DNA of 46,829 nt from the NCBI GenBank assembly GCA_903885605.1, contig CAISJD010000024.1, positions 1 to 46,829 on the forward strand. The letters run 5' to 3'. Both the position numbers and the translations under genes were made by a program. The stretch is from an uncultured Chthonomonas sp. Lineage in GTDB: Bacteria; Armatimonadota; Chthonomonadetes; Chthonomonadales; CAJBBX01. The notes below the pieces were generated by a model. It made no database searches, was not told where the DNA came from, and saw only the letters and a program-made list of their open reading frames with translations. Positions 1-46,829 of the stretch are shown here, in pieces (positions within the stretch are counted from its first letter, which is position 1; each line of letters opens with the position of its first letter).

Positions 1-723
1 ACAGCCGCACTTGGTCCCGTCCGGCGCCAGCCCCGCCAGGAAGAACCCGTCGCCGCCCAGCCGCGCGGTGTTACGGCGGAACGTGTTGTGGCAGGAGGCG
101 CACACCACCACAAAACCGGCCGCATCGGCGCCCATGTGGCCGAAGTGGAGGCCACCCTCGCGGGGCTCGAAGCGACAGCAGTAGTCCGCAGAATTCCCCT
201 CGAAGAGGCTGTCGCAGGTGGCGGAGAGGTAGAAGCCGAAGCCGCTGTTGTAGTTGGCCTGGTTGCACCGCACGGTGAGGCCCGAGCAGCCGTAGGCCAG
301 CAAGCCGCTCTGCTGGTGCTGCAGGTCGTTCCCCTCCACCACCGACTCGGTAACGCCGTCCAGCAGGATGCCGCCGCCGTACGCGCCCTCGGCCGGCAGC
401 CATATATCGAGGAAGAGGGTGTTGGGCGCCTCCTCGGCGGTGGCCGTCACACGGTTGCCCTGCAGTATCAGGCCCGACGACCGCGATGCTGCGATGCCGT
501 GGCGGTACTCGGACAGGCAGAGGTCGCGCACGGTGACGCCACGAACGCCCTCCATGCCGACACCCGCTCCCCGGCGTCCCGCGCCCACCAGCAACGCGCC
601 CCCGCCGTCCAGTGTCACGCCGTCGGCCGCTACGGTCACGCCGCGAGGCAGGTGGTAGACGCCCGGCGCGAACCGCGTGTCGCGGCGGATGACCATGCCG
701 TCGGTGGGGGTGATCGTCTCCAC
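1..723 (-). CDS. Right-handed parallel beta-helix protein, C-terminus cut by window edge
   Basis: The frame stays open for 241 codons from a GTG at 723 down to base 1, so the C-terminus lies outside the window. The start is set by AGGAG about 6 nt upstream, and the gene follows the mrp stop by 9 nt, so the two are probably co-transcribed. The protein shows the repeating pattern of NosD/pectate-lyase-like beta-helices: short turns such as GVTVAADGVTLDGGG, SGLILQGNRV, ESVVEGNDL and DSLFEGNSADY, each about 22-25 residues. It has no N-terminal signal peptide, which is unusual because most such folds are exported. Several cysteines cluster toward the right end of the visible protein. Substrate and role cannot be told from the sequence. 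Confidence 0.8.
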   Translation of the reverse strand, partial: METITPTDGMVIRRDTRFAPGVYHLPRGVTVAADGVTLDGGGALLVGAGRRGAGVGMEGVRGVTVRDLCLSEYRHGIAASRSSGLILQGNRVTATAEEAPNTLFLDIWLPAEGAYGGGILLDGVTESVVEGNDLQHQQSGLLAYGCSGLTVRCNQANYNSGFGFYLSATCDSLFEGNSADYCCRFEPREGGLHFGHMGADAAGFVVVCASCHNTFRRNTARLGGDGFFLAGLAPDGTKCGC

Positions 724-732
724 GGCGCGCTC

Positions 733-1821
733 CTACTCGCCGCCCGTCGGCCCGGCCTGCTCGGCCATGGTGAGCGAACTCACCCGAGCCGCCACCTTCC
801 CGGCGATGGAACGGAAGGCCGCCGCGTGGGCCGAGCCCGGCTCGAGCAGGATCGACGGCAAGCCCTGGTCGCCGCCGTCGCACACGACCGGGTCCATGGG
901 CACCGCGCCCAGGAAGGGCACGCCCAGCTCCACGGCCGCCTGTTCGCCGCCGCCGGAGCCGAACATGGCGGTGATCTCGCCGCAGTGCGGGCAGGCGAAG
1001 CCGCTCATGTTCTCCACAACGCCCAGGATGGGCAGCGGACGCTCGGTGGACTCCTCCAGGGCGCGGAACATGAGGATCGACTTGTTGGCGATGCGCCGGG
1101 CCACATCCTGCGGGGTCATGACGACGACCACACCGGTGAGCGGCATCAGCTGCGCCAGGCTCATGGGCGCGTCGCCCGTGCCCGGTGGCAGGTCCACCAC
1201 AAGGTAGTCGAGGTCGCCCCAGGCCACGTCGCCCAGGAACTGGCTCAGGGCCTTGCCGATCATCGGTCCGCGCCATAGCACGGCCTTGTCCTCATCCAGG
1301 AAGAAGCCGATGGACATGACCTTGACGCCGTGCTTCTCGATCGGCTGGATCATCTGGCCGTCGGTCTCGGGGCTCTCCGTGATGCCCATCATGATCGGCA
1401 CCGTGGGCCCGTAGATGTCGGCGTCCAGCAGGCCCACCGAGGCGCCGGTCTGGGCCAGCGCCACCGCCAGGTTGCAGGAGACGGTCGACTTGCCGACGCC
1501 GCCCTTGCCGCTGGCCACGGCAATGACGTGGCGCACGCCCGGCGCCAGTTCGCCCTGCAGCGCCGAGGCGCGCACCTGCGCGGTCATCTCCACGTTCACC
1601 ACTTCCACGCCGGGCAGGGAGCGGACGGCCGCCTCGGCCTGCTCCTTGAGGAGCTCCTTCATGGGGCAGGCGGGCGTGGTCAGTTCCACCTTGAAAGCCA
1701 CCGTGCCGCCGCAGATGCGTACATCCTGGACGAAGCCCAGGGTGACGATATCGCGACGCAGATCCGGGTCCTCGACGACCGCCAGCGCGGCCAGGACATC
1801 GGCCTCGAGTATCTGAGACAA
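733..1821 (-). CDS. mrp: Mrp/NBP35-type P-loop Fe-S cluster carrier ATPase
   Basis: A 362-residue Mrp/ApbC-family protein, thought to carry and hand over iron-sulfur clusters in the cytoplasm. An N-terminal MIP18/DUF59 domain (about residues 3-80) is followed by a deviant Walker A, SGKGGVGKST (about 104-113). Further along are a GLLDADIYGP switch and the CPHC pair that in this family binds the bridging cluster. The start is a TTG at 1821 preceded by GGAGGT 7 nt upstream. The frame runs on to 2004, but that extension is arginine-rich, has no ribosome site and would cross the thuA-like promoter, so I reject it. The beta-helix gene follows closely. Family assignment is firm; the cluster target is unknown. 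Confidence 0.95.
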   Translation of the reverse strand: MSQILEADVLAALAVVEDPDLRRDIVTLGFVQDVRICGGTVAFKVELTTPACPMKELLKEQAEAAVRSLPGVEVVNVEMTAQVRASALQGELAPGVRHVIAVASGKGGVGKSTVSCNLAVALAQTGASVGLLDADIYGPTVPIMMGITESPETDGQMIQPIEKHGVKVMSIGFFLDEDKAVLWRGPMIGKALSQFLGDVAWGDLDYLVVDLPPGTGDAPMSLAQLMPLTGVVVVMTPQDVARRIANKSILMFRALEESTERPLPILGVVENMSGFACPHCGEITAMFGSGGGEQAAVELGVPFLGAVPMDPVVCDGGDQGLPSILLEPGSAHAAAFRSIAGKVAARVSSLTMAEQAGPTGGE

Positions 1822-1888
1822 AACGCGTACCTCCAGACGGGATTTGCGGCTGCGGGGCGCTCTTGGACGCCTCCGCCACGCCCGGACG

Positions 1889-1917
1889 TTGACGAACCGA
1901 CGCCGGGCGGCTACACT
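1889..1917 (+). promoter_or_regulatory. Sigma70-type promoter for the ThuA-like gene
   Basis: TTGACG at 1889-1894, a 17 bp spacer, and TACACT at 1912-1917, about 40 bp before the start codon at 1957. It lies in the divergent gap between mrp and the ThuA-like gene. Only the + strand signal is good; no equally clear promoter for mrp was found in the gap. Confidence 0.75.
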
Positions 1918-1956
1918 GCTTACACGACCCAAACCTTGAAGGGAGACCCTCTCCAG

Positions 1957-2628
1957 ATGGCCAAGCGCGTACTCGTTGTGGGCGGATGCCCCGCCCCTTA
2001 CCACCGGCTAGAGCCGGTGGTTGCGCCGATCACGGACTGCCTCGTGGCAGCCGGCTTCGACGTGACCGTGACAGGAATCTACCATCCGGACGGCGGCGAC
2101 GCATTCGTGGGCGACTACTCGGCCATCAGCGCCGAGAATCTGGCCGGCTACGACGCGCTGCTCCTCTACACCACCGGGGCGGAGACGCACGGCGCCGATG
2201 TCGATGCGATCGTCTCCTACGTGAAGGGCGGCGGCGCCCTCCTCGGCATCCACAACGCCGCGGACTCCTTCACCGCCAACCCCGACTTCGTCAAGCTAAT
2301 CGGCGGCAAGTTCCGCACGCACCCGGCCCCGCTGGACGTCACCTTCAGCTCGGTGGCTCCGGATGACCCGATCGTGGCCGGCATCGCCGACTTCACGGTG
2401 CTCGAGGAACTATACCTGTTCGCCGATTACGACCCCCAGAACGTCCACCTGCTCGCGCAGACCACCAGCTACGACGACAACGGCGCCGTGCCGGTCTGCT
2501 GGACCCGCGAGGAGGGCGCCGGACGCGTTTTCTACACGTCGCTGGGCCACTTCCCTGAGACGATGAGCGACGCCTCCTGGATCACCGTGATGCAGCGCGG
2601 CGCGCGCTGGGCCTGCCGCGTGGCCTGA
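1957..2628 (+). CDS. ThuA-like (class I glutamine-amidotransferase-fold) protein
   Basis: A 223-residue protein of the ThuA (trehalose utilisation) family, which has a class I glutamine-amidotransferase-like fold; the reaction of most members is unknown. Typical marks are an N-terminal VLVVGG strand, the GGGALLGIHNAADSF segment (about residues 90-104), KFRTHP (about 117-122), and a C-terminal GRVFYTSLGH (about 193-202), all characteristic of the family. The start at 1957 follows AGGGAGA and a good promoter at 1889-1917. The open frame begins far upstream inside mrp; that part is antisense and is not counted. The gene ends 3 nt before the convergent sixA stop, leaving no space for a terminator. 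A role in carbohydrate metabolism is likely but unproven. Confidence 0.85.
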   Translation: MAKRVLVVGGCPAPYHRLEPVVAPITDCLVAAGFDVTVTGIYHPDGGDAFVGDYSAISAENLAGYDALLLYTTGAETHGADVDAIVSYVKGGGALLGIHNAADSFTANPDFVKLIGGKFRTHPAPLDVTFSSVAPDDPIVAGIADFTVLEELYLFADYDPQNVHLLAQTTSYDDNGAVPVCWTREEGAGRVFYTSLGHFPETMSDASWITVMQRGARWACRVA

Positions 2629-2631
2629 GCG

Positions 2632-3117
2632 TCAGCCCTTGGCGATGGCCTTGGCGACCTGCGGCGGCGCGAGCAGCCGCAGGGAGCCGAGGCAGCCCGG
2701 AGAGACGCTCCGCAGCAACGCGAAGGCCGCCGTGGGCATCTCCACATCGCCGCCGCCGGTCATCTGGGCGATCATCCGCGAGACGGTCGGCTGGTGCCCC
2801 ACCAGCATCAGCAACCGGCAACTGGAGTTCGCCCGCAGGATCGTGCTGAGGTGCTCGGGCTGGGCGCCGAGGCCCATCCGGGCCTCAACCCGGAGCCTAT
2901 CCACGACACCCAGCTCCTCCGCCACTATGGAGGCCGTCCGACACGCCCGGACGGCGGGACTGGAAAGGATCGCGTCCGGCACGAGCCGCAGCCTCGCCAG
3001 CGCCCTGCCGGCGGCCGTCGCCTCTGCCACGCCGCCCTGCGTCAGGTCGCGCTTCTCGTCGCTCATGCCGAAGGGAGGCTCCTCGGCCTCGGCATGGCGC
3101 ATTATCAGGATATCCAC
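2632..3117 (-). CDS. sixA: Phosphohistidine phosphatase SixA-like
   Basis: A 161-residue histidine-phosphatase-superfamily protein of SixA size. The N-terminal MRHAEAE carries the catalytic RH pair (His8), ILSSPAVRACRTA holds the second phosphate-pocket arginines, and VGHQP is the second catalytic histidine block. SixA proteins dephosphorylate phosphohistidine, in E. coli on the nitrogen-PTS protein NPr; no PTS gene is visible here, so the target is open. The start is a GTG with GGGAGG 6 nt upstream and 14 nt after the RNase PH stop, which makes it the last gene of a probable valS-rph-sixA transcript. Confidence 0.88.
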   Translation of the reverse strand: MDILIMRHAEAEEPPFGMSDEKRDLTQGGVAEATAAGRALARLRLVPDAILSSPAVRACRTASIVAEELGVVDRLRVEARMGLGAQPEHLSTILRANSSCRLLMLVGHQPTVSRMIAQMTGGGDVEMPTAAFALLRSVSPGCLGSLRLLAPPQVAKAIAKG

Positions 3118-3131
3118 GTCGTCCTCCCGAG

Positions 3132-3848
3132 CTACGTCGCGGCCGGCGCCTCTCGCTGCAGCTTTAGGAGCTCCTGGATGCCGAACTGGGCGGCGTCCAG
3201 CATCTTGTTCAGGATCACGCGGTCGTAGGTCATCCCCTCGCCGGTGCCCTGGACCTCCACGAAGCGGAGCTTGTCGGTCATCACTACGTTCATGTCCACC
3301 GCGGCCTTAGAGTCCTCCTCATAGCAGAGGTCGAGGGCAATGGCATCGTTGACCACGCCGACGCTGATGGCGGCGACCATGCCCTGCAGCACCGGGCGCT
3401 TGATCATCCGCTGCTTCTCCATCCAGGCCACGGCATCGGCCAGGGCCACGGACGCGCCGGTGATGGCCGCCGTCCGGGTGCCGCCGTCGGCGCCCAGGAC
3501 GTCGCAGTCGATGAGGATCGTCCGCTCACCCATGTTGTCGGTGTCGACGATGGCCCGAAGGCTCCGGCCGATGAGTCGCTGGATCTCCATCGTGCGGCCG
3601 CCGGCGCCCTTGGTCTCGCGCTGGGTCCGCTCCCGGCAGGATCGCGGGATCATGGCATACTCGGCCGTCACCCAGCCCTTGCCGGAGTTCTTGAGGAACG
3701 GCGGGACGCGATCCTCCACCGTGGCTGTGCAGATGACCTTCGTCTCGCCGATCGATACGAGGCACGAGCCTTCCGCGTTCTTCATGAAGCCGCGCTCAAT
3801 GCGCACGGGGCGCATCTCGGTGGCCGACCGACCATCTAGTCTCGGCAT
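3132..3848 (-). CDS. rph: Ribonuclease PH
   Basis: A 238-residue phosphorolytic 3'-5' exoribonuclease that trims tRNA precursors. It matches the family along its full length: RMPRLDGR-type N-terminus, [51 protein letters not shown], and [18 protein letters not shown] with the phosphate- and metal-binding aspartates. The chosen ATG at 3848 has GGGAGG 8 nt upstream and lies 13 nt after the valS stop. The same frame stays open into valS (to 4202), but that part is antisense-like, arginine-rich sequence with no start signal. Usual length for the family is about 240-260. Confidence 0.96.
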
Positions 3849-3861
3849 CGCAATCCTCCCT

Positions 3862-6537
3862 CTAAGCGCCCAGCGCGGCCAGCCGCTCGGACAGCTTGGC
3901 CTGCTTCTCTTCGCTATCGGCCAGGAGCGCGCGCTCCTTCTCGACGATGGCGGCCGGGGCGCGGTCCACGAAGGCCGGGTTCTCCAGCTTGGCCCTGCAC
4001 CGCGCGATGTTCGCCTCGGCTTCGGCCAGTTCCTTCTGGAGCTTGGCGCGCTCCTTTGCCGGGTCCACGGCTCCGCCCACGTCCACGAAGACATCACAGC
4101 CCGTCGCCGCGCTTGCCACCCAGGCGCCGGGGCTCTCCGGCGGCAGGTCGACGAACCAGAGCTCCGAGAGGCGCGCCAGATGCTGCACCAGGTCCGCCGC
4201 ATCGGTCAGCGACTCGCCCGCCAGTTGCTCCGCCGGGCAGATCGCCGCCCTCACCCGCAGGGCCGGAGCCACCAGCGCCTCGGCGCGCACGTTGCGCAGG
4301 GCGCGGACGGCATCCATCACGATGGCCATGCGCCGCTCGGCGTCGGCGTCCAGCAGGGCCTCGTCGCCGCCGGGATAGGGCGCGACCAGGATGCTGCCGA
4401 TGCCTGCATGGCCCGCCAGCGCCTCGGGGGCGGCCTGCCGAAGGGCCTGCCAGAGCTCCTCGGTGATGAAGGGCACCATGGGATGGATGAGCCGCAAGAT
4501 GCCGTCCATGCAGTGGGCCAGCACGGCGCGCGCCACACGGGCCTCGTCGCCGCCATCGCGCAGGCGGGGCTTCGCGATCTCCACGTACCAGTCGCAGAAG
4601 TCATCCCAGAGCAGCACCTGGACGCTGCGCATGGCGTCGTCCAGCTCGAAGCCCTCCACCTTGGCGTTCACCTCGGCGGCGGTGCGCTGGAGCCGCGACA
4701 GGATCCACCTGTCGGGCACGGTGAGCAGCTCCGCGGGCGCCTCACTCAGCGGCGGCACGTCCTGGCCCTCCAGATTGGTCAGCACAAAGCGCGCGGCGTT
4801 CCAGAGCTTGTTGCAGAACGTGCCTGCGATGCGGACGCGATCCTCGTTGTACTTGATGTCCTGGTTCAGGCCGGCCTGTTGCAAAAGCGAGAGCCGCAGC
4901 GCGTCGGCGCCGTAGCGGTCCACCATCTCCAGCGGGTCCACGCCGTTGCCCTTGCTCTTGGACATGCGGTCGCCATGCTCGTCCAGCACCGTGGCGTGGA
5001 TGTAGACCTGGTGGAACGGTACCTCGCCCAGGAAGTCGATGCCGGTCATGATCATCCGCGCCACCCAGAGGTAGAGGATCTCGGCGGCGGTGGATAGCAC
5101 GTTGGTGGGGTACCAGAACTTCAGGTCCTCGCTGTCGGCGGGCCAGCCCAGCGTGGCGTGGGGCCAGAGAGCCGAGGAGAACCAGGTGTCCAGCACATCC
5201 TCGTCCTGGCGCAGGGCCTCCTCGGGCACGCCCAGGCGCTGCGCGGCGTCGGCGGCTGAACGACCCGCGCTGTAGCGGCCGTCCTCGGTCCACCAGACCG
5301 GGATGCGGTGGCCCCACCAGAGCTGACGCGAGATGCACCAGTCGCGGATGTTGTCCAGCCAGTCCAGCGCGATGCGGGTGTAGCGCTCTGGCACGATGCG
5401 CACCTTGCCTGAGCGGATCGCCTCGGCGGCCGGACCGGCAAGCTCGGTCTGCTTCACGAACCACTGCTCGCTGAGTAGCGGCTCGAGCACCGTCTTGCAC
5501 CGGTCGCAGCGGGGGATCTTCACCACGTAGGGTTCGATCCTCTCCAGCAGGCCCAGCGCCTCCAGGTCGGCCAGCGCCTTCTTGCGGCAGTCGAAGCGGT
5601 CCAGCCCGGCATAGGCCTCGCCGGCCTCAGGGGCCATGGTCCCGTCCTCGGTGATGACCACGATCTGGTGCAGGCCGTGGCGCAGGCCCACCTCGAAGTC
5701 ATCCAGATCGTGGGCGGGCGTGATCTTCACGGCGCCGCTGCCGAACTCGGCTCGGGCGTGCTGGTCAGCCACCACGCGGATGGTGCGCGAGGTCAGCGGC
5801 AGGTTCACCTCGGCGCCGATGCGGTTCTGGTAGCGCGGGTCCTCGGGGTTCACGGCCACGGCGGCGTCGCCCAGCAGGGTCTCGGGGCGCGTGGTGGCCA
5901 CGGTGATGAAGCCGTCGCCGTCGGCGAACGGATAGCGGATGTGGTAGAGGTTGCCGGGCTCCTCGGCGCTGGCCACCTCAATATCGGAGATGGCCGACCG
6001 GCAGCGCGGGCACCAGTTCACCACGCGGGCGCCGCGGTAGACGAGGCCCCGGTCCCACCAGCGGAGGAACTCCTCGTAGATGGCCGCCACGTAGGACTCG
6101 TCCAGGGTGAAGCGCGTGCGGGTCCAGTCATACGAGAGGCCCAGGCGCCGGAACTGGTTCAGGATCGTGTCGCCGCACTCGGCGCGCCAGGCCCAGCAGC
6201 GCTCGAGGAACGCCTCGCGGCCCAGGTCGTGGCGCGAGAGGCCTTCGGCGGCCAGGGCGCGCTCGATCACGTTCTGCGTGGCGATGCCCGCGTGGTCGGT
6301 GCCGGGCAGGCAGAGCGTGTTGTCGCCCAGCATCCGGCGGCGGCGGATGACCGTGTCGATGACGGTGTTGTTCAGCGCGTGGCCGATGTGGAGCTTGCCG
6401 GTGATGTTGGGCGGCGGGATGGTGATGCAATAGGGCGTGCCCTCGCCGGGTGTGGGCGTGAAGGCGCCATCCGCCAGCCAACTCGCGTAGAGGCGGTCCT
6501 CCACCTGCTTCGGGTCATATGCCTTGGCCAGTTCCAC
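3862..6537 (-). CDS. valS: Valyl-tRNA synthetase
   Basis: A class Ia synthetase of 891 residues, the usual length, charging tRNA-Val in the cytoplasm. The HIGH signature is at about residues 50-53 within [17 protein letters not shown], and the second signature is in [15 protein letters not shown]. In between come the CP1 editing domain ([18 protein letters not shown]) and zinc-ribbon-like cysteines. A C-terminal charged coiled coil ([18 protein letters not shown] onward) is the ValRS tRNA-binding arm. The GTG start at 6537 has GGAGGA 6 nt upstream; an ATG 14 codons earlier has no ribosome site and falls close to the T-box terminator. Expression should depend on the T-box leader directly upstream. 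Confidence 0.98.
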
Positions 6538-6571
6538 GTCTGCTCCTCCGTTCTCTCGTCGCGGGGCGGCT

Positions 6572-6610
6572 GAACGCACAAACGCCCGCGTCCACTGAAG
6601 GACGCGGGCG
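6572..6610 (-). terminator. Intrinsic terminator of the valS T-box
   Basis: An 11-bp GC-rich stem (arms 6583-6593 and 6600-6610, 6-nt loop) followed on the - strand by TTTGTGCGTT. It lies directly downstream of the T-box sequence and about 45 nt before the valS start, where the alternative terminator/antiterminator pair of a transcriptional T-box belongs. Confidence 0.88.
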
Positions 6611-6830
6611 CAAGCCCACGCGGTACCACCTTCGTTCCCGGTCGCCTGGGCGACCGGACACTCGAGCGCTCTATCGGGCGCACCCGGCGCGCTCTAGGGG
6701 CGGTACGCCCTTCTGCGCGCGGCTCAAGGGCGACGTTCGGCGCCTCCCCAGCCGAGCGGCTCACACCTGTCCCGCTCTCTCTGAGGCCTGGAGACGCCTA
6801 CTCTTCCCCATCACAGCCAAACCTGATTGT
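6583..6830 (-). promoter_or_regulatory. T-box riboswitch leader controlling valS
   Basis: The - strand carries the T-box core AAGGTGGTACCGCG at 6619-6632, which pairs with the uncharged tRNA acceptor end in the antiterminator. The terminator stem follows at once. Upstream, in the expected order, are GATGGGGAAGAGTA, AGAGAG with a GGTGTGAGCC stem, and GAACGTCGCCCTTGAGC, all common in T-box leaders. Uncharged tRNA-Val should favour the antiterminator and allow valS-rph-sixA to be read. I could not assign the valine specifier codon with certainty. The sequence 5' of GATGGGG is short if the promoter at 6837-6866 is right, so Stem I would be much reduced. Confidence 0.92.
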
Positions 6831-6836
6831 GGCCGG

Positions 6837-6866
6837 ATCGTACCCCCGAGCCCCCGGGCAAGTCAA
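6837..6866 (-). promoter_or_regulatory. Sigma70-type promoter for the valS T-box leader
   Basis: On the - strand TTGACT (6866-6861), an 18-bp spacer and TACGAT (6842-6837). Transcription would start near 6830, only about 20-30 nt before the first conserved T-box block. The promoter lies within the arms of a 12-bp inverted repeat. Confidence 0.7.
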
Positions 6867-6901
6867 CCGCAGGCAGGCGCCGATCAGCCGGGGCTCGGGG
6901 G
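6843..6901. repeat. 12-bp perfect inverted repeat around the valS -35 element
   Basis: Arms CCCCCGAGCCCC (6843-6854) and GGGGCTCGGGGG (6890-6901) are perfect complements separated by 35 bp that contain the -35 hexamer. One arm fills much of the -35/-10 spacer. It may be an operator, or the remains of a terminator for the UroD-like gene that ends at 6918; there is no T-run after it. Confidence 0.7.
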
Positions 6902-6917
6902 CTCTGAGGGCGGGTCG

Positions 6918-7880
6918 CTAGGCCGCGTCGGGGTAGTTGCCCATGCGCCGCCAGACATCCAGCATCAGCTCGTACCGGGCCAGCCGCATGCCGGTGTAGA
7001 TGCAATTGCTGGTCGAGAAGATATAGCCGCCGCCGGGCATGCCGGCCTTCAGGCTGTACTCCACGTTTTCGATCACCTCCTCGTCGGTGCCGCTATCCAG
7101 CAGGCCGCAGTTCACGTTGCCGATGAGGCAGACCTGGTCGCCGACGCGACGCTTCACCTCCGCGATATCGACCCCCGCCTGCGGGTCGATGGAGTGAAGC
7201 GCGTGGGGCTTGCACGAGACGAGCTGGTCGAGGATCGGCATGATGTCGCCGTCCGTGTGCTTGATGGTGTAGAAGCCCAGGTCGCGTTGCCCCTGGATGA
7301 GCTTGGCGAGATAGGGCGTAACGAACTGGGAGAACTGGCGCGGGCTGAGGAACGGCCCGTCGTTCAGGCAGTAGTCGGAGCAGAGCGCGAAGCCGTCGAG
7401 TCCGCCGTGGGCGGCCAGCTTCTCGGCCCACTTCAACTGCCCCTCCACCATGGCGGCGGCCTCGGCCTTCACCTTCGCCGGCTCGTCCACCAGCCGGAAG
7501 GCGAAGTCTTCCATATGGGTGCCGTCGGGGATGCTGTAGGTGGCATCGCCATGCATCATGAGGAAGTAGCGGTCGCCGGACTTCTCGCGCACCAGGTCGA
7601 TCAGCCGGAAAATCTCCTCCTGGCTGCCGGGGTTCGGGTGGAGGAAGATGGCGCTCTGCTCGAACCGCTCGGCCGTGCGGATGTAGAGGTCCGCCATATC
7701 CTCGCGGTGGAGGCGGCGCTCCTTCTCCTCCATCTGGTCCCACTGGCTGTAGCTCCGCTGGGCCGGGTGGAGCCGCCCGAAGGCCTCCATGGTCAGGAAG
7801 AAGACCAGTTCGAAGTGCGGCACGCGGCCCTCGATAGGGCGGCGCTCCAGCGCGGCGATGAAACGCTCTCGGGGTGTCAT
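6918..7880 (-). CDS. Uroporphyrinogen-decarboxylase-fold protein (MtaA/CmuA-like branch)
   Basis: A 320-residue member of the URO-D superfamily: N-terminal TPRERFIAALERRP, then a TIM-barrel with YTIKHTDGDIMPILDQL, ALHSIDPQAGVDIAEVKRRVGDQV and LIGNVNCGLLDSGTDEEV. These resemble corrinoid-methyltransferase partners such as MtaA more than true HemE, and no other haem gene is nearby. In MtaA-type enzymes zinc sits on an HxC motif plus a later cysteine; here the first part reads HTD and the later cysteine is in GNVNC, so metal binding is doubtful. The ATG follows the ilvD stop with no gap (TAGATG), and its ribosome site GAGGAG is inside ilvD, so translation is coupled. Substrate unknown. Confidence 0.85.
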   Translation of the reverse strand: MTPRERFIAALERRPIEGRVPHFELVFFLTMEAFGRLHPAQRSYSQWDQMEEKERRLHREDMADLYIRTAERFEQSAIFLHPNPGSQEEIFRLIDLVREKSGDRYFLMMHGDATYSIPDGTHMEDFAFRLVDEPAKVKAEAAAMVEGQLKWAEKLAAHGGLDGFALCSDYCLNDGPFLSPRQFSQFVTPYLAKLIQGQRDLGFYTIKHTDGDIMPILDQLVSCKPHALHSIDPQAGVDIAEVKRRVGDQVCLIGNVNCGLLDSGTDEEVIENVEYSLKAGMPGGGYIFSTSNCIYTGMRLARYELMLDVWRRMGNYPDAA

Positions 7881-9566
7881 CTATGCCATCTCCTCGGGAA
7901 GGGTCATGACCGCGCCCTTGTCGGCGCTGGTCACCAGGCGGCTGTAACGGCCCAGCCACCCGTGGTTGATCTTGGCCGCCGGCTTGCGCCAGTCCAGCCG
8001 GCGGCCGGCCATCTCCTCGGCCGTCACCTGCACGTCTATGGTGCGACCGGGGACATCGATCCTGATGCGGTCGCCGTTCGCGACTAGGGCGATGGGCCCG
8101 CCCTCGGCGGCCTCGGGGCTGATATGCCCGATGCAGGTGCCCGCGGTGCCGCCGCTGAAGCGCCCGTCGGTGATGAGCGCCACCTGCGAGCCGAGGCCCT
8201 GCCCCTTGATCATCGAGGTGGGCGAGAGCATCTCCGGCATTCCGGGGCCGCCCTTGGGCCCCTCGTAGCGCACGACCACGACGTGCCCGGCCTTCACCTC
8301 GCGCCGCTTCAGGGCCTCGAGGCACTCGTCCTGCGACTCGAAGACGATGGCCTCGCCCTCGAAGACGAGGCACTCCGGCGCCACTCCCGCGCTCTTGATG
8401 ACCGCGCCGTCGGGGGCCAGGTTGCCGAAGAGCACCGCCAGGCCGCCGTCCGCGCTGAATGGCGCCTCCAGGGTGCGGATCACGTCGCCGTCCGGCGCCG
8501 GGGCGTCCTGAATGCGCTTGCCGAGGGTCACGCCCGAGACCGTGGGCATGTCCAGCCGCAGCGCGCCCGGCTTGCGGCTCAGCTCCTTCATGATGGCGGA
8601 GATACCGCCGCAGCGGTCCACGTCCTCCAGATGCACGTCGCTGCGCGAGGGCGAGACCTTGCAGATGCAGGGCGTTGAGATGGAGATACGGTTGATGCGG
8701 CCCAACTCATACTCGATGCCGGCTTCGCGGGCCAGGGCAAGGGCGTGGAGCACCGTGTTGGTCGAGCCGCCCATGGCCATATCGAGCGCGAAGGCGTTGT
8801 CCAGGGATTCGGCGGTAACGATGTCGCGCGGGCAGACGTTCTCGGCCACGAGGCCCAGGATGCGCGCCGCGGCCTGTCGGGCCAGCTCCACGCGGCGCGG
8901 ATCGACGGCCGGGATGGATCCGTTGCCGGGGAGCGCCAGGCCGATGGCCTCAAGCAGGCAGTTCATGGAGTTGGCGGTGAACATGCCCGAGCAGGAGCCG
9001 CAGGTGGGGCAGGAGAGGTCCTCCAGCTCCTTGAGCTGCTCCTCGCTGATGGCGCCGGCCTGCAGCTTGCCGACGCCCTCGAAGATCGTGATGAGGTCTG
9101 AGCTGCGCCCGTCGGGCAGCTTGCCGGCCAGCATGGGCCCGCCGGTGACGAAGATGGTGGGCACGTTGATGCGCACCGCGGCCATGGCCATGCCGGGCGT
9201 AATCTTGTCGCAGTTCGAGATGCAGACCAGGCCGTCGAAGCAGTGCGCCATGGCCATGGTCTCAACGCAATCCGCGATCAGCTCCCGGCTGGGCAGCGAG
9301 TACCGCATACCCAGGTGGCCCATGGCAATGCCGTCGTCTACGGCGATGGTGTTGAACTCGAACGGCACGCCTCCGGCCAGGCGAACGGCCTGCTTGACCT
9401 CCTCGGCGAACCGGTTGAGGTGGACGTGGCCGGGGACGATGTCGGTGTAGCTGTTGGCGATGCCGATGAAGGGCTTGCCCATGTCGGCGTCGGTGACGCC
9501 CGTGGCCTTGAGCAGGCCGCGATGGCCGGCACGGTCATAGCCGGCCTTGATGGTGTCGGATCTCAT
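7881..9566 (-). CDS. ilvD: Dihydroxy-acid dehydratase
   Basis: The 561-residue Fe-S dehydratase that makes the 2-oxo acids for valine, isoleucine and leucine (and for pantothenate). Full-length match: [28 protein letters not shown] with a cluster cysteine, [32 protein letters not shown], and the C-terminal [11 protein letters not shown] with the catalytic serine region. The ATG at 9566 has CGGAG 8 nt upstream. It stands without other ilv genes and is followed with no gap by a UroD-like gene. Being next to the valine-controlled valS leader is suggestive, but the T-box lies downstream of ilvD and cannot regulate it. Confidence 0.97.
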
Positions 9567-9752
9567 GGTTGCGCTCCGCTGGTACCGGCCTGGCCGGTGG
9601 TGACTGAAGGCACAGTGTACCGTCGAGAGGGCCGGTTAGGGGGAACCCGAACCCATACGCGGGCGGTATCCGTCCTTAGGTTAAGTGGCCCGTGATCGTG
9701 CCTGCGGCGCTCGGAGGCCGGCGGGTCCGGTATGTAACAAGGAGAGATCAAG

Positions 9753-10178
9753 ATGATGCGACGGTTGCGAGTGCATGTGGCGGCGGTCGTCGCCGTGGTG
9801 GTGCTGGCAGGCGCTGCCTCGGCGCAGCTGGGCAGCCTTCTCAAGGGCGCAGGGGTCGGCCTCCTCGTCTCGCAGTTCGGCGGACAGATCAACCGTGCGC
9901 TCAACGGCTTGACCAGGACCCAGGGCGAGACCATGGATTACAAGACCAAGGTCGTTCCCATCATCTCGGTGGGTAGCGGCAAGGAAGTGGGCGCCTGCCA
10001 GATCATGGGCCCGCACGACGCAGTCGACAGCGTGAAGCTTGTGGGACAGATCGAGGGCAAGTTCGACCCGGTCGGCCTCCGCATCCGCGCCCTGGTTCCC
10101 ATGGCGGCCAAGAGCTTCACCGACATCAAGCGTGTGCCCGGCGTCGGCATCAGCGGCCTCATCGATATCAAGATTTAG
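9753..10178 (+). CDS. Small exported protein of unknown function
   Basis: A 141-residue protein with a clear Sec signal peptide: RRLRVHV, then a hydrophobic run VAAVVAVVVLAGAASA with likely cleavage after ASA at about residue 24. The mature part has a glycine-rich stretch (LGSLLKGAGVGLLVSQFGGQINRALNG) and then a compact, probably beta-rich domain with VVPIISVGSGKEVGACQIMGP and LRIRALVPM. I do not recognise the family. AAGGAGA lies 8 nt before the ATG (a second ATG follows at once). It diverges from ilvD; the 186-bp gap holds no clear promoter, though GGAACC at 9651-9656 followed by CGGTA resembles an ECF-type pair. Confidence 0.75.
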   Translation: MMRRLRVHVAAVVAVVVLAGAASAQLGSLLKGAGVGLLVSQFGGQINRALNGLTRTQGETMDYKTKVVPIISVGSGKEVGACQIMGPHDAVDSVKLVGQIEGKFDPVGLRIRALVPMAAKSFTDIKRVPGVGISGLIDIKI

Positions 10179-10295
10179 CGTCGGCGCTCCCGGCGCCTGG
10201 CCGGCAAGCCGGGACCACCGACCGTACCGAACCGCGACGGCCATGAGCGTCGGCGTGCCACGGCCGGCAAATTGCAGATCGGGGCCCCGCGCCCC

Positions 10296-10324
10296 TTGCG
10301 CCAGACTGTCGCTTCCGCTAAGAT
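10296..10324 (+). promoter_or_regulatory. Probable promoter for the Ig-repeat protein
   Basis: TTGCGC (10296-10301), 17-bp spacer, TAAGAT (10319-10324). A transcript from here would have a leader of about 100 nt before the ATG at 10434. The leader is GC-rich and can fold, but matches no regulatory RNA I can confirm. Confidence 0.55.
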
Positions 10325-10433
10325 ATGGTGTTGCGCGTGCAGTAGCCGGGCGCGCTGTTGCATTCGCTGGCGAAGACGGCCGGGGGACAGAGCCACGGGC
10401 CGTGAACATGGCACGAGAGGAGCAAAGAGGGAG

Positions 10434-12041
10434 ATGCTTAGAATCTTAACAGCACGTGCGTGTGGTAGGGGTGTCGTGGCGTTGCTCGCCGCGGCGGTAT
10501 TGGGCCAATCCGCGATGGCTACACCTCCGATGGAGATCGACGTCACCGATACCAACGCCACGGTTGGTGCGCCGGTGACACTGACTGCGACTGTGACCAC
10601 GCCGGCGCCGCCCGGAGCGCCGATCACCGGCGGTGGCCCTGTTCCGGGGATGCTCGTTGAGTTCAGCGTCAACGGCGGGGCGTGGGTCCCTGCCCCATCA
10701 CCCACTGACGTGAGCGGCCAGACCAGCCTCGTCACGGCTGCGCCTGCCGTGGCCGGCGCGTATCCGTTCGCTGCCCGGCTTGTCCTGATCCCCACAGTGG
10801 TCGACCTGGCACTCCTCACGGTGAGTGGGCCGGCCACGCCTTGCCGCGTGGTGGCTTGTGACCGCGTGTGCGGGCCGGACGACACGGTGAACCTGCTGGC
10901 CTACCTGTGGCAGGTGGGGAGCTATGCGGGCATTGCCGGCAAGCCGCTCTACTTCAAGTACAACGGCGGCGCCTGGCAGGGCCCCGTGACCACAGCGGCC
11001 AGCGGCAAGGCCCAGTTCGCGATTACGGCGCCCGGGACGGCCGGCGTGACCTCTTTCGAGGTGAAGTTTGAGGGTGACGCCACATTCGGCGCCGCAAGCG
11101 ACACCGGCGACGTGACCGTGGAGGCCCGGCGCACCAGCGCCGTCACGGCCTACGACAGATCGGCCGACCCCGGTACGACGATCAACATACCGGCCTACGC
11201 CTACTGGGTGATGCAGAACCAGCAGCTGGTGCCGATCTCCGGCGGCCAGATGCAGTTCCACATGTATGGGTTCGGGGCCATCTGGCAGCACGCAACCACC
11301 GATGCCAACGGCAAGGCCGTCACCGCGTTTGCGGTTCCCGGCACCGCTGCCGGCTCGTACCAGTATGCCGCTGAGTTGCTGGACGACAACAACCCCTTGT
11401 ACAAGGACAGCTGGGCCGACCGCACCATTACCGTCCGCGCCGCCTCCAGCCTGACGGCGCCGGCACGGACCGCGGGCCGCGGCGACATCGTGGAGGTCTT
11501 CGGCTACCTGAAGGATGCGAGCAACAATCCCATCGCCGGCAAGACGCTGCAGATTCGCGTCAACGGCGGGGCGTGGGTCGCATCGACGGCGACCAGCGCC
11601 GTGGGCAAGGGCGCGATCACGTACCAGATCACCGAGGCCGCCGGCGTCTACACCACCGACGTGAAGTTCGACGGCGACGCCACGACCATGGCCAGCTCGA
11701 CGACATCGACGCTGACGGTGAACCAGAAGGCCAACACCTACACCATCTCCGGCGACAAGACCGGCGCCGTCGGTGCGACGGTGAACCTGCCGGGCTGGCT
11801 GTACCGGTCATCGACGAGCGCGCCGCTCGCCGGCAAGCCCATTAACTTCTACGTTGACGGCACGCTGGTGAGCCCGTCGCCGTCGGTCACCAACGCAGGC
11901 GGGTACGCCATCTATGGGTACACCATCGCGGTGCCGGTCGGTCCGCATACCATCACGGCCAAGTTCGAGGATGCCGCCGATCCGGACTTCCTGCCGTCCA
12001 CCAGCCCCAACAAGACCCTGACGGTGACGGCGCCTATCTAG
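10434..12041 (+). CDS. Secreted protein of five Ig-like repeats
   Basis: A 535-residue exported protein. MLRILTARACGRG followed by VVALLAAAVLGQSAMA is a signal peptide, with cleavage after AMA near residue 28. The rest is about five repeats of 90-100 residues of bacterial Ig-like type (about 35-130, 134-230, 234-335, 337-430, 434-535). Each has a GxxVNLxAYL-like strand, an IAGKPLxFxxNGGAW strand, a TxAxGKAxxxI strand and a final VKFEGDATxxxASxxxxLTV strand. These are usual in surface or adhesive proteins, yet there is no C-terminal anchor, sorting signal or enzyme domain. The ATG at 10434 has AGGAG about 11 nt upstream; earlier in-frame starts precede the promoter. A terminator follows at 12073. 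Confidence 0.85.
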   Translation: MLRILTARACGRGVVALLAAAVLGQSAMATPPMEIDVTDTNATVGAPVTLTATVTTPAPPGAPITGGGPVPGMLVEFSVNGGAWVPAPSPTDVSGQTSLVTAAPAVAGAYPFAARLVLIPTVVDLALLTVSGPATPCRVVACDRVCGPDDTVNLLAYLWQVGSYAGIAGKPLYFKYNGGAWQGPVTTAASGKAQFAITAPGTAGVTSFEVKFEGDATFGAASDTGDVTVEARRTSAVTAYDRSADPGTTINIPAYAYWVMQNQQLVPISGGQMQFHMYGFGAIWQHATTDANGKAVTAFAVPGTAAGSYQYAAELLDDNNPLYKDSWADRTITVRAASSLTAPARTAGRGDIVEVFGYLKDASNNPIAGKTLQIRVNGGAWVASTATSAVGKGAITYQITEAAGVYTTDVKFDGDATTMASSTTSTLTVNQKANTYTISGDKTGAVGATVNLPGWLYRSSTSAPLAGKPINFYVDGTLVSPSPSVTNAGGYAIYGYTIAVPVGPHTITAKFEDAADPDFLPSTSPNKTLTVTAPI

Positions 12042-12072
12042 CGGCTGCCCGGTCGATCGTCAGTATCCGTAC

Positions 12073-12106
12073 GGGCCCGGCCGACATCGGCCGGGCCCTG
12101 TTCGTT
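12073..12106 (+). terminator. Terminator after the Ig-repeat gene
   Basis: Perfect 11-bp stem GGGCCCGGCCG (12073-12083) with CGGCCGGGCCC (12088-12098), ACAT loop, then TGTTCGTT. It sits 31 nt after the stop codon and before the tRNA promoter. Confidence 0.8.
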
Positions 12107-12123
12107 CGCGCTGCATCGGCTCG

Positions 12124-12153
12124 TTGACTGAGCCGCCCCATCCGTGATAGAAT
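12124..12153 (+). promoter_or_regulatory. tRNA-Cys promoter
   Basis: TTGACT (12124-12129), 18-bp spacer, TAGAAT (12148-12153), placing the start site at or just before the tRNA 5' end at 12165. Confidence 0.8.
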
Positions 12154-12164
12154 GATGTCGTCAC

Positions 12165-12237
12165 GGCGCCGTACCCAAGTGGCTAAGGGAGAGGTCTGCA
12201 AAACCTTTATTCAGCGGTTCAATTCCGCTCGGCGCCT
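12165..12237 (+). tRNA. tRNA-Cys (GCA)
   Basis: A 73-nt cloverleaf. Acceptor stem GGCGCCG with CGGCGCC and discriminator U73 (a cysteine identity base); D arm CCC/GGG; anticodon stem GAGGT/ACCTT with loop CTGCAAA (anticodon GCA); T arm AGCGG/CCGCT with loop TTCAATT. The 3' CCA is not encoded. It has its own promoter and terminator and is not part of a tRNA cluster. Confidence 0.96.
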
Positions 12238-12240
12238 TGT

Positions 12241-12275
12241 GGGCGTCCACTCATTTGAGTGGACGCCCTTTCATT
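12241..12275 (+). terminator. Terminator of the tRNA-Cys unit
   Basis: Perfect 12-bp stem GGGCGTCCACTC (12241-12252) with GAGTGGACGCCC (12257-12268), ATTT loop, then TTTCATT. It starts 4 nt after the tRNA. Confidence 0.9.
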
Positions 12276-12364
12276 AGCGGCCCGCCCGGCAGGTTATCGG
12301 CCGCGGCCCGTCGAATCCTCCGCCAAACCCCCAATACAAAGCCTGTCCCAAGGAGCGCCCCACC

Positions 12365-13846
12365 ATGAGCGATACGGCTCGGTTCATCACCGTCGACCTC
12401 GGCGCCGAGAGTGGCCGCACCATCGCCGCCACGCTGGCCCAGGGCAAGATCGGCCTGGAAGTCATGCACCGCTTCCCCAACGAGCCCCAGCGCATCCTGG
12501 GGCGGTTCCACTGGGACACGATCCGGCTCTTCGCCGAGATCAAGCGGGGACTGGCTCTCTGCGCCAAGCAGTACGGATCGGAGTTCGACGGCATCGGCGT
12601 CGACACCTGGGGCGTCGACTTCGCGCTGCTGGACAGGAACGATGACCTGCTGGGCCTGCCGTACCACTACAGGGACAGCCGCACCGAGGGCATGATGGAG
12701 GAGGTCTTCAAGATCGTCCCCCGGTCCGCGGTCTACCGCACCACGGGCATCCAGTTCATGGTGCTCAACTCCCTCTACCAGCTGATGGCGCTGAAGCGTT
12801 CGGGCTCGCCGGCGCTGGATAAGGCCCGCGCGTTCCTCATGACGCCCGACCTGCTGAACTATTGGCTCAGCGGCGAGAAGGCCAATGAGTTCTCCAATGC
12901 GACCACCACCCAGTGCTTCGATCCGAATGCCGGTGACTGGGCGCGCCCCATGCTGGAAACCCTGGGCATCCCCACGGGCTTCCTGGGCTCCATCGTGCAG
13001 CCCGGCGCGACGTTGGGTCCGCTGCACGCCTCGGTGCGCGGCGAGACCTCGCTGGGCGCGGTGCCCGTCATCGCCCCGGCAACGCATGACACCGGGTCCG
13101 CGGTTGCGGCGGTGCCCGCCGAGGGCGACAGGGGCTGGGCGTACATTAGCTGCGGCACCTGGTCGCTGGTGGGCCTCGAGACGCCGAAGCCGGTCATCAC
13201 CGACCAGACGCTGGAGTACAACCTGACGAACGAGGGCGGCGTCTACGGCACCTACCGGTTGCTGCGCAATGTGATGGGCCTCTGGCTCCTGCAGCAGTGC
13301 CGCCGCTCCTGGGAGAAGGCAGGCCACTCCTACGGCTACGATGAACTGACGGCTATGTCAACGCGGGCGACGCCCTTCGCGGCCACCGTGGACCCCGACG
13401 ACCCGCTCTTCCTGAACCCCACCGACATGCCCGAGGCGATCCGGCAGTACTGCGCGCGGACCGGGCAGGCGCCTCCGGCCGATGTGGCTGGCATGGTCCG
13501 CTGCATCGTGGAGAGCCTGGCGCTGAAGTACCGATGGGTAATCCGGCGCCTGGAGAAGGTGAGCGGCGAGCGCATCCACACCGTTCACATCATCGGCGGA
13601 GGCGGGCAGAACGCCCTGCTCTGCCAGGCCACCGCAGACGCCTGCGCATGCCGGGTTCTGGCCGGCCCCACCGAGGCCACGGCACTGGGCAACGCGCTGG
13701 TGCAGGCCATCGCCGCGGGCAAGCTCGGCTCTCTGGCCGATGCGCGCGCCATGGTGGCGCGGTCGTTCCCACTGGTGGAGTACACGCCCCAGACGCCCGG
13801 CGCCTGGGACCAGTGCGCAGCCCGCTTCGACGAGAGGCTGGTCTAG
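12365..13846 (+). CDS. rhaB: Rhamnulokinase (FGGY family)
   Basis: A 493-residue FGGY-family sugar kinase that phosphorylates L-rhamnulose at C1. RhaB-like features are VDLGAESGR at the N-terminus, GIGVDTWGVDFALLD (about 80-94), YHYRDSRTEGMM, IQFMVLNSLYQL, ATHDTGSAVAAVP, ISCGTWSLVG, and the C-terminal ATP-binding IIGGGGQNALLCQATADA. AGGAG lies about 10 nt before the ATG. No rhaA, rhaD or rhamnose transporter is adjacent, so the rest of the pathway must be elsewhere. It ends in a CTAG shared with the convergent Nif3-like gene. Confidence 0.93.
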   Translation: MSDTARFITVDLGAESGRTIAATLAQGKIGLEVMHRFPNEPQRILGRFHWDTIRLFAEIKRGLALCAKQYGSEFDGIGVDTWGVDFALLDRNDDLLGLPYHYRDSRTEGMMEEVFKIVPRSAVYRTTGIQFMVLNSLYQLMALKRSGSPALDKARAFLMTPDLLNYWLSGEKANEFSNATTTQCFDPNAGDWARPMLETLGIPTGFLGSIVQPGATLGPLHASVRGETSLGAVPVIAPATHDTGSAVAAVPAEGDRGWAYISCGTWSLVGLETPKPVITDQTLEYNLTNEGGVYGTYRLLRNVMGLWLLQQCRRSWEKAGHSYGYDELTAMSTRATPFAATVDPDDPLFLNPTDMPEAIRQYCARTGQAPPADVAGMVRCIVESLALKYRWVIRRLEKVSGERIHTVHIIGGGGQNALLCQATADACACRVLAGPTEATALGNALVQAIAAGKLGSLADARAMVARSFPLVEYTPQTPGAWDQCAARFDERLV

Positions 13847-14976
13847 GGGCAGAAGATCACGTCGATGCCGTCGGCTCCGAACGTATGGCGGAGCTGGCGG
13901 CATAGGGCTCGAAGGCCGGGCGCCACGGAGTGGCTGAAGCCGACGTCGATGATCACCGTGGCGCTCTGCTCGGCGAGCATCACATCGTGGGTACCGACGG
14001 CTCCGGCGACCAGGGCGCCCGCCCCGGCTCGGTTCGCGGGCCAGTAGAGGCCGTCTCCCTGCCCCGCCGCCACGGCCACCGAGGAAATGGGCAGGTCCGA
14101 ACGGTGCGAAAGGCGGATCGATGCGCCGCTGAGGGCGTCGGAGACCTGCGCCAGCACCGTATCCAGCGAGACCTTGAGCGGCAGCTCGGCCACGCGGCCA
14201 CGCCCATACTGCGTACCGGGGTTCCGCAGCGCGATCACGTCGTAGGCTACTTCCTCGTAGGGGTGCGCCTCGACGACGGCGGCGATGACGCCCTGCAGCT
14301 CGCGCTGTGGGACGATCATCTCCAGGCGCACCTCCTCCATCCTTGTGAGGGCGCCGACCTGACCCGCCACCGGATGCGCGCCGGGCTCCGGCATCCATGT
14401 GCCCAGGCCGCGCGCCTGGAACGAGCAGTGGCTGTAGTTTCCCAGCCGTCCGGCTCCGGCTTCGGCCGCGGCGAGGTAGACGGCATCGACCGAGCCTGTG
14501 GGCACATAGACGGCGATCCGGTGCAGCGTCTCATTGCAGGTCGGCCGCAGCAGGCCGGTGGCGGCGAGGCCGAGCGCCTCAGCCAGGCTGTCGTCGAAGC
14601 CTCCCGGAGCCGCGAAGTAGCTGTTGGCGAGCGCGTAGAGGCAGCTCCCCTGTTCCAGGATGGTGGCGAGCTTATTGCCGATGGGATCGTCCCGGCGAAC
14701 GGCCGTCAGCGGCGCAGTCAGGAGCGGCGCGGCCGTGAGGATGAGTGCTCCGTCGCGGGCTGCCGCGCAGCCCAGGGCGCTCTGCGTGGCCATGGGGGCG
14801 ACGACGATGGTGCGGACGGCGGCTGCGGGAGTGCCGGCCTGCAAGCCGTAGGGGGCCTCCGGCGAGGCGAGCGCTGGGGGCGCCAGGAACTCCAGGAACT
14901 CCACTACCTCGGCAACCGGCGTCACGCGTGGGCGGCGTCCCGCCCCGTCCGCCGGTACTGACTGGTCTGCGCCCAT
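13843..14976 (-). CDS. Nif3-like protein with YqfO insert and lost metal ligands
   Basis: A 377-residue protein with the layout of long Nif3/YqfO proteins: two Nif3 halves (about 20-150 and 255-375) around a CutA/PII-like insert. The insert is well kept: IAVYVP, EAGAGRLGNYSHCSFQARG, AHPYEEVAYDV (about 154-247). The Nif3 dinuclear metal site is not. Where the family has HHP there is TAAPLL (81-86), where it has HTNLD there is ALANSYFAA (115-123), and the C-terminal GHxxxE reads GFSHSVAP. It is therefore probably a pseudo-enzyme or structural relative. The ATG at 14976 has GGGAGG 6 nt upstream and a strong promoter at 15023-15051; the 28 codons upstream of it are rejected. Confidence 0.85.
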   Translation of the reverse strand: MGADQSVPADGAGRRPRVTPVAEVVEFLEFLAPPALASPEAPYGLQAGTPAAAVRTIVVAPMATQSALGCAAARDGALILTAAPLLTAPLTAVRRDDPIGNKLATILEQGSCLYALANSYFAAPGGFDDSLAEALGLAATGLLRPTCNETLHRIAVYVPTGSVDAVYLAAAEAGAGRLGNYSHCSFQARGLGTWMPEPGAHPVAGQVGALTRMEEVRLEMIVPQRELQGVIAAVVEAHPYEEVAYDVIALRNPGTQYGRGRVAELPLKVSLDTVLAQVSDALSGASIRLSHRSDLPISSVAVAAGQGDGLYWPANRAGAGALVAGAVGTHDVMLAEQSATVIIDVGFSHSVAPGLRALCRQLRHTFGADGIDVIFCP

Positions 14977-15022
14977 GCGTGCCTCCCGTATGCCCCGCCG
15001 GATGACTCGCGTGCGGGTGACA

Positions 15023-15051
15023 AGTATAACAACAGGGCTCGGAACCGTCAA
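15023..15051 (-). promoter_or_regulatory. Promoter of the Nif3-like gene
   Basis: On the - strand TTGACG (15051-15046), 17-bp spacer, TATACT (15028-15023): the best match to a sigma70 consensus in the window. It separates the Nif3-like gene from the AAA+ gene that ends at 15076. Confidence 0.85.
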
Positions 15052-15075
15052 ACGGGCCACTGGCCGTTGCGGCGC

Positions 15076-16422
15076 TCAGCCGTCGGCTTCTGCGCTCTCC
15101 TCGAGGTTGCGCAGGGCGGCGTCGAAGTCATCGGGTGCGAGCGTCTTCGGCAGTGCCTGCGGACCCGCCTCGGCGTCGGCCAGCCGAATGAGCGCCTGCA
15201 GCCCGGCCTCATTGACGGCGGCGCGAAGGTCGGCGCCGGAGTAGCCGTCCGTGCGCACCGCAAGGGCGTCTAGGTCGACTTCGGGCGCCAGGTTCACCTT
15301 GCGCGTGAAGAGGCCGAGGAGGGCGCGGCGGCCCGAGGCATCGGGCAGGGGCACCTCGATCTCGCGGGAGAGGCGGCCGCCCCGGCGCACGGCCGGGTCC
15401 AGCATGTCGGGCCGGTTGGTGGCCCCCAGCACCAGGACGCGATGGTTGGGGGTCATCCCGTCCATCTCCTGCAAGAACTGGTTCACCACCTTGTCGTAGT
15501 GCACGGCCACGCCGCCCTGGCGGATGGGCAGGAGGGCGTCGATCTCGTCGATGAAGATGATCGCCGGCGCCGCGGCCCTGGCCTTGACGAAGAGGTCCCG
15601 GACGCGCTTCTCGGACTCGCCCACGTACATCTGGTTGATCTCGGCGGGCGAGGTGGCGATGAACCTGCACCTGGCCTCGTTGGCCAGGACACGGGCAATG
15701 GTGGTCTTGCCCGTGCCGGGTGGACCCTTCAGGAGGATGCCGGTGGGTGGCTCCACGCCCAGTTCGCGGGCGAGGTCGGGTTGTTCGAGCATCAGCTGCA
15801 CCTGCCGCAGCTCGCGCTTCACGCGGGGGCTGAGCACGACGTCGGCCCAGCCCATGCGGCCGGCCTGCTCCTCGGTGGGCGGGGCGGGCTGGCTCACGCT
15901 GCCGGCGTCGCCGTGGGTGTCGCGCACGAGTGCGGCCATCTCGCCGTCGGATGGGTCCAGCTCAGCGGCCCGGCGCGCCTCGGTGAGCGCTTCCTCACGG
16001 TAGCCCAGGTCGCGCAGGGCGCGGGCAAGGTAGTAGCGCGCGCGGGCGTGGGCTGGATCGCGCTGCAGGGCGTCACGGAGGGCGTGGACAGCATCGCGCA
16101 GCCGCCGCTTGTGGGCGCTGAACCGGCCGGAGCGCTGCCGGGCGACGGCATCGAAGCCGGCAAGGTGCGCCAGGTAGCCCACGCTCAGGTCAGTCAACGT
16201 GGGCTTGATCTCCTCGGCCTGGTGCCAGAGCGCCCAACCGAGGCGGAAGCACACCTCGGCGCTGCGCGGCTCCAAGCTTGCGGCGAGCCGGAACGCCTCG
16301 GCGGCGGCCTCCCAGTTCCCTGCCTTGGCTGACGCGAGACCCTCGGCCAGGGCGCGTTCGCCGCGGCTACGGCCCGGTGTGGCGCCCCGGCCCCTCTCGG
16401 CGGCCGCCTCGTCGCCTTGCAT
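15076..16422 (-). CDS. TPR-AAA+ ATPase
   Basis: A 448-residue protein. The N-terminal part (about 22-160) is helical with tetratricopeptide repeats (EAAAEAFRLAASLEPRSAEVCFRLGWALW and AVHALRDALQRDPAHARARYYLARALRDLGYREEALTEARRAAELDP). A single AAA+ module of the FtsH/Cdc48 branch follows: Walker A GPPGTGKTT (233-241), Walker B IIFIDEID (288-295), sensor GATNRPD, an arginine-finger-like RRGGRLSREIEVPLPD, and a C-terminal helical lid. There is no protease domain. It probably remodels protein substrates chosen by the TPR part. Its ATG lies 2 nt after the M20 dipeptidase stop, so the two are one operon; whether they share a function is unknown. Confidence 0.88.
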   Translation of the reverse strand: MQGDEAAAERGRGATPGRSRGERALAEGLASAKAGNWEAAAEAFRLAASLEPRSAEVCFRLGWALWHQAEEIKPTLTDLSVGYLAHLAGFDAVARQRSGRFSAHKRRLRDAVHALRDALQRDPAHARARYYLARALRDLGYREEALTEARRAAELDPSDGEMAALVRDTHGDAGSVSQPAPPTEEQAGRMGWADVVLSPRVKRELRQVQLMLEQPDLARELGVEPPTGILLKGPPGTGKTTIARVLANEARCRFIATSPAEINQMYVGESEKRVRDLFVKARAAAPAIIFIDEIDALLPIRQGGVAVHYDKVVNQFLQEMDGMTPNHRVLVLGATNRPDMLDPAVRRGGRLSREIEVPLPDASGRRALLGLFTRKVNLAPEVDLDALAVRTDGYSGADLRAAVNEAGLQALIRLADAEAGPQALPKTLAPDDFDAALRNLEESAEADG

Positions 16423-16424
16423 GG

Positions 16425-17834
16425 TTACATGCTCACGTTGGCCAGCGCGTGGAGGGCGCGGGCGTATATCCTGGCTGCGGTCACCAGGGTGCTGACCGCG
16501 ATCCGCTCGTCGGGCTCATGCGCGGGCCCGTCCTGCGATCCGGGCAGATCGGCCCCGTAGGCCACGGCGTTCGGCGTTGCCCGGGCGTAGGTGCCGCCGC
16601 CCATGGTGAGGGGCTTCGTCACCGTGTCGCCGGTCACCTCCCGGTAGACGGCCATGAGTGTACGTGCGGGCTCGGCATCCAGCGGCGCGTAGAGGGCGGG
16701 GCCGTTGCGCGGCTTGGCGAGTACCCACGGGCCGCATGCCATGTGCGCCTCAAGCCGCTCGATGAGCGTCTCAAACGACCAGAGGACCGGGTACCGGACG
16801 TTGTAGACGACGCGGACGCGCTCGTCGGTGACTTCAAGAATGCCCAGGTTGCAGGTGAGCGGACCGACCACCTCGTCGCGGCCCTCGATGCCCAGGCCCG
16901 AACCCGCCGGGTCGCCGGTCTCGACGAGCCGGCGCGCCCAGGCGACGTCGGCGCCCAGCGGCAAGGTCTGTAGTGCGCGCGCCAGGCGCACGATGGCGTT
17001 GTCACCCTCTTGCGGCAGGCTGCCGTGGGCTGACTTGCCGACGGAGCGCACCACGAGGTATTCGCCCTCCAGCACGCAGGTCACGTTGCGGTCCCAGTAG
17101 TCGGCGAGCCGGCCAGCGGCGGCGGCAACGGCGGCCGACGGACCGGCGATTCGGGCCTCGGCGGCGTCAGGAACCATGTTCGACCTGCGCCCGCCCGATG
17201 CAGTGACAACGCGGAGGCCCTCGCCGCCGGCCGGGCGCTGGAGCGTCAGCGGCAGGTCGCAGATGCCCTTCTCGGCGTAGACCAGGGGGAAGCCCGCATC
17301 GGGAGCGAAGGCGGCGGCGGGGCGCTCTTGCCCGGCCACCTCCCAGTAGTGCTTGACGCAGCCGAAGCCGCTCTCTTCGTCGCATCCGAAGATAACGCGC
17401 ACGCGCCGCCGCAGGGGCAGGCCGCTCTCCATGAGGGCCTTGGCGCCGAAGAGGGCGGCGATGGTGGGGCCCTTATCGTCCGACGTGCCGCGCCCGTAGA
17501 TGAATCCGTCGACCAACTCGCCGCCGAACGGATCGCGCGTCCAGCGGTCGCCTGCGGGTACCACGTCCAGGTGGCCCAGCGCGGCCACCATCTCGGCGCC
17601 TTGTCCGAACTCGGCATGGGCTGCGTGCCCGCCGACGTCCGTCACCGCAAACCCCATTGACCGGCAGAGGCCCAGGGCGTCGTCCAGCGCTGCGCGGACC
17701 TCGCGGCCGTACGGGCTGTCCGGCCCATCCGGCTCTCCCTTCACGCTCGGAACCCGAACGCTGGACTGCACGGCCGCTACGAGATCATCAACATGTGCCT
17801 CGATCCAGGTATCGAGCGCCGAGACATCCGCCAT
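16425..17834 (-). CDS. M20 family dipeptidase (PepV-like)
   Basis: A 469-residue metallopeptidase of the M20/PepV group, expected to cleave dipeptides in the cytoplasm with two zinc ions. Metal-site motifs are in order: GHLDVVPAG (first His with catalytic Asp), GRGTSDDKGP (bridging Asp), CDEESGFG (catalytic Glu and ligand), FAPDAGFP, and the C-terminal GPAHEPDERI (last His). The lid/dimer domain lies at about 190-360 with KSAHGSLPQEGDNAI. No signal peptide. It sits between the small 59-residue ORF (60 nt upstream) and the AAA+ gene (2 nt downstream). No own promoter was recognised, so it may be read from upstream of the small ORF. Confidence 0.92.
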   Translation of the reverse strand: MADVSALDTWIEAHVDDLVAAVQSSVRVPSVKGEPDGPDSPYGREVRAALDDALGLCRSMGFAVTDVGGHAAHAEFGQGAEMVAALGHLDVVPAGDRWTRDPFGGELVDGFIYGRGTSDDKGPTIAALFGAKALMESGLPLRRRVRVIFGCDEESGFGCVKHYWEVAGQERPAAAFAPDAGFPLVYAEKGICDLPLTLQRPAGGEGLRVVTASGGRRSNMVPDAAEARIAGPSAAVAAAAGRLADYWDRNVTCVLEGEYLVVRSVGKSAHGSLPQEGDNAIVRLARALQTLPLGADVAWARRLVETGDPAGSGLGIEGRDEVVGPLTCNLGILEVTDERVRVVYNVRYPVLWSFETLIERLEAHMACGPWVLAKPRNGPALYAPLDAEPARTLMAVYREVTGDTVTKPLTMGGGTYARATPNAVAYGADLPGSQDGPAHEPDERIAVSTLVTAARIYARALHALANVSM

Positions 17835-17894
17835 GTGGTCCCTCCAAATATGTGGTGTTGCCAGATAGACTACCCGCCCGTGGCCGGCGCGGGA

Positions 17895-18074
17895 TCAGGC
17901 GGCGGCCGGGCGGCGCAGGTGGTCGCGGCAGAGGTTGGCCACGCGCATGAGGATGTCCGCGCGGATAGGATCGACATCGGACCCGGCGACGAGGCACATC
18001 TCCAGCAGTGTCAGCGCCTCGGACTCGGTAAGGGTAAGCGCGCGTGTCGAAGATCGCGCGTCTGGTGCGTTCAT
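17895..18074 (-). CDS. Small 59-residue helical protein
   Basis: An ORF of 59 codons plus TGA with a full AAGGAGG ribosome site 9 nt before its ATG. The product has a variable start (NAPDARSSTRA), then LTLTESEALTLLEMCLVAG, a short linker with DVDPIRAD, and ILMRVANLCRDHLRR. That suggests two or three amphipathic helices with one cysteine in each half. I do not know a named family. It lies 60 nt upstream of the M20 dipeptidase on the same strand. The strong ribosome site and the sensible hydrophobic pattern support it as a real gene. Confidence 0.65.
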   Translation of the reverse strand: MNAPDARSSTRALTLTESEALTLLEMCLVAGSDVDPIRADILMRVANLCRDHLRRPAAA

Positions 18075-18214
18075 CGGGTTCGGCCTCCTTCAGACCATCG
18101 CCATGCGGCTCGAGCGTCGAATGGGCCCGCCGCCCCCGCATCACACACACTCAGACGTACAGACGCGCCGGGTGGTGTCGTTGCGCCGCCAAAGTGCTCA
18201 GCTCGTCGGTGGGG

Positions 18215-18220
18215 TATACT
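18215..18220 (+). promoter_or_regulatory. Candidate -10 element for rpsB
   Basis: TATACT, about 108 nt before the rpsB ATG. The -35 at 16-18 bp spacing (around AAAGTG) is poor, so the element may need an activator. The gap 18075-18327 shows nothing else I can name. Confidence 0.45.
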
Positions 18221-18327
18221 CGCAGTTCGATTCCGTGTGACCACACACCGGGTCAGAGGTTCGTGCGGGTCCGCCCCGCGGCGCACGGCTGATGACGGCC
18301 CGGGAGGATCAAACCAGGAGGCTGCAC

Positions 18328-19227
18328 ATGGCTACGTTGTCGATGAAGGAGCTCCTCGAAGCAGGAGTGCATTTCGGGCACCAGACGCGCCGTTGGAACC
18401 CGAAGATGAAGCGGTACATCTACGGCGCCCGCAACGGCATCTACATCATCGACCTGCATCAGACCCTGAAGCTCTTCGATGAGGCCCAGCGCTTCGTGCA
18501 GGATACCGTGGGCGCGGGCGGCTTCGTGCTCTTCGTGGGCACCAAGAAGCAGGCGCAGGACGCGGTCCGCGAGGCCGCCGAGCGCTGCCGGCAGTTCTAC
18601 GTGAACCAGCGCTGGCTGGGCGGGATGCTGACCAACTTCAAGACCATCCAGACGCGCGTTAAGCGCCTCGCCGAACTGAACGAGATGGAAGAGAAGGGCA
18701 TCCTCGACAAGCTCACCAAGAAGGAAGCCACGGGCCTGCGCGAGGAGCGCGATAAGCTCGAGCGCTATCTCGGCGGCATCAAGACCATGCCCCGCCTTCC
18801 CGACGCCGTCTTCGTGGTGGACCTGAAGAAGGAACACATCGCGGTAGCCGAGGCGCGCAAGCTGGAGATCCCGGTCATCGCGATCGTGGACACGAACTGC
18901 GACCCCGACGATGTGGACTTCGTGGTGCCCGGCAACGATGACGCCATCCGCGCCATCAAGCTGATCTCCAACAAGATCGCCGACGCCATCATCGACGTGA
19001 AGCAGTCCGAGTGGGACAGCCAGGTCGAAGAGACCGTCGAGCCCGTGGCGGAGATCGTTGAGCTGGACGTCGACATCACCGAGAGCGTGGTCGCGCCTGT
19101 CGTCCCCGGCCTGCTGCCCGGCGATAGCGTCGTAGCCGTCACCGAAGAGGACGAGTACAGCCGGATGGCGCGGCGCGCCACCGCGACCGACGACATCATC
19201 GTCGATTCGGCGGATGACGACGCCTAG
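18328..19227 (+). CDS. rpsB: 30S ribosomal protein S2
   Basis: A 299-residue S2. The conserved core is complete: [108 protein letters not shown]. After about residue 230 comes a roughly 65-residue acidic tail ([21 protein letters not shown] to [12 protein letters not shown]) that most S2 proteins lack. The ATG at 18328 has AGGAGG 7 nt upstream; the open frame begins 12 codons earlier without a ribosome site. It is the first gene of rpsB-tsf-pyrH-frr-uppS, a widely kept order. Confidence 0.98.
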
Positions 19228-19301
19228 AGAGTGACCGGGTCGCCCGCGCGACGGTGCGGCCCAACCCATCCAGAACCTCAACCTCATCAGGAGTGCTACC
19301 T

Positions 19302-20141
19302 ATGGAGATAACCGCCAAGATGGTGAGCCAGCTCCGGGAACAGACCGGAGCCGGCATGATGGAGTGCAAGAAGGCGCTGATCGAGTCCGAAGGTGACGAG
19401 TCGCGGGCCCGGGACCTGCTGCGCGCCAAGGGCAAGGCCGGAGCTGAGAAGCGCGCCGGGCGCGCCGCCAGCGAGGGCGTCGTGGCAGCCGCCTCGACGG
19501 CAGCCGGCTCCGCCCTGGTCGAGCTCAACTCCGAGACTGACTTCGTGGCCAGGAACGAGGAGTTCCGCGCCCTGGCCCAGTGCCTGGCCGATCTGGCCGC
19601 GGCCAACGACGTGACCTCAGCCGAGGACGTACTGGCCCTGACGGTCGACGGCAAGACCGCCCAGTCCGCGCTGGACGACGTCGTGACCAAGCTTCGCGAG
19701 AAGATCGTCTTCCGCCGCTGCTGCCGCTCCGCCGCCGCCGCCGATAAGGTCGTCGCGACCTACATCCATACCGTCACGTCCAAGATCGGCGTGATGCTGG
19801 AGATGAAGGGCGATCCCGGCAACGCCGACCTGGCGACCCTGGGCCGATCGGTGGCTATGCACATCGCCGCCAGCAAGCCGGAGTACGTGAACCGCGAGGC
19901 CGTCCCGGCCGATGGCGTGGAGCACGAGAAGCAGGTCTTGGCCGAACTGACCCGCAACGAGGGCAAGCCCGAGGCCGCCATCCCCAAGATCGTGGAAGGC
20001 CGCATCGGCAAGTTCTTCGAGCGCATCTGCCTGGTCGAACAGCCCTTCGTCCGTGACCCGTCCAAGAAGGTCGGCGAACTGCTGAAGGAGGCCGGCGCCG
20101 AAGCCACCTCGTTCACGCTCTACGTCGTAGGCCAGGAGTAG
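19302..20141 (+). CDS. tsf: Translation elongation factor Ts
   Basis: A 279-residue guanine-nucleotide exchange factor for EF-Tu. The N-terminal UBA-like domain [24 protein letters not shown] is followed by the TDFVARN core signature (about 85-91). The dimerisation domain carries the usual [12 protein letters not shown] and [11 protein letters not shown], and the end has [18 protein letters not shown]. The ATG at 19302 has CAGGAG 8 nt upstream. It is 74 nt after rpsB and 4 nt before pyrH. An [11 protein letters not shown] stretch is a little unusual but lies in a variable linker. Confidence 0.98.
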
Positions 20142-20145
20142 ACCC

Positions 20146-20868
20146 TTGGCCGCGCCGCGCTGGCGCCGCGTCCTGCTCAAGCTCTCCGGCGAGGTCTTCG
20201 CCGGAGGGCAGGACTTCGGCCTCGACCCCGCCACCTTCAAGTCCATGGCCGCCGAGGTCGCTGATGCCCACGCGTGCGGCGTGGAACTGGCCATCGTCGT
20301 GGGCGGCGGCAACATCATGCGGGGTAAGTTTGCCTCCGAGGCCGGCATGGACCGCGTAACGGCCGACCATGTGGGCATGCTCGCGACCGTCATGAATGCC
20401 CTGGCGCTCCAGGACGCGCTGGAGAAGATCAACGTCGATACCCGCGTCCAGACCGCCATCTCCATGGATGACGTGGCCGAGCCGTTCATCCGCCGACGCG
20501 CCATCCGGCACCTGGAGAAGGGCCGCGTCGTGATCCTGGCCGCCGGAACCGGCAACCCCTACTTTTCGACCGACACGGGCGCCGTGCTGCGAGCGCTGGA
20601 GATCAAGGCCAACGCGGTGCTGAAGGCGACCAATGTGGACGGCGTCTATGACAAGGACCCGAAGGCCTTCCCGGACGCCGAGCGCTTCGATACCCTGGAC
20701 TACGACTACTGCATCGACCACCAGCTGGGCGTGATGGACCTGTCCGCGTTCACGCTCTGCCGACAGAACGACCTGCCCATCGTCGTCTTCAGCATGTTGG
20801 CGCCCGGAAACGTGCGCCGCGTGGTGTCCGGTGAGCCGGTGGGCACGGTAGTAGGGAGGAAGCCATGA
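20146..20868 (+). CDS. pyrH: Uridylate kinase
   Basis: A 240-residue UMP kinase of the amino-acid-kinase fold (UMP + ATP to UDP). Motifs: [10 protein letters not shown] at the N-terminus, [65 protein letters not shown], and [12 protein letters not shown]. The start is a TTG 4 nt after the tsf stop. The last codons overlap the frr start in ATGA, so translation is coupled. Confidence 0.98.
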
Positions 20869-21425
20869 GCATCACCGATCTGCTGCACGACGCCGAAGAC
20901 AAGATGAAGAAGAGCGTGGAGGCCACCCGGCACGAGTTCACGCTCATCCGCACCGGCAGGGCCAATCCCGCCCTCCTTGAGCACGTGGTCGTGGTGGCCT
21001 ACGGCTCGGAGCTGCCACTCAACCAGGTCGCCACCGTGACCACGCCGGACGCCCGCCAGTTGCTCATCACCCCCTTCGATCGCAACCAGCTGGGGGCCAT
21101 TGAGAAGGGCATCCTGAAGTCCGACGTAAACCTGACGCCCAACAACGACGGCAACGCCATCCGCCTGAACATCCCGCCGCTCAACGAGGAGAGGCGTAAG
21201 GAGTTCATCAAGCTGCTCCACAAGAAGGCCGAGGCCGGCCACGCCGCGGTGCGCAACGTGCGCCACCACAGCATGAACCGCCTGCGCGATATGCAGAAGG
21301 CCAAGGAGATCAGCGAGGACGAGGAGAAGCGGACGGGCGACAAGCTCCAGAAGCTCACCGACCAGTACATCGCCGAGATCGACAAGCATACCAAGCAGAA
21401 GGAACAGGACCTACTCGAGGTCTAG
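20865..21425 (+). CDS. frr: Ribosome recycling factor
   Basis: A 186-residue RRF, normal length, which with EF-G splits post-termination ribosomes. It shows [65 protein letters not shown], and a C-terminal helix [24 protein letters not shown]. It starts within the pyrH stop (ATGA, 4-nt overlap). A strong hairpin follows in the gap before uppS. Confidence 0.98.
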
Positions 21426-21426
21426 C

Positions 21427-21471
21427 CTGCACTGAAGGGGCGCCGACAACGGCGCCCCTCCGCACGTGCAG
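21427..21471 (+). terminator. Hairpin between frr and uppS
   Basis: GGGGCGCC (21437-21444) pairs with GGCGCCCC (21451-21458), and outer arms CTGCAC (21427-21432) and GTGCAG (21466-21471) extend it. There is no T-run, so it may be a weak terminator, an RNA-stability element, or may limit uppS read-through. Confidence 0.5.
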
Positions 21472-21487
21472 CGGCAGGTGCAACAGC

Positions 21488-22231
21488 ATGTCTACCGTGT
21501 CCCAGCAGCCGGCAAACCCCGATCCGACGACCATGCCCGCCCATGTCGCCATCATCATGGATGGCAACGGTCGCTGGGCCCGCGCACGTGGCCTGGAGCG
21601 GCTGGAGGGGCACTGGCAGGGCTATCGCACGCTGAAGAAGATCGTCTACGCCGCCGACGAGATGGGCATCCGGCACCTGACCGTGTACGGGTTCTCGTCT
21701 GAGAACTGGCGCCGTCCCGAGGCCGAGGTAGGCGGGCTCATGTCGCTCATGCTCCGCGCCATGAAGGCCGAGATCGACGAACTGGCAGCCAACGGCATCC
21801 GCGTCCGCGTACTGGGCCGCATGGCGCAGCTACCCGCCGACCTGCGCCAGGAGTTCGAGCAGGCCATGGAGCGGACCGCCGACTACCAGCGGATGACCTT
21901 CAACCTGGCCATCAACTACGGGGGGCGATCCGAGATCGTCGACAGCGTCCGCGCGCTGGCGGCCGAAGCCGCGGCGGGGCGCATCCGTCCCGACGAGATC
22001 ACCGAAGAGATGGTGGCCTCGCACCTCTATGCGCCGGACACTCCCGACCCCGACCTGCTGATCCGCACGGCAGGCGAGATGCGCCTGAGCAACTTCCTGC
22101 TCTGGGAGACCGCCTACTCCGAGATCTGGGTCACCGACACCTTCTGGCCCGACTTCTCGCAGGAGCTGCTGGCCGAGGCCGTGCACGGCTATCAGGGACG
22201 CACACGGCGCTTCGGCGCGGTCGTGGAGTAG
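21488..22231 (+). CDS. uppS: Isoprenyl transferase (undecaprenyl diphosphate synthase)
   Basis: A 247-residue cis-prenyltransferase that makes the C55 lipid carrier for peptidoglycan and polysaccharides. Key segments: PAHVAIIMDGNGRWARARGL with the catalytic Asp, GHWQGYRTLKKIV, LTVYGFSSENWRRP, FNLAINYGGRSEIVD, PDLLIRTAGEMRLSNFLLWETAYSEIWVTDTFWPDF. The ATG at 21488 has only AGGTG as ribosome site; the family-conserved part begins 16 codons later, so the true start might be internal. The usual next genes (cdsA, dxr, rseP) are missing: an opposite-strand SGNH hydrolase follows. Confidence 0.96.
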   Translation: MSTVSQQPANPDPTTMPAHVAIIMDGNGRWARARGLERLEGHWQGYRTLKKIVYAADEMGIRHLTVYGFSSENWRRPEAEVGGLMSLMLRAMKAEIDELAANGIRVRVLGRMAQLPADLRQEFEQAMERTADYQRMTFNLAINYGGRSEIVDSVRALAAEAAAGRIRPDEITEEMVASHLYAPDTPDPDLLIRTAGEMRLSNFLLWETAYSEIWVTDTFWPDFSQELLAEAVHGYQGRTRRFGAVVE

Positions 22232-22244
22232 GGCCCCCGCCCCC

Positions 22245-22907
22245 CTACTCGCTGAGGGCGTTCCAGATCGAGCCCGCGAGCAGCGCGTTGCCTGCGGCGT
22301 TCAGGTGTACCCCGTCGGTGGTCAGCAGCAGCGTCTCGTCCAGCGACCAACGCCGGAAGGCCGCCACCGTCTCGCGGAACGCCAGGTAGGCATCGACGAA
22401 GGGGAGCCCCCGGCGGATCGCTACAGCCCGCATGGCGGAGACGTACATGGCGGCGCGGATGTTCTCGGCGCAGTTGAGATCCTCGTAGACCAGCGTCGGC
22501 GAGACGAAGGCCAGCCTCGCGCCTGCGGCGGCGGCCTTGTCGGCCATCTCCTCGAGGTAGGCGGTGTAATCCTCCACGGGCACTCCGGCGGGCTGCATGC
22601 CTTGCGGGTCGCGGGCGCCGGTCTCGAAGATGCTGAAGGCGTGCCAGACGTCGTTGACGCCCACGTTAAGCAGGATGAGGTCGGGCTTGTGGGCCAGCGC
22701 GTCGCGCTCGAAACGCGCGGCCATGTCGGGCGCCCGGTGTCCGCTGATGCCCGCGTTCACCACGCGGATGCCGCTCTCGGCATTCGCAAGCGCGTCGGCC
22801 AGGAGCCAGACGTAGCCCCCCGGAGCCGCACCTCCCTCGGTGATGCTGTCACCCATCACCACCAGCGTAGTCACACCCGACAGCGCCTTCGGCAGGCCCT
22901 TCGCCAT
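22245..22907 (-). CDS. SGNH/GDSL hydrolase
   Basis: A 220-residue esterase/lipase-type protein with all SGNH blocks: GDSIT (catalytic Ser, about residue 20), AGISGH (oxyanion Gly), NVGVNDVW (oxyanion Asn), and TTDGVHLNAAG (catalytic Asp and His). It has no signal peptide, so it should act in the cytoplasm, perhaps removing acyl groups from sugars. The ATG at 22907 has GGAGGG 7 nt upstream; the 18 codons before it are arginine-rich and lack a site. It converges on uppS with 13 nt between. Confidence 0.9.
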   Translation of the reverse strand: MAKGLPKALSGVTTLVVMGDSITEGGAAPGGYVWLLADALANAESGIRVVNAGISGHRAPDMAARFERDALAHKPDLILLNVGVNDVWHAFSIFETGARDPQGMQPAGVPVEDYTAYLEEMADKAAAAGARLAFVSPTLVYEDLNCAENIRAAMYVSAMRAVAIRRGLPFVDAYLAFRETVAAFRRWSLDETLLLTTDGVHLNAAGNALLAGSIWNALSE

Positions 22908-22992
22908 GCTGAACCCTCCATGCATCCTCGTTCGGCGGCAGCCGGCCGCCCCGGAGGGCATGGTACCAGACCGAGCGCGGCTATGCGGCTGC

Positions 22993-22998
22993 TACACT
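22993..22998 (+). promoter_or_regulatory. Candidate -10 element for the 5'-nucleotidase-like gene
   Basis: TACACT, 62 nt before the ATG at 23060. This hexamer is the -10 of other promoters in the window, but no good -35 stands at 16-18 bp. Confidence 0.4.
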
Positions 22999-23059
22999 GA
23001 GTCGCCGGGATGCCTTGCGACCGATCCGGCGACCGATCACCAACCTTCACGGAGCGCCT

Positions 23060-24520
23060 ATGAGCACCCTTCGTGCGCCGGCATTCCCGCGCCGACTCCT
23101 GTTCACCGCCGTCGCCCTGTGGGCGGTAGCCCTCGCGGGCGGCTCCGCGCTTGCGCAGCAGTTCGCCCTCCGCATCGTCCATACCAACGATGTGCACGGC
23201 CGCCTGCTCCCGTTCCCGTACACCTTCGGAGGCGAGAAGGCCCCGGCCCTGGTGGGCGGTACGGCCCGCAGGATCACGCTGGCCCGGCGGCTCCTGAAGC
23301 AGGCGCCGGGCTCGTCGATCCTCGTCGATTGCGGCGATGCCTTCACGCGCGGGCCGCTGGCTACGACGTACATGGGCCAGGCCGAAGCCGCGGCCATGAA
23401 CGCCGCGGGGTACCAGTTGGGTGTCGTGGGGAACAACGAGTTCAAGGCCAGGGACGCGGCCGACGCCGAGGACGCACCCGGCGCCCAGGCCGCCCTGACC
23501 CGCTTCGTCGCCGCGTCGCGCTTCCCCTGGCTCTGCGCCAACGCCACGGACGGTGCCGGGAAGCCCGTCGCGGGCGCCGTGCCGTATGTCGTGCGGCGCT
23601 TCGGGCAGGTGCGCGTGGCCTTCTTCGGCATCACCGCGCCCCGGTCCGCCAGGTACCCGCAGACGCGCGGCTGGACGATCACCGATCCCATCGAAGCCGC
23701 CCGGAAGCTCGTGCCGCAGCTGCGGAAGCAGGCCGACCTCGTCATCGCGCTGACCCACATCGGCGATGAGAGCGACAAGGCGCTCATCGCCGAGGCGCCG
23801 GGCATCGACGCGGTGGTCGGCGGCGACTCGCACACGTTCCTGCCCGACGCCGACCAGGTGAAGGGCCCCGACGGCCGAATGGTCCCGCTGGCCCAGGCCG
23901 GTGAGTTCGGCGTCTGCGTGGGGTCGTTGGACCTTGACTGCCGCCGCGACGAGGGCGGCCGCTGGCGCGTGGCCTCGGCCACCGGAAGGCTCCATCGCGT
24001 CACGCCCGACCTGCCCGACGACCCCGCGGTCGCCCGCGCGCTACAGCCCTTCCTGGCGCCGTTCCTGAAGCCCATCGCCCGGCTTGGAGGCTGCGGTTCG
24101 GATGGGAAGGCGCTGGAACGCCGCACCACGCAGCTCTTCGTGTCGGCCATGCGCCGGGCCTCGGGCGCCGACATGGCCCTGAGCCCGCTCGGATTCGGCA
24201 TCCACGGCGTTCTTCGCGACGGCCCGATCACCCGGTACGACGTCTACAGCTCACAGCCCTACCACAACACGGTGGTCACGGTGGCGACGGCGGCCGAGGC
24301 CCTGCGCCGGTTACGGGACTTCGCGCCCGACATGGTCACCGACGGCGCGGCCCGACCCACCGGCGAGACGCGCATCGCCATGATGGACTACGCGGTGTCT
24401 GAACTGGGCGTCAAGCCGCTCCGCCTCCGCAGGACCGGCATCGACGTCCGCACCGCCGTCATCGACTACCTCACGCAGACCGCACCGATCCGCGGCGCGG
24501 CACGGAGAACCTCCCATTGA
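23060..24520 (+). CDS. Exported 5'-nucleotidase/UshA-like protein with altered catalytic dyad
   Basis: A 486-residue calcineurin-fold protein with a signal peptide (LLFTAVALWAVALAGGSALA, cleavage near 32). The metallophosphatase domain has NDVHG (D44, H46), DCGDAF (D93), GNNEFK (124-129), THIG (H233) and GGDSH (255-258). A 5'-nucleotidase C-terminal domain follows with ITRYDVYSSQPYHNTVVT. In UshA the fourth and fifth motifs read GNHEFD and GGHSQ; here the dyad His is Asn, the dyad Asp is Lys, and the first GGH His is Asp. Activity may be lost or changed. The ATG at 23060 has GGAG 6 nt upstream. Its stop overlaps the aminotransferase start (TTGA). Confidence 0.85.
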   Translation: MSTLRAPAFPRRLLFTAVALWAVALAGGSALAQQFALRIVHTNDVHGRLLPFPYTFGGEKAPALVGGTARRITLARRLLKQAPGSSILVDCGDAFTRGPLATTYMGQAEAAAMNAAGYQLGVVGNNEFKARDAADAEDAPGAQAALTRFVAASRFPWLCANATDGAGKPVAGAVPYVVRRFGQVRVAFFGITAPRSARYPQTRGWTITDPIEAARKLVPQLRKQADLVIALTHIGDESDKALIAEAPGIDAVVGGDSHTFLPDADQVKGPDGRMVPLAQAGEFGVCVGSLDLDCRRDEGGRWRVASATGRLHRVTPDLPDDPAVARALQPFLAPFLKPIARLGGCGSDGKALERRTTQLFVSAMRRASGADMALSPLGFGIHGVLRDGPITRYDVYSSQPYHNTVVTVATAAEALRRLRDFAPDMVTDGAARPTGETRIAMMDYAVSELGVKPLRLRRTGIDVRTAVIDYLTQTAPIRGAARRTSH

Positions 24521-25680
24521 GCCCTGCGAACCCCACGATTGAGACCGCCCGCGAAGCCTTCCCCGTGACCCGCGAGTGCATCTACCTGAACACGGGCACC
24601 TACGGCCCTATGCCCGAGCCCGCCCTGCAGGAGCTTCTGGAGGCCACCGCAGCGGCGGAGCGCCAGGGCATCGCCTGCACCCGCGACCTGGGCCAGGACG
24701 TGGGCCGGGCGCGGCAGGGGCTGGCGGCCATGGTGGGCGTGGATCCGGGCCAGATCGCCATGTCTCGCAACTCCACCGACGGCATCAACCTGGTGCTGGC
24801 GGGGATCGACTGGCGGCCAGGCGACGAGGTGATCACCACCGACGAGGAGCACGAGGCCATGTGGCACCCGCTCCTCTACCTGAGGGCCACGCGGGGCATC
24901 GTGGTACACCGAGTACCCGTCTCGCCGGACGCCGACACCATGGTGGAGCGGCTGCGGCAGGTCGCCTGCCAACGAACCCGGCTGCTCACCTTTAGCCACG
25001 TGCCCTGCGAGACCGGCACGCGCCTGCCCGCCGCCGCCATGTGCCGCTTCGCCCGCGAGCACGGCATCGCGAGCCTGGTGGACGGCGCCCAGTCCGTCGG
25101 GGCGATCCCTGTCTCCCTGCCCGAGCTGGGTTGCGACTGGCTGGCCGGCAACGGACACAAGTGGCTCCACGGCCCCATGGGCACGGGCTTCCTGGCTGCC
25201 ACGCCGGAGGCGATGACGGCGCTTCGGCCGGCGCACATCGGCGCGGGATCGCTGGCCGAGGCCGAATGGCAGGCAGGCCGCGCCGTGCCCCACGCCACCG
25301 GCGAGCGCTTCGAGTACGGTAGCCGCGACCTGGCGCGCTGGGCGGGGATGCACGCCTCGCTGGACTGGATGGGCGCCGTGGGTTGGCCGGCTATCCAGGC
25401 GCACATCGCCCGCCATGCTTCCGCACTGAAGGAGGGCCTCACGGCGCTGCCCGGCGTCCGCCTCCTGACGCCCGTGGCGGCCGAGGCGTCGGCGGGCCTG
25501 GTGACCTTCGTGGTGGACGGGCACAGCTTCCAGGCCGTGATGGACCACGCCCGCACCAGCCGCAACATCCACCTGCGCCCGGTGCCGCACTACGACGCTA
25601 CGCGGGCCGCGGCGAGTGTGCTGACCAACGGCGACGACGTGGTGGCCCTGCTGGAAGCCCTGGGCGAGATGACCGCGTAG
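24517..25680 (+). CDS. Class V aminotransferase / cysteine desulfurase-like PLP enzyme
   Basis: A 387-residue fold-type I PLP enzyme. YLNTGTYGPMP is the N-terminal substrate loop, SRNSTDGINLVL the cofactor-phosphate loop, TDEEHEAMWHP the ring-stacking His region, VDGAQS has the pyridine-binding Asp (D189), and GNGHKWLHGPMG the Schiff-base Lys (K215). No cysteine stands in the usual mobile loop of cysteine desulfurases, so a lyase, epimerase-like or aminotransferase role is likelier. It starts with TTG inside the upstream TGA stop and is followed after 51 nt by the sugar-ABC binding-protein gene. No signal peptide. Substrate unknown. Confidence 0.87.
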   Translation: MSPANPTIETAREAFPVTRECIYLNTGTYGPMPEPALQELLEATAAAERQGIACTRDLGQDVGRARQGLAAMVGVDPGQIAMSRNSTDGINLVLAGIDWRPGDEVITTDEEHEAMWHPLLYLRATRGIVVHRVPVSPDADTMVERLRQVACQRTRLLTFSHVPCETGTRLPAAAMCRFAREHGIASLVDGAQSVGAIPVSLPELGCDWLAGNGHKWLHGPMGTGFLAATPEAMTALRPAHIGAGSLAEAEWQAGRAVPHATGERFEYGSRDLARWAGMHASLDWMGAVGWPAIQAHIARHASALKEGLTALPGVRLLTPVAAEASAGLVTFVVDGHSFQAVMDHARTSRNIHLRPVPHYDATRAAASVLTNGDDVVALLEALGEMTA

Positions 25681-25708
25681 CCCGACAAACGACTGGAGCC
25701 ATCCGCCC

Positions 25709-25735
25709 ATGCGTGGAGCCAACGTCCCGCCATGA
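25709..25735 (+). other. Possible 8-codon leader ORF before the ABC binding protein
   Basis: ATG CGT GGA GCC AAC GTC CCG CCA TGA, whose TGA overlaps the binding-protein ATG in ATGA. GGAG stands about 11 nt before it, while the binding protein itself has a poor site, so the small ORF could deliver ribosomes by coupling. This may be chance. Confidence 0.3.
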
Positions 25736-27072
25736 ACCGATCTATCGGCTTTCCCTACGGCACAGCCGCCCTCCTGGTCCTCGCGCTGGCGCTCGCGTCG
25801 GGCGTCTGGCTGGCGGCGCACCCTGTGCGGAGCGCCACGGCCGACCTGACCATGTGGACGTTCGCCAACACGCACTACAACGCGTACAAGGCCGCAGTGC
25901 CCTCCTTCGAGAAGGCGCACCCCGGCGTCCATGTCGATGTGCAACTCGTCTCCGGCACAGCCGTTACCTCGCGGCTGCAGGCGGCGTTCTGGGCCGACCT
26001 CGACGTCCCCGACATGGTGGAGGTAGAGATCAGCAGCGCCGCCGCCTTCTTCCGAGGCCCGCTGGAGCACGTGGGGTTCCTGGACCTGACGGACCGCATC
26101 CACCGCGCCGGCCTCTGGGACGGCATGGTGCAGGCCCGGTTCGCCCCCTACACCAGCCGCGGGCGCATCTTCGGCCTGCCGCACGATGTCCACCCGGTGC
26201 AGCTCGCCTACCGGCGCGACATCGTCGAGCGGCTGGGCGTGGACGTCGACAAGATCGAGACGTGGGATGACTTTGTCGCAGTCGGGAGGCGCATCACCGT
26301 CCCGAACAAGCGCTACATGCTGGAGATGCCCGATACCGAAGCCTCGCGGCTGGAGATGTGCCTCTTCCAGCGCGGCGGCGGCTACTTCGACAAGGAGGGG
26401 CGCTGCCGGTTCGATGACGAGGTGGGCGTCCAGACGATGCTCTGGTACGTCCCCCTTGTGGCCGGGCCGCGGCGCATCGGCGGCGACCTGGGCGGCGGGC
26501 AGATCCTCACCAAGGCCATTGAGGACGGGTACCTGCTCTTCCTGGCGGCGCCGGACTGGCGGACGATGTCGTTCGAGATGGACGTGCCGCGCGTCTCGGG
26601 CAAGATGGCCCTCATGCCGCTGCCGGCCGTGAAGCGCGGCGGGCCTCGAACCAGCACCTGGGGAGGCACCATGCTGGCCATCACCCGGCGTTCCCCGCAC
26701 CCCGAGTTGGCGTGGGAGTTCGCCAAGCACCTCTACCTGAACCCGGCCGAGCTGGCCGAGCGCTTCCGAGGCACCAACATCATCCCCGCGCTGAGGTCCG
26801 CCTGGCGCCAGCCCGCCTTCTCCGAGCCGCGGCCCTACTGGTCGAACCAGCGGCTGGGCGACAGCTACGCGCTGCTGGCTCCGCAGACGCCCTACCAGTA
26901 CGCCAGCCCCTTCGTCAGCACCGCCAAGGGCAAGCTGAGCGAGGCGCTGGTGGCCTGCGTGCAGCGGTACCGGACAAGAGGCCCCGACGGCTTCGAGCCC
27001 TTCGTGCGGCGGCAGTTGCGGGGAAGCGCCGGCGAGCTTCGGCGGCTCATGTCGCGGAGCCCGTTCCTTTGA
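25732..27072 (+). CDS. Sugar ABC transporter substrate-binding protein
   Basis: A 446-residue family 1 extracellular solute-binding protein. An N-terminal hydrophobic segment (AALLVLALALASGVWLAA, about 11-28) acts as signal or anchor; there is no lipobox cysteine. Next come LTMWTFANTHYNAYKAAVPSFEKAHPGVHV, FGLPHDVHPVQLAYRRDIVERLG and WGGTMLAITRRSPHPELAWEFAKHL, all typical of the MalE/UgpB class. It opens a coupled set with two permeases (the next gene overlaps by 4 nt). Ribosome site is weak. The ligand is probably an oligosaccharide or glycoside, given the GH4 gene downstream. Confidence 0.92.
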   Translation: MNRSIGFPYGTAALLVLALALASGVWLAAHPVRSATADLTMWTFANTHYNAYKAAVPSFEKAHPGVHVDVQLVSGTAVTSRLQAAFWADLDVPDMVEVEISSAAAFFRGPLEHVGFLDLTDRIHRAGLWDGMVQARFAPYTSRGRIFGLPHDVHPVQLAYRRDIVERLGVDVDKIETWDDFVAVGRRITVPNKRYMLEMPDTEASRLEMCLFQRGGGYFDKEGRCRFDDEVGVQTMLWYVPLVAGPRRIGGDLGGGQILTKAIEDGYLLFLAAPDWRTMSFEMDVPRVSGKMALMPLPAVKRGGPRTSTWGGTMLAITRRSPHPELAWEFAKHLYLNPAELAERFRGTNIIPALRSAWRQPAFSEPRPYWSNQRLGDSYALLAPQTPYQYASPFVSTAKGKLSEALVACVQRYRTRGPDGFEPFVRRQLRGSAGELRRLMSRSPFL

Positions 27073-28025
27073 GCGCGCCGCAGCGCACAAGGGCCGACCG
27101 CTGGTTCCGGGTGCAGCACCGCGCGGCGCCCTACCTCTTCGTGGCTCCCTTCGTGCTGCTCTTTCTGACGTTCGGCCTCTGGCCCATCGTGAAGAGCCTC
27201 TCGCTCTCCATGTATGCCACGAGCGGGCCCAAGGACCAGGTCTTCGTGGGCGCCGCCAACTTCCGGTTCCTGCTCGGCGACCCCGACTTCCGCGTGGCGG
27301 CGGCCAACACGGCGGTGTTCGCGTTCTGGTCGGTCTTCGTGCAGCTGCCGCTGGCGCTGGGCCTGGCGTTGCTGCTGAGCCGCTCCTGGCTGCGGGGCCG
27401 CGAGTTCCTACGGCTGGTCTTCTTCTCGCCGAACCTGCTGGGCCAGGTCTTCGTCGGTGTGCTCTTCAGCGTCCTCTTCGTGCCGCAGTACGGCCTGCTC
27501 AACAACGCCCTGCACGGGCTGACGGAGCCGCTGCACCGGTACCTCTCGTTCATCCCGGTGGTCGAGCTGGACACCAAGTGGCTGGCCAACCCGGCGCTGG
27601 TGATGCCGGCGCTGGTCCTCACGTCGCTCTGGATGTACGTCGGCTTCAACATGATCTACTTCCTGGCCGCGCTGCAGGCCGTGGACCAGGACCTCTATGA
27701 GGCCGCCACGGTTGACGGCGCCAACGGGCTCCAGCAGTTCATCGCGGTGACGCTGCCCGGCATCCGGCCTGTGGCCGTCTTCGTGCTTATCACATCTACC
27801 ATCGGCTCGTTCCAGCTCTTCGAGCTGCCCTACATCATGCTGGGCAACGGTCCGGGACCGAACAAGGCGGGTCTCACCATCGTGATGTACCTCTACCAGA
27901 TGGGCTTCGTGACCGGCGATCTGGGGTACGCCTCCGCCGTGGGATGGACGCTGGCGCTGGGCCTGCTCGTGATCAGCCTGGCGCAGATGCGGATCACGGG
28001 CGCCTTCCGGAGCAACACCGAATGA
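27069..28025 (+). CDS. Sugar ABC transporter permease (MalF/UgpA type)
   Basis: A 318-residue inner-membrane permease with six predicted helices (first about 22-42: YLFVAPFVLLFLTFGLWPIV). The cytoplasmic EAA loop is LYEAATVDGANGLQQFIAVTLPGIRP, which docks the ATPase. The start is TTG at 27069, overlapping the binding-protein stop, with CGGAG 9 nt upstream; the open frame runs back into the preceding gene, but that part is out-of-frame read-through. The stop overlaps the next permease in ATGA. Confidence 0.94.
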   Translation: MSAPQRTRADRWFRVQHRAAPYLFVAPFVLLFLTFGLWPIVKSLSLSMYATSGPKDQVFVGAANFRFLLGDPDFRVAAANTAVFAFWSVFVQLPLALGLALLLSRSWLRGREFLRLVFFSPNLLGQVFVGVLFSVLFVPQYGLLNNALHGLTEPLHRYLSFIPVVELDTKWLANPALVMPALVLTSLWMYVGFNMIYFLAALQAVDQDLYEAATVDGANGLQQFIAVTLPGIRPVAVFVLITSTIGSFQLFELPYIMLGNGPGPNKAGLTIVMYLYQMGFVTGDLGYASAVGWTLALGLLVISLAQMRITGAFRSNTE

Positions 28026-28867
28026 GGCCCACCGTCGCCACCCGCGTGCTGCGGGCCATCGTTTACGTGGGCCTCGGCCTGCTCGCGGCGTTGACGCTGA
28101 CGCCGCTGCTCTGGCTCGTGGCCGCCGCCACCAAGGGCCCCGACGACCTGTTTCACTACACCTTCTTCGCACCACGCGGCACATGGGCCAACTACCAGGA
28201 GCTGTTCGAGGTCTTCAAGGCCGTGAAGAGCGTGAACTTCCTGCGGTGCGGCATCAACAGCGTCTTCGTCGCCTGCACCACGGTGCTGGTTCAGCTCTTC
28301 TTCTCGTCGCTGGCGGGCTTCGCGCTGGCCAAGTACAGCTTCCGAGGGAAGAAGCAGCTGACGGTGCTGATGCTCTCGACGATGCTCATCCCGGGTCAGG
28401 TCGTCATGGCCCCGCTGTACGAACTGATCTACCGGATGGGCCTGGTGGACAGCTACCTCGGCCTCGTGGTGCCCGGCGCCGTCAGCGTCTTCGGCATCTT
28501 CCTCTTCCGGCAGTCCATCACGCAGATGCCCGATGAGCTCCTGGACGCGGCGCGCATGGACGGCTGCACGGAGTTCCGCACCTACTGGGACATCGTGATG
28601 CCGGTCTCGCGGCCCATGGTCGGCGCCTTCTGCCTGATCTCGTTCATGGGCGCCTGGAACAGCTTCCTCTGGCCGCAGATCATCCTGCACAACAGCGCCC
28701 GGTTCACGCTGCCTATCGCGCTGAACCAGCTCGTGGGCATCTACCAGCAGCAGTACGGCACCCTCATGGCCGGGACGCTGGTGAGCATCCTGCCGGTTGT
28801 GGTCCTTTTCATGCTGCTGCAGCGCGAGTTCGTGGCGGGCCTCACGGCCGGCGCGGTGAAGGGGTAG
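28022..28867 (+). CDS. Sugar ABC transporter permease (MalG/UgpE type)
   Basis: A 281-residue partner permease with six helices (first about 9-33). The EAA loop is [26 protein letters not shown], and [28 protein letters not shown] is typical of the family. It starts in the ATGA overlap with the first permease. No ATPase gene is present in the set; as in many such loci a shared MsmX/UgpC-type ATPase encoded elsewhere probably serves it. A hairpin follows at 28882. Confidence 0.94.
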
Positions 28868-28881
28868 CGCCGCCCCACGTC

Positions 28882-28911
28882 TCTTGGGCGCTCGGGCCTC
28901 GGCGCCCAAGA
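28882..28911 (+). terminator. Hairpin after the ABC permeases
   Basis: TCTTGGGCGC (28882-28891) pairs with GCGCCCAAGA (28902-28911), 10-nt loop, no T-run. It could end or attenuate transcription between the transporter set and the GH4 gene. The rest of the 181-bp gap shows only weak resemblance to known RNA motifs. Confidence 0.5.
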
Positions 28912-29048
28912 CCGGTATGGCAGGAGTGCGTCGGGGAGAGGAGCCGGTTCGCACGGGCAGGAAAACGGTGCGCCGGTGTCGCAATGAACCCCGCGAGGCC
29001 GGAGCCCGGTTGGGTCGGCCCGATCAAATCGCAGGAGTGCGCAAGCCC

Positions 29049-30377
29049 ATGCCTAAGATCGCCTTCATCGGAGCCGGCAGCCTCGGGTTCACCCGCGGCC
29101 TCGTCAGGGATATCCTAACCTTCCCGGCCCTGGCAGACTCGACCATCAGCCTCATGGACGTCGACCCCGACCGCCTGGAGTTCGCCAAGACCGCTGTGAC
29201 ACGCATCGTCGAGGCGGGCAACTATCCCGCCAAGGTGGAGGCGCACCTCGACCGCCGCGCCGCACTCGAGGGCGCCGACGCGGTGCTCTGCACCATCCTG
29301 GCCGCGCCCGTCAGCGTCTGGCGGCACGACATCGAAATCCCCATGAAGTACGGCGTCGACACCAACGTGGGCGACACACGCGGCCCGTCGGGCACCTTCC
29401 GCGCTATACGCACCATCCCGGTCATGCTCTCCATTTGCCGCGACATGGAGGAGGTCTGCCCCAACGCCATCCTGCTCAACTACACGAACCCCATGGCCAT
29501 GCTCTGCCGCGCCATGCTGGGTGAGACCAAGATCCGCCTGAGCGGCCTCTGCCATAGTGTGCAGGGAACCGCCCACATGCTGGCCCACTGGATCGGCGCG
29601 CCGACCAACGAGATCACCTACCTCTGCGCCGGCATCAACCACCAGGCCTTCTACATCGACTACAAGTGGAACGGCAAGGACGCCTACCCGCTGATCCGCG
29701 AGGCGGTCGAGCGGCCCGACGTGAGCAACGAGGAGCAGGTGCGCAACGAGCTCTTCCGCCACCTGGGCTACTACGTTACCGAGAGCAGCGGCCACAACTC
29801 GGAGTACGTCGCCTGGTTCCGCAAGCGTCCCGACCTAATCGAGAAGTACTGCACCCACGGCACTGGCTGGAACCCCGGCAAGTACGGCTACATCATGGAC
29901 GAGTACCTGCGACGCGAGGGAACATGGCAGGCGGACATCAAGGCCGAGATGGAACGGAACGAGCCGATCAACCTGCAGCGCGGCCATGAGTACGCCGCCT
30001 CGATCATCAACGCCACCTGCGGCGACGGGACGCTTTTTGAGTTCAACGGCAACGTCCTGAACCACGGCCTCATCGACAACCTGCCGCAGGGCTGCTGCGT
30101 TGAGGTGCCGGTGATGGCCAGCAAGCGGGGCCTGGATGCCATGCATGTGGGCGCCCTGCCGCCGCAGTGCGCCGCGCTCATCTCCATCTCGGCGCAGAAC
30201 GAAGAGATGGCCGTCCACGGAGCGATCACCGGCGATGCGCGGTCGGTGTTCCACAGCATAGCCTTCGACCCCCTGACCTCGGCCGTCCTCTCCCTGGCGG
30301 AGATCAAGGAGATGGTGAAGGAGATGTTCGAGGCGTCGAAGGACTACCTGCCGCAGTTCAAGTCGTTCGACTTCTAG
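29049..30377 (+). CDS. GH4 family glycosidase, alpha-galactosidase (MelA)-like
   Basis: A 442-residue NAD- and Mn-dependent glycosidase of family GH4, acting in the cytoplasm through an oxidation-elimination mechanism. The NAD-binding [15 protein letters not shown] is at the N-terminus, followed by [23 protein letters not shown] (metal-binding Cys, the alpha-galactosidase/glucuronidase form) and GINHQAFY (metal-binding His). The ATG at 29049 follows AGGAG by about 12 nt; earlier codons in the frame are low-quality. It lies 181 nt after the sugar permeases, so imported galactosides or related glycosides are likely substrates. Alpha-glucosidase or glucuronidase specificity is not excluded. Confidence 0.92.
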
Positions 30378-30386
30378 GCGGCATAT

Positions 30387-30418
30387 GCGGGGCCGCGCCA
30401 TACCCGGTGCGGTCCCGC
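30387..30418. terminator. Hairpin between convergent genes
   Basis: GCGGGGCCGC (30387-30396) and GCGGTCCCGC (30409-30418) form a 10-bp stem with one G-U pair and a 12-nt loop. It lies between the GH4 gene and the convergent exported-protein gene. No T-run on either side. Confidence 0.4.
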
Positions 30419-30436
30419 CGATGCCGTCGTACCGGC

Positions 30437-31363
30437 TCAGCGCTTGCGGTCGCCGTGGAGCTGGTCGAAGAGGGTCAGGCGTTTCTTCTTGCGCGGGGTC
30501 GAGGCCTTGCGGGCCTCCGGCGTGTTCATCAGGTCCGTCAGCGAGTGGAACCGCATGGCGTCCTTGGGTTGGACCCAGGCGAAGAGCGCGTCGGGCAGCT
30601 TGGGGTTGGCCTCCACGCGGTTCTCGTAGGCAAAGTGGACGTCGGCCGGGGGCAGGGGATCCTCATCGATGAGGAACTCGCCGGGGTTGTCCGGGTCCGG
30701 CTCGGGTGGCCTCTTCTCGCGCGGCGGTAGCGGCCGGGCCACGGCGTCGAAGCTGAACCGACGGATGAGATGGTCCTCCTTGCCGATGGCGATGCGTGTG
30801 GTCGCTACGTAGACCGGATCACTCATGTCGGCGGCGAGTACGTGGCAGAGGACGCCATCGGAGGTTTCATCGGCCTCCAGCTTCATCGACTTGCTCTCCT
30901 CGAGTAGCGCCTGGCCGATATCTAGCCCCGTGAAGGCCGCCACTTCCAGGCTGGGCGAGATTGTCTGCAGGCCCACGAAGTCCTTCGGAGCCGGCGCCTC
31001 GGTGAAGTTGTTCGCTACCTGTTGGTAGGTGTAGAACCAGCGCCCGTCGCAGACGAACCGGGTGACGGCCGGTTGCGTGAACCCCGGCGTCCGTGCGCGG
31101 ACCTCCAGCACCATCCGGTTGGGCCTGCGCGCCTCGAAGAGGGCGCTCACCAGCGAGGCCGCCGCCGCCACGGTGGAGGTCTTGGTGTAGGTGGTCTCCT
31201 GACGCAGGGATCGCAGCTTTCGGTACGTCGCCACCGTGGCCGTCAGCAGCTCACGGACCTCGGGCGGGGCAGGGATCACGGGGATGGCGGGCGCCTGCGC
31301 GCGGGCCGGCGAGCAGGCCGCTACCGCCGACAGGGCCGCGACTGCCGCCCGAAGTCGGCTCAT
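30437..31363 (-). CDS. Exported protein of LolA/DUF2092-like fold
   Basis: A 308-residue exported protein. Its N-terminus (RLRAAVAALSAVAACSPARAQA) fits either a lipobox (VAAC) or signal peptidase I cleavage after ARA. The body looks like the LolA-like beta-fold of DUF2092 and related periplasmic proteins: TATVATYRKLRSLRQETTYTKT, ARRPNRMVLEVRA, TRFVCDGRWFYTY, and DGVLCHVLAADM. A proline-rich loop (PLPPREKRPPEPDPDNPGEF) and a basic tail (RKASTPRKKKRLTLF) follow. Its ATG overlaps the stop of the upstream exported protein in ATGA. It probably binds lipid or lipoprotein in the periplasm; exact function unknown. Confidence 0.75.
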   Translation of the reverse strand: MSRLRAAVAALSAVAACSPARAQAPAIPVIPAPPEVRELLTATVATYRKLRSLRQETTYTKTSTVAAAASLVSALFEARRPNRMVLEVRARTPGFTQPAVTRFVCDGRWFYTYQQVANNFTEAPAPKDFVGLQTISPSLEVAAFTGLDIGQALLEESKSMKLEADETSDGVLCHVLAADMSDPVYVATTRIAIGKEDHLIRRFSFDAVARPLPPREKRPPEPDPDNPGEFLIDEDPLPPADVHFAYENRVEANPKLPDALFAWVQPKDAMRFHSLTDLMNTPEARKASTPRKKKRLTLFDQLHGDRKR

Positions 31364-32373
31364 CCGCGCACGGCGCGGCCCGGGCCGGCGGGCCGCTGGG
31401 TGGCGCGGCGAAGGCGGGTCAGCTGGAACACGGCCGCCCGGCTCACGTGGCTGTCCGGGTCCTCCGTCACGACCCTCAGCGTTGCCACGATGCCCTCGCG
31501 CACCTCCGGGGGCGTGGTGCGCAGACGGGCGGCCTGCGTCATGGCCGAGGCTGCCAGCACGCGCCAGAGGCGCTCGGTACCCGGCGCGAGGGCCTTGCGG
31601 CAGGCGGCCACGTCGCCCAGCGCGGTGTAGATGCCCCGCACCCTCGCCTGCAGCCGCTCAAGCGACCGTGCGTAGGACTGGGCGGCCACCGCCCGCGCAA
31701 CATCATTCGGCGTTCGGCACCGGGCCATCTGGGCCAGGGCAAGCTGCTCGATGCGTATTCCTCCGTCGACGTCCGTCAGGGCGCCGGGCCGCTGGCGCAT
31801 ATGGGAGCCCATCCGGACTAGCCGCGCGCAGATGGCGAGGGCCTTGTCGCGCCGGCCTGCGCGTAGCCGACGTTCCGCCTCACGGACCGTGGCCATGGCA
31901 AAGGCCTGCAGGGGCTCGGCGTGGCCGGCGATCTCCATGGTGTTGACGGTCAATGCCATGGGGTGCGGCTCGCACCCGGGCTCCACCAGGACGCCCAGGG
32001 CAGGGGCGCCGTTGCGCTCCACGTAGAAGTCGGCCTGGCTCTGGCGCGAGCCGATGGTCAGGTCGCCCATCTCGGCCGCGTTCAGCGGCGGTAGGTTCAG
32101 CCCCTCGTATCCTGCGGCGAGGCTGCCCTTGGTGCGGCGCCGCCGCTGGTACGAGTTGACTGCCTGCAGGTACCAGGCGGCGGCGTTGCCCGTGCCCGTG
32201 GCGGGTTGCGCCACGGCGTCGGTGGGCACGTCCGTCACGAAGGCTTTCGACGCGGGGCGCGAGAGCGGCAGGCGCGATGCGGGGCAGGGCGCCTGGGCCG
32301 AGGCCCTCGCCGCGCCCAGTGCGAGCGCCGGCGCGGCAGCGGCCAACCAGGCCAATCGCGTCAGTCGACCCAT
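31360..32373 (-). CDS. Exported helical protein of unknown function
   Basis: A 337-residue protein with a signal peptide (RLTRLAWLAAAAPALALGAARASA, cleavage about 24-26). The visible parts are AAWYLQAVNSYQRR near residue 62, which resembles TPR-like helices, then helix-rich sequence with many alanines and arginines (TVREAERRLRAGRRDKALAICARLVRMG, and later YARSLERLQARVRGIYTALGDVAACRKAL). The end is arginine/proline-rich. I do not recognise the family. The ATG at 32373 has CGGAG 6 nt upstream and lies 13 nt inside the dnaE end. The next gene overlaps its stop, so all three genes probably form one transcript. Confidence 0.7.
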   Translation of the reverse strand: MGRLTRLAWLAAAAPALALGAARASAQAPCPASRLPLSRPASKAFVTDVPTDAVAQPATGTGNAAAWYLQAVNSYQRRRRTKGSLAAGYEGLNLPPLNAAEMGDLTIGSRQSQADFYVERNGAPALGVLVEPGCEPHPMALTVNTMEIAGHAEPLQAFAMATVREAERRLRAGRRDKALAICARLVRMGSHMRQRPGALTDVDGGIRIEQLALAQMARCRTPNDVARAVAAQSYARSLERLQARVRGIYTALGDVAACRKALAPGTERLWRVLAASAMTQAARLRTTPPEVREGIVATLRVVTEDPDSHVSRAAVFQLTRLRRATQRPAGPGRAVRG

Positions 32374-35300
32374 ACTGCGCTCCGTCCGATGAGGCCTCGC
32401 AGGGTCACCTGCAGGTCGTCGGTCGGCTCCACGCGGAACCCGGCCATGACGCGGCGCGGCCCCGTGGGATCGGCGACGTGGACGCAAACGCCCGTGGTGC
32501 CCGGGTGTTGCAGCAGCGTCGTCCGCACGAAGCCGAGCACGCCGGCCTGGTCGGGGCTGATCCGCACGTTCAGCGTCTGGCCGCCCTGGGACGACGACCG
32601 GCTGGGCAGCAGGGCCACCATGTCCGCCACGATCTCGGCCTCGCGCTCCGCGGCGTTCTCTTCACCTGCCCCGATGTTCTCACGGAACTGCACCCGGCCG
32701 GTGACCTGGACCACGGCATCCTTTACCAGCGCTGCCGCGCACTCCTTGTAGGTGGACGCGAAGACGGTAACCTGGACCTCGCCGGTCAGGTCCTCCACGA
32801 CGATGTGCGCCATCGTGTTCTTGTTACGGTCGACGCGTGCGCGAATCTCGGCGATCACGCCGGCGATGTTAACGACGCTGTCCTTCTCCTGCTCGGCCAG
32901 GTCCTCGGTGGCGACCGCGCCGATTCGGCTCAGCCGCTCCCTGTGGTCCGCCAGCGGATGGCCCGAGATGTAGCACCCCAGCAGGTCGCGCTCGGCCCGG
33001 AGCTGGACCTCGGTGGGGTAGTCGGGCACGTCCGGCAGCGGCGCGTCGGCCTCCTCCACGGCGCCGTCGTCGAACAGGCTGGCCTGGCCGCTGTTGCGCG
33101 CCTTCTGCTTGGATGCCGCCAGCCTCATGGCGTCGTCCAGGCCCTGTGAGAGGGCCCGCCGAACAGGGTGGATCGATCCCAGCGCGCCGCACTGGATCAA
33201 GGAGTCGATGCAAGCCTTCGTCATGCCCTTCCGAGCCGTGGTCCGTTCGCAGAAGTCGGCCAGCGAACGGAATGCACCGCCGTCGGCACGGGCGGCCATG
33301 ACGGCCTCTACGGCGGTCTTGCCCACGCTCTTGATGGCCGCGAGCCCGAACCGGATGGCGTTGTCCTCGCGTGAGAACTCCACGTCAGAGCGGTTGACGT
33401 CCGGCGGCAGGATGGTGAGGCCCATGCGCGAGCACTCGGCGAGGCAGCTACGCATCTTGTCCGGCTTCTCCAGGTAGCAGGTAAGGAGCGCGGACATGTA
33501 CTCGATGGGGTAGTGGGCCTTCAGGTAGGCCGTCTGGTAGGCCACCATGGCGTAGCAGACGGCGTGAGCCTTGTTGAACGCATAGCCGGCAAAGGGCTCG
33601 ATGAGCTTGAAGATGCGCTCGGCCTGCGCCTCGGTGCGGCCCAGCTGCAGGGCGCCCTTGATGAAGTCCGTGCGGGACTTCTCCATGTCGGACGCCTTCT
33701 TCTTGCCCATGGCGCGCCGCAGCAGGTCGGCCTTGCCCAGGCTGAACCCGGCGAAGACCCGCGCGATCTGCAGCACCTGATCCTGGTATACGATGACCCC
33801 GTAGGTCTCCTTCAGGATCGGCTCCAAGCAGGGATCGGGATAGCGGATCGTCTCGGCCCCGTGGCGGCTCCGGACGAAGGTAGGGATGTGCTCCATGGGG
33901 CCGGGGCGGTAGAGTGCCACCATGGCTGCCAGGTCGCGGACCGAGCCGGGCCTCAGCGCGGCGATGTTCCGGCGCATGCCCGCGCTCTCGAGCTGGAACA
34001 CGCCCTTGGTGTCGCCTCGGGCCAGCAGGGCGAAGGTCGCCTCGTCGGCCAACGGCAACGTGCGCGGGTCAAGCGTCACGCCCGTGGATTTGCGGATGTT
34101 GGCCACGGCCCGACCGAGGATGGTGAGGTTGATCAGCCCCAGGAAGTCCATCTTCAGGAGGCCGATGTCCTCCAGCGTCGATGCCGAGTACTGGGTCACC
34201 AGGCCGCCGTCGGTGGACTTTTGCAGCGGCGTATGCTCAACCAGTGGATCCGCCGAGATGACCACGCCGGCCGCATGCACCGACGAGTGGCGCGCGATGC
34301 CTTCCAGGCGCAGGCAGGTGTCGACGAGGTGGCGTATGGGCCGGTCGCGGTCATACAGCTCCCGGAACTCGGCGTTGTTCTCCAGTTCCCCTGCGATGCC
34401 GCCCGACTTGGCGTTGCCCTTCACGAGGCCCACGATCTTGTTGACCTCGCTGATGGGCATGTCCAGCGCTCTGCCTGCGTCCTTCATCACGGCTTTGGCC
34501 TGCAGCGTCCCGAAGGTGACGATCTGTGCCACGCGGTCGGCGCCGTACTTCCGGGTGACGTACTCCATCACCTCGCAGCGCCGGGCATCCTCGAAGTCCA
34601 TGTCGATGTCGGGCATGCTGAGCCGCTCGGGGTTCAGGTACCGCTCGAACGTGAGGCCGTACTCGACGGGGTCGATGTCCGTGATGCCCGCCGCGTAGCT
34701 GACCAGCGATCCCGCAGCCGAGCCGCGGACGCCGAAGTGGATGTGCTGGTCCCGAGCGAACTGGGCGAAGTCGGCCACAATCAGCGTGTACGCGGAGTAC
34801 CCCATCTCCCTGATGACGCGTAGCTCGTACTCCAGCCTCTCGCGGTAGTCGGGCGCGGGATCGCCCACCAGGGCCCGCAGGCCCTGCCACGCAGTGCGCT
34901 CCAGATGGTCGTCCGGCGTCACACCCTCCGGTAGGCCCGGCGCCGGCATGGAAAGCCGTCCGAAGGTCATCTCCAGGTTGCACCGGTCGGCGATAGCCAG
35001 GGTGCGCTCCATGGCCTCCCGATGCTCCGGCAGGGCGGCGGCCATCTCAGCTGCCGACTTCATGTAGAACTGCTGCGAGTCGTAGCGGAGGCGCTTGGCG
35101 TCGTCCATCTTGGCGCCGGTGCCCACGCAGAGCAACACATCGTGGGCGTAGTGGTCATCGCCGTTCAGGTAGTGGACATCGTTGGTGACCACGGTCTGCA
35201 GGCCCATCTCGCGTGCCAGCTTCGGCGCCAGTTCGCGCACCTTCTCCTGGTCGTGCAGGCCGTGCGCCATGATCTCAACGAGGAAGCGATCCGGGCCGAA

Positions 35301-35801
35301 GAGGTCGCGATAGAAGGCGGCCGCCTCCTGCGCCCGGGCCATATCGTCGGCCACGATGGCGTCGCTGATCTCGCCGGCCAGGCACCCGCTCAGGGCGATG
35401 ATGCCCTCGTGGCGCTCTGCCAGGAGGCCGCGGTCGATGCGCGGCTTGCTGTAGAAGCCGTCGATGGCGGCGGTGGAGACCAGGCTCAGCAGGTTCCGGT
35501 AGCCCGTCAGGTTCTCGGCCAGTAGCACCATGTGGTGGTTGTTGCGGCCCTGCCGGGGCGTCTTGTCCAGATGCGAGCCCGGCGCGACATAGGCCTCGAC
35601 GCCCACGATGGGCTTGATGCCGGCTCCCCTGGCGGCCTTGTAGAAGTCGAGAGCGCCGTACATGACACCATGGTCGGTGAGGGCCAGGGCCGGCATGTCG
35701 AGTTGCACCGCCCGCTTCACCAGGGCGCCCAGGCGGGCGGCTCCGTCGAGAAGCGAGTACTCAGAGTGCGTATGGAGATGGACGAACTGTGGCGGCGGCA
35801 T
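32361..35801 (-). CDS. dnaE: DNA polymerase III alpha subunit
   Basis: A 1146-residue replicative polymerase of the DnaE1 type. The PHP domain opens with HLHTHSEYSLLDG and keeps its metal-type histidines and acids (TDHGVMYG, NDVHYL). The polymerase core has the catalytic aspartates in MPDIDMDFEDARR and GVRGSAAGSLVSY. A tandem HhH region, the clamp-binding QASLFD, and an OB-fold (VVNIAGVIAEIRARVDRNKNTMAHIVVEDLTG) follow. It has no intein or exonuclease insert. The ATG at 35801 has no clear Shine-Dalgarno. A good promoter lies at 35916-35944. Two exported-protein genes follow by overlap. Confidence 0.98.
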   Translation of the reverse strand: MPPPQFVHLHTHSEYSLLDGAARLGALVKRAVQLDMPALALTDHGVMYGALDFYKAARGAGIKPIVGVEAYVAPGSHLDKTPRQGRNNHHMVLLAENLTGYRNLLSLVSTAAIDGFYSKPRIDRGLLAERHEGIIALSGCLAGEISDAIVADDMARAQEAAAFYRDLFGPDRFLVEIMAHGLHDQEKVRELAPKLAREMGLQTVVTNDVHYLNGDDHYAHDVLLCVGTGAKMDDAKRLRYDSQQFYMKSAAEMAAALPEHREAMERTLAIADRCNLEMTFGRLSMPAPGLPEGVTPDDHLERTAWQGLRALVGDPAPDYRERLEYELRVIREMGYSAYTLIVADFAQFARDQHIHFGVRGSAAGSLVSYAAGITDIDPVEYGLTFERYLNPERLSMPDIDMDFEDARRCEVMEYVTRKYGADRVAQIVTFGTLQAKAVMKDAGRALDMPISEVNKIVGLVKGNAKSGGIAGELENNAEFRELYDRDRPIRHLVDTCLRLEGIARHSSVHAAGVVISADPLVEHTPLQKSTDGGLVTQYSASTLEDIGLLKMDFLGLINLTILGRAVANIRKSTGVTLDPRTLPLADEATFALLARGDTKGVFQLESAGMRRNIAALRPGSVRDLAAMVALYRPGPMEHIPTFVRSRHGAETIRYPDPCLEPILKETYGVIVYQDQVLQIARVFAGFSLGKADLLRRAMGKKKASDMEKSRTDFIKGALQLGRTEAQAERIFKLIEPFAGYAFNKAHAVCYAMVAYQTAYLKAHYPIEYMSALLTCYLEKPDKMRSCLAECSRMGLTILPPDVNRSDVEFSREDNAIRFGLAAIKSVGKTAVEAVMAARADGGAFRSLADFCERTTARKGMTKACIDSLIQCGALGSIHPVRRALSQGLDDAMRLAASKQKARNSGQASLFDDGAVEEADAPLPDVPDYPTEVQLRAERDLLGCYISGHPLADHRERLSRIGAVATEDLAEQEKDSVVNIAGVIAEIRARVDRNKNTMAHIVVEDLTGEVQVTVFASTYKECAAALVKDAVVQVTGRVQFRENIGAGEENAAEREAEIVADMVALLPSRSSSQGGQTLNVRISPDQAGVLGFVRTTLLQHPGTTGVCVHVADPTGPRRVMAGFRVEPTDDLQVTLRGLIGRSAVWVD

Positions 35802-35915
35802 GGGATCGAAACACGACCTGTCAGGCGAACTTGGAAGCGACAGAGCTTGGGGTGTACCCCATCATCCAGACACGGCGGGGACCTGCGGCGGTACAGGCGG
35901 GTTGTCTAACCGTTC

Positions 35916-35944
35916 AGTGTATTCGCGGGGCCTGCCCGAGTCAA
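35916..35944 (-). promoter_or_regulatory. dnaE promoter
   Basis: On the - strand TTGACT (35944-35939), 17-bp spacer, TACACT (35921-35916). The leader to dnaE would be about 108 nt and contains a GGGGT-GT-ACCCC palindrome at 35849-35860. The rest of the 243-bp divergent gap shows no clear + strand promoter for the deacetylase. Confidence 0.8.
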
Positions 35945-36044
35945 GGCCCATGGCCGGGGCGCCCGCAGGCCGTCGGGTACATTAGCAGGTACAGAGGGGC
36001 GCCCGACGCGGCATCGCCAAGCCCCCGGGGGAGATCAGAAGGCC

Positions 36045-36896
36045 TTGCCGTCTCGCGTTTGGACCAGACGTGCTCGCGTGGTCCCCGGGTGCCGATCACC
36101 GTGGGCGCGCCGAATCGTGGCCACCCTCGTGCTCTGGTGCGGAGCCCTCGGCTACGCCGGCATGTTGCCCGACCGGCCGGCCCGCGCCGTGCCGGGGCGC
36201 GGCGTGCCTCCCTGCGAGGCCCTGGAGCAGGGCAACCCCGGCAGGCGCGAGATCGCGCTGACCATAGACGACGGTCCGCACGATCCCATCGCCCGGCAGT
36301 TGCTCGACATCCTCCGCGCCGAGGATGTGCGCGCTACCTTCTTCGTGGTCGGCAAGCGCGTTCGCGAGCATCCCGGCGTGGTAGCGCGTATGGTCAATGA
36401 GGGGCATGAGGTCGGGAGCCACACGGCCACGCACCGGCGGCTGGACACGCTCTCGGATGTCATGATCCGGGCGCAGCTGCTTGGTTGCGAGGCGGCTGTC
36501 GAGTCGGCGTGCGGCCGCCGCGTGAACCTCCTCCGTCCGCCCGGCGCCCGCTACAACGCCGCGACCGCCAGGATCGCCGAGGAGGGCGGCTACAGGCTGG
36601 TCGGATGGACGGTCGCGGCGAAGGACTTCGTCGAGGTGCCCTCTGACCTGATCGTCGACCGCGTGCTGGCATCCGTTACCAACGGGAGCATCATCCTTCT
36701 GCACGATGACTACCCGGAGACCGTGACGGCCCTGCCGCGCATCCTCCGAGCGCTGAAGCGCCAGGGCTACAGGTTCGTCACCGTCTCTGAGATGCTCGGC
36801 CGCCTGTCGCCGCCTATCCGTGTGGAGCGCAATCCTGTGGCTCCGTCAGCGCGGTCGACGGCGTTCGCGGAACCCGGCACGGCTGCTGGACCGTAA
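36045..36896 (+). CDS. Polysaccharide deacetylase (CE4/NodB domain), membrane-anchored or exported
   Basis: A 283-residue protein with an N-terminal hydrophobic helix (IVATLVLWCGALGYAGM, about 24-40). It carries the five NodB motifs: TIDDGPHD (D75, D76), GSHTATHRR (the two metal His), RPPGARYN, VGWTVAAKDF and SIILLHDDYP. Such enzymes remove N- or O-acetyl groups from peptidoglycan, chitin-like or other envelope glycans. The start is TTG at 36045 with GGGAGA about 12 nt upstream; a GTG 12 codons later is an alternative. Its 3' end contains a possible ECF promoter for the sigma operon 30 nt downstream. Confidence 0.92.
   Translation: MPSRVWTRRARVVPGCRSPWARRIVATLVLWCGALGYAGMLPDRPARAVPGRGVPPCEALEQGNPGRREIALTIDDGPHDPIARQLLDILRAEDVRATFFVVGKRVREHPGVVARMVNEGHEVGSHTATHRRLDTLSDVMIRAQLLGCEAAVESACGRRVNLLRPPGARYNAATARIAEEGGYRLVGWTVAAKDFVEVPSDLIVDRVLASVTNGSIILLHDDYPETVTALPRILRALKRQGYRFVTVSEMLGRLSPPIRVERNPVAPSARSTAFAEPGTAAGP
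36869..36895 (+). promoter_or_regulatory. Candidate ECF-sigma promoter for the sigma operon
   Basis: GGAACC (36869-36874), 17 bp, CGTA (36892-36895). This resembles the GGAAC / CGT pairs used by SigW/SigE-like ECF factors. It lies inside the last codons of the deacetylase gene and would give a leader of about 25 nt before the sigma start, as expected for autoregulation. It is short and found by eye. Confidence 0.4.
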
Positions 36897-36926
36897 CTGA
36901 GATCAAGCCGACATAGGATGGGTGCC

Positions 36927-37523
36927 ATGGACCTGACTACACCATTCAGACGTGAAGCCCGGAACGATGCCCGCGAGTTCGACGGATTGGTGCGCAAGTG
37001 CCACCGCCAGGCCTATAACATCGCCTACCGGCTGGCCGGCAACCACGCCGACGCCGAAGACCTGACGCAGGAAGCGTTCATTCGTGCGTACAGGTTCTTT
37101 GACCGATACAATCGCCAGATGCCGTTTGAGAACTGGCTATACAGGATTATCTCGAACGCCTTCATCGACAGCATTCGCCGCCGTCCCAAAGCGCGCCTCC
37201 AGTCGCTAGACCAGCCGATCATGCGGAACGGCATCGACACCCAGGTCTACCTGGAGTTGCCCGACGAGGGCGCGAACCCGGAAGGCCAGATCATGGAGCG
37301 AGAGATCGATGAGCCCCTGCAGAGGGCGCTCTCCACGCTCCCCCACGATTTCCGGCAGGCTGTCGTCCTGGCGGATATCGAGGGCTTATCCTATGAGGAG
37401 ATCGCGGAGACCATGGGCTGTTCCCTCGGCACTGTGCGTAGCCGGCTGCATCGCGGACGGAAGGCGCTACGGGCTGCCCTGGGCCCCGGGTTCACCCGCA
37501 GGTCCATCGGAGCGTTGCCTTGA
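36927..37523 (+). CDS. ECF-type RNA polymerase sigma factor
   Basis: A 198-residue sigma70-family factor with only regions 2 and 4. Region 2 is FDGLVRKCHRQAYNIAYRLAGNHADAEDLTQEAFIRAYRFFDRYN then FENWLYRIISNAFIDSIRRR. Region 4 is ALSTLPHDFRQAVVLADIEGLSYEEIAETMGCSLGTVRSRLHRGRKALRAAL, with its helix-turn-helix. It looks like the SigW/SigE (RpoE-like) group. I chose the ATG at 36927, since AGGA lies 9 nt upstream; another ATG is at 36918. The stop overlaps the anti-sigma TTG start, so the two are made together. Confidence 0.94.
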   Translation: MDLTTPFRREARNDAREFDGLVRKCHRQAYNIAYRLAGNHADAEDLTQEAFIRAYRFFDRYNRQMPFENWLYRIISNAFIDSIRRRPKARLQSLDQPIMRNGIDTQVYLELPDEGANPEGQIMEREIDEPLQRALSTLPHDFRQAVVLADIEGLSYEEIAETMGCSLGTVRSRLHRGRKALRAALGPGFTRRSIGALP

Positions 37524-38038
37524 ACTGTCGCAGAGTGCACGGCCTTCTTTCGGCCTATATTGATCGCGAGGTTACGGGGCGCGAGATGCTCGTCATCCGG
37601 GCGCACCTGGCCCAGTGCCCCGATTGTGCCGACGAGTGCGAGTCGCTCTCATGCACCAAGGAAGCCGTCGCCGCCCTGCGCACGCGGGCTCCGCAGTCGG
37701 ACCTGGAGACCCTGATCCTCACCCGCGTCGCGCGGGAACGCCGCGCACCGGCCGTCTGGCCGGCCCTCGCCGTCGCTTCGTCGGACCGGGTACGGCAGGC
37801 CAGGTTAGCGGCACTCGCTGCGGCCCTTGCGGTCACGGCCCTGGCGCTCTCTGTGCGCAACACCCTTGTGGATCAGGCCGATAGGCGCGACGCGCTCGCC
37901 GTCCACCATCCCGCCGGCCAGGCCGGCTCGGTAGCCGACTGGAACGTTGAGGCGCTGCACGGTGATGTGGATCGGCAGTCGGTATCGACCTGGGCTGTGC
38001 CTGCCTCCCGGGTCGAGACGCTCGGCTCCCAGCCGTAG
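37520..38038 (+). CDS. Zinc-finger (zf-HC2) transmembrane anti-sigma factor
   Basis: A 172-residue protein starting with TTG inside the sigma stop codon. The N-terminal ZAS domain has CRRVHGLLSAYIDREV, then the HxxxCxxC zinc motif as HLAQCPDC (about 29-36). This type of domain holds its cognate ECF sigma. One transmembrane helix (RLAALAAALAVTALALSV, about 92-110) and a short outer part follow. So it should sense or relay an envelope signal and release the sigma factor on cleavage or conformational change. Confidence 0.92.
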   Translation: MNCRRVHGLLSAYIDREVTGREMLVIRAHLAQCPDCADECESLSCTKEAVAALRTRAPQSDLETLILTRVARERRAPAVWPALAVASSDRVRQARLAALAAALAVTALALSVRNTLVDQADRRDALAVHHPAGQAGSVADWNVEALHGDVDRQSVSTWAVPASRVETLGSQP

Positions 38039-38057
38039 CACGAGGGCGTAGCCCCGC

Positions 38058-39323
38058 GTGAGCCGCTCCGCTACCATAGCCCTGGCGCTCTTCTGCCTCG
38101 CCGGCCCGGCAGTCCACCCGGCGGCGACTGCCGTGGGCTCAGGCGGGCCGACCGTCACTGAAGCCTGGGAGGCCCTCTCCCGTGGGCTCCAGAGCGTGCC
38201 CCTCACCGGCGAGAAGCTGGTCATCACAACCGATGCCGAGGGGGATTTGCGTGTCCTGACGCGCCGGGTGGCCCACGCGTCCGACGGGCGCAACATGCAC
38301 AGCACGATCAAGCCCCGCGCCGAGAAGGGCAGCTTCGCGTGGGACGACGGCATCACCATTCGTACCTATGACGCCCAGACCGGTACCATGCTGATCCGCC
38401 GTAGCCTGGAGCGACGCCCTTCCCGCACCACGGCCGCCTGGAGGCTGAACCTCGTCAAGCGCAGCTATAACCTGGTCGTGGAGGGGGTCGAGCGGGTGGC
38501 CGGTCGCAAGTGCCTCCGCCTGGCGCTCGACCCGTACAGCCGCGCGGGCCTGACCATCCGCGTCTGGCTCGACCGGGCCACCGGCGCCGAGTTGCGCCGG
38601 GAGGAGGCCGACCCCGCAGGCAACTCCGTCCACGCTGAGATGTTCACCTCTGTCTCCATCCTTCCGCCCGGTCGCGACCCGGCCGTATCGTGCGCCATGC
38701 CTCGCCGCGCCAGGGTCGAGAGCTTGATCGGCGTCCGCGCATCCAGCGACCTCCATGAGCTCTCTCGGCGGGCCTCGTTCCACGTTCGCGTACCGGCCCA
38801 GGCGCCCGCGGGCTTCGAGTTTGAGCAGGGAACCGTCGCCACGGTGGGTGGCCGAAAGGCGGCCGTGCTGCGGTACACGAACGGCCTGGCCGCGCTGACG
38901 CTGGTGGCAACGCCGGTGCCGCCGCGCACGATGGCCGCGCCGGAGCATCGGGCCAGGCGGATCGCCGCGGGTCACTGGCGAGTTGACTGGTCAGGCCCCG
39001 ATATGGACGTGGTAGTTATGGGTCCATGCTCGCCCGAGGAGTTGCTTGGGATGATGGCCGGCTTCGATGCGGCCTCGGAGAGCGCCTTTGTCAGGCGGAT
39101 GGCCGATGAGAACGAGGCGGCAGGTCGACTCATCTCCTCCATGCGAGGATCAGGACGCACACGTGACACCGTCCATGCGATCCTAGAGATCGCCCGGCGC
39201 TCCGGCAAGCCCGTCGAGACGGTCTGGGCCTACGTTCGCGCCGGGCATGGCTGGCAGAGCGCCGCCTCGCGGTTCGGCATCCCGGCATCGGTGATCCAGG
39301 GACACCTGAACGGCAACCGCTGA
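38058..39323 (+). CDS. RseB/MucB-like periplasmic regulator with C-terminal helical module
   Basis: A 421-residue exported protein (signal ATIALALFCLAGPAVHPAATA). The N-terminal part (about 35-215) has the LolA-like fold of RseB/MucB: GLQSVPLTGEKLVITTDAEGDLRVLTRRVAH, SFAWDDGITIRTYD, YNLVVEGVERVAGRKCLRLALDP. A second domain (about 225-315) fits the RseB C-terminal region. Beyond it is an extra segment (about 340-421) ending KPVETVWAYVRAGHGWQSAASRFGIPASVIQGHL, which looks helical and helix-turn-helix-like. RseB in E. coli binds the anti-sigma RseA outside the membrane and shields it from proteolysis. The GTG start lies 19 nt after the anti-sigma gene, in one operon. Confidence 0.82.
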   Translation: MSRSATIALALFCLAGPAVHPAATAVGSGGPTVTEAWEALSRGLQSVPLTGEKLVITTDAEGDLRVLTRRVAHASDGRNMHSTIKPRAEKGSFAWDDGITIRTYDAQTGTMLIRRSLERRPSRTTAAWRLNLVKRSYNLVVEGVERVAGRKCLRLALDPYSRAGLTIRVWLDRATGAELRREEADPAGNSVHAEMFTSVSILPPGRDPAVSCAMPRRARVESLIGVRASSDLHELSRRASFHVRVPAQAPAGFEFEQGTVATVGGRKAAVLRYTNGLAALTLVATPVPPRTMAAPEHRARRIAAGHWRVDWSGPDMDVVVMGPCSPEELLGMMAGFDAASESAFVRRMADENEAAGRLISSMRGSGRTRDTVHAILEIARRSGKPVETVWAYVRAGHGWQSAASRFGIPASVIQGHLNGNR

Positions 39324-39328
39324 CCCGG

Positions 39329-40426
39329 CTACAGCATCATGTGCTCACGGTAGACTTCGAGGCTGTAGAGGAAGTCCTGGTAGCCGATGTTCGTGGATAG
39401 CGAGTGGTCCGATGCGTAGACGAACCTCGCGCCGCGCTGCTTCAGGCCCTCCACGAAGGCTGTGACCCCCTCGCGGATCACCGTGCGGTCGCCGCTCTCC
39501 AGGATGCGCGCGTCCAGCCCGCCCACCCACGCCAGCCGGTCGCCGTACTTCTCCGTAAGCCTGAAGAGGTCGTTCCCGGCCTTAACCTCCATGGGGTTCA
39601 GGGCGTCGAACCCGGCCTCCACCACCAGCGGCACGGCGGGCTCGGTGAAGCCGCAGGAGTGGAGCACCACGGGCAGGTCGTAGCTGTGGAAGAACTCCAC
39701 CATCTCGGCGTAGTAGGGGAAGATGAGCTTGGAGAGCGTCCTGGGGCTGGCGAATAGCGCCTGCTTGTACCCGAGGTCCTCGTAGAGCCAGATGCCGTCC
39801 GGCTTGCCCGCTTCCTCGATCAGGATCTTGTAGGCCCACTTGTAGAGGTCCGTGTAGACGCGGCAATAGTCGTGGATCCAGTCGGGGTCGGTGACGAGGG
39901 CGGTGTACATGGTGGTGTCGCCCAGGCTACCGCGCATGTTCTCCCAGATGAACTGGTTCCCGTAGCTGCACCAGCGCCCCCTGCCGCGCCAGTGCTCCAG
40001 GTTCTTGCGGACGGCGTCGAGGTCTCCCAGCCGTGAGCGGTCGGGGTTCATGAGCAGCGGACGGTACTTGCTCTCCCAGACTTCGCGGCAGGTCATGTCG
40101 AAATCGATGTGCTCCGGCGTGCCGCTCTGGTGCTTCCACCACTTGAGCAGGCCGCCCGCGCCATTCCGCACGGTGCGCCAGGCTTCGGTCTCCTCCACCA
40201 CCTCGCTGAAGCCCTGCATCGGCTGCCAGTCGAACCAGCCTCCGCATCCGACCATGTCGAAGCCGAAGTGCTCCACGATGTCCACGGCATTGCCGTTCTC
40301 GTCGGTGGGCATTCCCTCGGAGATCCAGCGTGTGATGGTGTCGCCCCAGGGGGAGTCGTGGCAAGGTACGTGGTCCGACGGCCGATGCCGGAGCAGGCTA
40401 TCGATGGCTTCACGCCCGGTCTGCAT
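39329..40426 (-). CDS. Uroporphyrinogen-decarboxylase-fold protein (second copy)
   Basis: A 365-residue URO-D superfamily protein, unlike the 320-residue copy at 6918. The N-terminal QTGREAIDSLLRHRPSDHVPCHD is the usual first helix. The core has GIWLYEDLGYKQALFASPRTL, VVLHSCGFTEPAVPLVVEAGFDALNPMEVKAGNDL and WVGGLDARILESGD. The HSCG motif matches the HxC zinc pair of MtaA-like methyltransferases, but the later cysteine is absent. Such proteins are common in genomes rich in sugar-degrading genes; their reaction is mostly unknown. The ATG has AGGAG 7 nt upstream. It ends 5 nt from the convergent RseB-like stop, and is not in an operon. Confidence 0.85.
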   Translation of the reverse strand: MQTGREAIDSLLRHRPSDHVPCHDSPWGDTITRWISEGMPTDENGNAVDIVEHFGFDMVGCGGWFDWQPMQGFSEVVEETEAWRTVRNGAGGLLKWWKHQSGTPEHIDFDMTCREVWESKYRPLLMNPDRSRLGDLDAVRKNLEHWRGRGRWCSYGNQFIWENMRGSLGDTTMYTALVTDPDWIHDYCRVYTDLYKWAYKILIEEAGKPDGIWLYEDLGYKQALFASPRTLSKLIFPYYAEMVEFFHSYDLPVVLHSCGFTEPAVPLVVEAGFDALNPMEVKAGNDLFRLTEKYGDRLAWVGGLDARILESGDRTVIREGVTAFVEGLKQRGARFVYASDHSLSTNIGYQDFLYSLEVYREHMML

Positions 40427-40607
40427 GGTGCGCTCCTGTTGGCGGCATTAGCCGCAGATTGATGTAACATTCGACTTGGCCGCCCGCGTAACCTGCACAG
40501 GGTGGGCCATCCGCCTGCGCTCTCTGGGTATCCTGTCCCTACTGTGCCGGCACGGGCCGTCGCGGCCCCGGGCCCGCCCGTGATCCCTAGTCTCTGGAGG
40601 TAATCCG

Positions 40608-41666
40608 ATGAGGTTGCTGCGCGTTGCCGCGCTCTGTTCTCTGTTGCCGCTCGCCGTGGCGCCGGCCATCGCTGGGCCATTGCTCAACGCCGGATCTCCC
40701 GCGCCGGCCATCAAGGGCGCGGCGTGGAGCGTCGGCAAGCCGCTGAATGCCTTCGCTGCGGGCTCGCTTACCGCGTTGACCTTCTGGTCCGCCACGGGCG
40801 ACCAGGACATGCAGGTACTCCAAGGTCTGTTCGAGATGACGAAGCGCTACCCGAAGGTCCGCTTCGCCGTGGTGGCCGTGCAGGATTCCGCCGGCCCCGA
40901 GCCCGTCCGCAAGGCCGCGGCAGCCGCCAAGGCCGCCGGCTTCACGTTCGGCCAGGACACGACCGGCGCGCTTGCCAAGGCGTGGCTCGTGGCCGCTGAC
41001 GAGCAGGATATGCCCATGGCCTTCCTTGTGGGCAAGGACGGCAACCTGGCCTGGATCGGCGACCCCCGCGGCGGGCTCGACTGGGCCCTGCGGCAGAGCG
41101 AGGCCGGCACGTGGAACGTGGCCCAGTTCGCCAAGGAACGAGCCAAGGAGAAGGCCGACAACGCCCGCTATGCCCGCATCATGACCCTCGTCCGCTCGGG
41201 CAAGGCCAGGGAGGGCCTGGCCGACCTGGACAAGTGGATGGCCTCCGACAAGGAGATGGCCAAGCGCATGGTGCTTGTCCGGTTCGACATCCTGATGCGC
41301 GCCGACGAACCCGCCGCCTACAAGTACGGCCGCGTCCTTCTCACCGGCGAGCTGAAGGACCAGTCGGGCCTGCTCTGGCTCATGGCCCGCTCCATCGTGG
41401 ACGACAACCCCGTCCTCAAGAAGCCCGACTTCAAGCTGGCTCTGGACCTCTCGCAGCGCTCCGCCGAGATCACCCAGTTCAAGGATGCCAACATCCTCAC
41501 GGCGCTCGCCTACTCGCACTTCAAGCTCGGCAACGTGGCCAAGGCCCTGGAGCTTCAGGAGAAGGCGATGCCCATAGCCGAGGCCAACAAGGAGATCCCG
41601 GAGCAGGTGAAGGCCACCATGCGGCAGCGGCTGCAGCTCTTCCGCAGCAAGAAGGCCGGCAAGTAG
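40608..41666 (+). CDS. Exported thioredoxin-fold protein without the CXXC, with C-terminal TPR-like repeats
   Basis: A 352-residue exported protein (signal LLRVAALCSLLPLAVAPAIA, about 3-22). The first half is a TlpA/thioredoxin-like fold: AGSPAPAIKGAAW, ALTFWSATGDQDM (59-68), FAVVAVQDS, and MPMAFLVGKDGNLAWIG with the cis-proline. The place of the redox cysteines (WCGPC) holds GDQDM, so it cannot do disulfide chemistry. The second half is helical and ends in a TPR-like unit (ILTALAYSHFKLGNVAKALELQEKAM). GGAGG lies 9 nt before the ATG. The upstream gap 40427-40607 has no clear promoter. A strong bidirectional terminator follows. Confidence 0.85.
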   Translation: MRLLRVAALCSLLPLAVAPAIAGPLLNAGSPAPAIKGAAWSVGKPLNAFAAGSLTALTFWSATGDQDMQVLQGLFEMTKRYPKVRFAVVAVQDSAGPEPVRKAAAAAKAAGFTFGQDTTGALAKAWLVAADEQDMPMAFLVGKDGNLAWIGDPRGGLDWALRQSEAGTWNVAQFAKERAKEKADNARYARIMTLVRSGKAREGLADLDKWMASDKEMAKRMVLVRFDILMRADEPAAYKYGRVLLTGELKDQSGLLWLMARSIVDDNPVLKKPDFKLALDLSQRSAEITQFKDANILTALAYSHFKLGNVAKALELQEKAMPIAEANKEIPEQVKATMRQRLQLFRSKKAGK

Positions 41667-41696
41667 CCTCGCAGCCGACCGCGAGACAAGAGAGAA

Positions 41697-41730
41697 GGGG
41701 ACCGGCAAGCCGTCTGCCGGTCCCCTCATT
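41697..41730. terminator. Bidirectional intrinsic terminator
   Basis: GGGGACCGGCA (41697-41707) and TGCCGGTCCCC (41715-41725) form a perfect 11-bp stem. On + it is followed by TCATT, on - by TTCTCTCTTGTC. It serves the convergent thioredoxin-like and lipoprotein genes. Confidence 0.85.
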
Positions 41731-41752
41731 GCGTCAGGATGTGCGTCGGGCT

Positions 41753-42838
41753 CTAGTTGCCGCCCGATGCGCCTCCCTGCGGCTGCAGCCAGTAGGTCAC
41801 CTGCAGCGTCCCGCTACCGGTGGTCTTCTTCAGCAGCCCCTTCTGCACGTAGATGTAGGGCGGCGGCAGCTTGGTGGCTGTCACCGTGTAGTCGCCGCTC
41901 GGGACCACCAGCTCGGCCCGGCCCGCTGCATTGGTGGGCGCATAGACGTCCACCGCGCCGGACGCCGACCGTGCGCGCACCGTGGCGCCGATGACCGGCT
42001 TCATGCTGGAGGGCTCCTCCACCACGAGCGCCTGGACGGTCAGCGGAGTGGCCGCCGGAACGGCGATCTCGTACCACCCACTGGCTGCGGGCACGTCGCC
42101 CCTCAGCGACAGGCGCCCAGCGACCTGGTTGGCGGCGCCGACGAGGGCCCAGACGCCGGTGGCCGGGTTCAGGTGGTAAAGGCCCGCGGAGGTGATCGCG
42201 GCGACGACGGTGGCGTCGCCCGTCCACTCCAGGGTCAGCGGCTTGGCTGGGTTCAGCGTCGCCGCGGAGCCCGATGGCTCGGTGATGCTGAGATAGATCC
42301 GAGCCAGCGTCGTCCGGGCCGGGCCTGCGGCCGACCCCGGCATCGATAGCGCATACCCCGGATCCGCGGGCAGGAATGTCGTCAAGCTCCGGCCAATCGT
42401 CGCGGCCGTGGTCACCAGTGTCGAAGCCGCCATGGTGGCCGATGTGTTCAGGCCGTCCGCCCGGTTGGAGGTGGCCGTAAAGGGCTCCGCCGTCGGTCGG
42501 TCGACGATGGGCTCCGCCGCGCAGAGAGTCGGGTGCCACTGGCTGGTCTGGCCGATCGCCACCGGAACCCGCGCCACGGAGGGCGAGTAGCCCGCCGCAC
42601 GGTAGGTCACCACGGCGGCAGCCTCCGGCAGGTCATTCAGGCGGTAGAGGCCGTCGCCGTCCGTCGTGGCGGTGGCCCCAAGGGCGCTCACCGAGCATCC
42701 GGCGATCGGCCTGCCCGCTGCGTCCTTCACGAAGCCCTGCAGCGACCCCGAGGTGGCGCCGCCTCCGCCGCATCCCCAGAGCGCGGCCACGGCAGCGGCC
42801 GACGCCAGGGCCGCCGTCATGCGCCAGTACTGGCTCAT
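41753..42838 (-). CDS. Lipoprotein with CarboxypepD_reg-like beta domains
   Basis: A 361-residue lipoprotein: TAALASAAAVAALWGC is a signal peptide with lipobox (LWGC, Cys about 23) followed by a glycine-rich GGG linker. A transthyretin-like regulatory domain (about 31-110) reads LQGFVKDAAGRPIAGCSVSAL, TDGDGLYRLNDLP. A central beta-rich segment resembles PKD/ZU5-like surface modules (LTLEWTGDATVVAAITSAGLYHLNPATGVW), and a second carboxypeptidase-like domain (about 275-350) ends near KKTTGSGTLQVTYWLQ. Its ATG overlaps the stop of the YjbH-like gene (ATGA), so the two are translated together. Cell-surface or outer-membrane attachment is likely. No catalytic residues seen. Confidence 0.83.
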   Translation of the reverse strand: MSQYWRMTAALASAAAVAALWGCGGGGATSGSLQGFVKDAAGRPIAGCSVSALGATATTDGDGLYRLNDLPEAAAVVTYRAAGYSPSVARVPVAIGQTSQWHPTLCAAEPIVDRPTAEPFTATSNRADGLNTSATMAASTLVTTAATIGRSLTTFLPADPGYALSMPGSAAGPARTTLARIYLSITEPSGSAATLNPAKPLTLEWTGDATVVAAITSAGLYHLNPATGVWALVGAANQVAGRLSLRGDVPAASGWYEIAVPAATPLTVQALVVEEPSSMKPVIGATVRARSASGAVDVYAPTNAAGRAELVVPSGDYTVTATKLPPPYIYVQKGLLKKTTGSGTLQVTYWLQPQGGASGGN

Positions 42839-44703
42839 CGAAGCACCTCCGAGCCGGCGCCGAACCAGTTCCCGGAAGGCAGTAGCCGGTAGCGGTTCGT
42901 GAAGCCGTCGATCAGGTCCGGTCCGATGGAGAGCTCCTGAGCGGTCTCATCGGCCAGGTAGAGGAAGTTGGACGACTGCATGGCCGACCGCAGCGTGTAG
43001 TCCAGGTAGCTGGGAGTGCGGACCCGCAGCGCCGATGGCCGCGAGGGCTGCACCCTTGGGCCGAGCGGCAGCGAGACGCGGACGCCGATGGTATCGGACC
43101 TCGTTGTGGAGCGCAGGGCGAGAGCCACCTGCGTCTGGCCGAAGAAGCGGACCAGGTCGATCCCCGCGCCGGAGTCGGACGAGACGAACCTGCCGCCCAA
43201 CAGCCGGACGTAGGCGTTCCATGCGGGCAGCGAGTAGATGGCCTCGGCCACGCCGAAGGGCAGGTTCTCCAGCAGGTCATTGTTGGCGAAGCCGCCCGTG
43301 GCCCGCAGCAGGAGCCGCGGGGTGGGCGCGTGGAGCAACTCCAGCACGGCGCCGTCCGACGAGCCCGGGTACCGGCCGGCCGAGACCTGCGCGAGCCAGC
43401 CCGCCGCCGGCGCGAAGGCGTAGGCGAGGATGGCGCGGTCGGTGCGGAGCTTCTTCGATTCGTACCGGTAGAGGTCGCCGCCCAGGGGCAGGCTCATGCG
43501 GGCGTTGGCGACGGCGCCGCGGCTCAGCTGCACAGTGGCTTCGGGGCGGACCGAAATCCCCACCTTGGCCACCCCGGTCTCGGTGCCGATCTGGGTCTTG
43601 ATGCCGGGGCCGATCTCCAGGTCCGTGCGCCCGGTGATCGCGTTCAGAGCCGCGCCCTGGAGGCCGGCGGCCTTGCCGGGCAGGAAGACGCGGTCGCACT
43701 GCGTGGCGAACTGGTCGGCGGACATGCTGCCCGAGGCGAACGAGCGGTAGGCCGCCGGAGACGTGGCGACCTCTGCCAGCGCGATGCCGCGCCGCTGGGG
43801 CACGAGCCGCCAGGTGGTGGCTTCCGCCGGGGCGCTTCCGGCGAGGACGCCGAAGACCGCCAGCATACCGTCGGCCTCGTCTAGCGTGTAGACGCGGTTC
43901 TCATAGGCGACCGTCAGCGTTCCGCCGGAGATCGCGGTGCGGACGTCCTCCATGCCCAGCGCGGCCACGGCCTGCGCCACGGCGTCGGCTGAGCCCGAAG
44001 ATGCGGCGGACGCCGTCGCCGGGCGGCGAACCGGCAGGCTGGTGAGCGGGGCCGCGAAGCCCACGGTCACTGCCGTACCCGCGTTCGTGTCGGCGGCGCG
44101 GAGCCAAGTGCGGCCATGCTGCAGCACCACGCCGGCGTTGGCGCGGTCGCCGTCGAATTCGGCCTGCAGGGTGAGCCACGGGTAGAGCGAGCACTGGGCG
44201 CCGGCCAGCAGGCCCTTGTTGCCCCCTGCCGAACCGCCCAGCGTCAGGGCCGCGCGGTCGTTGAGCACGCGCCACGTTGCCACGGCGTAGGCGGTGTTCT
44301 CGCTCTCGAAGTTGCGGCCGGCCTCGACGACGCCGACGGCGAGGGCGGGCTTGCCGGCGCCGCCGGGCCGGATCTGGTACTTCCCGTGGAGGGCCAGGTC
44401 GGTTGCCAGCGACGGCGAGCTGAGGCTGAGCGAGAGTTCGGTCCTGGGCAGCACGCTCATGCCGACGGAGTAGTTGACGCGCCCTGCCATGGACTTCGAC
44501 AGCCCGCCGTAGGGCGGCGTCCAGACCAGGTGGTAGAGCCCGTCAGGCAGGATCTCGGCGGTCGGGACGCGGATCAATCCGGTCAGACCGTTGATCGTAG
44601 CCGGCTGCGTAAGGGGCGCGGGCGGCTCCTGGCAGAGTGCGCCGCAGGCCACAAGGGCCAGCCCCGCCGCTGCCGAGAAGGGTAGCGCCGGCGATCTGGG
44701 CAC
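42835..44703 (-). CDS. YjbH-like outer-membrane beta-barrel lipoprotein
   Basis: A 622-residue protein. The signal peptide ends in a lipobox-like LVAC (about residue 20). The mature part begins PATINGLTGLIRVPTAEILPDGLYHL, a strong mark of YjbH proteins, which are linked to exopolysaccharide production. It continues with many alternating beta strands (RTELSLSLSSPSLATDLALHGKYQI, ALVAG-type strands, and VALALRSTTRSDTIGVRVSLPLG) and an aromatic-ended barrel. I chose the GTG at 44703, since GAGGTGA, a 7-nt match to the ribosome, lies 5 nt upstream; a GTG three codons earlier sits inside that site. It has a good promoter at 44747-44775. Confidence 0.83.
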   Translation of the reverse strand: MPRSPALPFSAAAGLALVACGALCQEPPAPLTQPATINGLTGLIRVPTAEILPDGLYHLVWTPPYGGLSKSMAGRVNYSVGMSVLPRTELSLSLSSPSLATDLALHGKYQIRPGGAGKPALAVGVVEAGRNFESENTAYAVATWRVLNDRAALTLGGSAGGNKGLLAGAQCSLYPWLTLQAEFDGDRANAGVVLQHGRTWLRAADTNAGTAVTVGFAAPLTSLPVRRPATASAASSGSADAVAQAVAALGMEDVRTAISGGTLTVAYENRVYTLDEADGMLAVFGVLAGSAPAEATTWRLVPQRRGIALAEVATSPAAYRSFASGSMSADQFATQCDRVFLPGKAAGLQGAALNAITGRTDLEIGPGIKTQIGTETGVAKVGISVRPEATVQLSRGAVANARMSLPLGGDLYRYESKKLRTDRAILAYAFAPAAGWLAQVSAGRYPGSSDGAVLELLHAPTPRLLLRATGGFANNDLLENLPFGVAEAIYSLPAWNAYVRLLGGRFVSSDSGAGIDLVRFFGQTQVALALRSTTRSDTIGVRVSLPLGPRVQPSRPSALRVRTPSYLDYTLRSAMQSSNFLYLADETAQELSIGPDLIDGFTNRYRLLPSGNWFGAGSEVLR

Positions 44704-44746
44704 GTTGGTCACCTCTCAGAGTGGATTTTCAGCTGCAACAGCCGTC

Positions 44747-44775
44747 ATGGTAACACGCACACGCCCGGTAGTCAA
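44747..44775 (-). promoter_or_regulatory. Promoter of the YjbH-like/lipoprotein operon
   Basis: On the - strand TTGACT (44775-44770), 17-bp spacer, TACCAT (44752-44747), about 44 nt before the GTG at 44703. No comparable + strand promoter for the symporter was found in the gap up to 44919. Confidence 0.75.
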
Positions 44776-44919
44776 TGCGTCACCCGCTGAGAGCCCCGTC
44801 TTCCTGTGGCTCAGGCCTCTGCGGCCGAGCCTGACAACACGGAGGAAATCCCGCAGCGCCGTCGAATCATACATGGTTCGGCGACACCGCCGTATCCGAA
44901 CCGAGAGGAGTACGACCCT

Positions 44920-46155
44920 ATGACGGACAGCGTGAAGCAACCGGAGGCCGCGATCGGGGCGCGCCTGTCGGTGATGATGTTCCTGGAGTTCTTTGTGTGG
45001 GGCGGCTGGTACGTGACGGTCGGCAACTACATGGGCGAGAACGGCCTGAAGGAAAGCATCGCCTGGGCCTACTCGCTCTGTCCCATCGCGGCCATTATCT
45101 CGCCGTTCTTCACAGGCATGGTGGCGGACCGCTTCTTCGCGACGGAGCGGGTCCTCGGTGTCCTCCAGTTGCTTGGAGGAGCGACACTGCTGGCGGCGCC
45201 CCTGGCAGCACAGAGCGGTCCCACGGCGTTTCTCGTCTGCCTGCTGCTGCACACTCTCTTCTTCATGCCGACCCTGGGGCTCACGAACACCCTGGCTTTC
45301 TCGCACATGAGCAACCCGGAGAAGCAGTTCCCCATGGTCCGGGTCTTCGGGACCATCGGTTGGATCGTGGCCAACGTCGTCGTCAGCAAGATGCTCCACG
45401 GCGACTCGTCGCCGGTTCAGTTCCATGTGGCCGGTGCGGCCGCGGTGCTGCTCGGCCTCTACAGCTTCAGCCTTCCCCATACGCCCGCGCCGTCGGCAGG
45501 GCAGAAGGCGACCCTCCGGGATATTGCGGGCCTCGACTCTCTGGCATTGCTGAAGAAGCCGGCGTTCGCGGTGTTCGTGGCGAGCTCATTCCTCATCTGC
45601 ATCCCGCTGGCCTTCTACTACGCGTTCGCGCCCGTGTTCGTGAAGGAGGTCGGCTTCACGGATCCCGCCTTCAACATGTCATTCGGCCAGATGTCCGAAA
45701 TCTTCTTCATGGTTGTCATGCCGCTCTGCTTTGCCCGGTTGGGCGTAAAGTGGATGCTGCTGGTCGGCATGGCGGCTTGGGTCCTTCGCTACGGCCTCTT
45801 CGCTGGAGCGGCCACGACAGGCGTCCTGCCGCTGGTGATCGGCGGGATTGTACTGCATGGCGTCTGCTATGACTTCTTCTTTGTCACTGGCCAGATTTAC
45901 GTGGACAACGTGGCTTCGGCGAAGATCCGCGGCCAAGCCCAGGGCTTCCTCGTGCTGGTGACGCAAGGCGTCGGCATGCTGATCGGGGCGCAGGTTGCCG
46001 GTAAGCTGGTGGCGGCATACACCGTGGCAGAGAAGATCAACTGGACCATGGTCTGGGGCATCCCGTGCATCGCGGCAGCCGTCATCATGCTGGTCTTCGC
46101 CGCCACGTTCAAGGCTGGTAACGAGCAGATGCCGGCTGAGGAGCCGGCTGCCTGA
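44920..46155 (+). CDS. Nucleoside:H+ symporter (NupG/XapB-like MFS permease)
   Basis: A 411-residue membrane protein with about 12 helices, of the nucleoside-proton-symporter branch of the major facilitator superfamily. The opening ARLSVMMFLEFFVWGGWYVTVGNYM and the loop GLTNTLAFSHMSNPEKQFPMVRVFGTIGWIVANVVV are highly typical, as is YDFFFVTGQIYVDNVASAKIRGQAQGFLVLVTQGVGM. It should import nucleosides across the inner membrane. The ATG at 44920 has GAGGAG about 9 nt upstream; the frame opens 38 codons earlier without a site. It is divergent from the YjbH-like gene. Confidence 0.93.
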   Translation: MTDSVKQPEAAIGARLSVMMFLEFFVWGGWYVTVGNYMGENGLKESIAWAYSLCPIAAIISPFFTGMVADRFFATERVLGVLQLLGGATLLAAPLAAQSGPTAFLVCLLLHTLFFMPTLGLTNTLAFSHMSNPEKQFPMVRVFGTIGWIVANVVVSKMLHGDSSPVQFHVAGAAAVLLGLYSFSLPHTPAPSAGQKATLRDIAGLDSLALLKKPAFAVFVASSFLICIPLAFYYAFAPVFVKEVGFTDPAFNMSFGQMSEIFFMVVMPLCFARLGVKWMLLVGMAAWVLRYGLFAGAATTGVLPLVIGGIVLHGVCYDFFFVTGQIYVDNVASAKIRGQAQGFLVLVTQGVGMLIGAQVAGKLVAAYTVAEKINWTMVWGIPCIAAAVIMLVFAATFKAGNEQMPAEEPAA

Positions 46156-46169
46156 CGTTTGCACCTCGA

Positions 46170-46200
46170 GGGGCCGGTGCGTAGGAATATGCCCGGCCCC
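46170..46200 (+). terminator. Hairpin after the symporter
   Basis: GGGGCCGG (46170-46177) pairs with CCGGCCCC (46193-46200), 15-nt loop, then GATTACGT. Weak terminator or RNA end element. Confidence 0.45.
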
Positions 46201-46277
46201 GATTACGTAGAATTGAGCGATGGCGCCCGGCCGAACACATCCGGCGGGGCGTCTGCGCGTCAGGCGGAGGTGTTACG

Positions 46278-46829
46278 ATGGAGTCGATACCGGGTTGGGT
46301 TCTGGTCGGGGTGGCGACGCTGCTGGCGCCCGTCGGGGCGTTCGCCCTGGCGTGGGCGACGGAGCGCATGAACAAGCGGTCGGCGGGGCTCGCGAGGCTG
46401 GGAGGCGCGTGGGTCGAGGTGGCTGTCCGCGAAAGGCAGATGCCCCGAGGCGCCGACCTGGTCGTCGCGCCGGTAGCGACCGACCTGCGGATGGCCGCGG
46501 GGATCGCCAAGTGGGTGCGCGACGCCACGGCGAACGCCGCGCAGAAGGCGGCCGATGCGGCCGGGTCCGCGGCCCGAGGCACGGCGATCCTGGCTCCCGG
46601 CGGACGCTACAGGTTCCGCAACTCCGCGCTGGCGGTCGTGCTGGACGATGCCAAGCGCTTCTCGGTGGCCGACGTGCAGTCCGCGCTAGAGGCGGCGCTC
46701 CGCGCGGGCCGCGAGGTCGGCGCCCGAACGGCGGTCTTGCCGGACCTCGTCGATGACCTCATGCGCCAGAGCCTGACCGTGACGCTTGAGGATCGGCGCG
46801 ATCTGGCGAGGCTCCTGGCCCCCGCCGTC
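46278..46829 (+). CDS. Membrane-anchored macro-domain-like protein, C-terminus cut by window edge
   Basis: The frame is open for 184 codons to the window end, starting at an ATG with GGAGGTG 5 nt upstream. One N-terminal membrane helix (WVLVGVATLLAPVGAFALAWA, about 7-27) is followed by a soluble part that fits the macro-domain pattern. ADLVVAPVATDLRMAAGIAKWVRDAT (about 59-84) aligns with the family's DAIVNPAN..L..GGGVAGAIRRAAG. GTAILAPGGRY matches the GEAVITPGY strand, and SVADVQSALEAALRAGREVGARTAVLPDL matches the helix and strand before the second loop. Macro domains bind ADP-ribose or its derivatives. The NPAN asparagines and the glycine triplet are altered (APVA, AAG), so binding may differ. 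Similarity was judged by eye. Confidence 0.6.
   Translation, partial: MESIPGWVLVGVATLLAPVGAFALAWATERMNKRSAGLARLGGAWVEVAVRERQMPRGADLVVAPVATDLRMAAGIAKWVRDATANAAQKAADAAGSAARGTAILAPGGRYRFRNSALAVVLDDAKRFSVADVQSALEAALRAGREVGARTAVLPDLVDDLMRQSLTVTLEDRRDLARLLAPAV

Follow-up and report, generated by a model that had tools for sequence, protein, structure and literature searches.

Work on the RseB guard concerns Proteobacteria, where the guarded anti-sigma factor is RseA or MucA. The E. coli genes are ordered rpoE-rseA-rseB(-rseC), the Pseudomonas aeruginosa operon is algU-mucA-mucB-mucC-mucD, mucD encoding an HtrA protease, and the mycobacterial operon is sigE-rseA-htrA. SigW-RsiW of Bacillus subtilis is not known to have an RseB guard. 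There, as passages of PMC4598750 describe it, a membrane ZAS anti-sigma factor is destroyed by sequential proteolysis.

The locus considered here, at 36869-39323 of the window (the whole 46,829-nt stretch analysed, from a genome of the phylum Armatimonadota), holds co-directional genes for an ECF sigma factor, a membrane-anchored ZAS anti-sigma factor and an RseB/MucB-like protein (Table 1), and resembles the envelope-damage alarm known in E. coli and Pseudomonas, with an inhibitor of another, zinc-binding type. The preliminary description had reported such a three-gene operon in the order rpoE-rseA-rseB, preceded by a polysaccharide deacetylase gene, and open reading frames and Pfam matches bear this out (126 bits for the deacetylase, a gene that adjoins 16 of the 41 orthologous sigma loci), as they do the claimed coupling, TTGA being the overlap of the sigma stop with the TTG start of the anti-sigma gene and 19 nt separating the anti-sigma stop from the GTG of the RseB-like gene. 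Its gene content for an operon from 36869 stands, but that position belongs to a conserved promoter, and the sigma factor most likely starts at ATG 36927 (198 aa), the point at which the family model sets in, rather than at 36918.

Besides gene order, likeness to E. coli extends to the two-domain RseB fold (by predicted structure), the membrane anti-sigma factor with an outer tail and an RseP-type protease in the genome; the differences are a sigma factor outside the RpoE equivalog and apart from RpoE in the tree, a ZAS rather than an RseA-type domain, a genome without a DegS equivalog, a C-terminal helical extension of the RseB-like protein, and CGTAA as the promoter -10 of the window's class. 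Shared with P. aeruginosa are sigma factor, anti-sigma factor and MucB, with an HtrA gene directly after RseB in 6 of the 15 RseB-bearing orthologous operons, whereas the anti-sigma factor is ZAS and no sequence match between its tail and MucA is detectable. The window's relatives show the mycobacterial-like series sigma-ZAS-HtrA, from which the window operon differs in its RseB-like gene; at 65 loci (L058-L122) the RseB profile gave no match within flanks of up to 3.5 kb on the sigma strand. With SigW-RsiW it shares the membrane ZAS anti-sigma factor, PrsW being the site-1 protease there (passages of PMC4598750).

Table 1. Features of the sigma operon and its upstream neighbour in the window
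Feature	Position	Strand	Basis
ECF-type promoter of sigma operon	36869..36896	+	GGAAC-N17/18-CGT in orthologous upstream regions
ECF sigma factor, SigE-like, 198 aa	36927..37523; ORF opens 36918	+	Pfam Sigma70_r2/r4_2; NCBIfam sigma70-ECF; tree
ZAS (zf-HC2) anti-sigma factor, TTG start, 172 aa	37520..38038	+	Pfam zf-HC2; alignment; hydropathy
Extracytoplasmic anti-sigma tail	37856..38035	+	RseB-associated tail profile; putative role, RseB-covered and protease-cut
RseB/MucB-like protein, 421 aa, GTG start	38058..39323	+	Pfam PF03888; profile vs PDB; fold
C-terminal extension of RseB-like protein, residues 343-421	39084..39320	+	alignments; models
Polysaccharide deacetylase adjoining operon	36045..36896	+	Pfam, 126 bits

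The product of the third gene is a genuine homologue of RseB/MucB with both domains. Its N-terminal domain matches MucB_RseB (PF03888) at 34 bits, above the required 22.3; the C-terminal RseB domain model, PF17188, taken alone gives no match to the window protein in the Pfam scan, and in the paralogue at L017 it stays below threshold (23.6 vs 30.1 bits). In a profile search of the PDB, the alignment of a 29-row family profile with MucB spans both domains (E 1.1e-22), and the predicted model superposes on MucB (6jau_A) with Z 21.6 and rmsd 3.4 over 262 aligned residues of model 31-342, about the span of the two domains. A fold outside LolA/RseB would have counted against the preliminary description, but structure prediction gives RseB/MucB: Foldseek ranks 1-15 are all RseB/MucB, above all LolA, so that the homology is stronger than the earlier reading of the sequence could show. 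A signal-like stretch is seen by eye at the N-terminus. The extension (343-421) is helical in predicted models, is absent from RseB/MucB and the shorter paralogues in alignments, and searched alone against PDB folds gives nothing significant (best E-value 1.2).

That the anti-sigma factor is a zinc-finger ZAS protein rather than RseA-type, as had been proposed, agrees with a zf-HC2 match of 48.4 bits (cut-off 22.2) and an RseA equivalog score of 14.9 against 165; for its cytoplasmic domain only zf-HC2 is found. The zinc motif is H29-x3-C33-x2-C36, of HxxxCxxC type, one transmembrane segment is predicted by hydropathy at residues 94-112, and the outer tail comprises residues 113-172, with H147 invariant in the alignment of its class. 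Among 24 relatives zf-HC2 is present in 23 and the RseA family is listed in none; in a relative, L025, the zinc motif is gone.

This tail is conserved and, from profile comparisons, appears associated with RseB, which it may contact. A profile trained on 18 RseB-linked tails scored 30 of 43 held-out RseB-linked tails above 99% of shuffles, and none of the 22 from RseB-less operons, related loci counting separately once near copies had been taken out or merged into groups, so that relatedness is a caveat to these counts; the cytoplasmic part of linked and unlinked anti-sigma factors does not differ. Transfer of a paralogue-trained profile to the window's class is weak (median 0.9 vs -0.6 bits, with 3 of 17 tails above the 95% shuffle level of 2.7 bits). 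We take the L015 tail to look MucA-like; in a PDB search that accepted hits up to E 10, neither that tail nor the tail profile matched a chain of RseA or MucA, and sequence homology of the tails to RseA/MucA was therefore dropped and is not claimed. In MucA itself, according to passages of PMC7400510, W158, R162 and H170 of a tail helix are required for MucB binding. Mere presence of a histidine was rejected as a mark of RseB linkage (32 of 34 linked and 20 of 23 unlinked tails, counts under the same caveat of relatedness).

The sigma factor is of ECF type (Sigma70_r2 75 bits, r4_2 70 bits; TIGR02937 124 bits against a cut-off of 42.9), and falls well below the RpoE equivalog TIGR02939 (125.8 vs 236.15 bits). 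Its best NCBIfam model is SigE PRK09647, below cut-off, and its nearest relatives outside Armatimonadota, by scan and tree, are mainly actinobacterial. In the sigma-factor phylogeny that the preliminary description had proposed, it groups nearer to actinobacterial SigE, apart from E. coli RpoE, in a tree made by a quick method with several long branches, partial and duplicate sigmas having been dropped beforehand. The 7 changes in RseB linkage on it are overstated, since the 'not RseB-linked' label of L172 is a contig-end artefact.

Of the RseP and DegS homologues that had been suggested as worth seeking, an RseP-type site-2 protease is encoded in the genome (TIGR00054, 226 vs 147.55 bits) and HtrA-type proteases are present, but none reaches the DegS equivalog cut-off (best 258.5 vs 422.95), one passing the broader Do/HtrA model (417.3 vs 416.2 bits). 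A diderm Terrabacteria lineage, also claimed earlier, is in keeping with Armatimonadota and with the Omp85 and LpxC genes found in the genome, as in diderms; LptD was not found by a model that among controls matches only E. coli and Caulobacter, so its absence is not evidence.

The operon probably encodes an RseB-guarded proteolytic switch acting on a SigE-like sigma factor through a ZAS anti-sigma factor, and we infer that it answers envelope stress. The ZAS domain would tether the sigma factor to the inner side of the membrane while the periplasmic RseB-like protein would cover the outer tail and prevent its cutting by a site-1 protease, presumably of the HtrA family. The guard would come off in response to an envelope signal, probably a ligand, lipid or lipopolysaccharide-like, that occupies the cavity of RseB. 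Once it is off, and with HtrA active, the tail would be cut, the RseP-type protease would then cut within the membrane, and the freed sigma factor would direct transcription, from GGAAC-N18-CGT promoters, of htrA and of the operon that encodes this sigma factor. RseB-tail binding, the cutting protease, the ligand and the response are here putative assignments.

An unlikely alternative is that the third protein is a LolA/LprG-like carrier of lipids or lipoproteins, a mere member of the regulon that guards no anti-sigma factor. Its N-terminal domain does also match LolA and LprG folds, some orthologous operons are without RseB, and the interface with the tail is putative. A merely LolA-like protein was nevertheless rejected on the both-domain MucB match and the ranking of RseB/MucB above all LolA, and it is the anti-sigma tail, not the cytoplasmic part, that tracks the presence of RseB. 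Identical gene content would be expected if the RseB-like protein were instead a ligand-binding receptor promoting anti-sigma cutting, an activator rather than a guard, and ligand-triggered activation is known from lysozyme binding to the anti-sigma factor RsiV (passages of PMC4183432); yet RseB and MucB, where described in parts of PMC4598750 and PMC8545111, inhibit cutting, and this reading seems very unlikely. Still less probable is direct cytoplasmic sensing of redox state or metal by the ZAS protein, in the manner of RsrA or ChrR and with proteolysis not the main route. The zinc motif and profile similarity to ChrR, RsiW and RsrA domains speak for it, while the membrane segment and conserved outer tail, loss of the motif in L025, and the view in passages of PMC4598750 that zinc is structural in most ZAS proteins speak against it.

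On the best reading, the guarded switch recurs across the phylum as parallel units of sigma factor, ZAS anti-sigma factor and RseB-like protein. An ECF sigma gene lies upstream on the same strand at all 31 RseB-like loci L001-L031 and is linked at 55 of 58 further ones (L230 among these being the L015 locus found again), the exceptions being L215 and L226, at contig ends, and L244, without a sigma gene. Four RseB-like places in the scan have internal stops. The 41 orthologous sigma operons divide into 15 with RseB and 26 without, HtrA following the anti-sigma gene in 14 of the latter, and neither RseB nor HtrA adjoins 9 of the 41. This sigma locus occurs in four natural states open to comparison, accompanied by RseB, by HtrA, by both genes or by neither one.

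Full-text literature searches, with most subscription journals outside their coverage, returned no description of RseB in Armatimonadota and nothing joining RseB with a zf-HC2 anti-sigma factor, and within the same coverage no Armatimonadota sigma-factor paper has such an operon in its title. If true, the pairing of RseB with ZAS across a whole diderm phylum would reveal which circuit parts can be exchanged. A broader proposal, put forward tentatively and with more doubt than confidence, is that RseB guarding is a portable module not tied to RseA or Proteobacteria: Armatimonadota ZAS anti-sigma factors would carry a short RseB-recognised tail, and single genomes would run several parallel guarded sigma channels with distinct promoter codes, GGAAC-N18-CGTAA in the window's class and GAAC-N16-CGTC in the paralogues. 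The window's class would carry a further sensor, a helical domain that is new for RseB, and in its family HtrA would either belong to the operon or be driven by a promoter of the same kind.

The sigma gene has a conserved promoter of its own, GGAAC-N17/18-CGT, making it a candidate for autoregulation and allowing reporter fusions to test the circuit directly. In the window, -35 GGAAC (36869-36873) is followed after 18 nt by -10 CGTAA (36892-36896), whose TAA doubles as the stop codon of the deacetylase frame. Of 41 orthologous sigma genes, 39 carry the pattern upstream and 34 have its N18 form, for which dinucleotide shuffles give 0.27; these shuffles, with a spacing scan, replaced an initial scan with mononucleotide shuffles (32 of 97 vs a mean of 5.46). 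Exact GGAAC-N18-CGTAA occurs at 4 places in the genome, the same number as in the backward control, so a broad regulon is not shown and one drawn from the exact pattern was rejected; at two of the three other places an ORF begins no more than 76 nt away. Just upstream of stand-alone htrA, GGAAC-N18-CGT is present in all nine family-f1 genomes whose RseB operon is without HtrA, against a background of 0.013 per 150 nt.

The third protein of the operon is a full RseB homologue, a conclusion resting on two-domain profile matches, Foldseek ranking and a Z score above that of LolA. The MucB_RseB Pfam match (34 bits; cut-off 22.3) covers only part of the protein, and a profile of 29 relatives (A2), run against the PDB, reached MucB (6in8) at E 1.1e-22 over profile positions 32-338, that is both domains, and E. 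coli RseB at E 5e-17. With the structure model (mean pLDDT 78.6, from an alignment of 5 sequences), Foldseek ranks 1-15 were RseB and MucB, and comparison with MucB gave Z 21.6 (rmsd 3.4, 262 residues), as against 16.8 over 161 residues for the best non-RseB chain and 14.9 for the best named LolA; the predicted fold is thus that of RseB/MucB, in line with the RseB-like protein of the preliminary description. A LolA fold alone is ruled out by the both-domain MucB match and the fold ranking. Beyond the matched part, structure models place an additional helical portion at residues 343-421, present in all 14 rows of alignment A1 from the window's own class, and absent both from the shorter paralogues read and from RseB and MucB over the region that aligned. 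On its own this extension matched nothing significant in the PDB, and Pfam gave only weak helix-turn-helix hits (HTH_psq, E 0.058) and no family over cut-off.

ORF reading and Pfam bear out the three genes, and also their coupling as initially described: the TTG start of the anti-sigma gene, a ZAS (zf-HC2) protein by Pfam, falls within the last codons of the ECF sigma gene, and the RseB-like gene follows 19 nt downstream. The sigma start is most likely the ATG at 36927, where the family model begins. The operon ends at the RseB stop (39323) because the next gene, for a URO-D protein (ORFs, Pfam), is oppositely oriented. The window lies in contig C24 of a 5.6 Mb draft genome (G000), and named relatives of its sigma gene are Armatimonadota, chiefly Chthonomonadales.

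Features of the operon and its surroundings (window coordinates)
Feature	Position	Remark
Polysaccharide deacetylase	36045-36896	directly upstream of sigma; stop codon overlapped by sigma promoter
Sigma promoter	36869-36896	conserved GGAAC-N18-CGT pattern; CGTAA overlaps deacetylase stop
Helical RseB extension	39051-39320	conserved GxxWxxxARR-like segment
Carboxypeptidase-regulatory-domain protein gene	41753-42838	adjoins the next gene
YjbH-like exopolysaccharide protein gene	42835-44712	

RseB-like proteins occur in 53 of the 61 related genomes searched, four places with internal stops being left out of the locus counts. At all 31 loci first fetched an ECF sigma gene precedes the RseB-like gene in the same orientation. 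A ZAS gene stands in between at 30 of them, the exception (L025) having an anti-sigma-like gene without the zinc motif. In that RseB-linked gene (an ORF on the reverse strand, at 638-1340 once reverse-complemented) HxxxCxxC is lost (HLRTNAEDA) and the tail is typical. Among 58 further loci, one of which (L230) repeats another, a sigma gene was found in 55 and an anti-sigma-domain ORF in 55; the three sigma misses are two contig ends and L244 (G026:C463), where the RseB-like gene has neither partner nearby, with ~2 kb upstream covered. In the window genome three RseB-like genes score over cut-off, each beside a sigma and a ZAS gene; of its seven zf-HC2 matches over cut-off, three are thus RseB-linked. 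By eye, two paralogues (L021, L028) begin like lipoprotein signals, with a hydrophobic stretch and then a cysteine, and therefore some may be lipid-anchored.

When one locus per genome was taken by best sigma match (the window and 40 relatives; 41 of 61 genomes), RseB followed sigma and anti-sigma in 15, with HtrA next in 6 of these. The 26 RseB-less loci comprise sigma-ZAS-HtrA (14), sigma-ZAS alone (9), two without ZAS by script and one at a contig end; HtrA identity was Pfam-checked in four named loci. Polysaccharide deacetylase is 5' of sigma in 16/41. In a quick-method tree of 68 rows the orthologous sigmas group together, beside actinobacterial SigE-like sigmas and apart from E. coli RpoE, and RseB linkage is clustered, yet spread across several lineages.

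The outer tail of the window anti-sigma is short (60 residues by hydropathy), with H147 invariant within its class (14/14). A leave-one-out tail profile exceeded 3 bits for 28/34 RseB-linked tails, against 1/23 RseB-less ones and 6/34 shuffles. With a profile trained on 18 tails, 30 of 43 dereplicated, held-out linked tails, and none of 22 RseB-less ones, lay above the 99% shuffle level; the profile from paralogues transfers weakly to the window's class. In searches of the PDB the tail matched no chain of RseA or MucA. In MucA, W158, R162 and H170 of the bound helix are required for binding to MucB (PMC7400510); H147 is not equated with any MucA residue.

In E. coli and P. aeruginosa, an HtrA-type site-1 protease is kept from the anti-sigma by RseB or MucB for as long as neither lipopolysaccharide nor lipid displaces this shield (PMC4598750, PMC8545111, PMC8103513). 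The anatomy of the window operon fits this scheme closely, and by analogy corresponding binding, cutting, ligand and response would be predicted. The suggested search for RseP and DegS homologues succeeded for the former, an equivalog being present; the genome also has three HtrA-family proteases with N-termini hydrophobic by eye, and no HtrA passed the DegS cut-off. Omp85 and LpxC are present, and LptD gave no match with an insensitive model. In the open-licence literature no description of RseB in Armatimonadota was found, the C. calidirosea genome paper mentioning many ECF sigmas (PMC4959169), and we regard the operon as a previously undescribed variation on the RpoE/RseA/RseB theme. The domain as such has a broader distribution, since PF03888 is also matched in three control genomes, one from Deinococcota and two from archaea.

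Upstream of sigma, GGAAC-N18-CGT is found in 34/41 regions against 0.27 in dinucleotide shuffles, and with N17 added in 39/41, for the most part 47-61 nt ahead of where the model begins; paralogous sigma genes have instead GAAC-N16-CGTC (17/55 against 0.07). Among 30 HtrA loci scanned (pattern background 0.013 per 150 nt), GGGAAC-N18-CGT lies shortly upstream of HtrA in 9/9 genomes of family f1 with an HtrA-less RseB operon, spanning five genera; the other 21, some of them operonic copies, mostly lack a site of this kind immediately upstream. Exact GGAAC-N18-CGTAA occurs at 4 places in the whole window genome, the same as the control, and so does not establish a wider regulon. Two of the other sites (L261 and L263) precede ORFs for proteins that look exported, by 32 and 76 nt, and may be there by chance.
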